A stretch of DNA of 64,000 nt from Liolophura sinensis (lineage: Eukaryota; Mollusca; Polyplacophora; Chitonida; Chitonidae): NCBI RefSeq assembly GCF_032854445.1, contig NC_088302.1, positions 40,862,191 through 40,926,190 on the forward strand, in the 5' to 3' direction. The notes below the pieces were generated by a model that searched no databases, was not told where the DNA came from, and saw only the letters and a program-made list of their open reading frames with translations. This document shows, piece by piece, positions 1 through 64,000 of this stretch. Both the position numbers and the translations under genes were made by a program. How positions within the stretch are numbered: position 1 is the stretch's first letter; each line of letters starts with the position of its first letter.

Positions 1-108
1 AGGAGAGGAAACCACCATGACCTGGACTTGAACTCACCCCAATTGCCTTGATGAGAGGCTCCTAGGTCATTGTGCTGTACTAGCCCACTAACCACTGACA
101 AGAGCTAC
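1..108 (-). mobile_element. SINE family 1, tRNA-like head fragment
   Basis: Reverse complement of the tRNA-like head of the window's commonest SINE, cut by the left edge. It keeps the 'gacttgaactca' B-box region and the 'ggctcctaggtcattg' segment. Confidence 0.7.
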
Positions 109-342
109 ACTATTGAGAAGAATTACTACAACTGTATATCTTATCAGCCAAAAACATGTTTGTACAACTAAATTCACATACATGTACACAGGTCATTATG
201 GGCATAAATGGTTCCATGGCTACACTTAAGTAAATAAGGATACAGTCATGTACATAGAAACATGAACAGTTCATAAATGTATGTGAGAATAGGCTTTCCT
301 TTTCGATAACGTTTAATAAATAGTGGAAACAGTACAGGTTAC

Positions 343-3300
343 CTCAATGTATGCCTTTAAATCCACTAGATTGATAACCATGCCTGTTATTGGGTCAACC
401 TATAAAAAGAGAACATCAACCACAATAAATGGCAGACATACAGGCATTCCAAATAAGTACAAAAGTGCTCGGGAGCAGGCTACTAGCACATCACTAGCAC
501 AACTTTAGCACGCTTCTAGTATATAACTACCATTTCATCAGCTACTTGTACACTGAATAACAGATACAGCCCAAAACAGGATGAAGGTGCTCAGGGGCAA
601 CCTACCAGCACAAGACTAGCTCAACTTAAGCATGCTTCTAATATATAACTACCATTTCATTAGTTACACAGAATAGCAGATGCAGCCCCAATCAGAATGA
701 AGGTGCTTGGTGGCAGACTTCAGCATAGTCATGTATTCCATTTGGACATTTGTTTTCTCACACTCACTTGTAGAATGATGGACTGTGTTATGGGTGGAAG
801 ACATCAGAGTGCCCAGAGGGAGCCACCAGAAAGACCAGAGGAACACACCAGAGAGCCCAGAGGGAGCCACCAGACAGCCCAGAGGGAGCCACCAGAGTGC
901 CCAGAGGGAGCCACCAGTGTCCTGAGGGAGCGACCAGAGTGCCCAGAGGGAGCGACCAGAGTGCCCTGAGGGAGCCACCAGAGTGCCCAGAGGGAGCCAC
1001 CAGAGTGTCCTGAGGAGCCACCAGAGTGCCCAAAGGGAGCCACCAGAGTGTCCTGAGGGATCCACCAGAGTGTCCAGCGGAAAACAACATAGTGCCCAGA
1101 GGAAGACAACAGTGCCCAGATGGAGTCATCAGTGCCCAGAGAAGGCAACAGAGTGCCTAGAGGGAGCCACCAGAGAGCCCAGAGAAGGCAACAGAGTGCC
1201 TAGAGGGAGCCACCAGAGAGCCCAGAGGAAGACACCAGAGTGCCCAGTTGGAACACACCAGAGAGCCCGGAGGAAGACACCAAAGTGCTCAGAGGGAGCC
1301 ACCAGAGACCCCACAGGAAGACACCAGAGTGCCCAGAGGGAACCACCAGTGCCCAGAGGGAGCCACCAGAAAGACCAGCGGAACACACCAGACAGCCCAG
1401 AGGGAGCCACCAGAGTGTCCAGCGGAACACAACATAGTGCCCAGAGGAAGACAACATAGTGCCCAAAGGAAGACAACATAGTGCCCAGAGGAAGACAACA
1501 GTGCCCAGACGGAGTCATCAGTGCCCAGAGAAGGCAACAGAGTGCCTAGAGGGAGCCACCAGAGATCCCAGAGGAACACACCAGTGCCCAAAGGGAGCAA
1601 TCAGAGTACCCAGAGGGAGCCACCTGAGAGCCCAGAGGAACACACCAGAGTGCCCAGAGGAACACACCAGAGTGCCAAGAGGAAGACACCTGATTTTGGT
1701 AAGAAACTAACAACCAGGTGAAGCCAAGACAAATCGCTGTCATTTTCGCCTGAAAGATACAGCTGAAGAAGACAGAGTTGGGTTTGAGTCTGTAAGCACA
1801 TTGGTCAGGGGCCGATTGCCGCTGTAGCCAGAACAAATCTTTTATCTGAGCCAGTGAAACACAATAAATACTTTTGGAAATAGCACTCCATTTGTTTCCC
1901 TGTACACACTTGTTATATACTCACTGGTCCCCTGACAATTACTTCCACTGAAATGAAAATAAAAAAAATATATATATAAATAAATCAATAAAAATGATCA
2001 AATTTAAAGACAACATGTTTTGGCACAATTACCCACTACAACCTAAATTAAAATTGAACACCATAAGCTAATTCAGAGGATTTTTCTTCCACGGGGTCTG
2101 CCAGCAGCCTTGAGGATGGTCATGGATTTTCCTTCGGGTTTGCCCTGTCTCCTTCCACCATAATGCAATTTCTATGAGATACCAAAGCCATATCTAGAGC
2201 CATTCTAGTCCTGGAAAACTTTTGGGCATGCAAACTAATCAAACTGTAGTATAAACCAACAAATAATTTGAACCAAGATATCACAGTTTACCACAAAAAT
2301 TTAGTTTTTACACAAAATTTGATCATCCACCGACTTTAAAGTCATCACGTTGATTTTCCATTTTAATAATTTTTGGTATTTGGGATCTAAACCTTGATTT
2401 TTTCTGGATATAGCCATGTATACCTGCAAACAATTTACAGTGATTGATATTTATTTTGCCTTATTTATGTTTTCATCACCTGGGTACTCACCTTTGTAAT
2501 TATGACCATGGCCATTAGGGTTATTACACTTCCCGAAAATGTCCACATTGTCCTTCTCACTTAGCTTCTGGCTACAAATGGTTAAAAACGTATGCAAAGT
2601 CAATACACTTCTTTCAGGTATACCAATATTAACAGATACACAGAAAAAATAATATTTCTACAACAAATATGTGTAAAAAATACTTTAGAAGTAACAAGTA
2701 ATCTTTTTTCTCTTTTAATGATCAGTAAATTATTCATATCTGCTATTTCCATTTCGTGGGCCTCTGTTGATGAAAGGGTTAGGACAACAATATGGTCGCT
2801 GTGAGCTCAAGCCCAGCTGGCAGCTGGCTTCCTCTCCAGCCATAAGTGGTAAGGTCGAAGCAACCTTCAGATGGTCAGGCGTTTACACCCCCTCCCCCTT
2901 CCACCCCCCCGGTTTCTTCCCACCATAATGCTGGCTGCCATCATATAAGTGAAATATTCTTGAGTACGGCATAAAGCAACAATCACATAAATGTTTCTTA
3001 TTCTCTATAGTTATTTATTAATATGTATTTTATGCTTACTTATTCATTTGAATGATGTTAAACACCATCGTCAATCATTTTTTGACTTACATTGAGGTGT
3101 TCAGGATAATAAGTGGAGGAAATTGAAGTGGCCGGGATAAACCACTGACCTTAGTGATAAGTTTCCCAATATGTGACATACAGACAAAATGGTCTTCAAG
3201 GAATGTAAGACTGTGCAGATGGCAGCAGCAATCAGTGTCATTGACTAATTACTGTTATCAAAAGGAGTGGGGAATACAGGTAGTCCCTGTCCATGACTGG

Positions 3301-3799
3301 GTTTGATCTCACACTCCATGTCTTATTGTGTCCCTTGGTTGGGGAGTTGTGCATCTTACCACAGAGTCATGTCCTGCTTCCTATTTTCTCTATGTTTTTT
3401 TTTACTGATACATCTTCACACTAAATAGCTAAATAAAAATTGAGACACATCATGAACAGTCTTACTCTGCACATAATATGATAAATCACTTAAAATTTGC
3501 ACTAAGGACAAAGCTGCACTCCCTGAAAAGTGTTTGAAGTTAGTTAAGAGGAAAAACAAAGTTCCAGCACCAAAAGAAAAATTTATGCCATTTATCTGTC
3601 TCTAAAAATGGCCTTTTTGAGGTAAAATTTTAGGTGGCCATGTTAATGTGTAAATTACATCAGTTATGTATAAACAATGTGAGGAGTGCTTCACATATCA
3701 GTATACCACACCAGCTGTTCAGAGCACTCACCTGTGTAATCTATGGCATGCACTGAAACTCTCTGTTCGACTCACAAACACAACTGGACGACCGTCCAT
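343..3799 (-). CDS. PTS: 6-pyruvoyl-tetrahydropterin synthase, exons 1-4 (3' part beyond left edge)
   Basis: PTPS converts 7,8-dihydroneopterin triphosphate to 6-pyruvoyl-tetrahydropterin, the second step of tetrahydrobiopterin synthesis in the cytosol. Seen on the minus strand: exon 1 3799-3732 (ATG, then SFSACHRLH), exon 2 2571-2492 ([15 protein letters not shown]), exon 3 1947-1925 (VEVIVRGP) and exon 4 399-343 ([15 protein letters not shown]). All have AG/GT flanks and compatible phases. The family's zinc ligands appear as His19, His44 and His46, and the catalytic Cys as Cys38. The catalytic Asp-His pair would be in exon 5, outside the window. As I recall the human gene, exons 3 and 4 are also 23 and 57 nt, which fits exactly. 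The start is the first ATG in frame and gives an N-terminus slightly shorter than the human one. The gene faces away from MSTO1, 1.6 kb apart. Intron 3 carries a 0.9-kb minisatellite. Confidence 0.92.
780..1690. repeat. ~22-bp minisatellite in PTS intron 3
   Basis: About 40 imperfect head-to-tail copies of a unit like 'agagtgcccagagggagcca' plus 'cc'. They are interrupted by variants ('gaagacaacagtgccc', 'gaacacaccagag'), giving a patchy higher-order pattern. Long open frames here on both strands are composition artefacts of a low-complexity, stop-poor unit; no splice sites or domains support coding. Confidence 0.93.
1925..1947 (-). CDS. PTS: PTS 23-bp microexon (exon 3)
   Basis: A 23-nt exon between a 'catttcag' acceptor and a 'gtgagt' donor on the minus strand. 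It completes a split Val codon and encodes EVIVRGP, the strand between HGHNYK and VDPITGM. The size equals what I recall for human PTS exon 3, so its boundaries look conserved over long evolutionary time. Confidence 0.88.
2087..2172 (+). mobile_element. SINE family 1, degenerate piece
   Basis: Diverged body segment recognisable by 'gccagcagccttgaggatgg' and 'ccaccataatgc'; head and tail are gone. It lies between PTS exons 3 and 2. Confidence 0.5.
2782..2992 (+). mobile_element. SINE family 1 copy
   Basis: Body and tail of the family: 'ggtcgctgtgagctcaagcc', 'cccaccataatgctggctgc', then 'attcttgagtacggcat'. Interrupted by a C-rich stretch. In PTS intron 1. Confidence 0.8.
3270..3372 (-). mobile_element. 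tRNA-like repeat head (another SINE family)
   Basis: Reads 'tccatgactgggtttgatct' then '...accacagagtcatgtc'. A second copy with the same layout is at 43295-43390. The inverted 'gggtttgatct' looks like a decayed B box. The family is not named; only the two-copy similarity is seen. Confidence 0.4.
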
Positions 3800-4229
3800 C
3801 TTGATCCCTACGAGGTTCAACGCACTTACCTGCAAACATAGTTTTATATAATGATAGATTTGGTAGGAAAGCTACATGTACCCAAAACCTCATCTGTAGG
3901 AGAAACATAAATGCAAACCTTCAACTTAATACGTTAAGTATCTTAAGAATGGACTCTAATCATGCTAATACACAAGGCATGACAGACAGGAACACCACCC
4001 TTGTCTTATTGTGCTTTAAATGTAGGCCTACAAGTATGCAAAACCTTAGCTCAAAATATGTAGTACTGATACTCTTTGAAGTACCTCTCTTCAAATTTAC
4101 CTCTACATTGCTTTAACTGTTACTGGGAAGCAATGCCAGTGTAGACATTGATGGGCGTGACATAAAATATGGTAAAAATGAATACAACCAAACATCCCAT
4201 CCTTCAACAAGGAATCATCAATATCCCCA

Positions 4230-5870
4230 CCCTTCCACTGTTTTAAGGTCTCTGGTGTTATAAACACTAGTGAAGAGTCAACTCTCACATGGTTTCCTAG
4301 ATGGTCTTGCATGAAATTTGCTCAGGATAACTTGCCTTTCACCAACATGACATATATTACATATCTGCAAGTAGTCACCACGTGTGAGAAAGTGTGTCAG
4401 TCACTTGCCAAAGGCCTGTTGTCATATGCACTTGATAAAATTTAAATATTCTTGAGTACGGTGCTAAACCCGTCTGCTACTGTTAGCTAAGTAAAAAGAC
4501 TCTAAAATACAGGTAATGCTGGGAAATTAGGTTCATGTCATAAAGACTTTCACTTTTAAAAATAGTGTATTGAAAACTATCTAACATTATTTCCTTATCA
4601 TACCCATTTAATTCGTACCGGTATATGGTAAATTACCAATATATCTTAGCCACGTCCCCAACCCCCAATCCCGAGCAGAAGAATATTCTGTAGCACATTT
4701 GCTAGCCAAAATATATGACCATTGACCTGTGCAATGTTAACACTGTCAAGACGTGTTACAATAACATATCTACAGAATGTACCAAGATGCTGCAGGCAAC
4801 ATCACCCATCTGTCATCACTCACTCATTCACTCAGCATTGTACGGTACTCAAATGACTCAAACGTGAAAATAGGTGATGAGCATAATGGTAGGATGCACT
4901 GACGTCTCACTGTGGCCACTATCAGTAAGTGTTGATTTAGGTGATGTCGGATGTGATTGTCAAACAATTCAAGTTATACTGTGCATGACATGTCACCATC
5001 AACTTACACTGCTGTCTTCTTTTTTTTCACTTTCCCCCCTTTCATCTGAAACTTTCGAGGCGAGCACTCTATGAGTTTTATAACCTAGACATATAACCGA
5101 AAAACATATAGCCGAGTTACCCCATTTGATTTAAAATTGGGCAAAAACTATCTTAAATATTTATATAAATAAATATCTACGGCGCGAGTTGAAACTGTAG
5201 AAAAAATTGTTCTAATTTATGGAAGAAAAAAAGTATTCATTTTTATTCAGGTGATTTTCAATTCTGCTTTTTGCTGAAATCTGTCATCTAAACTATGATT
5301 GGTTCAAATACAACGCAGCCGAAGAAACCGGAAGCACATGGGTTGTCAATGATGCTATGATCAGAGAAATTATGATTTCTGCTCTTAAAAATGAGTCTCA
5401 GGGAGATTGTAACGCTTCAAGTGGGACATTATTCAAACTTTGTTGGAACACATTGGTGGAATTTGCAGGTATGACCTGAAGCTGTAAGAAAATTCGAAAA
5501 TTCGCGCGAAGCCTTGTATTTGAAACAACAACAACGTTCGCCATCCACATACATAGTAGTCCGAATTTTCTGACTAGAACTTGCAGTAGATATTGTCATA
5601 GGCCCCACCGCATGCTGCAGTATAGTCAGGAGAACGCTCCGTTTGAAAAAATGAACGAAAATGAAAATTTTCAAACAACGTTGCTGAGGCTAAATTACCC
5701 ACCTCATCATCTTGTTTAAGCCCATCTAGGTGCACCCAGTGTGGTACTTCAAAATTCTGACATTCATCGTAACACTGAGTCCATCGCCATCTCTCAAACA
5801 AATCGCCCCAATCTGCGCACTCCAACTCGATGGAGCTGATCTCAATAAGGGCCATGCTCACGGCACTCAA
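4230..5870 (-). CDS. Possible two-exon minus-strand gene overlapping MSTO1 exon 1 (unrecognised)
   Basis: Not a recognised family. An open stretch on the minus strand begins with ATG at 5870 (or the next ATG, giving [18 protein letters not shown]) and runs through [11 protein letters not shown] and [11 protein letters not shown] possible donor 'gtaatt' follows a GAT GAT GAG GTG G end near 5690. A second open stretch at about 4294-4230 follows a 'catctag' acceptor in matching phase and reads [19 protein letters not shown]. The joined text looks protein-like, with Trp, Cys and acidic residues unlike nearby noncoding DNA. However, the acceptor tract is weak, no downstream donor is clear, and the proposed intron would contain MSTO1 exon 1 on the other strand. 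It could be chance open frame or old transposon debris. Confidence 0.22.
4440..4490 (+). mobile_element. SINE family 1 tail fragment
   Basis: Only the 3' tail motif 'atattcttgagtacggtg' plus flank remains. Confidence 0.5.
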
Positions 5871-8800
5871 ACTGGCTGTTTTGAAGACGAGTTATATTAA
5901 CGTGTAACTTTCTACGTCACTAGTTACATCAGTTCATTCATGCTTTGCTGAAAGAGGTTGGCCAAATATGGAACAGACCCTTTTCAGCTGTAGTTCACTT
6001 GACAAAATCATGTGACACGCACATGAGCATTCAACCCTGATCGTGTTCGCCTGTCTTAAAAGCATTTGAAAAGCATGTTCTACCTTATCAATTTGAGTAG
6101 TGTAGTGGTGTAAGCAACCGGCTACGGACTCGACATGCTGTCTAATGGAAGTTCGAATCCAAAGCATTTCACAACAAGTTAAGTAAATCCTTTCAAAAAA
6201 GGTATAAATCGCAAAGCCGTGTCATATAAAGGACACAGACACGTGACAGAAACTAGAATAATAAACATAGTATTTACACTGTGTTTCTTTGTACGCAAAT
6301 TGAACGTCTCCCCATTCAATATTAACCAATGAAAAATCAGTAAAAGCACCTGACCATGGGAAAACAAATGACGTCAAAATGCACATGGAAGTCAACATGT
6401 AAATGTAACCTTTGCCCTTACAACTCCCCCCCCCCAAACTTATTAGTTCAGTTAACTTAAAGGTAGAGTTTTTTTTCAGTGTTTTTTGTTATTTGCCTGC
6501 GTCAATGTTTCGTCATTGAATTCAAAAGCGCTGTAGATCCATTTTACAAGGCACTTTGCAGAACAAAGTTGACCATTAAATCTACTCGGATACAGCAGCA
6601 CGCTGATTTCTGGTGTGCATGAAAGGGAATAGTACCTGTATTATCAGTCCTGCAAATGTAAATCCATTCCTTGAAATGTTGTTAAAATCTGCAGAAATAT
6701 TTCCTTCTAGCTCATCAAAATAGCTTTATGCTCTCATGTCGAGTCGGGTGCACTAAAATCTCAGGACCGCACCCCAAAAGATGCGTGAATCAACTTAACA
6801 CAAAAAGACCATGCAACCAGTCCTAAAGGACAACTTCAGCGATGATTTCAAATAAGTCATAGTGGTTGTAGAATAGAAAAAAGAATTTGCCCGTTCCAGT
6901 CAAGGCTTGTGGCTATCCAAGAACAATATTTTGACGAATTAAGTCTCCCAAACCTCGTCTCCATTCACGCTTTCACTCCTACCGGGATTGCCACCCATGT
7001 GTATGCACGAACTGCTTATGTCACACATATGTCATATATTGATAAGTTCACATTTGTATTATACATATACAGCTATGAACAGGCCATGGTCAACTGGTTA
7101 GAAGTGCTTGACTTTTAGTTGCCAGGACAAATGGTCTTCCACAAATATAGTGTGCATATCCATATATCCTGGCTTCCTTACTGGCCGTATGTGGAAAGGT
7201 CTGCAAGCAACCTGCGGATGGGCGCAGGCTCCACCGGGCTCTGCATGGTTTCCACTCACCATAATGCTGGTCGTCGTATAAGTGAAATATTCTTGAGTAC
7301 GCCGTAAAACACCAATCAGATAAATAAATAAATAAATCAACCGTATGTAGGAAATTTTGTCAGTAACTTGCTTTAGGACAGTGGGTAATTACGCCAGGCA
7401 TTCAAGTTTCCTCCACCCATGAGGCTAACTGTCATTGTAAAAATCCACTCCAAAATTGTCAAATATGGTGTTCGGCAACAGAAAGATAAATAAATGTGTA
7501 TATATCTTTACCAGAATGACTGTTTCACTCCCCCACCCCAACCCCTGCCCACTCCACACCCCTCAATGACCACAAGATTGTCATAGTCACTATGAACAGC
7601 CCAAGAGGCTGAATTTAGCATGCTAAGAGTAGCATGTTTTCTCTGTTAAATAGTTCTCTATAGTACACTTGCCCATTATGCGAAGTTTGGAAAATATTAC
7701 ATGCATTCAAGTCTTAAATATGTTGTTGAATAAGACCATCACAAGAGAGAATTAAAGGAGAAGAAAACTTAAAAACATGACATTACAGGCTGAAAAGAGC
7801 ACATTTTTTTCTATCTGGTGTTGCCTGCTGCATAATTTTGCCGTTTTTCCTCGCCATACACGTAAAGCCTGAAGACGGCAAAGCTGGCATAAATCGCTGA
7901 GTCCATTGCGTCCTCCATCTTTAACACCCAGTAATGTATGCTGAGCTTGTGTTGCCTCTCAGCCAATGAGAGTCGTTAAAACTGCTGGCTTGTTTGTGTA
8001 AACTCGGAACCTACGTCCAACATTCCGGTTTCCTGATCAACAAGCGGAAAACGAACTGTACTGTTCACTACCTTCAGGAGAGAAGAGTTCTACCGGAAAT
8101 GTACAAACTGCACTTAGGCAAAATGGAGTTGCTCACAGTGGATTTTGGCGCTGACTTTATTTATAATTTATCAATTTGAGGTACATATTAGAATGTTTTT
8201 TTATGGCATGCACCTGCGAGGAAAAGCATACTCTTTTTAATGGTATTTGATTGATATTTAAATTTTTTTCTCCTTTAAGAGAATTTGTATAGAACTGTTC
8301 ATTTTTTCAGGAGGCATCTTTTGTATATGATACAAAATCCTCACCAGCAGATAAAGAAATAAACCATGATGTGTTGTTCAGAGAGGGGAGGAATCTTATG
8401 GTAAGATCTTCTGAAAGGCTTTAAATTTGTTGTTTGGCAGTAAACAAAACTTGGAACTACAGAAAGCTTGAATTAAGTTATGTTTATTTGCCAACGTTTT
8501 ACGCAAATTTGAAAAGGGTTTGTGTGTATTTATTTTTAATCTTTTATTATCCTCTTGCATTTGTTAACAGTGTTTGAGATGATGTTTTTCCCTACCTATT
8601 TATGTACATGTACTGGGCTTTGTTTTGCTTGATGGTGATGCATTGGCAAATTACTTGTGATGTGTCACATCTGATATACTTTAGTTGTATTTGGCAGAGT
8701 TGTGTTTATATTATTATTATTATTTGTTATTATGTTTATATAGTAGATTTTACGTTATGCACATCAAGTGATGTCATTTAATACATGATCATCACCACTG

Positions 8801-9251
8801 ATATCTGTAGTTGTGTATTACCAGGGATGTCACATTCATGTCACATTTTATATCCATAATATAGGAGTTTGATGTTCCAACTCTTTGACATTAAAGGTAA
8901 AACAGTCCTACTGTATCATGTGGCTTGTAATGTGACGTTACCTTGGTTGACGCCAATTTACTGATCACTTATCTCACCTTGTTCCAGAGGCACAGATGAC
9001 ACCTCTTCCTTTAGAAACTTCTCAAGTTCATAAATTTCATCTCCTCAATTTTCTACATTATTCATTGACCCTAAATAACTTTTTATGAAACTTTGAGCCC
9101 ATGTTATAGTAAATGTAATCAAAAATAGTTGCCTCACATCCTTGACAGGTCACATGTTTATATAGCAAGACGTTTTTTTACCTTTAGCGAGTTCAAACAC
9201 CAAACTCCAAACTCCCCTTTGTTTTGCAAACCAGTGTTACATTTTTATCGT

Positions 9252-9307
<56 letters not shown>

Positions 9308-12300
9308 GCATATATGTGGTTGGGTTTTACAGTGGAATGTCACATCAAATACATAATATCTGGTTTTGTTCTACACAATGATGTCACAGTCACATCTTGC
9401 CCAGTGTCAAGAGTTTTATTTATAAAGTGACCTCACATCATATCTCTTATCTGTGACTTTGTTTTTACAGGCTGATGTTACATTCACACCACATCTGATA
9501 TCTGTTGACTTCAGATCATATTTTTTATCTGTGACTTTGTTTTTACAGGCTGATGTCACATTTACACACATTTGTTGAACTTGCATAATATCTCTTATCT
9601 GTGACTGTGTTTACAGACTGATGTCACATTCACACACATCTGTTGACCTCACATCATATCTCGTCTGTGACTTTGTTGTTACAGGCTGATGTCACATTCA
9701 CACACATCTGTTGACCTCACATCATTTCTCTTATCTGTGACTTTGTTGTTACAGGGTGATGTCACATTCACACCATGCCTGATGTCTCTTGACCTCACAT
9801 CATATCTCTTATCTGTGACTATGTTGTTACAGGGTGATGTCACATTCACACCACGCCTGATATCTGTTGACCTCACATCATATCTCTTATCTGTGACTTT
9901 GCTTACAGACTGATGTCACATTCACACACATCTGTTGACCGCACATCATATCTCTTATCTGTGACTTTGTTGTTACAGGCTGATGTCACATTCACACACA
10001 TCTATTGACCTCACATCATATCTCTTGTCTGTGACTTTGTTGTTACAGGTTGATGTCACATTCACACCATGCCTGATATCTGTTGACCTCACATCATTGC
10101 TCTTAATTGTGACTTTGTTGTTACAGGGTGATGTCACATTCACACACATCTGTTGACCTCACATCATATCTCTTGTCTGTGACTTTGTTGTTACAGGGTG
10201 ATGTCACATTCACACCACACCTGATATCTGTTGACCTCACATTATTGCTCTTAATTGTGACTTTGTTGGTACAGGGTGATGTCACATTCACACCATGCCT
10301 GATATCTGTTGACCGCACATCATATCTCTTATCTGTGACTTTATTGTTACAGGGTGATGTCACATTCACACACATCTGTTGACCTCACATCATATCTCTT
10401 GTCTGTGACTTTGTTGTTACAGGGTGATGTCACATTCACACCACACCTGATATCTGTTGACCTCACATCATTGCTCTTAATTGTGACTTTGTTGTTACAG
10501 GGTGATGTCACATTCACACCACGCCTTATATCTGTTGACCTCGCATCATATCCCTTTTCTGTGACTTTGTTGTTACAGGGTTATGTCACATTCACACCAC
10601 ACCTAATATCTGTTGACCTCACATCATATCTCTTGTCTGTGACTTTGTTGTTACAGGGTGATGTCACATTCACACCACACCTGATATCTGTTGACCTCAC
10701 ATCATTGCTCTTAATTGTGACTTTGTTGTTACAGGGTGATGTCACATTCACACACATCTGTTGACCTCACATCATATCTCTTATCTGTGACTTTGTTGTT
10801 ACAGGGTGATGTCACATTCACACCACACCTGATATCTGTTGACCTCGCATCATATCCCTTTTCTGTGACTTTGTTGTTACAGGGTGATGTCACATTCACA
10901 CCACACCTAATATCTGTTGACCTCACATCATATCTCTTATCTGTGACTTTGTTGTTACAGGGTTATGTCACATTCACACCACACCTAATATCTGTTGACC
11001 TCACATCATATCTCTTATCTGTGACTTTGTTGTTACAGGGTGATGTCACATTCACACCACACCCTATATCTGTTGACCCCACATCATATCTCTTGTCTGT
11101 GACTTTGTTGTTACAGGGTGATGTCACATTCACACACATCTGTTGACCTCACATCATATCTCTTGTCTGTGACTTTGTTGTTACAGGGTGATGTCACATT
11201 CACACCACGCCTGATATCTGTTGACCTCACATCATATCTCTTATCTGTGACTTTGTTGTTACAGGGTGATGTCACATTAACACCACACCTGATATCTGTT
11301 GACCTCACATCATATCTCTTGTCTGTGACTTTGTTGTTACAGGGTGATGTCACATTCACACCACGCCTGATATCTGTTGACCTGAAGGACAGCCTTAACA
11401 CACTCCGTCAAGAGGGGACGCTGTATGATGTTAAGCTTGAGGAGGATGTTAACTGGTAAGGCTGGGGTTGTCTTCAGTTTTAAATTGGACAGCATGGAAA
11501 GTGTGTAGGTTGATGTTTAAATTGAGGCGTGGAAATCATATGTGCATCTAGAGTTATCCATTCTTAATCTTGTTAATTGGGAAAATTTGCCACTTTATGT
11601 AAAATGCTGACCTAAAATGCTGACCACTGGGAACATAACTTCTTTTTGGCAACAATGTTACTGATTGAAGCTTAATGAGTTGTTGCCTAATAAAGGTTTA
11701 GTGTGTGTTTACTAATGCTGTATGGTTTTGTTATGTTCCATATCTGGTATCTTTGCAGATACATTTAATGTCAGCAGCACAGCAATCACACTATAGTTTT
11801 ATTCAAATAGCAACAGTAAAAAAGGTAAAAAACAGTGATGACTTAAAAACCATAAATGCATCAGTAATTACAACAACTTCTGCAGAATGCTGTCACTAAT
11901 CACTAGGGCTGCATTTTGCTGTGTCAACAACTTTTTGAATTGCTATACATAATGTTTTCTGATGGAATACTTATGTAATTTTGCCAGTGTTTACAGTCTA
12001 AAGTTATGTTGCTTCATTGTAGGGAAGGGGATGTAACTCTGCACAATTCCATCTTCACTCCCAAAAATAAATTCTTACAAGACCTTGAAAAAGAAGATGT
12101 AGGTACCCATATATCAATTTCTTTTTTGCGTTTGTTGTATTAAAAGTTTAATTCCAAGTATTCATATACATTATGGCAGAATTTGGAAAATCCTTTTTAT
12201 TTCATTTTAAAAGTTATTTCATTGATTGCAGTTAATAATTATTTGAAGGTTTTCTTTTACATGCTATCACATTTTAAGATGTGTATGTTTGAACTGACTT

Positions 12301-15300
12301 TCAGTGATAAGGTTGCTTGCCATTTCAGGAAGCCCTGTTGTCAGATGGCAATAATTTGGAGAAAACACGTGATGTAGAAGAGGCTGGTGACACCCCAGGT
12401 ACTCACTCTAGAGTGTGATGGTCATGACCATCAAACTAAGTTGATAACTGGGGTCTTTCTTTTGATGCCTTAGCAGTACACTGTTGTAGCTCTGGTATTG
12501 GGATATGGATAGGACATTTCAGTTTTTCCGATGGCTTTAGACCACAATTACTTTTCAATATACTTACTCTCCGGTTGTTCACATAATAGAGGGATCCATG
12601 TATTTCAAATAGTCAAATAAAAGTGGTATGAACCTAGCCCTGCAGTTAGTCAAATCGTGAGGATATTACAGCAACACTACAGTTAAATGTCAATAGGAGA
12701 TGTTCTAACTGGCGCCTATGAGCATAGCATTCAGGTAGTTTAGTCCCTATTTACATTATACAGCATTTATTTGTTTTTTGATTGGTGTCTCATGTTGTAC
12801 TTAAGGATATTTCACTTATATGCCAGCAGCCAGCATTATGGTGGGAGGAAACTGGGCTCTGGGGAACCCACGACCATCTGCAGGTTGCTGGCAGACTTTC
12901 CTGCATACGACAGGAGAGGAATCCAGCATGAGCTGGATTCACAGTGATTGCATTAGTGTTAGGCCCCTGTGTCATTGCACCGTGCTGGCATGCTAAACTA
13001 TCTGCCACGGACGCCACCAATTATACAGGAATGTAACAAGACATCCCTTGTGGATGCTAGGGTGAAGAACCTGTCACTATTAAGATAACATGACATAACG
13101 GAACATGACACACTGGGTGTACTGAACAGATAACTTTTGTGTGATCGGTTGTCAAAGTCAGGTACATGGAAAAGCAACCTTCTCCTCTGTCCAGGGATGT
13201 GGGCAAAATGTTGTGTTTTGTCTGTTTGTACATGTATTCTTGAGGAATTCTTTGATGGAGTTAAGACTAGGGGGTAACTCAACACTAGGGGGTAACTCAA
13301 CACTAGGGGGTAACTCAACACTATCAGAAAAATAAAGTATATCAGTTGGAAATCTTTTTGAAATCTGGGGAATGCGAAAGATAAGGATTTCAAAGAAATT
13401 AACATTAGGGGAAAATATATCCCCCCCCCCCAAAAATCCATCAAAATCTTCAAAGAAATGCCTTTTTTGGAGGATCAGTGGCAATAGCCCCAACAAACAT
13501 ACACATATTTTTAACAGTGGCACAGGCCTGATGAATTGTTTTTATTTTTTTAAATGCAGACAAGAATGTAGCCAAGAATGAAAAAGTGGAACAGATCTTT
13601 GGCCCAAAGTATTATAACCTTGATTCAGAGGTCAAAGTCTGGTCTGACTTTCTGAGGATTCATCTTCATCCCAGATCTCTTAATATTGTACAGGAATATA
13701 CCCATAATAAGTAAGTATTTCATATATGTTTGTTTACATTTGGCAATCTTAGTATATGTATATTCTAGTTTGTTTGCTGTCTTTCAGTAGAAAGCGAGTA
13801 GAGTAATCACTAATTGATGTGGTGCCCATACATGTTTACTGTTTCTGTGTGTGGTATCATATGTGGTACAGTGGGAAGGTCTGGCAGCAACCTGTGGATG
13901 GTCATGGGTTTCCCCCAGGTTCTGCCCAGTTTCCTCCACCATAATGCTTACTGTCATCGTCCAAGTGAAATATTCTTGAGCACGGCATAGAACACCAAAT
14001 AAGTAAATAAATATCCCTCGCACAGTGTACACATCATAAATATTCAGATCAAGGTGTTGGAATTCTTTAGCCGTTATTGCGGAATGGTTGCAGTAAGTGA
14101 TAAACTGATAGTGCCTCTTAGCTACATGTACATGTAGATACGTGTACAGTTGCTTTGAAGTCACTTATCTTCCACCAATAATCAAACACACATACTGGCC
14201 CATATAGCAAAGTTGTTAGAACGTCCGCTTCAGGAGCAGTAGATCCAGGGTTAATCCTGGGTCAAGTTACACCGAAGACCTTAAAAGAGGAAGTTGTAAC
14301 TTCCTCGCTTGGCGTTCAGCATGAAGGGGATAGAGCAAGGACCGATTGACTCGTATCAGTATAATGGCTCGGGCGGGGCGGCTTACTTGCCTTCGGTAAG
14401 GCATCTCATTGAAGCAGCACTAGATAAAAGAGCGGTGTAAATCCGTCTTGCAAGAAGGAGGCACATAACATGCACTCTAAGGATTCCTTCATCGTCATAT
14501 GACTGAAAAAGTATGACATTGAAGCCCAAGCACTCACTCACTCACTCACTCAGACATACACATTTACATCACACTGCGAATGAAAGTATGTATGTTACAA
14601 CTAAGAAAGTTTTTCACTTATTTGGCAAAGTCTAGCAGTTTATTCCACCCTTGACCACAATTTGGTTTCCTCAGTAAACTTGAAACTGATTAACGTCTGT
14701 CAAGGGATCTTCAACACTAATCAGTCATTTGCTATCATGCAAGGAAACATGGCTGAGATTTAATCATTTGCTATGCTGGATGTACAAAGAATAATTTTTA
14801 AGATGCGTTGTTAGTAGCCTCATAGACTGAATTCTAATGTGCTAGCATAGCACGATGACCCAGGAGCCTCACACCAATGGGGTCTCTCTGAGTTCAAGTC
14901 CAGCGAATGCTGGCTTCATCCCCCATCGTACGTGGAAAGTTCTGCATGTAGCCTGCAGATGGTTGTGGGTTTTCTTCCAGGCTCTGAGTGGTTTCCTCTT
15001 AGGCTCTGAGTGGTTTCCTCTTAGGCTCTGAGTGGTTTCGTCTTAGGCTTTGAGTGCTTTCCTCTTAGGCTCTGAGTGGTTTCCTCTTAGACTCTGAGTG
15101 GTTTCCTCTTAGGCTTTGAGTTGTTTCATCTTAGGCTTTGAGTGGTTTCCTCTCCCACCATAATGCCGGCTAAACATATTCTTGAGTACGTCATAAAACC
15201 GCAATCAGTGAATCACTTTGAACAGATTAGTTAATTATGATTCACATACACATACTACATTTGTTGCCTAACAGTCCCGTGGAGCCGTTCGACATCTATG

Positions 15301-18300
15301 GGTGTGGTGAGAGGCTTTTCTCCAGCTATTCTCAGAGAACATCCATGGAGGATCAGATCCACTTCTTCACTGAAGAGTCAGACAATCTTCAGGTACACAT
15401 ACAGGCCACAATAGGAGTCATTCCTTTCAGGCAACGATTCTTCAGTCTTAGAATGATGACTGCCTTCAGTGATGCATGGGCAGCATTGATTGTAATGCAC
15501 AAAATGCTAAAAAAAATATCCTTGGACATTTTATTACAATTTACAATTTGGCCTAATTTTTATAAAATGAGTTTCACAGTTTTAATTTGCTGTTAGGAAA
15601 TGTTCCCAAACATGATGGCTCTGCCTCCATATAGCCCTGTATAATATATAGTAACCAATCTAATGTTGAAAAACAAAATACACTTAACACATAGACATCA
15701 CTAGCGGGACTTAGTCCTGTAAAGTCTGACAACAGCTCTTCTGAAAAAGTTCAGCGACAGCAACTATATATTTGTATCAAACATTATTAAATAAATATTT
15801 TGTTTCCTGAACAGGGTTTTCACATTCTGAGTGATGTTTACAATGGCTTTGGGGGAATAACGTCATGGATTTCTCAGTATTTGGAGGAGGAATTCCCGAA
15901 CAAAGGGACATTGACCTTTGGGATGCACCCAGCAGTGCCTTCCACCAATGTAAGCTCTCACTGATAGACTGTAAATGTCTAAGGATTTTAAATCATACCT
16001 TGGGCCCTAATTCCTCAACCTTTCATTGAGATTTATGCACCTTTTTTATTTGCTTTCAGAGACAAAACTACATTTGCTGGGCTGACCAGTTTCAAAACTT
16101 CACAAAAAGTGTAGTTTTATCAGTCTATGCAGAATAATATTCTCAGAATATGCTTGAATAAACACCTAAGAAACATGTGAAAGGTTGAAGAATTACAGTA
16201 CTGAGAAGAAATTTCCCAGACAATAAGACAATTGCAGTAATAATCTGATAAATCAATTCCATTGCAAGATAATTTTATTTGTACCCTGTGTGAACCATGG
16301 GGTTTAAAATGGGGGTAGAAGAAGATAACAGTACATGACAGCACTCCCACTTGTCTTTCACCTGTTTACATATTGATATATGTACATCATATGTGAGTGC
16401 TTTACCCCAATCACTGCTCCTGCCCATGGCGCACACAAGGTGTGGGTTTACTCTCAGCTTTAATGGGCAGATAATTGGTGGATTCCTCTGCTCAGCAGTA
16501 GGGAAGTTTCGAGTTGGAACTCTTTTGTTGTTGAAGTAAAAAACAGTCCTACTGTGTCCTGAATGGTGAAAAATGTTAGGCAACCTTGTTGAAATTGATT
16601 TACTGATCATGTGTCTCACCCAGAAGTGCAAATGACACCTCTTTCAATTAGGAACTCCTCAAGTTCACAATGTTTAGGTTCTCAATTTTCTCCGTCATTG
16701 GTCTACTCTAAATGACTTTTACCGACACTTTTTTCAGACGCTTATGTTATAGTGAATGTGATCAAAAATAGTTGCCTAACATTTCTGACAGGTCACATGA
16801 TACAGTTGAACTCTTTCTACCTTCATTGATGAAAGAGTTCGAACTGGAAACTCCCCTATTGAAGATGCTCATTCTGCCGTTTGCACAGCCTGATAGTTGA
16901 AGGCTACTTATCTTCCACCAATACCAATCTATCAATAAGTGTAATCCCACAAAAGTTTGCGTAGGCCCTGACCTCTTATTCTGCGGGATGATTAGAACAG
17001 CTCAGCATGGATTTGGTAGGAAGACGCTGATTATTTCTGTGACTCAACACCTTTGTTTGTATACAAGCTATGATGTGTGACAAGCTGTTCTCATTTCAGC
17101 ATCCCAGTGAGAGCATCCATCATGTGATCACCTCCTTGCTGTCATATGACAAGCTGACCTCCATGACCTCCTTGGTTGTCCCCTTATCTCTGACCTCCAG
17201 GCTGTGGAAACCTCCTGGGGCTCCTTTGGAATTTCATCATCTAAACTATAAGGTAAGGACATAAAAATGAAAAGTGAAATGAAGTGTCATTTGTGTTTCA
17301 TAGATAAAAATTGTTTTGACTGCTCTTTTTCTACTTGTCTGAACATGAGAAGGTCTTCCAGCAGCCTGCGGGTTGTCGTGGGTTTTTACCCTTGGCTCTA
17401 CCTGGTTTCCTCCGACTAATAATGCTGGCCGCCGTTGTATTAGGGAAACAGTCTTGAGTACGGCGTAAAACCCCATTCACATAAATAAATAAATAAATTT
17501 TCTTCTTGTTTAAGTATTATTTATTATGCTGTGAAACACTTTAATGCAGTTTTGATATATTGACCATGTTGTTGTTCTAGCCTGAGTTGTTTTACCATAC
17601 AAGTGCTGTTTTGGCATCTGCGCTGGACACAGCCAGCCTGCCTTACCGTCTGGAATCCAACCCATGCCGACTCTCTGACATCACACACTCCTTCCACCAC
17701 ATGGGACGTAGAGTAAGCTCTGTTCTGTCAGCACCTTGAAATCTCAGATATTTTGTTTGTATCTTTGGCCATATTTTCTTTCATAAAGGAGGAATATACT
17801 TGTAGCCAAGAAATGTGTTTGAACTGAAGAGAAAATCCTTGATGATTGAGATGTTAGAAAATAAGTCTTCTGTGTGGCTGTTATTGGTGGAAAACATGTC
17901 TCCGGCTAGCAGTTTTGTAAAAAAAATAAGTTGAAAAGTCATTTATAAGGTAAATAGGAGAAGGTAATGTATATATTTGTTTGTCTTGTACTGTCATGCT
18001 CACAAGTTTTTGACTCGTGCTTTCATGCCATGACTTGAAGCTGCAGCCAAACCACAGAAAATTGGATTCGATTAAAATCATTACCACATTGGTCACTGAT
18101 TTATAGGCTGCACAACAACCCTTTTGCTAAATGAGCCTACAACAACCCTAATGGAACAGATACTAATGTTTTCACTCTTGTTAAATATAAACTAGCTAAA
18201 AATATGTTAACATAAGGCTTTTAACTGATCAGTAGTGTGATTATCTCATAGTATTTACTGCTTGTCTCTGAAGGTAGCTGGATTGAGCGCATCTCTGCCC

Positions 18301-21300
18301 TTCCCAATGCCATCCTCCAGCACCTTGGTGGACACACTCGTCTCTCGTCAGGGGGGACTACTCTGGACTGGCCTCACTCCTGGGTTGACAGGGAATGCTC
18401 TCCCTTATATGCAGTCAGTGGTCCTCAGAGGAATACCTGATGCCCGTGTAAAGAGGTGAGAAGGGGTTCAAGCATTAATTCTGAGCTATCGTGAAGTATA
18501 ATCTATTACTCAGGGTGTAGAGATGGGACAGATGGGACTGTTACATGTAGTCCATTTCACTTCACATTCAGGGTAAACTGTAATTTTTAGAATAATATTA
18601 GTGGTGCTGAAAACAGAAAATTACATTTCTTTCTCTTTGGTTTTGGAAAGTGAAGACATCCATACATGTATGTTCTTGATTAGATGCACATACCATTTGA
18701 GAACAAAGAAACTGTGTGTATTGGCTAAAAAGATCAGAGAATGTGCCCCCAAAATTAGAAGAATCACTGCACTGTAAACAGGGGCAAAGCACTGATTATT
18801 GTGGAGAAAATGATAATTTGGTCACAAGATCAATGAGAATGATGCCCCCAGTGCAGCTGACTAGAATCTCTCATTGGGTTTAAATGAAAATGACTACCTC
18901 AACCTTTTTGCATAAGGAAGAGTAACTTTCAGGACAATATATTCACAGTTTTAATTAGATTTTGAAGACAAAACTTTATTGGTTGGATTGACCAGTTTCA
19001 CAAAAAGTATAAGTTTATCAGTCAGCACAGAATAATGCTTGAAAAAACACCTTGCAAACATGTGAAAAGGTTGGGAATAACAGTATGTGTAAAATAATCG
19101 CCCAAAAACTTATGTGCTGACCATTTCACATTCATGTAGTTTTGGTGTCTCTACAGTGCCAGGTTATCAGCTCCCCTTGTCTTTGTTGTGAGTTTGCTGA
19201 GAATCTAAAAACTGTGATGGTGTACATATATGTGCACTTGTCAAGGTAGCAGTCCTGATCTGATAAATACATGGTATGTTGTCCAGCTATTGTTGTGCCA
19301 AGCCAAGATTAGATGGAGCAAATGACCTAATAATATGACCTCAAAACATCTTTGGAGGCAAATATACTGGCCTCGATAGCACAGTTGGTAGAGTTTTCGC
19401 TTCGGGAGGCGAAGCTGTAACTTCCTCGCTTGGCGTTTAGCATGAAGTGGATAGTGCAACTACTGGTTGACCCATATCAGTATAATGGCTCGGGTGGGGC
19501 GGCTTACTTGCTTTCGGTAAGACATCTCAGTGAAGCAGCACTAGATAAAAGAGCGGTGGAAAATCCGTCTTGCAACAAGGAGGCACATAACATGCACTCT
19601 AAGGATTCCTTTGTCATCATATGAGTGGAAAATTGTTAAGTACGACATTAAACCCCAAGCACTCACGCACTTGGAGGCAAATAAATGTCATGAGATATTA
19701 CTGCTGAGTCTAAAATTTGCATTTTTCCAGTAGGATATCATCCTACCTCCTCAACACCTCTCAGAGCACCTTTTTACAATCAATAGAACTCCCAGAATCT
19801 GGAAAAATGTGCAACGTAATCATGGACGAAATTTTAGGTCATTTAGGGTAATTGTGTAAGGCTAATTTCAAAGCTTGTTTTATGCAGTGGCAAACCTCTT
19901 CAAGAACTGCCAAGAATTTTGTCCCAGTGTGAGAAGAAAGAGGAAATTCTCAAGCTGTACATTACTGAAATGTTCCCCACCACACTGAAGTAAGTCTGTG
20001 TCAGATGACAGTATAATACATTACTGAAATGTTCCCCACAACACTGAAGTAAGTCTGTGTCAGATGACAGTATAATACATTACTGAAATGTTCCCCACCA
20101 CACTGAAGTAAGTCTGTGTCAGATGACAGTATAATACATTACTGAAATGTTCCCCACCACACTGAAGTAAGTCTGTGTCAGACGACAGTATAATACATTA
20201 CTGAAATGTTCCCCACCACACTGAAGTAAGTCTGTGTCAGATGACAGTATAATACATTACTGAAATGTTCCCCACCACACTGAAGTAAGTCTGTGTCAGA
20301 TGACAGTATAATACATTACTGAAATGTTCCCCACCACACTGAAGTAAGTCTGTGTCAGATGACAGTATAATACATTACTGAAATGTTCCCCACCACACTG
20401 AAGTAAGTCTCTGTCAGATGAGAGTATAATACATTACTGAAATGTTCCCCACCACACTGAAGTAAGTCTGTGTCAGACGACAGTATAATACATTACTGAA
20501 ATGTTCCCCACCACACTGAAGTAAGTCTGTGTCAGACGACAGTATAATACATTACTGAAATGTTCCCCACCACACTGAAGTAAGTCTGTGTCAGATGACA
20601 GTATAATACATTACTGAAATGTTCCCCACCACACTGAAGTAAGTCTGTGTCAGATGACAGTATAATACATTACTGAAATGTTCCCCACAACACTGAAGTA
20701 AGTCTGTGTCAGATGACAGTATAGCACAGTAAGGTACGGTACATGGTAGGGGCTCTGTAGGGCCATACCATTAGAGAGCAGGTTCCACAAGGAAGCCATG
20801 TATGCTCAGTAGATGAAGGCTTGTGGAATGTAAGTAGAAGTCTGTGTATTGTAACGTGCTAGGCCTGCAAATAATATAAGCTACATGTAGGAGTAGGTTA
20901 TGGGCATTCCACTTTAAAAAGCACTTCCAGCAGCCTGCCGATGGTCGTGGGTTCCCCTAGTTTCCTCTCACCATAATGCTGGCCGCCGCCGTATAAGTGA
21001 AATATTCTTGAGTACACCGTAAAACACCAAATCAAATAAATAAATTAAAAAACACAACTGTATGTTCCTTACTTGCTTCTTCTCTATAGACAATGGAGTG
21101 TGTAACCCCCTGCTTTATATGTTCATCACGATGAAATGAGATATGTGTATGTACATGTAAGACATTTAGTCCTCTTCTGTCTTGACATAGGAAACTTTCC
21201 AGGGCCCTGTTTCACAAAGTGGGCCGAGCACTACGTTCATGTAATTACCATGCTGGTGTAATATCTAAAATACTAGTTGCCACGGAAGGTACGTGCACGA

Positions 21301-24300
21301 AACGTTTGTGAGCTTTATGAAGAGGACTCCAATGTGTTTAGAGGCAGATTTATGAACAGTCGACGGTTTGAAAAGAATAATTCAGTATATATATATATAT
21401 TTTCTTCATGATGTTACAGTGCCGGTTGTATTGTGAGAGAGCCGTGTAAGGTAGGCACTCCCTTCCCTCACATCTTCAGCCCCAGGGTCTCCTCATCAGG
21501 TTGGCTCTCAGACACACTCAGGTCAGACCAGACAGGTAATAAGACAAACAGAATTCAAACTGAGTGTGCATGTTAATAGAATTGTCACCAGAGTCACTCA
21601 GACAGAAAAATCAGCGGGGATATAAAACCCTATAGAAAATCTGGATACGACTCCAGTGTATTTATGTCACAATACACCAATTGATTTTTGCAAGAAAAAC
21701 CACAGCTCCGATAGCATCATGCCAGCAAAGGTGCATTTACAAAGCAAGTGAAAATGACCAGTATTGCCTTTGTCACATAAAACTGTTTGTTTAGCTAATA
21801 AACCCACAAGCCTACAGACAAATCTATGCTGTCTACCCTAAATGACCATAAATTGTACCCATGACTAACTTGCCTATTTTTTTTTATTTTGATAGTTCTT
21901 TTGATATTAGAAAGGTGTTTTGAAGTTTGTGGGATGATGTTCTACCAGAAAACTATAAGTTTAATCACAAAAATAATAATTTATGACATTAATTTGCCTC
22001 TAAAAATGCACTTTTGTGGGCAAAATTTTTAGTCTTCAAAAATAAAATTTACTGTAAATCATCAACCTTTTCAACCTGTAAAGCATTTTTTTCAGTGGAA
22101 TTTATACATACAGTTATTATGAAAATGATGCTGGAATGATATGGTTGTCTAACTAAAGACACAAGCATCATAAAACAGCACACATTATTCCTCTGTACCA
22201 TATAGTTGTCTCAGAACGTTTAAAAATATTGATTGCAGAGACGTTTGAGTAGGTTGAAAAATTACGGTAGGCGGAGCTTATACTGTTTGTTGATTGTGGC
22301 AATTTAATTGTTTCATTTATACACCTTCCCAGGTGAAATGGATCATTGTATTGCGTAAACTTTGAATAAACATTCCACTCATGAATAAATATTTCTGTAA
22401 AGAATGGTCCTCAAGAAGTATAGCATTTTAGAAATTCTTTTAAATTGTTCTTTGAGAGATATAATCAGTGGCTTCGTAAGCAAGTTTTGTACCAAAGGAA
22501 AACTCAAAAGTGTTCACACAATTATTAATTCTTGAGAGTACAACAAAAGTGAGATTAAAATTTTCATGTTTATGCAGTGTAACTCATTTAATCAAAACTT
22601 GATTCTTGAAGCCATGCTATTTCTAGACAGCTTTGTAGAGTATGAGGTACCATGGCAAATCGCCTAAAGTTCCACGCACGAGTTACTGTCATTTACTTTT
22701 GCACGATCTGAGTTGATGGCAAGATGACAGAAGGGAGTGAGTAATCTCCCCGCCCGTTTCATTACCCTGCATGGCACTGGCAGCTCTGGTTGATAATCCT
22801 CACCACATGGGGTCAAGTCACTGACAGCGAGGTGTGCTGGTCTCCCGATTAGTAGGCCTACATGTACATCTGTATACCCATGAATGAAATCGAAAAAAGT
22901 ATTAAGACAGGCAATGTCTATTACAAACCTTTAAATTCCACACACACACTGTCTGAAAGCATGATCACACCAAACAAGGAATGTACACGTACAGTGTACA
23001 CTGCAGATTCACGTTAGGCCTACGTGGACGGCACCTCACAACGTTGTCTGGTAAATGGTTGTCTGCTGAGAGCCCGCATTATGCAATGAATACGTGTACA
23101 AATGTATTTCAGCTGAAAGTGAATTTCACTGAGAAATATCTGTCATCAGCTTAACAATTTAGTATGTCAGCCTACACGCACATTTTGTTTGTTTACAGTC
23201 AGAACTGTCCTGTTGCAGAAGAGTTCCTTTTTCTATGTTGTTATATTGGAAACCTCCCATTAAACGCAGAAAACATATTCCACATGAGATTTCCGAAAAC
23301 TACCATGATTTACTTTTACCCCTTTTCGGTAGTAATGTATGGAAGTCCGGCATATAGGATTTGGTCGAGTTGTTGTCACATTCACACAACACGGTCACTG
23401 ACTTTATAAACAAAATATTTTATGATTTCCTCTATACTCTTTTGCCTAGACGTGAATTACATGTTGCCAGTGACAGATGAAATTATTGTTTTGCCGTTAG
23501 CCAGCAGAAATCATGTGATCGATGGGTAGATGCGTGGAAATTTGGAGTTCTGCGATTGTAAGCGTTGCAAACCGACGCATGTAGGTGTCACTTTGATCGC
23601 AGTTTGACTTCTTCATCTCTGGGCACGAAAAGTTTGCAAGTATTGATTCACGATATGCTAAATTCTGCTACAGCCTTGTATACAGAGAGCCCTACAGTTT
23701 AAAAACTGATATTTGACATGACACTCCACATGCGTAAAGGTACTGGGTAGTCATGCTTAATCTCCACAGAGTTTTCTCCCAGATTCCCATTTATCGCAAA
23801 ATAACAATAATAAAAAAATCAACCTGTTGCGAAGTGCATGTACTAAAATCATTATCATTAAAACTGAGGAAAACATGAACTGTTGGTAGCAGGAGTGTAG
23901 ACTGACTGCTCAGTGAAGTGAGCTTGTTTATTACATTGTTGAACTGTCTAATGATCCCCTGACCACCCTTGTTGCTCTCTCGCAGCGCGCAGTCAGTAGC
24001 AACCACAATCAACGCAATGAATCCTGGGATAGACTTTCCGAGTCCCAGGATGAAACTTAAGGTCATTTACTGTAACCTTGGTGTGTTGCCAAAACATAAT
24101 TTATAATTTCATGTACAGGGATAAAAAAATAAAAGCTTTTAATATAATGAGCGTAATAAATTGTGAAATTCCGACTCTTTTTCGTGCTAATAAAAACAAT
24201 ATTGACCGAATACATGCAGCTCTGTGTTTAACTTCCTCTTCTTTGAGAAAAAAAAAAAGTGATGTAGCGATGGAGACTTTCTCATTGACATATAAATGAG

Positions 24301-24597
24301 AGTGAAATGTGTTAAGAGTTTAAAGAAAGTATGTGATTTTGGGGATTTATGTGTGAAGGGATTAAGCGGCTTAACAACAAGTCCTCACTTTTACCCCTGA
24401 CAGGAGTAGACAGTGTTCCCATCATGACTTCCCTACAGAATTCTCCAGAAGCGGGCACATTCCTTCAAGAACTGCACGGTGAAGCTAAGAAAATCAATAT
24501 CAGAAAGCACCACCAATTCCTGGAGAATGGACTGGAGGAAGATGACTTCAGGGAGAGTTTAGAACACATACAGACATTGTTTCAGTGTTACGATTGA
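5391..24597 (+). CDS. MSTO1: Misato homolog (MSTO1), complete 14-exon gene
   Basis: Misato proteins are tubulin/FtsZ-related factors needed for mitochondrial distribution and fusion and, in flies, for mitotic tubulin assembly. Exons: 5391-5468, 8311-8400, 11343-11455, 12023-12098, 12329-12398, 13560-13710, 15275-15392, 15815-15949, 17100-17252, 17581-17712, 18274-18455, 19888-19989, 21420-21535, 24404-24597. All introns are GT-AG and phases match throughout. The total is 1710 nt, 569 residues plus TGA, against about 570 in human. The N-terminus shows the family signature [20 protein letters not shown]; later landmarks are [58 protein letters not shown] and QSVVLRGI. The ATG sits just before the conserved REI-LQVG core. 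Oddities: tandem copies of the exon 3 acceptor and the exon 12 donor lie inside introns 2 and 12. Exon 4 uses a 'gtaggt' donor. Confidence 0.95.
6090..6180 (+). mobile_element. tRNA-like SINE-type sequence
   Basis: 'tagtgtagtggtgtaagcaa' resembles an A box and 'gaagttcgaatccaaag' a B box, about 40 nt apart. No paired acceptor stem is visible, so a tRNA-derived element is likelier than a tRNA gene. In MSTO1 intron 1. Confidence 0.4.
7160..7338 (+). mobile_element. SINE family 1 copy with (AAAT)n tail
   Basis: Body 'gcaacctgcggatgggcg', 'caccataatgctggtcgtcg', tail 'attcttgagtacgccgtaaa', then an 'aataaataaataaat' run. MSTO1 intron 1. Confidence 0.85.
7752..8278. mobile_element. Non-autonomous element with TTAA ends (527 bp)
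   Basis: Starts 'ttaaaggagaagaaaactt' and ends with its near reverse complement 'aatttttttctcctttaa', each terminus at a TTAA. Terminal inverted repeats plus TTAA match piggyBac-type MITE structure (inference). The inside is noncoding. It ends 33 bp before MSTO1 exon 2. Confidence 0.55.
8864..9217. mobile_element. MITE A, copy 1 (diverged)
   Basis: Inverted ends 'ggagtttgatgttccaactc' and 'gagttcaaacaccaaactcc'. The interior aligns by eye along its full length with 16501-16856 ('acagtcctactgt', 'tttactgatcac', 'caaaaatagttgcct', 'gacaggtcacatg'). MSTO1 intron 2. Confidence 0.6.
9247..9304. repeat. (TA)n microsatellite
   Basis: About 29 uninterrupted TA dinucleotides just before the splice-acceptor array. 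Confidence 0.97.
9471..11342 (+). repeat. Tandem array of the MSTO1 intron 2/exon 3 junction (25 extra copies)
   Basis: Each unit begins with the first part of exon 3 ('ggtgatgtcacattcacacc', '...atatctgttgacct') and ends with the intron 2 terminus ('ctgtgactttgttgttacag'). Unit starts: 9471, 9549, 9617, 9685, 9755, 9833, 9909, 9979, 10049, 10127, 10197, 10275, 10353, 10423, 10501, 10579, 10657, 10735, 10805, 10883, 10961, 11039, 11117, 11187, 11265; the functional copy is at 11343. Spacings are mainly 78 bp (26 codons, frame kept) and 70 bp (8-bp deletion, frame lost, stop at HIC). Copies at the 5' end are more diverged. Acceptors at 11265 and 11187 would add 26 or 52 in-frame residues to MSTO1. 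Confidence 0.97.
12776..13022 (-). mobile_element. SINE family 1, nearly full length
   Basis: Reverse orientation: tail 'ttgattggtgtctcatg', body 'cagcattatggtgggagg', head with 'gagctggattcacag' and 'gtcattgcaccgtgctgg'. MSTO1 intron 5. Confidence 0.85.
13267..13321. repeat. 18-bp triplicate
   Basis: Three perfect copies of 'actagggggtaactcaac'. Confidence 0.95.
13330..13515 (+). repeat. Interspersed repeat shared with 47640-47880
   Basis: Shares landmarks with the second site in the same order: a 'gataaggatttcaaagaaat'-like block, a C-run, 'ccaaaaat', 'ttttttggaggatc', and 'acatatttttaa' before 'tggc'. Unclassified; ends just before MSTO1 exon 6. Confidence 0.5.
13850..14012 (+). mobile_element. 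SINE family 1, 5'-truncated
   Basis: 'gggaaggtctggcagcaacc' to 'attcttgagcacggcat' and a short AAAT tail. MSTO1 intron 6. Confidence 0.85.
14196..14562 (+). mobile_element. SINE family 2 copy
   Basis: A second tRNA-derived family: head 'agcaaagttgttagaacgtc', body 'cttcctcgcttggcgttcag', 'ataatggctcgggcggggcg', 'ttcggtaaggcatctca', tail 'gcccaagcactcactcactc'. Related copies at 19365, 40055 and 43765. MSTO1 intron 6. Confidence 0.85.
14840..15215 (+). mobile_element. SINE family 1 with internal 22-bp expansion
   Basis: Head 'tagcacgatgacccaggagc', body 'gcctgcagatggttgtgggt', tail 'attcttgagtacgtcat'. The normally single 'ggctctg...ggtttcctc' segment is repeated about eight times ('ggctctgagtggtttcctct' plus 'ta') between 14978 and 15150. 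Confidence 0.88.
16001..16200. mobile_element. Inverted-ended element B, copy 1
   Basis: Left end 'cctaattcctcaacctttca', right end 'gtgaaaggttgaagaattac' followed by 'agta'; the ends are near reverse complements. Interior matches 18891-19085 and 62304-62520. MSTO1 intron 8. Confidence 0.6.
16501..16856. mobile_element. MITE A, copy 2, with TA duplication
   Basis: Starts 'gggaagtttcgagttggaac', ends 'gttcgaactggaaactcccc', ~26-bp inverted repeats, flanked on both sides by TA. Size and TA target fit a Tc1/mariner-type MITE (inference). MSTO1 intron 8. Confidence 0.72.
17335..17497 (+). mobile_element. SINE family 1, 5'-truncated
   Basis: 'gaaggtcttccagcagcctg', 'aatgctggccgccgttgt', 'cttgagtacggcgtaaaacc' and AAAT repeats, immediately after MSTO1 exon 9. 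Confidence 0.85.
18891..19085. mobile_element. Inverted-ended element B, copy 2
   Basis: 'ctacctcaacctttttgcat' at left and 'tgtgaaaaggttgggaataa' with 'cagta' at right; interior 'gattgaccagtttcacaaaa' shared with copy 1. MSTO1 intron 11. Confidence 0.55.
19365..19668 (+). mobile_element. SINE family 2 copy
   Basis: Head 'cctcgatagcacagttggta', body 'cttcctcgcttggcgttt' and 'ggctcgggtggggcggctta', tail 'gttaagtacgacattaaacc' and 'ccaagcactcacgcact'. A ~60-bp head segment of the family is missing here. MSTO1 intron 11. Confidence 0.85.
19958..20724 (+). repeat. 59-bp tandem array of the MSTO1 exon 12/intron 12 junction (13 copies)
   Basis: The unit carries the last 32 nt of exon 12 ('tacattactgaaatgttccc', 'caccacactgaa') and the first 27 nt of intron 12 ('gtaagtctgtgtcagatgac', 'agtataa'). 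Copies start every 59 bp from 19958 to 20666. They are nearly identical, with a few single-base variants, so recently homogenised. The true junction is in the first copy (donor at 19990). Use of any later donor would read 'ctg aag taa', an immediate stop. Confidence 0.97.
20915..21048 (+). mobile_element. SINE family 1, 5'-truncated
   Basis: 'agcagcctgccgatggtcgt', 'aatgctggccgccgccgt', 'attcttgagtacaccgtaaa', AAAT tail. MSTO1 intron 12. Confidence 0.85.
21536..24403 (+). other. MSTO1 intron 13, no recognised element
   Basis: 2.9 kb of AT-rich sequence. I see no SINE tail, long tandem array or protein-like frame with splice sites. A 'tcaaccttttcaacctgtaa' at 22068 and 'gtaggttgaaaaattacggt' at 22250 may be the decayed ends of an inverted-ended element of type B. 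Confidence 0.5.
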
Positions 24598-24759
24598 TCA
24601 CCTGGCAAAAAGGTAAGTCAGAATGCAGACTTTTTGATCAGCATCTTTTGGACTTTTGGACAACTCTAAATATGGATCTTGGCTTCTGGGTAGTGATTGT
24701 AGTAGAAGTTGTAGTAGTGTTTTGTCCCACTTTTTTTTGTATACTTCCTAAAGTATAGA

Positions 24760-24765
24760 AATAAA
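24760..24765 (+). terminator. Candidate poly(A) signal for MSTO1
   Basis: AATAAA 163 nt after the MSTO1 stop codon. Only the hexamer is seen; cleavage site not determined. Confidence 0.35.
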
Positions 24766-25829
24766 TTGTGCAATTATCAGAAATAGAGAATCACTTTCAA
24801 ATTTTACATGTAAACATTAACTACTGCATTTCACCTAAATATCAGCATTTTTAAGTACAGGTGTAGCTTATGTCATAGCCTTAGCGTCAGCGTCGGCAAA
24901 CAATAACCCGGAAATCAGTGTTAAACAAAATTGTAGGGGTGATATCTCAAAAAGTACAGCATGTATAGAGCTCAGGGTTTCCACGTATGCAGAACACAGT
25001 AACATGAATGGGATATTCCATCCTTCATGAAATCTGTGTTAAACAATGTTAGGGGTGGTATCTTAAAAAGAACAGCATGTATTGACCTGAAGTTCTGCAT
25101 GCATATAAATGACAATGACACAATGGGGTCGTTTCATCGCTGATACTCTTTGTATATATTAGTTACGGTAAATTACCAAATTCAAGATTTCAATACTTTA
25201 TGTATTGAGATAAAGTTTTGTATTCATGTGTCTCCTACAGGTGAGCTCTTTGGTAGCCTTGGTAACAAATTAAAGTTCAGCAGACACATTTTGTTTGATT
25301 CTGATGGATTCATCTACCTTATAGGGCCACTTGAGAATTTTTTGTGAAGCTTGATTAATTTCTCAACATTTAAAACAATTTATATTATTATGATAGCATT
25401 GAAGTCAGCCAGCTCTGTGTATGTCAGGAGCAAAACTATACTAAAAAGACCCTAAACAAACAAGTCAGCCAAATTTCACTGGCTACTGCACTAGCTTATC
25501 ATATGTACGCAATTCAGTTAATTATACTGATTTTGTCAAAAGAGACATTCTGTCAGAAAAGCTATTAAATCTTGTCATTCATGCCCTGATACATTTGGTT
25601 AAGTGTTGCTTTGTTAGTGCAGTATATACTTTAATTCCTCAACCAATTTACATATGAAGGAACAACTTTATGAACATTTTTAATTTGAAATTAACTTTTG
25701 CTGTCTTCACATTTCCTGTCTTTAATACTGCTCAGCATAACAGAGGTTAGGCCAAGCATTATACCTGTACTGTAATTGACTTGAATGCCTTGCCTGATAC
25801 CTTCAGGCAGCACTAATCCTGTCTGGTCA

Positions 25830-25972
25830 CACTGTGGGAAAGTCTGTCAGCAACCTGCAGACGATTATGGGTTTCCCCCCAGGCTCAGCCTGGGGGGCTC
25901 CCACAATAATGCAGGTCACTGTTGTATAAGTGAAATATTGTTGTGAAACACCAATCAAGTAAATAACTAAAT
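25830..25972 (+). mobile_element. SINE family 1, 5'-truncated and diverged
   Basis: 'gtctgtcagcaacctgcaga', 'cacaataatgcaggtcac', 'gtgaaacaccaatcaagt'. The 'gagtacggc' tail motif is deleted. Confidence 0.75.
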
Positions 25973-26309
25973 TCAGGCAGTATTGGGATTAGGAACCTGT
26001 ACATACCTTTATAACAGGCGTACATCTTAGAACAACACCTGTATAATGTTGAAGATGAAGACCCTAGAAGAAAACCAGTACATGTTCATAGGCTTATTCA
26101 GTGTTAATAGCATCTCGTCTTCAATTCCCCAGCCTTCCTGAGGTGAAGTACATGTGCTAGTGTGTAGGCAGTACTTTGTATTGAGATTCTGGCTGTCTGT
26201 CCCCGAGACCTGGCAGCTGTTCAGGAAGAAGTCTTACCACACATGTATGGCTGTGTATGACAGCTATGTGAAGGCTCAGTGTTATTCAGTCTATTCTGAA
26301 GGTTCTGGA

Positions 26310-26935
26310 GGAATCGAATTACTATCTGAAGGATTGACTGGATTCAACTTGCCATCTGATTTTGTGGCCAGATTCAAATTGCCATGTGAAGGATTGACTG
26401 GATTCCAGTTATCATCTGAACGTGTGGCAGGATTCAAATTATCATGTGAATTTGTGGTAGGATTGAAGTTACCATCTGATTTTGTGGAAGGATTCAAATT
26501 AACATCTGAAGGATTGACTGGATTCAAATTACCAACTGAATGTGTGACAATTCAATTTATCATCTGAAGATATGACAGGACTCTAGTAACTCGTACTAAT
26601 AGAAAGTGTGACAAGATTCAAATTACCATCTGAAGTCATGGCAGGGTTCAAGTTGCCATGTGAAGGTGTGCCAGGATTCCTATTGTCCTCTAAAGGTGTG
26701 CCGGGATTCCTATCGTCCTCTAAAGGTGTGCCAGGATTCCTATTGTCCTCTAAAGGTGTGCCAGGATTCCTATCGTCCTGTAAAGGTGTGCCAGGGTTCA
26801 TATCGTCCTCTAAAGGTGTGCCAGGGTTCATATCGTCCTCTAAAGGTGTGCCAGGATTCCTATCGTCCTCTAAAGGTGTGCCAGGATTCCTATCATCCTC
26901 TAAATATGTACCGGAATTCAAATTGCCCATACCTC
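26310..26935. repeat. 30-bp array, two sub-blocks
   Basis: 26310-26550: copies of 'ggattcaaattaccatctga' plus a variable 10 bp. 26640-26930: ~10 copies of 'ctctaaaggtgtgccaggat' plus 'tcctatcgtc'. The 30-bp period keeps frames open on both strands. Decayed relics ('ctgaaggtgtg') continue to about 27390. No ATG context, splice sites or homology favour a protein. Confidence 0.93.
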
Positions 26936-27429
26936 ATTCAGTCACACCTTAATTGAAGGGTCCTGCAGTCAAAGTTAACATCTAATGTGGTGTCTTGTAG
27001 TGTGTAGCAATTTGACTTCTATTTTGAAGGAGCACTATGCTGTAAAAACTGATTTCTGAAGGTGTGCTTTTATTTGAATTGCCATATATAAGTACTCTTT
27101 GATTCGAGCTGACACCTGAAGAGATTCTGTGAAACAAGGGACATGTATATCTTCATGTGCTATGACTTCAGCTACACTTCTTGAAGAAAGCCTACTAAAA
27201 GTATTGCTAGGTGCATGTGTACTATAATACAAACTAACTTCTGGTGGGCTTTGGGAAAACATGCAATGAGGTGTGCTCTAATTCAAGCCTCTTCCTGAAG
27301 GTTCGCAGTGAAACAGTTTACAATAGGAAGGTGTGTTAAGGTGCAGACTAAACCTCTGAAGGTGTGTCCTGATTAAACTTGTGCATGAAGGTGTGCAATA
27401 ATGCTGCAGGTTTATTTAAATAGGCCGAA

Positions 27430-27690
27430 GCCAATTTTGTTTTGTGTTTTACGAGCAAACCAACACTAAAAATCTGAAAATGGGATAAAAATATAACTTA
27501 AAGTCCACCTTTTTATTTGGACCCAACTTGATTTTCCTGTTTCCAAGATTTGATAATCATTTAAATATGTCTTAAACAGGAAGTAGATGATTTTCAATAG
27601 TGAAGGTATCCCTTGAAGGGAGTTCTTCCCGCATGTAACCAGTTTTGCCAACAAATTAGAAATGGCGTTTTTGATTTCAAAGTTGACATT
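27430..27690 (+). repeat. Interspersed repeat family F, copy
   Basis: Shares ordered words ('caattttgttttgtgttt', 'gacactaaaaatc'-like, 'taaatatgtctt', 'ccgcat') with 46800-47050, more loosely with 43430-43690, and in reverse with 30715-30990. Unclassified. Confidence 0.4.
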
Positions 27691-29564
27691 TTCATGTTTA
27701 TTTCTGCATACCTTATTACTCTCATGCATGAAGTTTTTCCAGTGGAAAGGCTAAATATTAGCCACATATATTCCCAGTACATCTTATGTACATGTACATC
27801 TACATGTAAAGTCAAAATTTTTTTTTATTTGTTTAAGGAGTTTCTTGCTGGCTGAGAAGTCCAGACAGCTTCACAGTTGAATCCATCATTACCTTCGGCC
27901 TCACATGTTGTGTTTGAGAACAGCTAAAATAGCGTTCATCCGCAGATATATGCCATGAGGGTTCTGGTATTGTGAAGCAAGTAACAGTTAAACATCTTTA
28001 AGATACTATCCCTTCCTCAGAGTTATGTGTACATTTGGCCTCCTTCACAACAACATAAAGCCATGATCACCAGGCATAATTCAACCCAACAGACACTGCA
28101 GAAATGTGTGTCTGCTCTGAAGTTTCCTTATTGAGATTTTGATACAAGCTTTTTCATGTCTCTATTTCAGTAAAATTTTTTATTTTTATTTACTTGATAA
28201 GGGTTGACACATACTTTCAGTAAATAAGAAACTGTTTGGAAGCAAGTTCACTGTATATTGTTGTGAATGTTTGTATTAAATAATACAATCTGTTTTATAA
28301 ATATGAGATGAATTTGTACTCCTTATTGCTGTGCTTGTTTTTGTTTATTTTTCCCTCTATATGGGTTAATTATTTAAGTCAAAGTGCCAAGGAGAGAATA
28401 AAAAATCTCTCTTATAGTTGGGAGGCACAAGTTCAGTTCAAAGTTTGATGATGCCTGAAGTTATACATTTTACACTCTTCCTTATGGGGGGTCAAGGATT
28501 GTGACTGTGGGTGGCGGAGGTGGGTACGTCATGTGTGGTGCCTTGGTATAGTCAGCAGTAATGATTGGCAAGTATTTTACCAGGAGACACCATTGTGATA
28601 TGACTTACATGTTAACATCGTTTAGCAACATCCAGCAATCTACATGACTTGATTTCATGCTGACTGCTAGGGCCTTGAGGAAACTTAAATCCATTTTTAT
28701 GCACCAAGACGAAAGAGGATAAACTTCAGTATCAATTAATATGTAGTTTTTTTACATCAGGCCACATTATATACTCCTTATCAAGGAATATAAATATAAT
28801 AATGTATAAAACAGAAAACCAAACATTTCAAGTACTTGTATCTTTAAGAACTCTTTGACATGGTTCCCATGTCAAATACATGAAAGTATGTTAATTTTGA
28901 TGCTGGAAAGTCCTTGAAAAAAGGGGTTTTTCTATAATAAAGTCTGAGTGTTAATTTTCAGTGTTAAATATCATATTGCACTGTGTTTGAAATGGATCAA
29001 TAAGTAAGGTATCAAATTACAGTGCATGGGTAATATTCATTATTTTCCACATGAAGATTTTTACTTAAACTGAATGATCCTTGAAAGTGTTGGAAAAGAA
29101 ATTAGGTTGTTGAAAGTCTATGAAAAGCATTTTCTTTCAACCGTGCTTTGATTTGCACTGTCAGCATTTAGAGCATGGTGCATCAGGTGGTTTGTGAGTG
29201 CAGAGAATTTCATTCAGACGCCAGCTGAAAAACAACAAAATCTGATTATTTCAAACCAGCAGATTAGAGTAATTACCTGAGTGAGCCATGATGGAAGTGT
29301 TTACATGCACAGGTGATAACAGGTTTGGAGAAATACACCTAATCAGTGCATCACAATAGGCTTGTAAAACTGCTTTTGCAGAAGCACATAAAGGCCTTAA
29401 AACAATGCTTTTGGTGCCATCGCTAAAGTTTTTCTGCCCATAAATTAATCAAACTCCACGCAAAAATCTTATGTAAGGTGGAGGAATTGCTTAGAATCAA
29501 GAAAATTGTGTCAGCGAAAAAACGCTAAACTTCAGGTGAAATACAGTAATTATGTATATTACAT

Positions 29565-29710
29565 GCACGTGGGACAGTCAGGCAGCAACCTGCGGATGGT
29601 TGTGGGTTTCCCCTGGGCTCTGCCCGGTTTCCTCCCACCATAATGCTGGCCATCGTTGTATAAGTTAAATATTCTTTAATACAGCATAAAACACCAATCA
29701 AATAAATAAC
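29565..29710 (+). mobile_element. SINE family 1, 5'-truncated
   Basis: 'gcaacctgcggatggttgtg', 'cccaccataatgctggccat', 'attctttaatacagcataaa' and an AAAT tail. Confidence 0.85.
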
Positions 29711-30289
29711 TGTATTACATGCGAAGTAAAGCTGTATAATGGATGACATGCATGTTAATTGAGGATCAGGAACACATGAAAGGCTTCTGTTTCTTTGATC
29801 TCTTAATGTCTGAAAGTTAATTGTCCACATTAAAGCAACATTGTACATGCATCATCCATTTACAGTAGTAGCAGTGCAAATGAATGTAGGTTGTAGCATC
29901 TTCCCCATACAGTGCCTTCCAGGAAGATGACTTTTTAAGGGAGGGTAAGGACAAAAGATTTGCTTGGAGTAAAATTTCAAATGGATTTTTCATTTATTAG
30001 TGTTGATGAAATGATTGGTCGTGCAGTCCAAGTAATAAACACTCTATGTGACAAGAGAATAAAGCTGCTTTGTTCTGAAATTTGTGCAGTACTGTATGTG
30101 AAGTTCAATGTTTTATTTAATGTCACATACTTGTGCATGTATGCAAGTAAAAAGAATACTTATTTTAATTGTTTATTTTGTCATGTTGCAAGTGAAGATT
30201 AGTGTTTTGTTGAATGAAATGATACATGTATGTAAATGTGTACAAGTAGGCCTAAAGGGAACATGAGTTTAAATTCTTTGTTGTATTTA

Positions 30290-30465
30290 TTTAATTTATT
30301 TATTTATTTATTTATATGATCGGTATTTTATGCCATACTCAAGAATATTTCATTTATATGATGGCAGCTAACATATTGGTGCGTGGAAACCGGCAGAGCC
30401 TGGAAAAACCACGACCATTCGCAGGTTGCTTGCAGACCTTCCCACGTACATGTATGGCCAGATTA
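30290..30465 (-). mobile_element. SINE family 1, 5'-truncated
   Basis: TTTA-repeat tail, 'tatgccatactcaagaatat', 'gaccattcgcaggttgcttg'; stops at 'acgtacatgtatgg'. Confidence 0.85.
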
Positions 30466-31298
30466 TTGTATTTAAGGTCATTGATTTGTTATTGTGATGT
30501 ACATGTATGCAAGTAAAGGGACAACGAGTGTGAACTCTTAATTGACAGTGCCAGCGTGATGAGTGTAAGTGCCAGCGTGATGAGTGTCAGTGTTTTATTA
30601 AGTCATGTATGTGTGTTTTCAGGATACTAGTGCAAATTCTTCATATGGTATTGTAAGCTGAGGCCAATGTTAGCTTAAGTATAATGTATCCAGACCAATT
30701 TACCAATGTTCTTTTAAGGGCAGAATAAATTTTTTTTTCAATGTCAGAGGTAAAAATAAAATTTGAATATCATCTAATTTGTAGAAAATCTAGACTATCC
30801 TTAACAGATTTTTCCTGTTGAATTTATATTTACACCATCAGATAGCCTTAAAAAAGAAACAGGAAATTTATAAAAACCTCAAGATCGGACAAAGTAAAAG
30901 AGTGACTCTTGAGTTTTATTTTTAATCAATTTTTGGATTATTTAGGGTTAGCTTGTCTGTAAAACACAAAATAAAATTAGTGTAGGCTGATAGGAATTCT
31001 AGATTGGATTCATCATTTTATTGTAAAGTGAATGTGATTGTTCCATTGAGTGTGATATACACAAGTACTTGTAAAGGGAAAGCTTGTTTGATTTGTTCAT
31101 TTTCACTTTTAAGGGAGTGTTTTGCCCATCAGTAAATATGCAGAAAAGTGGGCAGGACCATGGTGGCTTCTTAGTTGCAACATGCTATGAGAAAAGTGTG
31201 TCTTTCAGGTAACTTTTAAGCAAAAGCTTGTATCAGAGTGACATACATTGGATATGACTGAATCAAAGCTTGAAGATAACAAAAAAGGGAAAATATAA

Positions 31299-31541
31299 GG
31301 CCCATATCGTGTACTGGTATATGGGAACACTAGGCGCATATCATGTACTGGTATATGGGAACACTAGGCCCATATCATGTACTGGTATATGGGAGCACTA
31401 GGCCCATATCATGTACTGGTATATGGGAACACTAGGCCCATATCATGTACTGGTATATGGGAACACTAGGCCCATATCATGTACTGGTATATGGGAACAC
31501 TAGGCCCATATCATGTACTGGTATATGGGAACACTAGGCCA
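31299..31541. repeat. 34-bp array, ~7 copies
   Basis: Near-identical copies of 'aggcccatatcatgtactgg' plus 'tatatgggaacact'. Each copy holds the short inverted pair 'cccatat' / 'atatggg', so single strands could fold. Confidence 0.96.
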
Positions 31542-32819
31542 TCGTGCCATTTAATAAGTACATGTTAGGAACATTGATGAATAGACATCCATAGGGAGGT
31601 TTCTGTTATCATTAGCAGTGCATCGGTTTAGTCAGGGGGTTCCTCAGTGCCTTTGAGACACCCTATTTTGACAAAATTAACATGGTAAAGAGGAAATTTG
31701 GAAATGAGGCAACCTGATTTTAATTTCCAGCTAAATCTATGTAGCAGAGAGTCAACACCTAGGACATTATGTATAACTGAACAAGATCTCAGGTCAGTAT
31801 GACTTCAGTTGTGAAGAAATACTTTTTTTTTTGTATTTTGTTTAGTGTGATATTTTTAGCTGTGTGAATTTCTCAGTGTGCCTGGTGAAGATTTTGGAGT
31901 CTTCAGATGGACATGTCATTAAAGGTGATGTTGAGATTTGTCACAATTTACCAGAGGTTTCTCACGATCACCCGTCAGTGGAAATGTCAGTCGCAGGCAG
32001 AGTCATTCTTCTTTAGGCTTCAGCTTTGTCTGTCTTGAGATTGTCCTATCATAAGGGGTACAGTCCACCCCTGGGGGTCATGGCTGAGAAGGGGCTCCCA
32101 TATTGCGAAGCAGAGAAGAATATTGATTATACTTGTGAGATGGAAGCCAGTTGTGGGCTAGATCCTGTGTTTGTGAGTGTGGCTCAACATATAATGCTTT
32201 GCGGCTGCAGTCCAGCATCAGCCCGAGGAGACATTGACGATGCGTAGCCCGTGCAGGGCTGTGTGTTAATTACGGCTCGTGTACACAGCGTGTGGAGGGA
32301 CGGGTCACGCCTGTGTTTGCTGCCCTCCACCGTTGGTTATGTCATCAGCCTGTATAGATCTGTAAACACTCATGCAGGCAGAAGAGCCCTACCCCTCCTC
32401 TGCCATCACCCCTCACTGCTGGGAGCCTCACAGATGTCTATAGATTTCCTGCTTCAGCAGCATAGCCGGATGTATGGGCAGTACACATACACTACAGTGT
32501 ATCGTTTTGCAATTATTGTTCATCACCTAATGAGATGACCAAGATAAAAACAATCGTGCCCAAGGGGGACGAGGAAGGAAGAATTGGGTAGGATAGGTAC
32601 TTGTGTTTTGTCATTTATCATCGTCTTTGAATACACGTCTTGTTATGTTTAACTCTGTGAGCATTAATGTAAAATTCCTAAGCATTGCATAGTCAGAATT
32701 GTTTTCAACAGATACATGTTGTGCTCTAGATCTACTAATCTACTAATGTTAACTATCATTTGTCCTCAGATGTCTAACTGGACAAGCTGACATTTATCTG
32801 TATTGTTGATATAATTGTA

Positions 32820-33300
32820 GCTTGTAGATTGTCCATGTGATTGTAGCGTTTGATTGTCTTGATGATGGTAGCATTTGATTGTCTATATAATTGTGGCATA
32901 ATATTGTCTACTTGTGATTGTGACAGACAATTGTCTGTGGTTTTGACGGGTGATTGTTAATATGCTTTTGACAGGTGATTGTCTATGATTGTGACGTGAT
33001 TGTTTATATGATTGTGAAAGGTGATTGTATGATTGTGAAAGGTGATTGTCTATACGATTGTGACGTGATTGTGTATGATTATGACAGATGATTGTTTATA
33101 TAATTGTGACAGGTGATTGTTTATAGGATTATGAAAGGTGATTGTCTATGATGGTGATGGGATTGTTTATATAATTGTGGCAGGTTGTTGTGTATTATTG
33201 TGACAGGTGAGAGTTTATATGATTGTGACAGGGGATTGTTTATGTGATTGTGACAGCTGATTGTTTATGTGATTGTGACAGGTCATTTCCTATATTATTT
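32820..33300. repeat. ~24-bp degenerate array
   Basis: About 18 loosely conserved copies of 'gattgtgacaggtgattgtt' plus 'tat'; older and more diverged than its neighbours. Confidence 0.88.
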
Positions 33301-33324
33301 GTGGAAAGTGATGGCCCTTTAGTG

Positions 33325-33450
33325 TAATTCTGCAACCTTTTCGCATGTTTGCAATGTGTTTATTCAAGCACATTCTGGAGGCATTATTCTGTATAGGCTG
33401 AAAAAAATTATATTTTTTATGAAGCCCTGAAATCGACCAACCCAACCAAT
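33325..33450 (-). mobile_element. Partial inverted-ended element B
   Basis: Reads in reverse 'attctgcaaccttttcgcat', 'caatgtgtttattcaagcac', 'gcattattctgtataggctg', matching the right half of the copies at 16001 and 18891. Confidence 0.5.
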
Positions 33451-33466
33451 GTAGTGTACAAGTTCA

Positions 33467-35395
33467 TGTATGGATTTTTATGTGACTTCATGACCCTCAT
33501 GTGGGTATGTCACTGCCTTTTTTATGTGACTTCATGACCCTCATGTGGGTATGTCACTGCCTTTTTCATGTGACTTCATGACCCTCAGGTGGGTATGGCA
33601 CTGCTTTTTTTATGTGACCTCATGACCCTCAGGTGGGTATGTCACTGCCTTTTTTATGTGACTTCATGACACACAGGTGGGTATGTCACTGCTTTTTTAT
33701 GTGACTTCATGACCCTCAGGTGGGTATGGCACTGCTTTTTTTATGTGACTTCATGACCCTCATGTGGGTATGTCACTGCCTTTTTTATGTGACTTCATGA
33801 CCCTCAGGTGGGTATGGCACTGCTTTTTTTATCTGACTTCATGACCCTCGGGTGGGTATGGCACTGCTTTTTTTATGTGACTTCATGACCCTCAGGTGGG
33901 TATGTCACTGCCTTTTTTATGTGACTTCATGACCCTCATGTGGGTATGTCACTGCCTTTTTTATGTGACTTCATGACATGCAGGTGGGTATGGCACTGCT
34001 TTTTTATGTGACTTCATGACACGCAGGTGGGTATGTCACTGCCTTTTTTATCTGACTTCATGACCCTCATGTGGGTATGTCACTGCTTTTTTTATGTGAC
34101 TTCATGACCCTCATGTGGGTATGTCACTGCCTTTTTTATATGACTTTATGACCCTCAGGTGGGTATGTCACTGCTTTTTTTATGTGACTTCATGACCCTC
34201 ATGTGGGTATGTCACTGCTTTTTTATGTGACTTCATGACACGCAGGTGGGTATGGCACTGCTTTTTTATGTGACTTTATGACCTCAGGTGGTTATGTCAC
34301 TGCCTTTTTTTTATGTGACTTCATGACACGCAGGTGGGTATGGCACTGCTTTTTTATGTTACTTTATGACCTCAGGTGGGTATGTCACTGCCTTTTTTTT
34401 ATGTGACTTCATGACCCTCATGTGGGTATCTCACTGCCTTTTTTATATGACTTTATGACCCTCAGGTGGGTATGTCACTGCCTTTTTTATGTGACTTCAT
34501 GACCCTCATGTGGGTATGTCACTGCCTTTTTTATGTGACTTCATGACACGCAGGTGGGTATGTCACTGCCTTTATGTGACTTCGTGACCCTCATGTGGGT
34601 ATGTCACTGCCTTTTTTATGTGACTTCATGACCCTCATGTGGGTATGTCACTGCCATTTTTATATGACTTTATGACCCTCAGGTGGGTATGTCACTGCCT
34701 TTTTTATGTGACTTCATGACCCTCATGTGGGTATGTCACTGCCTTTTTTATGTGACTTCATGACACGCAGGTGGGTATGTCACTGCCTTTTTTATGTGAC
34801 TTCATGACCCTCATGTGGGTATGTCACTGCCTTTTTTATATGACTTTATGACCCTCAGGTGGGTATGTCACTGCCTTTTTTATGTGACTTCATGACCCTC
34901 ATGTGGGTATGTCACTGCCTTTTTTATATGACTTTATGACCCTCAGGTGGGTATGTCACTGCCTTTTTTATGTGACTTCATGACACGCAGGTGGGTATGT
35001 CACTGCCTTTTTTATGTGACTTCATGACCCTCAGGTGGGTATGTCACTGCCTTTTTTATGTGACTTCATGACCCTCATGTGGGTATGTCACTGCCTTTTT
35101 TATGTGACTTTATGACCCTCAGGTGGGTATGCCACTGCCTTTTTTATGTGACTTCATGACACGCAGGTGGGTATGTCACTGCCTTTTTTATGTGACTTCA
35201 TGACCCTCATGTGGGTATGGCACTGCTTTTTTTATGTGACTTCATGACCCTCATGTGGGTATGTCACTGCCTTTTTTATGTGACTTCATGACCCTCAGGT
35301 GGGTATGTCACTGCCTTTTTTTATGGGACTTTATGACACACAGGTGGGTATGTCACTGCTTTTTTTATGTGACTTCAGGTGGATATTTTGCTGCA
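33467..35395. repeat. 44-bp array, ~43 copies
   Basis: Unit 'ttttttatgtgacttcatga' + 'ccctcatgtgggtatgtcac' + 'tgcc'. Two variant types, 'ccctcatgtggg' and 'acacgcaggtggg', alternate in blocks. Unit length varies slightly with the T-run. A stray partial copy lies at 39004-39035. Confidence 0.96.
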
Positions 35396-35399
35396 TTTT

Positions 35400-35600
35400 T
35401 CAGGTGACACATTTTGCTTGATTCAGAGTGACTCATCCACCTTTATGCAGGGCCACGTAAACTTTTTTTGTGATGTTTGATTAATTTCTTGTCAGAAAAA
35501 GTTCATTGATGGAATAAGATTTATAGTTTTAAGCCTTTAATGTGCTTCTGAAAGTGCAATTTTACATACCAAACTTAAAGTGAAATACAGTATATCCGTA
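35400..35600 (+). repeat. Interspersed repeat shared with 25230-25380 and 45640-45830
   Basis: Common ordered words: 'acacattttgcttgattc', 'agggccac', 'ttgattaatttctt', 'cttctgaaagtgca'. Unclassified dispersed repeat. Confidence 0.45.
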
Positions 35601-35767
35601 ACAGACCTACAGGTTATTGGTATCTACAACCTGCTACTTCATGAAAACAATGAGCAGGTATAGCTGTTTTCTTTGGCCAAAGCCTCTGTTGCATTTTATT
35701 TAATTTTCCACCAGGTAGCTAGCTGCTTTTCCAGAATAGCCTTCTACTAAAAGTAATAATGGTATAT

Positions 35768-37372
35768 GTGTGAGTGTGGATTGTATTTTGACCCGTGCAG
35801 AACTGTCTGGAGAACTGTTATATCACAGTATCTGACCCGACCATGTGTGAGTGTGGACTTGTATTTTGACCAGTGCAGAACTGTCTGGAGAACTGTTGTA
35901 TCACAGTATCTGACCTGGCCATGTGTGAGTGTGGACTTGTATTTTGACCAGTGCAGAACTGTCTGGAGAACTGTTATATCACAGTATCTGACCCGACCAT
36001 GTGTGAGTGTGGACCTTTTTAGACCAGTGCAGAACTGTCTGGAGAACTGTTATATCACAGTATTTGACCCGACCATGTGTGAGTGTGAACTTTTTTTGAC
36101 CAGTGCAGAACTGTCTGGAGAACTGTTATATCACAGTATTTGACCCAACCATGTGTGAGTGTGGACTTTTTTTGACCAGTGCAGAACTGTCTGGAGAACT
36201 GTTATATCACAGTATTTGACCCGACCATGTGTGAGTGTGGACTTTTTTTGACCAGCGCAGAACTGTCTGGAGAACTGTTATATCACAGTATTTGACCCGA
36301 CCATGTGTGAGTGTGAACTTTTTTTGACCAGTGCAGAACTGCCTGGAGAACTGTTATATCACAGTATTTGACCCGACCATGTGTGAGTGTGGACTTTTTT
36401 TGACCAGTGCAGAACTGTCTGGAGAACTGTTATATCGCAGTATTTGACCTGACCATGTGTGAGTGTGGACTTTTTTTGACCAGTGCAAAACTGTCTGGAG
36501 AACTGTTATATTACAGTATTTGACCCGACCATGTGTGAGTGTGGACTTTTTTTGACCAGTGCAGGACTGTCTGGAGAACTGTTATATTACAGTATCTGAC
36601 CCGACCATGTGTGAGTGTGGACTTTTTTTGACCAGTGCAGAACTGTCTGGAGAACTGTTATATCACAGTATCTGACCCGACCATGTGTGAGTGTGGACTT
36701 TTTTTGACCAGTGCAAAACTGTCTGGAGAACTGTTATATCACAGTATTTGACCCGACCATGTGTGAGTGTGGACTTCTTTTGACCAGTGCAGAACTGTCT
36801 GGAGAACTGTTATATCACAGTATTTGACCCGACCATGTGTGAGTGTGGACTTTTTTTGACCAGTGCAAAACTGTCTGGAGAACTGTTATATCACAGTATT
36901 TGACCCGACCATGTGTGAGTGTGGACTTTTTTTGACCAGTGCAAAACTGTCTGGAGAACTGTTATATCACAGTATTTGACCCGACCATGTGTGAGTGTGG
37001 ACTTTTTTTGACCAGTGCAGGACTGTCTGGAGAACTGTTATATTACAGTATCTGACCCGACCATGTGTGAGTGTGGACTTTTTTTGACCAGTGCAGAACT
37101 GTCTGGAGAACTGTTATATCACAGTATCTGACCCGACCATGTGTGAGTGTGGACTTTTTTTGACCAGTGCAGAACTGTCTGGAGAACTGTTATATCACAG
37201 TATTTGACCCGACCATGTGTGAGTGTGGACTTCTTTTGACCAGTGCAGAACTGTCTGGAGAACTGTTATATCACAGTATTTGACCCGACCATGTGTGAGT
37301 GTGGACTTGTATTTTGACCAGTGCAGAACTGTCTGGAGAACTGTTATATCACAGTATCTGACCCGACCAGAC
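35768..37372. repeat. ~76-bp array, ~21 copies
   Basis: Unit 'accatgtgtgagtgtggact' + T-run + 'gaccagtgcagaactgtctg' + 'gagaactgttatatcacagt' + 'atttgacccg'. Length changes come from the T-run, which breaks reading frames; apparent open frames are not coding. A duplicated sub-block order suggests unequal exchange. Confidence 0.96.
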
Positions 37373-38039
37373 CAGAGCAGTGTACATGACCTCATGTCTG
37401 ACAGCCACAACGGAAGCTCTCTGGTTATTGATTCGGGAAGCTATTAAGTAGTATAGTGGTCACAGAATGCCTGAGGCCCAGGAACTTAGTCTCGGAAGTC
37501 AAGAGTCGGCTGTCTGCTGTGGTTAATCTATCAGACTGATTGACACCGGGATTACTGGTCCAGGATGTAAACTGAAGGCTTTGTATGTATCTACATATGA
37601 GTATACATAGACATATGTCAGATAGGGTGTTAATCATTCTTGACGTGTTTTTTTTTTGTTTTCAGACTTGTCAAAGATTTCTGGCTTAAAAGAGGCTCAT
37701 TCAGCTAATAGTTTTGTGATTGTTCAGTGGGGTGAAAAAGACTGACTGATATTTAAATCCCTCCATCTGTGAAATCAGGTTACAGGTTTATCTAGAACTT
37801 ACAGTAGTTCTGCGAAGTAGTTCGCCAAAAAGGTTATAAGAATGGCGAATGAGTTCAGACTGATTTGAACATTGACCATTATTGGAAGTTGGAAGCTTTG
37901 ATGTAGCCTACCTCCATTGTAAAACGGCTGAGTGAAGGTGTTGTAATTGAATTGGTTTCTTTTCAAATAGTGGAAGGGTGGTCTAGGTTGTGACTGTATC
38001 ATGGGCAGTAACACTTCTTGTCAGTAGCTGGCTGACTCA

Positions 38040-40749
38040 ATGATGCAGGAGTTGCCAGGAACCTCCGATAGTAACAGGGACCTCAGCTTCCTGGAGGCCG
38101 TCCTGCAGAAAAAAGACGTGGACCTCAGTTTACAGAAGAGCGAGGCAGGCTCGCGGGTCTCTGTTCTTCGGCAGAACGGCAACGTGAGCCGCCCATCGAG
38201 CCTCTCCAAGAGAGGCAGCATCAACCTGTCGCGACAGAGCCTGGACTCGTCCAAAGATTCGCTGGTCTATCGCTGTGAGAGCAGCCCAGTGTCGAGACTC
38301 CTGGTCAGTCTGGGTCACTTGTCCCTGGTTGCCCTCATCCTGGCCGTGCTGGCAGTACAGCTACTACTCTCCATAGCACAGGTAAACTACGCCCCCAGTC
38401 ATGATACTCTTGTCAACAACTCCTTTGTGTTCGAGGATGTGCTGGAAGTGGGTGTTGCCATGACAACTCTTGTGGTGGTCCTCAACCTGTGCTGCCTCAT
38501 TGTCTGCACAATGCAGGTTTTCTTTGTGGCCAAAATTCTCAGTCTGCCTCAGGGTGAAGAAAGGTAAGTGTCAGTATTATATGACAAGGTATGTCATATC
38601 ATGGTTTTGCAGTGAAGCAGCATTATATAAAACATACTGACCAACTTTGCGACAACACAAAAAGTCTCTTGATGTGAATGACATGCATGCAATATGGAAA
38701 TGGACATTAAAACTCCAGGTAGACTTAAGTGAGTGTCACAACATTAGAAATTGTTTAAAAGAAAATTTATTTATTTATTTGAATGCTGTTTTGTGCCATA
38801 CGCAAGAATATTTCGCTTATACGACTGTGGCCAGCGTTATGGTTTGAGGAAACCGGGCAAAGCCTGTTGGGGAAACCCACGACCATCTGCAGGTTGCTGC
38901 CAGACCTTCCTACATACAGCAGGAGAGAAAGACAGCTGGAGCCAAACTTGAACTCACAGCGAGTGCACTAGTGAGAAGCCCCTGGGTCATTGCACCTTGC
39001 TGGCTAACTGCCTTTTTTATGTGACTTTATGACCCCGATCACCTCAGCCAGGGAGACCTCCTTTAAAAGAAAAAACGAACACTTAAAGATGAAAGGTGCA
39101 TCAATACCTTTCACATGTGAAAATACCTTTTATATGCATCAATAAAGTATCCCACAGGAAGTTTAAAAGGCATCACTTTTTATTTCTGTGATGTTGCACA
39201 ACCGAGATATCGCAGTTCAAAGTAAGCAGAATCACGCGCATTGAGACAATTGAAAGTGCCACCTTGTTGTCAGTGTTAACCAATGAGGCGCCAGTTATTT
39301 CTGTAACCCAACATTGCAGCTGTTTCTGCTTAAATCACCTGAACCCTGTTTTGCTTTTTAATCACTTGTGTGGGGTATTGGTGACTAGACATTGTGTTTC
39401 CAGTTTCTCTAACATGGTGCATCTCATGGGCACATAAATCCAGTTGACCAGATTTAGTGTTTTTAGTATACTCTACCTGGATGGCTTAAAGTATTCATAC
39501 CTGAATGCAAGGTTCACAAGTGAACTACAGTAGGTTATACAGTAGGCCACTGGTGAGGTGTGCCAAGAGACCAGTAGGCAACGGAACATCCCAGTATCTT
39601 TCATACATGTATACAGGAGCATTTTGATTGGACAATTTGGCCCAGCTTTTGAGACATACCTGTTTTTTATTGTTTCAGGGCCAAGAAGTATTTGGCTGAA
39701 TGCTCCAGCAGCCGCCTTATGGCCGTCATGGGGTTCTTTGTTTCTGTTCCAGCATTCTTTATCAGTACGTATAATGCTCACATTTCTCATGGCATTCTTT
39801 ATCAGCATGCTCACATTTCTCGTGGCATTCTTTATAAGTAAATGTAATGCTCACATTTCTCATGGCATTCTTTATCAGCCTGCTCACATTTCTCATGGCA
39901 TTCTTTATCAGTAAGTATAATGCTCACATTTCTCACGGCATTCTTTATGTATAAGTATAATGCTCACATTTCTCATGGGGTTCTTTGTATGTCTTCTGGC
40001 ATTCTTTATCAGTAAGGTTAGTGTTCACATTGCTCTGTGAGTTCTTCGTGTCTGTCGTTGTCATATGACTGAAAAATTGTTGAGTACGACGTTAAACCCC
40101 AAGCACTCACGCACTCATTCTTCGTGTGTGTTTTAGCATCATTAGCATAATCTTGACAAGTTGATTTCTTATGAGGTGTTTATGTATGAAGTTGCTGAAA
40201 AATACATTATTATTTAGTAGGCTTTGAATACCTGTCATATATTGTGCTTGGTCTGGAAAAACTTTCTTTAATGATTGACTGAAGAGTCATGTTTTTATCA
40301 AAATCTGGCCTAGCAACAATATGCAATAAAAATAAGTAGGGAAGAGAATTTTTCACATCAAACTTGGCTGAAATTTCTTCTACTAGCTCACATGCCATTT
40401 GTGAAACAATTAGATTTGGCCATTTTGGCCGAAGACACCCTGAAAATCATGATTTCAATTTGTCGCCTGATTATGGTACATATAGGACTCCCTTTTTGTT
40501 TGTACAGGTTTGATACTGTTCACACTCCTGAAGTTCCGATCAACCCCTGCGATTGTGTCCACAGGCGTACTGGCCGTGGGCATCCTAATGTGTCTGTTAA
40601 CCATGATGCAGAATACATACCACTGGCGTGTGGAGAAAGAGAGGGCGGATGATGGGTTCCCAGCCTACGACCCGCCACCCAGTTCCATGTACAAATCTGC
40701 CCCACTAGAATTAGGCCCTACAAAGAGTGAGCTGTCCACACTTGTCTGA
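38040..40749 (+). CDS. Four-transmembrane protein, TMEM221/Jiraiya-like
   Basis: Three exons: 38040-38563, 39679-39764, 40508-40749 (GT-AG, phases 2 then 1), total 852 nt, 283 aa. The Ser/Arg-rich cytoplasmic N-terminus (1-82) has RPSSLSKRGS, likely phosphorylation targets. Four hydrophobic segments lie near 86-113, 135-166, 186-211 and 218-240. An NNS glycosylation sequon at 126 sits in the first loop. The tail is Pro/Tyr-rich (AYDPPPSSMYK) and ends STLV, a class I PDZ ligand pattern. Topology and length fit TMEM221 (Xenopus Jiraiya, which restrains BMP receptor II), but I recognise this by layout rather than residue-level recall; another tetraspan family is possible. Start: first of two adjacent ATGs (38040/38043). 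Exon 2's donor region is tandemly repeated and a ~32-bp array begins right after the stop. Confidence 0.75.
38760..39060 (-). mobile_element. SINE family 1, nearly full length, with inserted 44-bp-array fragment
   Basis: TTTA tail, 'tgtgccatacgcaagaatat', 'gaccatctgcaggttgctgc', head 'ggtcattgcaccttgctggc'. Within the head, a ~30-bp piece of the 44-bp array ('tgccttttttatgtgact') replaces or interrupts the expected 'taac-tgcctcagcc' text. Intron 1 of the TMEM221-like gene. Confidence 0.8.
39729..40050 (+). repeat. ~40-bp array of the TMEM221-like exon 2/intron 2 junction
   Basis: Exon 2 ends 'gcattctttatca' and the intron starts 'gtacgtataatgctcacatt'. The following DNA repeats 'ggcattctttatcagtaagt' + 'ataatgctcacatttctcat' some 7-8 times, with variants lacking the donor ('atcagcatgctcac'). 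The last copies recover more exon text ('catggggttctttgt'). Confidence 0.9.
40055..40115 (+). mobile_element. SINE family 2 tail fragment
   Basis: 'gtcatatgactgaaaaattg', 'ttgagtacgacgttaaaccc', 'caagcactcacgcactca'. Confidence 0.75.
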
Positions 40750-40776
40750 CTGTTAAGGGCAAAGAGTTTTAGCAAG

Positions 40777-41660
40777 GACATTCATGTGTTTAGTAATTGT
40801 GGATCACAGACAATCAGTTTAGTAATGCTGCAGCATGGACTGTCATGTGTTTAGGAATGCCGCAGCATGGGCTATCACCTGTTAAGTAATGCTGCAGCAT
40901 GGACTATCACGTGTTTAATAATGCCTCAGCAGGGACTAACACATATTTAGTAATGCTGCAGCAGGGACTATCACATTTGTAGTAAAGCCACATGGACAAT
41001 CACGTGTTTAGTAATGCCTCAGCAGGGACTATCACATGTTAGGAATATTGCAGCATGGACTATCACGTGTTTAGTAATGCTGCTGCACATGTTTAGTAAT
41101 GTCACAGCATGGACTATCACGTGTTTAGTAATGCCACAGCATGGACTATCATGTGTTTAGTAATGCCACAGCATGGACTATCACGCGTTTAGTAATGCTG
41201 CTGCACGTGTTTAGTAATGTCACAGCATGGACTATCACGTGTTTAGTAATGCCACAGCTGGGACTCTCATGTGTTTAGTAATGCCGCAGCAGAGACTATC
41301 ACGTTTAGTAAAGCCACAGCATGGACTATCACATGTTTAGTAATGCAGCAGCATGGACTATCACATGTTTAGTAATGCCGCACCAGGGACTATGACATGT
41401 GTAGTAAAGCCAGAGCATGGACAATCATATGTTAGGAGTATTGCAACATGGACAGTCACATGTTAGGAGAACCGCAGCATTGACAGTCACATGTTAGGAG
41501 TACTGCAGCATCAACAATCACATGTTAGGAGTACTGCAGCATTGACAGTCGCATGTTAGGAGTACTGCAGCATTGACAGGCACATGTTAGGAGTACTGCA
41601 GCATTGACAGGCACATGTTAGGAATACCGCAGCATGGACGGTCACGTGTTGAGGAATGCT
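40777..41660. repeat. ~32-bp array downstream of the TMEM221-like stop (likely 3' UTR)
   Basis: About 28 imperfect copies of 'agtaatgccacagcatggac' + 'tatcacgtgttt'. The 3' part switches to 'catgttaggagtactgcagc' variants. It starts ~30 nt after the stop, so it probably lies in the 3' UTR (inference). Confidence 0.92.
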
Positions 41661-42314
41661 TCAGTGTGGACAATCTCAAGTGCATAGTAAAACTACTGCT
41701 CGGACTGTCATGTTTAGGATTGCTGCAGTATGGACAATCTTGTGGTTAGTAATACTCCACCACGGACAACCATCAACAGTCATGTGTTCAGCAACTGGGA
41801 CAATATTGACGATATGTTTAGTAATTCTGCAGGATGGGCAAACATATATAATTAATATAATACTTTATCATTATCGTATGTCTCCACATAAAGGTTTGCC
41901 AGATGCTTCAGATTCTAAATCATATATGAATAATAGCATTAGTCATATATACTGAAGCATGTGTACTACAGACTGTACTAAATTATGACACCTGTTTCAT
42001 ATCATTGCTGTATTCTAGCATTTCCTTTATGTGAAGAGCTTTGTGATGATTTCCTCGTTCTTGACATTATTATTATTATTATAATTATTACAATATTTGT
42101 GTGTTGAAATATGTGTACTGGTACAATTATGTTAACGTGATGCAAAGCATTTTTGATCATGAATGTCAATATTCTTCAAATATGGTGAAACATTTTGAAT
42201 TTAAATATTTGGCATCAATTTTTGCCATTAACCGTGTAATAAAATTGACCAAACAACCAAGTGTTACAGATTTAACATTTTCAGCATTTATATGGGTCAC
42301 CATGTGTATGATCA

Positions 42315-42585
42315 TTTATTATTTATTTATCTGATTAATGGTTTATGCCGTACTCAAGAATATTTCACTTATATGACTGTGGCCAGCATTATGGTGGGTG
42401 GAAACCGGGCAGAGCCCGGGGGAAACCCATGACCATCCGCAGGTTGCTGCCAGACCTTCCCACGTACGGCCGGAGAGGAAGCCAGCATGAGCTGGACTTG
42501 AACTCAGTGATCGCATTGGTGGAAGACTCCTGGGTCATTACGCTGCGCTAGCGCGCTAACCGACTGAGCCACAAGGGCCCCTATG
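42315..42585 (-). mobile_element. SINE family 1, full length
   Basis: From the TTTA tail through 'tatgccgtactcaagaatat', 'gaccatccgcaggttgctgc', 'gagctggacttgaactcag' to the head 'gcgctaaccgactgagccac'. The head A-box region is well preserved. Confidence 0.92.
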
Positions 42586-42814
42586 TGTATGAACTCGGAT
42601 AAGATAACAGTCTTGATATTTTTGTTTTCTATACATAGTCTAAGCATGTCATAGACATGTGCATTACTAGTAGAGCAAGTGTTGAGCGGATGAGAGTTGT
42701 TGTGTTATGCATGTACAGTACAGTGATTGCTACAAAATGAGAGAAGTGATTTGTTATGATGTAATTTAATAAAAGACGGTTAACGGCAGAAGACTTTTTC
42801 TGAATTTCCATATT

Positions 42815-43075
42815 TAACGCTTTATTTCATTGGTGTTTTACGCCGTACTTAAGAATATTTCGCTTATACAACGATGACCAGCATTATGACGAGAGGAAAC
42901 CCGGATCAGAGAAACCCATGACCATCCACAAGTTGCTGGAAAACCATCCCATTTACGGCCGGAGAGGAAGCCAGCATGAGCTGGACTTGAACTCACAGGG
43001 ACCATATTGGTGAAAGGCCCCTTGGTCACTGCGCCGTGCTGGCATGCTAACATCCTCAGCCACAAAGGCCCCCTT
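42815..43075 (-). mobile_element. SINE family 1, full length
   Basis: 'ttggtgttttacgccgtact', 'cagcattatgacgagaggaa', 'gagctggacttgaactcaca', head 'catcctcagccacaaaggcc'. Confidence 0.9.
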
Positions 43076-43764
43076 ATTAAACATTATTCTTCGTGATTAT
43101 GAATTTGTTATGGACATTACTCCATACAATAATACCAGAACTTTGCTACCTCCGAAGAGCAGACTCGCATCTCATTATGGCGAAAGTCAAGTGGCTTTCA
43201 ATGAACGTGCATGAAAGACTGCAAAAAACAACACCTCCAGCACCATGGAATGCTTATCACCAAGTCTCCCACAAACAATAAGACTTGGGGAATTTAGAAA
43301 TCCATGTCCATGACTGGGATTGAAACCATACCAAGCGTGCCATATGTTGAGGGGAAAGCACCTTTACCACTGAGCCATGTCACACTCACAACTGGTAACA
43401 AGGTTAAGGCTAGCTTAAATCTGAATTCACTTTTGTACATTAGGAACTGAGGCGACACTAATTTTGTTTTTTCTTTTGAAGGGTGAGACAACAAAAAAAT
43501 CAATCAATTTTTTTGCTTCTGTTTGATCCTAATGCTTGAGATGACGTTCCTGTTTTTCAAGGCTTTCCGACTGCGTAAATATGTCTTTAACGGGAATAGT
43601 TGCTAGAACAGTCCACAATTCCCACAAATGGGATGTTTTTTGTTGTTTTTTTTCAGTTTTTATATCCTCTTCCATCATTGAAAAAAGTATCATTCTGCTC
43701 ACAAATTTGAATCGGTGTGGTACATGTAAATTGTTAAGCTTCCAAGATACTTTTTATGACACGA

Positions 43765-44135
43765 TACATTTGAGTGAGTAAGTGCTTGGGGTTTAACGTC
43801 GTACTCAACAATTTTTCAGTCATATGACGACGAAGGAATCATTAGGGTGCATGTACGTGTAATGTGCCTCCTTGTTGCAGGACGGATTTCCACCGCTCTT
43901 TTATTTAGTGCTGCTTCACTGAAACGACTTACCGAAGGCAAGTAAGCCGCCCCGCCCGAGCCATTATACTGATACGGGTCAACCAGTTGTTGCACTATCC
44001 CCTTCATGCTGAACGCCAAGCGAGGAAGTTACAACTTCCTCTTTTGAAATCTTAGGTGTGACTCGATCAAGGATTGATCCTGGATCTACCGGTCCCGAAA
44101 CGGACGCTCTACCAACTGTGCTATCCAGGCCGGTG
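43765..44135 (-). mobile_element. SINE family 2, full length
   Basis: Tail 'agtgcttggggtttaacgtc', body 'ccgccccgcccgagccatta' and 'gccaagcgaggaagttacaa', head 'ctaccaactgtgctatccag' with B box 'gattgatcctggatct'. Confidence 0.9.
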
Positions 44136-44811
44136 CAATACATTTGAAGTTAATACTGCTGGCCCAATGTCTAACAATACTTCACCAGGTAATGGTGCTT
44201 CACAAACTGCACTTTATAAAAGCTAACACCCAGCAAGAGCTTCTTTGAACACATGATCACTCCTTAGTGTGATGTTCTCAGAATTTAGGAGGTGGACTGT
44301 TTGCTAAAACTGTAGACAGGATATCAAGCAGTTCCTCAAACCATTCTCCTACCACATGGTTTCAATTGAGGGTTGGGAATAATTATGTGAAACAAAAAGG
44401 CAAAGCAGAGCATTTTTTTGTTAATAAAAGGTAACATAAACATTTATTTAATTCAATCTCTCACTGTCCGTTCGCATATGTACGCCTGGTATATACATAT
44501 AAACCATTCAAATTAACCAAAACGAAGGTGATTTAATGCATTAATTAAACAATTGGAGACTTCGTCGAACATCATATCATTGCAAAGGAATTATACAAAT
44601 ATTCGCCTCGATGCTTTAGTGCTGAAAACTAGATTCATCACTCAGCCAAATTCATGGGTAACACGAAAGAAACACATTCAGTGTAATGTGAAAAAAATTG
44701 CAAGAGGTTAAGAAGTTTCACAGCACCTAGTGAGATGTGAACATGTCCTAGAAACACATGCAACAGATGTATAATGTACATGAAACCTGTTCAGCTGCAG
44801 CTGTGTATAAA

Positions 44812-45425
44812 GGAAGGGGTTAGGGCTTCCTTGTACCCACACAACTACAGCCCAGCTATTACCGCCTCACCAACATTCATCACCAACATGCATTCTAACC
44901 CCAGCTTGTATGGCAACATGAATGGACTAGGGCTTCCTTGTACCCACAAAACTACAGCCCAGCTATTACCTCCTCTCGCCACGATATGGCTGAAATATTG
45001 CCGATGTGGCGTTAAGCCATAATCATTCATTCATTTATTACCTCCTCAACAACATTCATCACCAACATGTATTCTAACCCCAGTTTGTAGGGCAACATGA
45101 AGGGACTAGGGCTTCCTTGTACCCACACAACTACAGCCCAGCTATTACCTCCTCATCAACATTCATCACCAACATGTATTCTAACCCCAGTTTGTAGGGC
45201 AACATGAAGGAAGAGGCTAGGGCTTCCTTGTACTCACACAACTACAGCCCAACTATTACCTCCTCAACAACATTCATCACCAACATGTATTCTAACCCCA
45301 GCTTGTATGGCAACATGAAGGGACTAGGGCTTCCTTGTACCCACACAACTACAGCCCAGCTATTACCTCCTCAACAACATTCATCACCAACATGTATTCT
45401 AACCCCAGTTTGTAGGGCAAGGGTT
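44812..45425. repeat. 107-bp array, ~5.7 copies
   Basis: Units begin 'tagggcttccttgtacccac' and include 'cattcatcaccaacatgt' and 'attctaaccccag'. Starts at 44821, 44928, 45107, 45218 and 45325. The 179-bp spacing is one unit plus a 61-bp insert and its 11-bp duplication. Confidence 0.95.
44975..45035 (+). mobile_element. 61-bp SINE-tail insertion with 11-bp target duplication
   Basis: 'ctcgccacgatatggctgaa' ... 'gtggcgttaagccataatca' then 'ttcattcatt', flanked by exact 'tattacctcct' repeats (44964-44974 and 45036-45046). It resembles the tail of a third SINE family with no head: a strongly 5'-truncated retroposition inside one array unit. Confidence 0.82.
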
Positions 45426-46219
45426 CAAGCAGTCTCCCAAGTGTCTATAATTTAAAAGACTTAATATCCTTCCCAATCAGAACTGACGTCATGCAGAAAC
45501 AAAGGCAGTTACTACTCCCCAAATCTAATTTAACCTCACCCCAAATTTCATCTTCCAGACACAGGTAGAATTCTCTGATTATGGAGTCTGCATTATTTTA
45601 CAGGGAATAAAAAGTACTCTAATGATTGTATTTCAGCTAAAATGCATTTTGCTTGATTCATTTAACTTATAGAGCACTTAAGGGCTATCAGAAAAGGGCT
45701 GATTACTGTTTCATCAGGCAAAACTTAAAGTGTTGGCATCAAAAATATCATTTTAAGGCCTTTATGTTCTTCTGAAAGTGCACTTGTACACACCAATCTT
45801 TATGTGAATTACAGTTCTTTGATATTCGAACATGCAATCAGCACTTTCATCCCACTAGATGTTTCTTGTTACATCTACAGTAAGTTGTACATTTTAGGAC
45901 AAAGGTATCAATAAGCGTGTGTAATTAAAATACTACAACTAGATGTAATACTAAACACGTGCACGAATATCTGCAGTGACATATGGTATATGAACTTTAG
46001 CTTTTCAGTATCTTCAAAGTTTCTTGTTCAAGTAATGGCCTATCTTGACCATAATGATCTAATATTGACAAAGACATTTCCATTCATTCCAGCTGATGAC
46101 ACTGTTATCTGTAAGCCTCTGTCAGAATGATCAGATGTACATGTTGATACATATCATGTATTTACAAGCCTAATTAACTAGTTTAACTAGGTTTAAATAT
46201 GGTACAACAACCAAACCTC

Positions 46220-46755
46220 AAACTTCTTAAATTCCACAACGAATACACTGGCCAGCTACAACCGTGAGCATGCTGTAAACTCACATATACTGGCCAGCTA
46301 CAACTGTAAACCTGCTGTAAACTCACATATTCTGGCCAGCTATGGCTGTGAGCCTGCTGTAAACTCACATATACTGTCCAGCTACAGCTGTGAGCCTGCT
46401 GTAAACTCACATATACTGTCAAGGTACAGCTGTCAGCCTGCTGTAAACTCACATATACTGGCTAGCTACGACTGTGAGCCTGCTGTAAACTCACATATAC
46501 TGTCCAGCTACGACTGTGAGCCTGCTGTAAACTCACATATACTGTCCAGCTACAGCTGTGAGCCTGCTGTAAACTCACATATACTGGCCAGCTATGGCTG
46601 TGAGCCTGCTGTAAACTCAAATATACTGGCCAGGTATGGCTGTGAGCCTGCTGTAAACTCACATATACTGTCCAGCTACAGCTGTGAGCCTGCTGTAAAC
46701 TCACATATACTGGCCAGCTATGGCTGTGAGTCTGCTGTAAACTCACATGCATGTC
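46220..46755. repeat. 42-bp array, ~12 copies
   Basis: Unit 'actcacatatactggccagc' + 'tacagctgtgagcctgctgt' + 'aa'. At 14 codons it leaves a long open frame on the minus strand (VSLQQAHSCSWTVY), but no start or splice context supports translation. Confidence 0.95.
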
Positions 46756-46799
46756 CGTAACAATACCGTTCCAGGACAACCATTAGACAACATCAATTT

Positions 46800-47050
46800 T
46801 ATTTCGTGCTTTTCAGGCAAGCTGACACTAAAAATCCAAACATGAAATAAAGATAAAACTGAAAATCAACCTTTTCATTTGATCAGATCAGATGTTCTTT
46901 GTGATTTTCCAATTTCTGAAGGCTTTCCATTGACTTAAATATGTCAGATTTAACAATTGCTTAGACACCCCGCATATCCCCCAAATTAAATGATTTTTCA
47001 GTTTTATTTTTATACTCTCCCAGGGCACTGAAACAAGATTAATATTACCT
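46800..47050 (+). repeat. Interspersed repeat family F, copy
   Basis: 'caattttatttcgtgctttt', 'gctgacactaaaaatcca', 'gacttaaatatgtcagattt', 'cccgcatatcccccaaatta'; parallels 27430-27690 and, more loosely, 43430-43690. Confidence 0.4.
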
Positions 47051-47639
47051 GTGGAACAAACATTTTAATTGATCATGTGATCTTTACGGCATAGGTATGT
47101 CTTCATTTAAACATCCACCAACCAAACATAACACCACCGGTTGCCTTAGTATTTACTACAGGTTTCATTAGATTTGGGAGGAGAGGGGCAGGACAGAGGG
47201 CTGTAACAGGGGGAATCACTGACATTCCCAGTCTCCACTGTTCTCTGGGCTTTGATAAGCTCTCAACAGTTTTCCCCTAGTCCTGCGTGAAGTCCGCTGA
47301 AGATCAGTTGCCTTCCCACTATTACATCACAGGTGTGAGGTCTTGTCAGTAACTTGTTCCAAGTTGGTTTACTCTGGGCACCCAGATTCACTCCACATAA
47401 ACATCATAGAAATAAAACACTTTAAAAGAAAAAGCTGTAAAAATCAAAGTAGGCATCACTAAATATACCACTTAAAACTATGGACAAATAAACTTTCATT
47501 TATTTTATTTCAATTTTGAGAAAAAGAGTTAAATGCGCTCAAACATTCGAATTCTAAGGTGGCTTTATGGAAGCTGAAGAGGTGAACACCTGTACCACAT
47601 GCACATCAGGCCATCTTTAAAAATTCTTTGTAAAGCAAA

Positions 47640-47880
47640 GTTCGACCCTATCAGAAAAAACAGAATCAGTCTATAGGGAATTCATTTTTCTTATTATTCT
47701 GGCTATTCACAAAGATAGGGATTTTAGAGAAATTATCATGGAGAACATGGACAAGGCTTTTATTTAAATCTCTCCTCAGCACCCCCCACCCCCTCCTGAC
47801 CCCCATCCCAAAAATATTTCAGACTGAGGTCTTTTTTGGAGGATCTGTGGATTCACACACAGCAAATACATTTTTAATGT
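47640..47880 (+). repeat. Interspersed repeat shared with 13330-13515
   Basis: 'gatagggattttagagaaat', C-rich block, 'cccaaaaatatttcagac', 'ttttttggaggatctgtgg', 'aatacatttttaatgttggc'. Unclassified. Confidence 0.5.
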
Positions 47881-48266
47881 TGGCCTCTTTCTTACTGATT
47901 TGAAATTCCTGGGCCCCAGAAGCTAAAATTTCTGACTTACTTTGTTAAAATAAATGTATCTTAATTTCACACTTATTAGACAGTGGACAAAAATCACCAT
48001 GTGCAATTGTTTCCTGATTGAAGTAAAATTATGGCATCTAAATAACATGGACAATAATTTAACCAACGATACATGTATAAAGCTCCTTGGTAAAGTTGTG
48101 TTAAAAAAAGAAACAAATATGATGAGAAACTACAAAAAAATTGAACTGTTTAAAATCCTTACTTTATGAAGTAATACTCATTTTGGACAAAGAACAACAG
48201 TACTAATTTAAAAAACATTAGCCTCTTTTCACAGAATCTTAGGAGCGATTGCACATTTGTGCTGAT

Positions 48267-48440
48267 TTAAAGGAATACAGAATCACAGCTGATTGGCTGA
48301 TAGTGGAGACTGGGTTTTCCTGGGTTGTACACCCTGGGTTACATAAATCAGGTATGTCTAAAATTCAGCTTAGGTTAGACATAGCCTGGAAATCCCTGTC
48401 TCTCACACCAGCCAATCAGAATTAATTCTGTATCTCTAAA
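48267..48440. mobile_element. TTAA-ended MITE C, copy 1
   Basis: Left 'ttaaaggaatacagaatcac' and 'agctgattggctg'; right 'accagccaatcagaattaat' and 'tctgtatctctaaa': long inverted ends. Same family as 59535-59717. Confidence 0.65.
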
Positions 48441-48548
48441 CACTTTTTCCAATTAAGAAATTTAACCTGGGTGAATCAAATTAGTATTACCGCTACCTTT
48501 CTATAAGCTTTGTCAAGTGACTGCCATCGATACTAAAATGAAAAGTGC

Positions 48549-48607
48549 AATAGCTTAATCACGAGACAATAGCTTAATCACGAGACAATAGCTTAATCAC
48601 GAGACAA
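48549..48607. repeat. 19-bp triplicate
   Basis: Three perfect copies of 'aatagcttaatcacgagac'. Confidence 0.93.
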
Positions 48608-49079
48608 TAATCCTATAGGCAATCACTAGCTCTTATTCAACTTGCCAATTTCAATTTGTTGTCTACAGTTTCATACAATGCTGTTTCATACAATGAAATA
48701 ATCCATTAAGAAATGAGATATCAAACTTAAAACCTCAATCATACGACAACAACAAACAAATATAACCAACCATTGCCCATTGTCGCCCACAGATCTCTCT
48801 TGTTTGCAAGATAGACTCCACAACAGAACGAAAACACTTTGAAGTATCACATTGTCTGTGTACACCATGTTCCTTATGGCTGTTACTGAGACTAGTAGAG
48901 CAACAGTGTTCCAGAAATTCCAGTGTTATCAAAGTGATAATCATGACATCACACAACTTCTGTAACCCAGCAGAAAGACTATATCTTCTATTTTAGATTT
49001 TAGATCTATAGTACAACATACAAAACTAGTGTTACTCTACAATGTTACTGCAATATACACAGGGAAGATTTACAGGTTC

Positions 49080-50140
49080 TGCAATGGAAAAAGTTGGTTG
49101 CTTCCAGAACAGAAACCTCTTGGGGAAAGAGCTTCTTGCTTCCACAGCAGAAACATATTATTGTTTCTTGAACAGAAACCTCTTGGGTAAAGAGCTTCTT
49201 GTTTCTACAGCAGACACATCTTGTTGCCTCCACAACGGAACCTCCATGTAAAGAGCTTCTTTCTTCTACGGCAGACACATCTTGTTGCTTTCAGAACAGA
49301 AACCTCTTAGGTAAAGAGCTTCTTGTTTCTACAGCAAACACATCTTGTTGCCTCCACAACGGAACCTCCATGTAAAGAGCTTCTTTTTTCTACGGCAGAC
49401 ACATCTTGTTGCTTTCAGAACAGAAACCTCTTAGGTAAAGAGCTTCCTGTTTCTACAGCAGACACATCTTGTTGCCTCCACAACGGAACCTCCATGTAAA
49501 GAGCTTCTTTCTTCTACGGCAGACACATCTTGTTGCTTTCAGAACAGAAACCTCTTGGGTAAAGAGCTTCTTGTTTCTACAGCAGACACATCTTGTTGCC
49601 TCCACAACGGAACCTCCATGTAAAGAGCTTCTTTCTTCTATGGCAGACACATCTTGTTGCTTTCAGAACAGAAACCTCTTAGGTAAAGAGCTTCTTGTTT
49701 CTACAGCAGACAAATCTTGTTGCCTCCACAACGGAACCTCCATGTAAAGAGCTTCTTTCTTCTACGGCAGACACATCTTGTTGCTTTCAGAACAGAAACC
49801 TCTTGGGTAAAGAGCTTCCTGTTTCTACAGCAGACACATCTTGTTGCTTTCACAACAGAAACCTCCAGTTAAAGAGCTTCTTGTTTCCTCAGCAGAAACA
49901 TCTTGGTAACTTCCAAAACAAAAACCTATTGGTTCTAAACCAGAAAGGCCTCACTGGTTCCAGAGCAGAAACATCTCGCTGGTTCCTGAACAGAATAGTC
50001 TTGCTTGTCTTGAACAGAATAGACATGGGTTGTTGGTTCTAGGATTAGAAATGTCTTCCTATTTGTACTTTTATTACATGTTCCAGAACAGAAAAACCTT
50101 GTTTGTTCCAGAACACAAATAATTTCTCCTGGTTCCAGCG
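49080..50140. repeat. 122-bp higher-order array downstream of the Tudor gene
   Basis: Dimers of two ~61-bp halves: one with 'gaacagaaacctcttgggta', the other with 'acaacggaacctccatgt'; both end 'aaagagcttcttt/g...cagacacatcttgttgc'. Regular from 49160 to 49900, then decaying copies ('ttccagaacagaaa') to 50140. It starts downstream of the stop at 50206 of the minus-strand gene. Confidence 0.92.
50070..50075 (-). terminator. Candidate poly(A) signal for the UBA/RRM/Tudor gene
   Basis: AATAAA on the minus strand, 131 nt after the proposed stop; supports the placement of the last exon. Confidence 0.35.
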
Positions 50141-50205
50141 CACCAGGCAACATCTTGCATTGTACATAAGAAATGGCATTCTGTGAGATCCAAAATTTCA
50201 TTATT

Positions 50206-53200
50206 TCAGGTGTTCCTCGTTTGTATTTCTCCTTCAAAACGCTTGATAAACTCATAGAAAGTCTATGATTTTTACATGTGTGATGGAGTTCTGAAATCAA
50301 CACAAATATGTAAATCATACGCCACCCTTCCACAAACATTCCCACACTGGATATAAAGCATCTTTAACAGAGGACGGAATCATCACAATTTTCTTCCAAG
50401 AAACAAACTATTTTCATCAGAAATAGGTCAGATTAAATGCTTGCTTTTCTCCTGATAGTGCATATACATGATAAGACATTTACAATACTGTTTGAATACA
50501 GAGGAATCTGAATATCGAAAATGACTGAAACATTTCACTCCATGACTAAGCTGCACATTCTACAGGATTCTAGATGTTCTCCTCATCTTAGAAAGAAGTT
50601 CTGATGTTTATTTGGAAGCCAAGATTATATCTTACAACTACAAAAATATAATTTTCAGCATTTAATGTAACGTTTTATGACCTTTACGTACGTACCATAC
50701 AACCACACTAAACTGCATACAGGATATGCTTCAGGCCTCATTACTCTGGAGATCCCCTTGTCCCGCTTACTGGTACAAAGCATAATTTTTTCCACTGCTT
50801 ATTCACCGTATCTGTCATCACAGAGCCCATTTACATACACATACCCACTTCATCCAAAATAACAGCTCAGGTGATTTCTGAAGCTCAGGAAAAGGCTAAC
50901 TTTGGCCTCATAATGGATAATGGCGAGGAAAGAGGTTCTCTAACAAAACAAACTTACCATTTCTTCACAATCTTTTTTGGGTATCGTGGCAATTTTAATC
51001 GTAGAGCCCTCAATGTTTGGATGATCTGCCAAAGAACCCACTAAACAGAAAGAATAAAGTAACACATTCATCGTAATAGTGAAATGGTGGCAGCTTTCCA
51101 GCGCATATACCAGCAGTAGCTAGAGGGAATTTCCCTTTAGCTCAGTTTGCAGAGCGCTGGACTTTGGCTGCAGAGACTCGAGTTCGAATCCATGTGTAAC
51201 CCACGTAGTCAAATCCTTCAACCTTTACACTGGTGCCGTGACCTAACAGGTTCCAAGAAGCGTGGGGCTCAAGGCCTGTGAATGTGGGTGTGTTTTGGGA
51301 GAGGGGAAGGATTTAAGTAGGGAGGAGTGTAACAGGGCAGCTTTCATGTGCTTACACTAGCAGTAGCTAGAGGGAATTTCCCTTTAGCTCAGTTGGTAGA
51401 GCACTGGACTTAAGCTGCAGAGACCCCACACAGTGAAATTATAATTTACAATATCATTCAATGGTTTGATCTCCTGGGTGCAGGACAAAATGTCAGTCTA
51501 AACAATTGTTGTTGTGTTTTTTGTGTTTTATTTTTGATCATTTGGGTTTTTCCTGTACAGCTGATTATTCATTTCACTTTGTTCACACGTAGTGTAGACA
51601 TTATATGTAACAAATCATCTGTGTAATACTGTGTTCTTTATACCTGTATAATCGCTTACATTAATATGTATTCTGCTTTAGTACAACCATGTCATATAAT
51701 CTTCAGGACTGGGACAAACACCACAGAACAGTGTCTTTCTACACCAGTGCACATTCATGTACATATAGCTAACAAGTGCTTCCACACTGTGTTCTTCCTA
51801 AGTAAAGCTTCAAAGACAATCTGTATGTGATTTTAGGTCGAGCTTTTATCTGCGACTCCTGTATCTTTTTCTTCTTGATATACAAGGCAGCCTACCAAAC
51901 AGGCTGTGAGAGAGTTCATGACTTACCCACAAGCCGGAATAACTTAGCCACAGCTGGAGCCTCCCAGAACCTGGGATCAGGACGTCTCAATTCTCTGGCA
52001 GGCAGGGACTCAATGTTTCCATAGTCCACAAAGAGAACGGCCTGCTGCTTGCCCTGGCCACACTGACCCATGTTATAGGCTCTGTGAACACACATACATG
52101 TAGGATAGGGCTTTTACTTTAATTACAGGCTTGTTTTTTTGAAGGAAGACATGCATGTACTTGTAACACACAAGTATCTGTACCATCTGTAATATCTGTA
52201 CTTTCCTCAAACAAAGCAGCACACCTGTGCACTGGTACCTTTTTTCCATGTACACTCTTTCTGCGATGCAAAATGTAGGCAGAGATGCATGTAGGCACAG
52301 GTACCTGTAGGCGCAGGTACACGTAAGCAATTGTAAATATTAGCCTGTACTTCCCTTGTGTTCTCACACCAAAATTGCTCCCTGGATTTATTTTTTTCGC
52401 CGTAGTCAAGAACATTTCACTCATACAACAGAGGTGATATCTGAACTAAACACCAATTTAGATTTACACCTATTTTTGCTTAGAACATAATCTATTCGAG
52501 TATTCTTTCCACAGCCATTAATATAAGAAATAGCCATACACAGAATGGTCCACCTCTTGTAGAATAAGAAACATCTGCATTTCAAAATGCGTATCACTAC
52601 ACTCGCTACAACACAGCAGCCACGGTCCAATTAGCACCCTGAGTCAGGGACAATGGCCTTTGAAGTTTTGATGTTGCAGTTGCTTTTCACAGCCAATGAA
52701 ATGGCGACATTTCAAAGAAACAATTTCTATTTGGCATTTTCAGTTTCTCCATTGTTTTACTCTAACTCACAACGAATGGGGACACGATTACCAATGCAGA
52801 ATTTCGATGAAACAGATATTTAATTTTTTTAGCATGCCACCGCATGATTAAAGCATTGGCTGTTTTTAATATAAATGTTGAAAATTAGCACCCTGTGTAA
52901 TGCGAGATCTAAGGACATTTCTGTTAAAAAATTGAAATGGGAAAGAGACTAATTAAGTGACATTATACATCAAGACGTATCAGGTCAGCAAGACCTGACC
53001 TGATAAAGGGCAGTGGTTTTTACCAGAATAAGTCTGCTTTCTTTTTTTTCAATAAACCTGACCGTTGTCATGAAATATTTTATTTAATTATTTATTTGAT
53101 TTGTGTTTACATTGAACTCAAGAATATTATACGACAGTGTTCAGGGTTATGTATAGTTGGTGAAAAGTGCCCGGAGGAAACCTTCCTCCACCCTTCAAGC

Positions 53201-56200
53201 CTACCTTCACCTTGGTCCATGTGACTTACCTGTACCAGTTCCCCTCAAACAAAGCTGCACACCTGTGCATAGGAATCCTCTTCTCGGGTAGCATTCTGTG
53301 ACACACCTGGTTGAGCTCCTCATTCAGGGCAGACAGAAGAAGCATCTCTTTTCCCTTAAAAAAAAGAGAAAAGAAAATTATTTGATAAATGTTTATATAA
53401 TGGGGTCAAGTCTGGTGGAGATTGAGGCTTCTGCAAAATCATGTATTATAGAAACAGGATTCAAGAGAGAAATTACTACCATATTACATGTATATTAAAA
53501 AACACTGCACCATAACTGTGCAGAAAAACAGAAAAGATCTACTTTACATGTCCTATGTGAAATGTCAGCCACTAATTCAACGGTACTGTGAGAAAACAGC
53601 CGACATTATCACATTATCAAAATTAAATGTATCACTTTGAGATATGAGTTAATATTGTAGCAGTTCCGTGAAAAAAAAAACAGTAGAAAACATCACTGAG
53701 ACATCAACCTGCATTGTAGCATTACTGTAAGAAAATAGTTAATATGTACCTGTACATATACATCTAAGTATGTATGCTTGGAGTTTTACATTGTACTTGA
53801 AACAAATTTTCTGCCACATGACTATGAGGTATATGTACATGTACTGTGTCTTCTTGTGGCAGGGTGAGCAAAGTGCTGCCTCCACTGAAGTATTATGCCA
53901 CAGACACCAGGCATGACACCCCAGCCAGTCACATTATGCTGACAAGAGGCCAACCAGTATTGTTTCCTTGCTCTAGCCTCCCTTGCTCTAGCTTCCCTTA
54001 CTTAGCGCCAAGCGTGTGAGAAACAAGTACCAATTTCAACATCTTTGGTATGACCCAAGCCGGGTTAGATGCCAGGTCTCCTGACTTTGAAGTGGATACT
54101 CTAACCATTAGAATCGGTCGAAAATAGATAATACCATTACTGTGAAATACTGTTCATAGTTCATCAATGTTCTCAGAAAGCTGTTGTTTTTAATGGAATA
54201 CCCTTGCTAAAACTACACTTCAGTACTGTCTTACAGATAGGAGTCCAAGATCATAATTATCTAATAATAGATAGACTAACAGCATCAGAACAAGACACAA
54301 GCTGAGATGAGACAGAAGACTCACAAAGTCAGTGACATGTCCGTAAAAGAAATGATCATCGACGACAGAGGTGACATTTATATCCAGTCGGCCATATATG
54401 CCGTGTTCCAGCAGACGGCAATCTGGCCAGAGAGTTTTCATGAGTGAATCAAACAGCTGGACGGATTCCGAGAGACCACTAGTTGATGACTCATTCTCCC
54501 CATCATCATTTTCTTCAGTGTTAGGGTCTAGAAGTAGAACACACAAGGTCACAGAAGATCTAAAAATTAAAACACTTAAGAAGCCATCAGAGCTTAAAGA
54601 CAAAGAAAACATTGTTTCCAACCACCATAATGCTGGTCGCCATCATATAAAGAAATATTCTTGAGTACGGTGTAAAACACCAATCAAAGAAATAAATAAA
54701 CAATGAAAATACCAGCATAAATTATCCACAAACTGTCTAAGAACAGGCTCAAATACAAGGACATGTTGATACCCTTTACAGGTGCTCAAACTACAGCAAA
54801 CCTTTAAATTCATTGGAATATTGCCTGATAAATTTAACTTCAATGTTTTATTTACTTTTATTTATTTATGTTTTACGCCTTACCCAACTTTCACTTATAC
54901 GGCAAGAGCCAGAGATATGGTGAGAGGCTTCTGGGTCACTGGACCATGCTGGCACGCTAATCACCCAATATTTGAAATAAGTTCCTATATTCACGTACAC
55001 TGCTGCCTCATTTCACACAGGCATGTATACATACTATATTCAGTCCTGTTTTACACTATATGTGAAACTGTAACTAATGCTGGTTACCTTCTTCATCAGG
55101 TGGCTCATTGTAGCCCCTGTCGATAAAGGCCATGCCTACCAGAAGTGCTCTGCCATTATAGTACTCTCCACTCATCTCCTCTATGGCAGCCTCGGCTAAC
55201 TCCATAGTAGGCAGTACAAGGAAGGCATAGGTCCTGCAAGTATTAATGTGATTTAACACTACGCTTTTATTTGACTGGATTGCCATGATGACACTTCTGC
55301 CAAGAACACACTTTGAACTGCCTGGATATAGACAGGGCCATAATGTGAGTTTCCCTTGTATATGTACATTGCAGCATACTTGTCGTAACCAAAGGACAAA
55401 GCAAAACATGGATCTTTCTAGACTGCAACACAGATGAATTACCACATACATATGCCTATCACCTGTTTAAATTTGCAAGCAGAATATGCTCTAGGAAAAA
55501 ACTCTCATGTCAGCAAAACAGAACAAGAAAAGTTTACCATTAAGTTTAATCTAAAAAAATATTTCATAGAAAAAAAAAAACGTATTGTTCTGGTAGAAGC
55601 TTATATGAGCTTCACACATTTTATTAAAAAACCTGTTCAGATCAGGTAACATTCCTGTAACATGTCAAACCTTCACTAAGTCTGCGGTCAAATTGGTTAT
55701 GGACTTATTACCTCTCTTGTTATGCAGTGTAAAGTGAGATTAGTTCTTGAGGCGTGAAGCTACGAGAGACGGGACCTTGTCTATTAAAGCATGTAGTATA
55801 TAGGCTATGCCAAGAGAGTGACAAATATTTTCTAGGCAACAGAGTGTAAAAAACAAAAGCATGATATTAGCCATGAGAATTTGATGCTTTTCAGCTCAAG
55901 AGTTCGCTGAATTTTTTAAAAAATGCCTAACATTATTCTGGACTTCCAAATAACTTTACAAAATTAAAGTTGTCTTAAAGCTATATCTTGAACTAGCTAA
56001 TGCCACTTCAACTCCTAAATTTGCCATCTGCCATTTACTGAGGTCTCACCTACTCCTCAAAACGCACCTTTTATGCAAAGGAATGACCTCAAGGGAGATA
56101 ATTTGGTGTGGCCTTCATTAACCATTCAACTGTGAGAAGCGAACAAGGACAAACCTTTTTATGCTAAGCTACTCATACATTAGCAGAATAAAACACAGAA

Positions 56201-59200
56201 AACAAACACACCATATGGTTATTCAAACTTATAAAGGAATTTTTATATACAACTCATAAAAAGTCAGTCTCACGTTCTGTACTGGTCACTGTTGTTGATC
56301 ATTGTTATCTTGGTTGGTTCATATTCTGAGAATATCTCCAGTAACTCCACCTGAAATGGCACAGAAATTCTCCACTGCATATGGGTCCCTGCACTTAGCT
56401 AACTAAACTGAAGTGCCTCAACTTGAATGTTTGACTGCTGTTTATTGCTACACTTAAGAATATTTCACTTATACCATAGTGGTCCATTCTTTGGATGGAG
56501 GAAACCAGACTGACTGAGGTAAACCACCAGCCATTGGAAAATTACTAACACATTTACACATTTGCATACCACACTGGTGGAAAGCAGGTTTTCATCAACA
56601 CAAGACTGCTGACAGCACTATGGGCTCCGTTTACTTCTTAAGATCACTAAGGCCCATGCAAACAGCCATGTATTGCCAGTCCAAGGCCGGATTTGAACTC
56701 AAACTCTCATCCTGGTTTTTGAAACTGATATACATGTACAATCACTTGATATATTAGCATGGCATACCAAGTAGAGCGCTATTCTTCTGCTTCGGAGCGT
56801 TCACCCCAATAAATGTTTGAAATTTGGCTTCATACACACATATTAATACGCTAATTTACTTGTTTATCTCATGGGTGTTGTCAGACGTATGTTGTCAGAC
56901 CTGTGTATACATGAGGAGGCAACCCTGCGCACCCAGGACACCAGCATACCTAGCTAGGCACATGTGTACTTGACAAGTTCTCTGATGTATGGCTATAACC
57001 AAACTAGCCAGCACTGAACACAGGACACCGCTCCAGGGCTAGTAATCTGAACTGAACCTGTTCAGAAAGCCAAATCAATGGGGAACCACTGCATGCTAAT
57101 TGCATGGCCTAAGCTGTTTTGTTTAACATACTGTCAAAATACTTCCTTTATTGATCACTTCTGCCTTGGTTACTTATCCATCACTCACACTTTGCCAGAG
57201 ACCAATGGACAACTCAACCAGGTGCCACATAACCATTGCGCACGAAAAGGTATCTCATAACTAGAGATAGAGTATACATACAGTATTGCAAGGGGAAAAA
57301 CTCCAACAAACATTTCTGGCTTGAGCCAAAATCTAACACATCACAATGCCTAGTTTTTGGTTATGGGAGTTGAATTTTGGCACTCTTGGTAACACTGATG
57401 AGGTGGTAAAAATTTTAATTCACACGATTCAAACCTCTAAAACCAATATTCAAATTTTGACTGAAGTCAAAGGTGATGTTTTGGAATTAGCCTTCCTACT
57501 TAGTTACTTATGTCTAGCTTTAATACCTGTGTTGTTCCGTATGGGAAGTTGCCAACAAAGATAGAGATTCTCTGTGTGTCAGACTCTGTGCTGACAGAGT
57601 TTGAGTCATTGCTCAGGCCATCATCTGTGTCGTACTCTAACTCTGGTATTTCCTCATCATCATCATCCTCCAATGATGGCATGTCATCCTCACTGTCCTC
57701 ACCGTCACCATGCTGATCTCCTCCAGGGGTCAGAGGGTAGCTGTCCTCCTTGGGAACATGTCTGCCATTTTCACAGATCGTACCCTGGGAAGTAGGTAAT
57801 TCTGGAGGGGAGGCTGTGTTGTTTGACTTGTTAGCTACTCCAGCATCAGTTATTAAATTCTTTGCTTCAGTGATATTTTCTGCCAAAAAAAAATGACAAA
57901 AGAGAAATTTTGATACATGTACCTCCAGAATATGCATAGACTTCACGCAGGGCAAATGAAGCTTTTAATGTTACATGTACAAGTGTCTCGCTATCTCATT
58001 GAAAGGCTGGTTGTAATGGGAACATCTTTACAGTGCTGCCTCACTGGATTGCATATGAAAGACACCCACCTGGTCAAAGAATACTGACACCACACAGAAA
58101 CTGGACTATAAACATCTAAAAGAAATACACAGGTTATTGTATAAAACTCTATTTAATGTGATTTTCAAATTTTGATCTTAATTGTTGATTTTAGCTGGTT
58201 CAAAAACAGTATCCTTTTTCCAGTTAGTCCTTCTGGATGTCATCAGTCTGATGTCACAATGTCATATTCTCACTGCTGATGTGGCAATTAACTCTAATGA
58301 CCCATTCGTCATAAATCAGTCTTACCTTGAGCATTTGTAGCAGTTGTAGTCTGATTCACCTTGAGTAAGTTTTCCACAGCTGCCTTCAGCTCGGCCGTGT
58401 TCTGAATGATCCACTCTGATGCCTCTTCCACGTTGTTATTCTGTTGTTAACAAATTAAGAACAGAAATTGTATCCTGTAAGACAGATCGGAAGCTAGAGA
58501 ATGAGTGATCTCCTTAGTAACAAACGGTGAGGGTGAAGAAAACCTGCCATGGAAGTATGTTCCAGTTGAAATTGGGAGGGCGGGGGAAGGGTTGTACATA
58601 TAAGTCAGATAGGAGGAAGCGGTTGTCTGGTTGGGGGGTAGGGGGGTGGAGGGGTGTATGGGGGAGTGTATGGGTGGTGGTGGCAAGAGCTGTGAAGGGT
58701 GATTCATGAAAATACACTGAATACATAATAAATCATACTAAGAAGTGTAATTGGAGGATTAGCCAAAACCCTTCATTCCACAGCCTTTTGGCTCTGATAC
58801 ACACACACCCTATACCCACGAGCCAACAATGCTTACAATAGTGACTGAACCTTTACAGTCAACGTCAAAATTCTATTATTCCATCAGTATTAGATCAATT
58901 TTCAAAGGAGCTCTGATAGAAACAACGCTACAAAATGGGGATACATGAATGAGAATTAACAATAGAAAGTTATATTTTGTAAAGGGAACAAAGCAATGTT
59001 AAAAGACTCCAGAAAACTCCTGAAGGTTCTGAACCCAAACTTTAAACCGGACATTGTGTCCATGCATAAAGACATTTCATAAAAACACAACTCAAAATGA
59101 TGCTTTCTGAGAGATCTTAAATCTGTGAAAGAAAGAAAATTTGTATGAAAACTAAACTTAATATTGGTAATATTTTCATTTAATTTATGTGTAAGTCTTA

Positions 59201-61338
59201 TTACTTTGGGTGCCCAACTTTTGGGAGCCCAACTACGTGTATTATGGCTATTGGACTGCAATTTTCTTGTAATATAACAGAGAGACTTGTGGAACTGTTT
59301 ACCGTAGCCTCTAGGGCTTTCACGACTTTCTCCCTGGGTAATCCCAGTTCCAATAGAGCAGACATGGCTTCCTGATCTGGACAGAATCCTGGAGGATGAC
59401 AAGAGACAGATGCCGGTAATCCTCCATCAGTGCTGGCCTGTGGCATACATGTACCTGACATGAAAGAGGAACATTTGTGTACACAGCAGATAAAAAAATG
59501 AGCATTTTCACGAGCCGTGTCTCATACAAGAGGCTTAAAGGGATACAGAATCTACTCTGGTTGGCTGGTGTGAGAGATAAGCAAGTCCAGGCTATGCCTT
59601 GAATAAGCTGAATTTCAGGTATGGTGCATTTATTCAAGCGTGACCATGGTTCCAGGATTTAACCCAGGAAGCCTTATCTCCTGTCAGCAAATCAGCGTTG
59701 ATTCTATATCCCTTTAATCAGGTTTATATACCTGCATTGAGACTGCACCAACCTGAACTCTTTCAATGATATGTTTTCCTCAGCCAATCATTGATCAGAA
59801 CCTTCCATCTACACCCCCTACAGTAAGTGAATGTTAAAATTTACATATGAAAAATGTCTGGCCTGCACTATTATAAAGTAGAGCTTATTAAAATCTTCAC
59901 CTACAATTATGGCTATGACAAGTTTTAAAAAAGGACATAAAAGACAAATGCAAATACACAAGCAGTAATATGCACAACCCTACACAGCTTTTGGCACTTC
60001 AGCAGGGTTCTTTATGTGTTACAGTCTGAGTATTTTGTATAACCTACTTGATGTTTTTTATTTTCTACAACCAAGGCTTACTGGTCGTTGAATAAAAATA
60101 GAACAATAAAAGATGTAGGCATTTTTCCCTATGCTTCAACATAGCTTGACCATTTTGTTTTTGCCCACCTTAAGGGCGATCATATGAATCATCTTCAACT
60201 TTTGGGCTGCTTGCAGAATAATACAAGAAGAACTACCCACCAGACATTTCTCCCTCAGAAGAACTCTCCACCACTGGGCTTTCAGTTGTCTGTTCTTCAT
60301 TCTGCTGGAAAAGCCATGCCTCCGCAGCAACAACCCTGTTATTCTGAAACAGTGAAACAGAAAGAATTCCATCTGGGTATTACTCACAAATAGCATTTTC
60401 TTTGCTTCTTGTTGAAAAAATGAGAAACGTAATAAAAATAGAAACAAAAATCATCCACATGTAATTGTTCATGTTACATACAAGAGCCATATGACTGCTT
60501 CGGTGGCCTAATGGTTAAAATGTCTGCTTTGAAGACCTGATAGTTGGAATCAAACCCGTATAGACATGAAAGGTATATTTTTTTTTTTTTTTTTTTGATT
60601 GGTGTTTTACGCCGTACTCAAGAATATTTCACTTATACGACGGCGGCCAGCATTATGGTGGGTGGAAACCGAGCATAGCCCGGGGGAAACCCACGACCAT
60701 CCGCAGGTTGCTGGCAGACCTTCCCACTTACGGCCGGATAGGAATATTTATTTATTTATTTATTTAAATGGATATTTATCTTATTTATTTATCCATTGTT
60801 TTAGGAATGACGGTTTTGTTCATTAAGATAATTTAAGACAATAGTTATGGACGAGTAAAGGATTAAGATTGGCCAGTCAGCATTTCAGGGGCCTCTTCAG
60901 TTCACACAGATATGGGCGAGACAGGGTGGGGGCTATTGCAAACTAAAGTAGGCAATTCACAGCGCTATTCACAGTAGCTGCTAGATTGAATACACATCTG
61001 TCTGTCAACTCAACGGGGCACTGGACACATGCAGTAAAATTAGATTTTTAGATAAGGTTAACTCCCGGGGACCCTGAAATCCTGACTGGACTTACCATAA
61101 CCATATCCTAATGAAACAAAATTTACGAAGGCTAATTTACTGACAGAGGCCCGATGAAGATGACCTACACTAGCTTTGAGTGCCATGATCGCCAGTTCCT
61201 TGCTAACCCCCTGAGACATCAACATGTCTAGGCCTTTTGGACTAGGCCTGAAGTTTGACCCTGGGGAAGAGTGGGGACCATCACCACTGGCACAAATGTC
61301 TCCTCTTGTCTTGGGTATTGTGAATGGCTCATTGAAGT
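50206..61338 (-). CDS. UBA-UBA-RRM-extended Tudor protein (5' end beyond right edge)
   Basis: Probable RNA-granule or germline-type protein combining ubiquitin, RNA and methylarginine recognition (role inferred from domains). Minus-strand exons 5' to 3': 61338-61169, 60343-60241, 59454-59303, 58440-58326, 57879-57527, 56350-56274, 55233-55088, 54527-54325, 53354-53230, 52081-51927, 51040-50958, 50262-50206; every phase joins, ~578 visible residues. UBA1 (~37-75): MLMSQGVSKELAIMALKAS + NNRVVAAEAWLF. UBA2 (~118-160): LLELGLPREKVVKALEAT + NNNVEEASEWI. Then an Asp/Glu-rich linker (~235-280). RRM (~284-355): RNP2 IFVGNF, weak RNP1 TYAFLVL, NGRALLV. Extended Tudor (~395-560): DHFFYGHVTDF, CAALFEGNWYRAYN, VLFVDYGNIESLPARELR, with aromatic-cage-like Phe/Tyr/Asp. 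Both UBA domains are split by a phase 0 intron at the same place. The last exon has a poor pyrimidine tract and is less certain. TDRD10 (RRM + Tudor) is the nearest family I can name. Confidence 0.88.
51110..51425 (+). repeat. Two tRNA-like repeats in tandem, ~245 bp apart
   Basis: Both copies share 'agcagtagctagagggaatt' + 'tccctttagctcagt', then 'agagcgctggactttggctg' or 'agagcactggacttaagctg'. The first also keeps a B box 'gagttcgaatcc'. Acceptor-stem pairing is not visible, so this is a tRNA-derived repeat, not a tRNA gene. In an intron of the Tudor gene, opposite strand. Confidence 0.6.
52388..52440 (-). mobile_element. SINE family 1 tail fragment
   Basis: 'tcgccgtagtcaagaacatt' + 'tcactcatacaac' only. 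Confidence 0.6.
53080..53200 (-). mobile_element. SINE family 1, diverged 5'-truncated copy
   Basis: TTTA-type tail, 'gaactcaagaatattatacg', then 'cagggttatg' and 'ggaggaaacc'. Sits just downstream of the 53230 splice donor of the Tudor gene. Confidence 0.7.
53765..54120 (-). mobile_element. SINE family 3 copy
   Basis: Tail region 'gcttggagttttacattgta', body 'cttacttagcgccaagcgtg', head 'ctttgaagtggatactctaa' + 'ccattagaatcgg'. A related head ('ggtggcctaatggttaaaat') is at 60490-60560. Similar overall plan to family 2 but diverged. Confidence 0.7.
54612..54705 (+). mobile_element. SINE family 1 tail
   Basis: 'accaccataatgctggtcgc', 'attcttgagtacggtgtaaa', AAAT run. Confidence 0.82.
54850..54975 (-). 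mobile_element. SINE family 1, internally deleted
   Basis: 'ttatgttttacgccttaccc' tail joined to head text 'cttctgggtcactggaccat' + 'gctggcacgctaa'; most of the body is missing. Confidence 0.65.
56435..56570 (-). mobile_element. SINE family 1, diverged
   Basis: 'cacttaagaatatttcactt', 'tggatggaggaaaccagact', 'aaaccaccagccattgg'. Confidence 0.6.
59535..59717. mobile_element. TTAA-ended MITE C, copy 2
   Basis: Left 'ttaaagggatacagaatcta' + 'ctctggttggctg'; right 'cagcaaatcagcgttgattc' + 'tatatccctttaa'. Inverted ends with TTAA on both sides. In an intron of the Tudor gene. Confidence 0.75.
60490..60560 (+). mobile_element. SINE family 3 tRNA-like head
   Basis: 'cttcggtggcctaatggtta' (A box-like) and 'gatagttggaatcaaaccc' (decayed B box). 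Confidence 0.55.
60577..60745 (-). mobile_element. SINE family 1, 5'-truncated, well conserved
   Basis: Poly-T, 'gattggtgttttacgccgta', 'cagcattatggtgggtggaa', 'gaccatccgcaggttgctgg'; ends in 'cacttacggccggatagg'. Confidence 0.9.
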
Positions 61339-61492
61339 CTGAAAAATACAAACATAACATGTTTGACACAACAAATTTGATCTAACAATCAAATTATCAA
61401 TATTATATCCTGTCAAAATTCTTATTAAAATGTTGTTAACCAAGAAAAAATTATGAACTATATGTATTAACTACATTCTATATTTAGATCAA

Positions 61493-61655
61493 ATTTATTT
61501 ATTTATTTATTTATTTGATTTGTGTTTTATGCCGTACTCATTTCACTCATTAAATATTCTTGAGTACAGCAAACGACAGCATTATGTTTAGAGGAAACCG
61601 AGCAGAGCCCAGGTGAAATCCACGACCATCCACAGGTTGCTGGCAGACCCATGTT
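61493..61655 (-). mobile_element. SINE family 1, rearranged
   Basis: TTTA run and 'gttttatgccgtactcattt', then an inverted tail piece 'attcttgagtacagc' before the body 'gaccatccacaggttgctgg'; it looks like a partial duplication or inversion of the tail. Confidence 0.75.
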
Positions 61656-61733
61656 ATCAATTTTAATTCAATATAGGAAGTCTTGAAGCATGTACTTCTT
61701 CCTAAGTTTGTGCAGCATGATCAAAAACATGGC

Positions 61734-61997
61734 GGAGCCTCCGTGGCTCAGTCGGTTAGCGCGCTAGCGCAGCGTAATGACCCAGAAGCCTCTCACCAAT
61801 GTGGTCGCTGTGAGTTCAAGACCAGCTCATGCTGCCTTCCTCTCCGGCCGTACGTGGGAAGGTCTGTCAGCAACCTGCGGATGGTCGTGGGTTTCCCCCG
61901 GGCTCTGCCTGGTTTCCTCCCACCATAATGCTGGCCGCCGTCGTATAAGTGAAATATTCTTGAGTACGGCGTAAAACACCAATCAAAAAAAAAAAAA
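61734..61997 (+). mobile_element. SINE family 1, full length with 14-bp target duplication
   Basis: Head with A box 'tggctcagtcgg' and B-box-like 'gagttcaagacc', conserved body, tail 'attcttgagtacggcgtaaa', poly-A. Exact flanking repeats 'atcaaaaacatggc' at 61720-61733 and 61998-62011 mark a recent LINE-type insertion. Best reference copy in the window. Confidence 0.95.
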
Positions 61998-62303
61998 ATC
62001 AAAAACATGGCAGAAATATGATGGAAAATGGGGGTGAGGGTGTGGGAGTTGGTTTATTTGGACATGATATTTACTGCCCCTGACATGAAGCCCTTAGTAC
62101 CAGACAATAAGAATTAAGGGTTTATTTATTTATTTATTTTATTGGATTGGTGTTTTAAGTTGCAGGTCTGAGTCATAGCTTCTTTGGAACAATCACTCCA
62201 TAAGATGCTTCAACAAGTGTCATCCAATGTTACACTTACATATTAGGTGCATGATCTTATAAAAGTATCTCAAAACATGCATGTACTTTAAATGAAGGAG
62301 CAA

Positions 62304-62520
62304 TACCCTAATTCCTCCACCTTTTCACATATGAAAGAGCAACTTACAGTGTAATTTATGACCATTTTGAATTTGATTTTGGAGATTAAAACTATATTGG
62401 TTGGATTGGCCAATGTCAGGTCCTCACAAAAAAGTTGATCATTCTACGTGGAATTATGTCTCCAGAATGTGCCTGAACAAACACCTTGCAAACATGTGAT
62501 CTGGTTGAAGAATTACAGTA
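62304..62520. mobile_element. Inverted-ended element B, copy 3
   Basis: 'taccctaattcctccacctt' and, at the right end, 'atctggttgaagaattacag' + 'ta'; interior 'ggttggattggccaatgtca' and 'caaacaccttgcaaacatgt' shared with the copies at 16001 and 18891. Confidence 0.65.
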
Positions 62521-62984
62521 TATTACCACTGTCACACTCCTACAAAAATTCTTGTTGGTCATAGCCTTAAAAGCCCAACATCTTTAGGACTGCTAGTTGG
62601 GACTGGTCAAAATTTGTGAGCTTAACCTATACGAAAGATACAGTAAATCAATGCAATGTTTTGGAATGGTACTGTTATCATGTGTTGGAAGGGGAAATGT
62701 TACTTGGTGGAGATAATGTGAAGGTTTGGGAAAACACATTTTGATCACTTTTCGAATTGAACATCTTAAATAAAGTAAGTACGAGGGGAAAACTAACAAA
62801 GTAGGATTTCATTTCACAAAATTGATTATACATGAAGGAATTCCAACACCTCTTTGAATACTTCTCATTTTCATTTACTTTTTTTACTTTTATTTTGTCC
62901 TTTCCTTGTGTAAAATGATGTAAAAACCAAATAATTTGGACCAGGCTGTAAGGGTTACCAGAGTACTCCATTTCTCCCTAAAGC

Positions 62985-63705
62985 TTATACATGTACCACA
63001 TACTGAGTACGACCATCATAGATGTACCACATACACAGTACCACCATCAAGGATGTACCACATACAGAGTACAACTATCATAGAAGTACCACATATGGAG
63101 TACGACCATCATAGATGTACCACATACACAGTACAACCATCATAGATGTACCACATACACAGTACGACCATCATAGATGTACCACATACACAGTACCACC
63201 ATCAAGGATGTACCACATACAGAGTACAACCATTGCAGATGTACCACATACACAGTACAACCACCATAGATGTACCACATACACAGTACCACCATCAAAG
63301 ATGTACCACATACAGAGTACGACCATCATAGATGTACCACATATACAGTACGACCATCATAGATGTACCACATACACAGTACAACCATCATAGATGTACC
63401 ACATACACAGTACCACCATCATAGATGTACCACACTCACAGTACCACCATCGTAGATGTACCACAGAGTACGACCATTATAGATGTACCACATACACAGT
63501 ACAACCATCACAGATGTACCACACACAGAGTACGACCATCATAGATGTACCACATACACAGTACAACCATCATAGATGTACCACATACAGAGAACCACCA
63601 TCATAGATGTACCACATACACAGTACCACCATCATAGATGTACCACATACACAGTACCACCATCAAAGTTGTACCACCATCATAGATGTACCAAATGCAC
63701 AGTAT
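62985..63705. repeat. 31-bp array, ~23 copies
   Basis: Unit 'catagatgtaccacatacac' + 'agtacaaccat', with pyrimidine/purine variants. Open frames through it (MYHIHSTTIIDVPHTQY...) reflect repetition only. It abuts a SINE at 63705. Confidence 0.95.
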
Positions 63706-63880
63706 GATTTATTTATCTATTTGATTAGTGTTTTATGTCACACTCAAGAATATTTCATTTACATGAATACAGCCAGCACTAGGGTTGACAGGAAACCGGA
63801 CAGAGCCTAGGGAAAACCCATAACCATCCATATGTTGCTGACAGACCTCCCCACATACGGCCAAAGCGGAATGAACAGTA
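63705..63880 (-). mobile_element. SINE family 1, 5'-truncated
   Basis: 'ttagtgttttatgtcacact', 'cagccagcactagggttgac', 'taaccatccatatgttgctg', 'cccacatacggccaaagcgg'. Confidence 0.85.
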
Positions 63881-64000
63881 TGAAGGGGCTCTATGACACG
63901 TAGAACATTCCGTCAGATGGATCGGAAGCTAAAGACAACATGATCTCTAGAGTAACAAACGGTGTGAGTGAAGAAAACAATCATTCGTTATTGCACAGGA

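Follow-up and report, generated by a model that had tools for sequence, protein, structure and literature searches.

Minisatellites that straddle splice junctions, termed mirages, have been described in amphioxus, in Adh3, the globin genes BflGb6 and BflGb9, PGBD5 and the troponin C gene (PMC3087553, PMC3902484). In these accounts the repeats span an intron-exon boundary, many copies keep the AG or the GT and the gene stays intact, and mirages come as 3' or 5' types in which the exon-proximal copy is the real site (PMC3087553, PMC3902484). The amphioxus arrays are described as length-unstable, and RT-PCR suggested that splicing was undisturbed for the genes tested (PMC3087553). The same anatomy is found in a chiton, in an array directly upstream of exon 3 of MSTO1 and in further arrays described below. 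The initial annotation had held that a repeat array born from a functional splice junction is not a standard category of repeat; judged by its anatomy, the MSTO1 array is the same as the amphioxus mirages as these are described (PMC3087553), and the kind was already known.

The two cases differ in host and scale, with the MSTO1 array residing in a mollusc and carrying 25 decoys compared with 6 and 3 units in two BflGb6 haplotypes, and in that the frequency was estimated over sampled exons in the chiton while the amphioxus accounts cited report single genes. No report of mirages in molluscs was found in searches of an open-licence library, which does not establish their absence. The present analysis contributes the mollusc host, the size of the MSTO1 array and the frequency across sampled exons. 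Human genes in segmental duplications, too, are described as having tandem repeats that copy splice sites at the exon-intron boundary; those repeats differ among recent paralogs, and transcript support is reported for 27 intron modifications (PMC2812944). MSTO1, in contrast, was found in one place and its array is known here from the genome sequence. Intron gain by internal tandem duplication, reportedly treated by Rogers in 1989 and by Gao and Lynch in 2009, likewise involves duplication of a stretch carrying splice signals. It differs from the MSTO1 case, in which an old intron was lengthened and no new intron arose.

The array at MSTO1 exon 3

The window (the whole stretch analysed, 64,000 nucleotides) includes a forward-strand housekeeping gene identified as misato/MSTO1 because the predicted protein joined from exons 2–13 matched Tubulin_3 (PF14881) at 3.4e-23 and Misat_Tub_SegII (PF10644) at 4.8e-19 in a Pfam comparison. 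Exons 2–13 were placed by eye and have AG/GT borders, and their frame is open with the last acceptor of exon 3, which requires exon 5 to end at 12398 and exon 6 at 13710; exon 1, near 5400–5469, was placed by eye alone. Exon 2 (8311–8400, 90 nt) ends at the donor ATG/GTAAGA, and exon 3 (11343–11455, 113 nt) begins at the 26th and last of a series of acceptors and ends at a GTAAGG donor. Intron 2, between them, is of phase 0, as originally proposed. The 38-residue translation of exon 3 matched PF10644 in its own right (E 2.8e-7). A search of the assembly (632 contigs, 609,464,459 bases) with PF14881 returned two places, each below the cut-off, one of which was MSTO1 at window position 13625.

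The 25-copy tandem array of the intron 2/exon 3 junction is real. It was called at 9428–11383 as 78 bp × 26.1 with 87% matches, also with periods of 226 and 382, at scores of 2584–3074 against a threshold of 50, and a DNA search of the assembly found its sequence in a single place. The minisatellite itself (9428–11342) comprises 25 decoys plus the intronic portion of the real junction, and, in agreement with the initial annotation, its units are copies of that junction: a full unit joins approximately 36 nt from the end of intron 2 to the opening 42 nt or so of exon 3. The decoy acceptors lie at 9471, 9549, 9617, 9685, 9755, 9833, 9909, 9979, 10049, 10127, 10197, 10275, 10353, 10423, 10501, 10579, 10657, 10735, 10805, 10883, 10961, 11039, 11117, 11187 and 11265. 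With the real site they make 26 acceptors in register from 9471 to 11343, all with TACAG, spaced by 78 nt (15 times), 70 nt (seven), 68 nt (two) and 76 nt (once); in the short units 8 nt of the exon part are missing. Most copies contain a branch-point-like CTCAC about 35 nt upstream of the acceptor. Each full unit spans the intron-exon boundary; the copies lie on the intron side, and the gene is intact via the exon-proximal copy.

The first units and the copies upstream of them are the most diverged, inner units are close to the consensus, and there is a higher-order period of 382 bp. Two decayed copies of the unit lie further upstream in the intron, at 8802–8854 (local alignment score 35, compared with a best of 29 in 100 shuffles) and at 9340–9394 (score 36 compared with 29), the second of which has lost the acceptor AG in its copy at 9377. 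Judging from these remnants, the array is therefore older than its fresh part implies, and the youngest copies appear to be those near the exon. A TGACCT microhomology between the intron (9428–9433) and exon 3 (11378–11383) may mark the original bounds of the unit, but given the decayed copies further upstream the array may have started from a breakpoint other than 9428.

The AG is kept in all 26 acceptors, hence in 25/25 decoys. Over 23 nt, 12 of the 25 decoys match the real site exactly, and 23 depart from it at two positions at most. With a scoring matrix derived from the 11 acceptors of the gene's other exons, 23 decoys reached 9.3–11.8, compared with 11.8 for exon 3 and 8.9–14.7 for those 11 acceptors, while the best of the 147 GT dinucleotides inside the array scored 3.5 compared with 7.0–10.9 for 11 real donors, each matrix being scored on its own training sites. 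The decoys had been described as mostly in frame, but this did not hold, as only eight of the 25 are in frame with exon 3 (15 of the 25 steps are divisible by three) and only two, at 11265 and 11187, can be read through to the exon 3 donor free of stops; the other 23 meet one. The units of these two open acceptors (11187–11342) would, as the initial annotation calculated, extend exon 3 by 26 and 52 residues, giving exons of 191 and 269 nt. The predicted stop in the 70-bp unit at 11117 was found, and from there upstream an exon would be at least 339 nt and up to 1985 nt long, with a stop.

Junction arrays elsewhere in the window and the genome

MSTO1 contains a second junction minisatellite, this one of the donor type (19958–20723, forward strand), made up of a 59-bp unit repeated 13 times with 98% matches. 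The unit combines the 3'-terminal 32 nt of exon 12 (19888–19989, donor CTGAA/GTAAGT) with 27 nt of intron including GTAAGT, and the real donor is the first copy. A third one, of the 5' splice-site type, was found in the window at 39752–39986 on the forward strand, where the end of a Jiraiya-family exon (approximately 39679–39764) is repeated together with its donor; the match of this exon fragment to PF15038 (E 1.5e-4, 21.8 bits) is under the curated cut-off of 27. Besides these three junction arrays, the window has large minisatellites at 33475–35377 (44 bp × 43) and 35766–37369 (76 bp × 21), upstream of the Jiraiya exons.

The genome was surveyed using 95 short exons that were chosen by protein family with repeats disregarded: 40 kinase, 37 DEAD helicase and 18 ABC transporter exons. 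The kinase set took 40 of the 41 matches of at most 345 nt without a locus, down to C1:9876312 (C7:20735049 was left out), and leaves out about 18 short matches that rank below it. The DEAD set took 37 of 49 matches, leaving out six that were too wide, two near-identical neighbours and four with open frames of more than 300 aa, and the ABC set took 18 of 19 (one was too wide). A further 30 kinase loci, mostly single-exon domains, stood outside the count, and none of the 30 had an array across the edge of the match when examined with TRF only (without self-BLAST).

Junction arrays of at least three copies were present at seven of the 95 exons, i.e. seven of 190 junctions or 3.7% (95% interval 1.5–7.4%). 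They were found at 4/40 kinase, 3/37 DEAD helicase and 0/18 ABC transporter exons; L036, L039 and L074 are of the acceptor type and L051, L060, L086 and L106 of the donor type. At each of the seven, as at MSTO1 exon 12, the exon-proximal copy is the real site. Near-junction arrays at three loci (L069, L072 and L122) and one two-copy array (L120) were excluded from the count.

The flanks of the 95 exons contained 24 other arrays in approximately 153 kb. Random placement of array births would put an expected 0.75–1.36 across the 190 junctions, compared with the seven observed (P 1.3e-5 to 5.3e-4 by a Poisson test and 3.2e-5 to 1.1e-3 by a conditional binomial test). This expectation used the best-scoring and the largest periods with overlapping flanks removed, under a model in which births are uniform along the flanks; the flanks may include neighbouring exons, and later growth of an array over its flank would raise the expectation. 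A version based on the smallest periods was dropped because it lowers the expected count. An enrichment was first suspected from the four initial kinase cases; among the 55 DEAD and ABC exons fetched later, three arrays were observed against 0.29–0.62 expected (P 0.0033 to 0.04). Arrays merely near a junction showed no excess by eye among the survey exons, with three within 60 bp. Given a small sample and a simple model, the excess of junction-spanning arrays is treated as a lead. It is possible, though on balance doubtful, that splice junctions are preferred birthplaces, or places of preferential survival, of minisatellites in this chiton, with several per cent of junctions, thousands genome-wide, carrying mirages. 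Such a preference could arise if splicing or transcription were linked to duplication, e.g. through R-loops or breaks forming at junctions.

Some of the surveyed loci had features of their own. The ABC transporter exon at L120 has a donor junction duplicated in two copies 64 bp apart (approximately 560–672, gene orientation), and a pyrimidine tract and an AG precede the second copy, which may represent a small exon or a recently duplicated exon end. At L086 (gene orientation, from about position 693), duplicated exon sequence seems to have contributed part of the real donor GTGAGT, so the duplication may have rewritten the start of the intron. The array at L106 (652–1332) has a 97-bp unit in which, by eye, the donor copies alternate between GATAGGTAAGG and GATAAGTAAGG, possibly a two-unit higher-order repeat.

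Use or neutrality of the decoys

We consider the exon 3 array to be, with a probability of roughly 0.78, a neutral minisatellite that was born across a splice junction and whose decoys are mostly or wholly unused. The birth event would have been a tandem duplication of a 78-bp segment straddling the intron 2/exon 3 junction, and unequal exchange or slippage, partly acting on multi-unit blocks, would have enlarged the array. Each new copy would land downstream of the exon 2 donor and upstream of the intact exon 3 end, and so become intron; a duplication straddling an acceptor would not break the gene as long as the inner copy stays in use, with any further growth going into the intron. Exon 2 is presumably joined to the last acceptor. 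Exon definition is the most likely reason, as it would favour this site, which alone has a strong donor 113 nt downstream and gives the shortest exon with a real donor. The decoys would then be full-strength sites that drift neutrally, and those at 11265 and 11187 would be the only ones likely to leak. The initial annotation had left the choice between length isoforms, poison exons and simple tolerance; the last is the best supported of the three, and nothing was observed here in favour of the other two.

Selection on the decoys was sought in the conservation of their AG or GT dinucleotides, where used and kept decoys should show fewer changes than the rest of the unit and harmful decoys more. 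No constraint was found across nine mirages with 90 decoys, in which 8/180 dinucleotide positions were mismatched compared with 332/5287 elsewhere (Fisher P 0.43, excluding partial self-matches of the real junction), and this apparent freedom argues against a selected function. In the MSTO1 array alone the AG was changed at 0/50 positions compared with 85/1768 (4.8%) elsewhere, a non-significant difference among copies that share descent; its direction is weakly that predicted by decoy use, and it leaves room for use. The unit lengths of ten mirages (78, 59, 37, 80, 47, 67, 65, 65, 97 and 40, or 73 for the last) and the decoy mismatch rates together seem to fit neutral passengers. The excess of junction arrays is unpredicted by plain neutrality with uniform birth and counts against the neutral explanation.

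Were acceptors 11265 and 11187 used, the array would act as a generator of MSTO1 isoforms with 26 or 52 additional residues, their number varying with array length among individuals. Both sites are of full strength with open frames and would make exons of ordinary length, but only two of the 25 decoys qualify, the unit length is divisible by three in one of the ten mirages and the insert would fall inside the Misato segment II domain, and we regard such use as unlikely. Decoys could also tune expression, their use leading to nonsense-mediated decay so that array length sets MSTO1 output. An in-frame stop does follow from 23 of the 25 decoys, whose acceptors are strong; however, the upstream copies have no donor before that of exon 3, so that most would need exons of 339–1985 nt, and this, with the unconstrained decoy dinucleotides of the nine mirages, makes the proposal improbable. 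It is more improbable still that the array is an acceptor cluster kept by selection because its serial pyrimidine tracts and branch points help to bring splicing factors to exon 3. Every unit does hold a whole acceptor, most hold the branch-point-like CTCAC, and junction-spanning arrays are commoner than expected; against this, the seven surveyed mirages are split about evenly between the donor type (four) and the acceptor type (three), and the decoys show no constraint.

An assembly artefact is scarcely credible. Tandem arrays can be mis-assembled, and this assembly carries what appears to be a repeated mitochondrial genome on contig C99, but the differences among the copies are patterned and the array is about 2 kb long, compared with the HiFi reads of the Liolophura japonica assembly, which are reported to average 8,347 bp at 14X (PMC11068029). 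The exact copy number of the exon 3 array could nevertheless be off. Contig C99 (108,685 bases) has seven same-strand cox1 matches, mostly about 15.5 kb apart, and is probably an artefactual tandem mitochondrial contig; an eighth match lies on C632. The mitochondrial gene order, with names assigned by eye, is nad3-nad2-cox1-cox2, which is consistent with a mollusc.

Splice-site competition and intron growth

Each mirage is a natural competition test among splice sites that are identical except for where they lie. With both types represented among the seven of 95 exons, there seem to be enough of them for RNA-seq from one species to rank identical sites by distance to their partner, which is usually approached with designed minigenes. 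Mirages at many stages of decay also show how introns lengthen by absorbing copies of exon edges, from which new introns have been proposed to arise. Should the junction excess hold up, it would point to a hitherto unrecognised cause that makes tandem duplications occur at splice junctions, and if junctions are indeed preferred, a single genome would hold thousands of natural experiments with duplicated splice sites.
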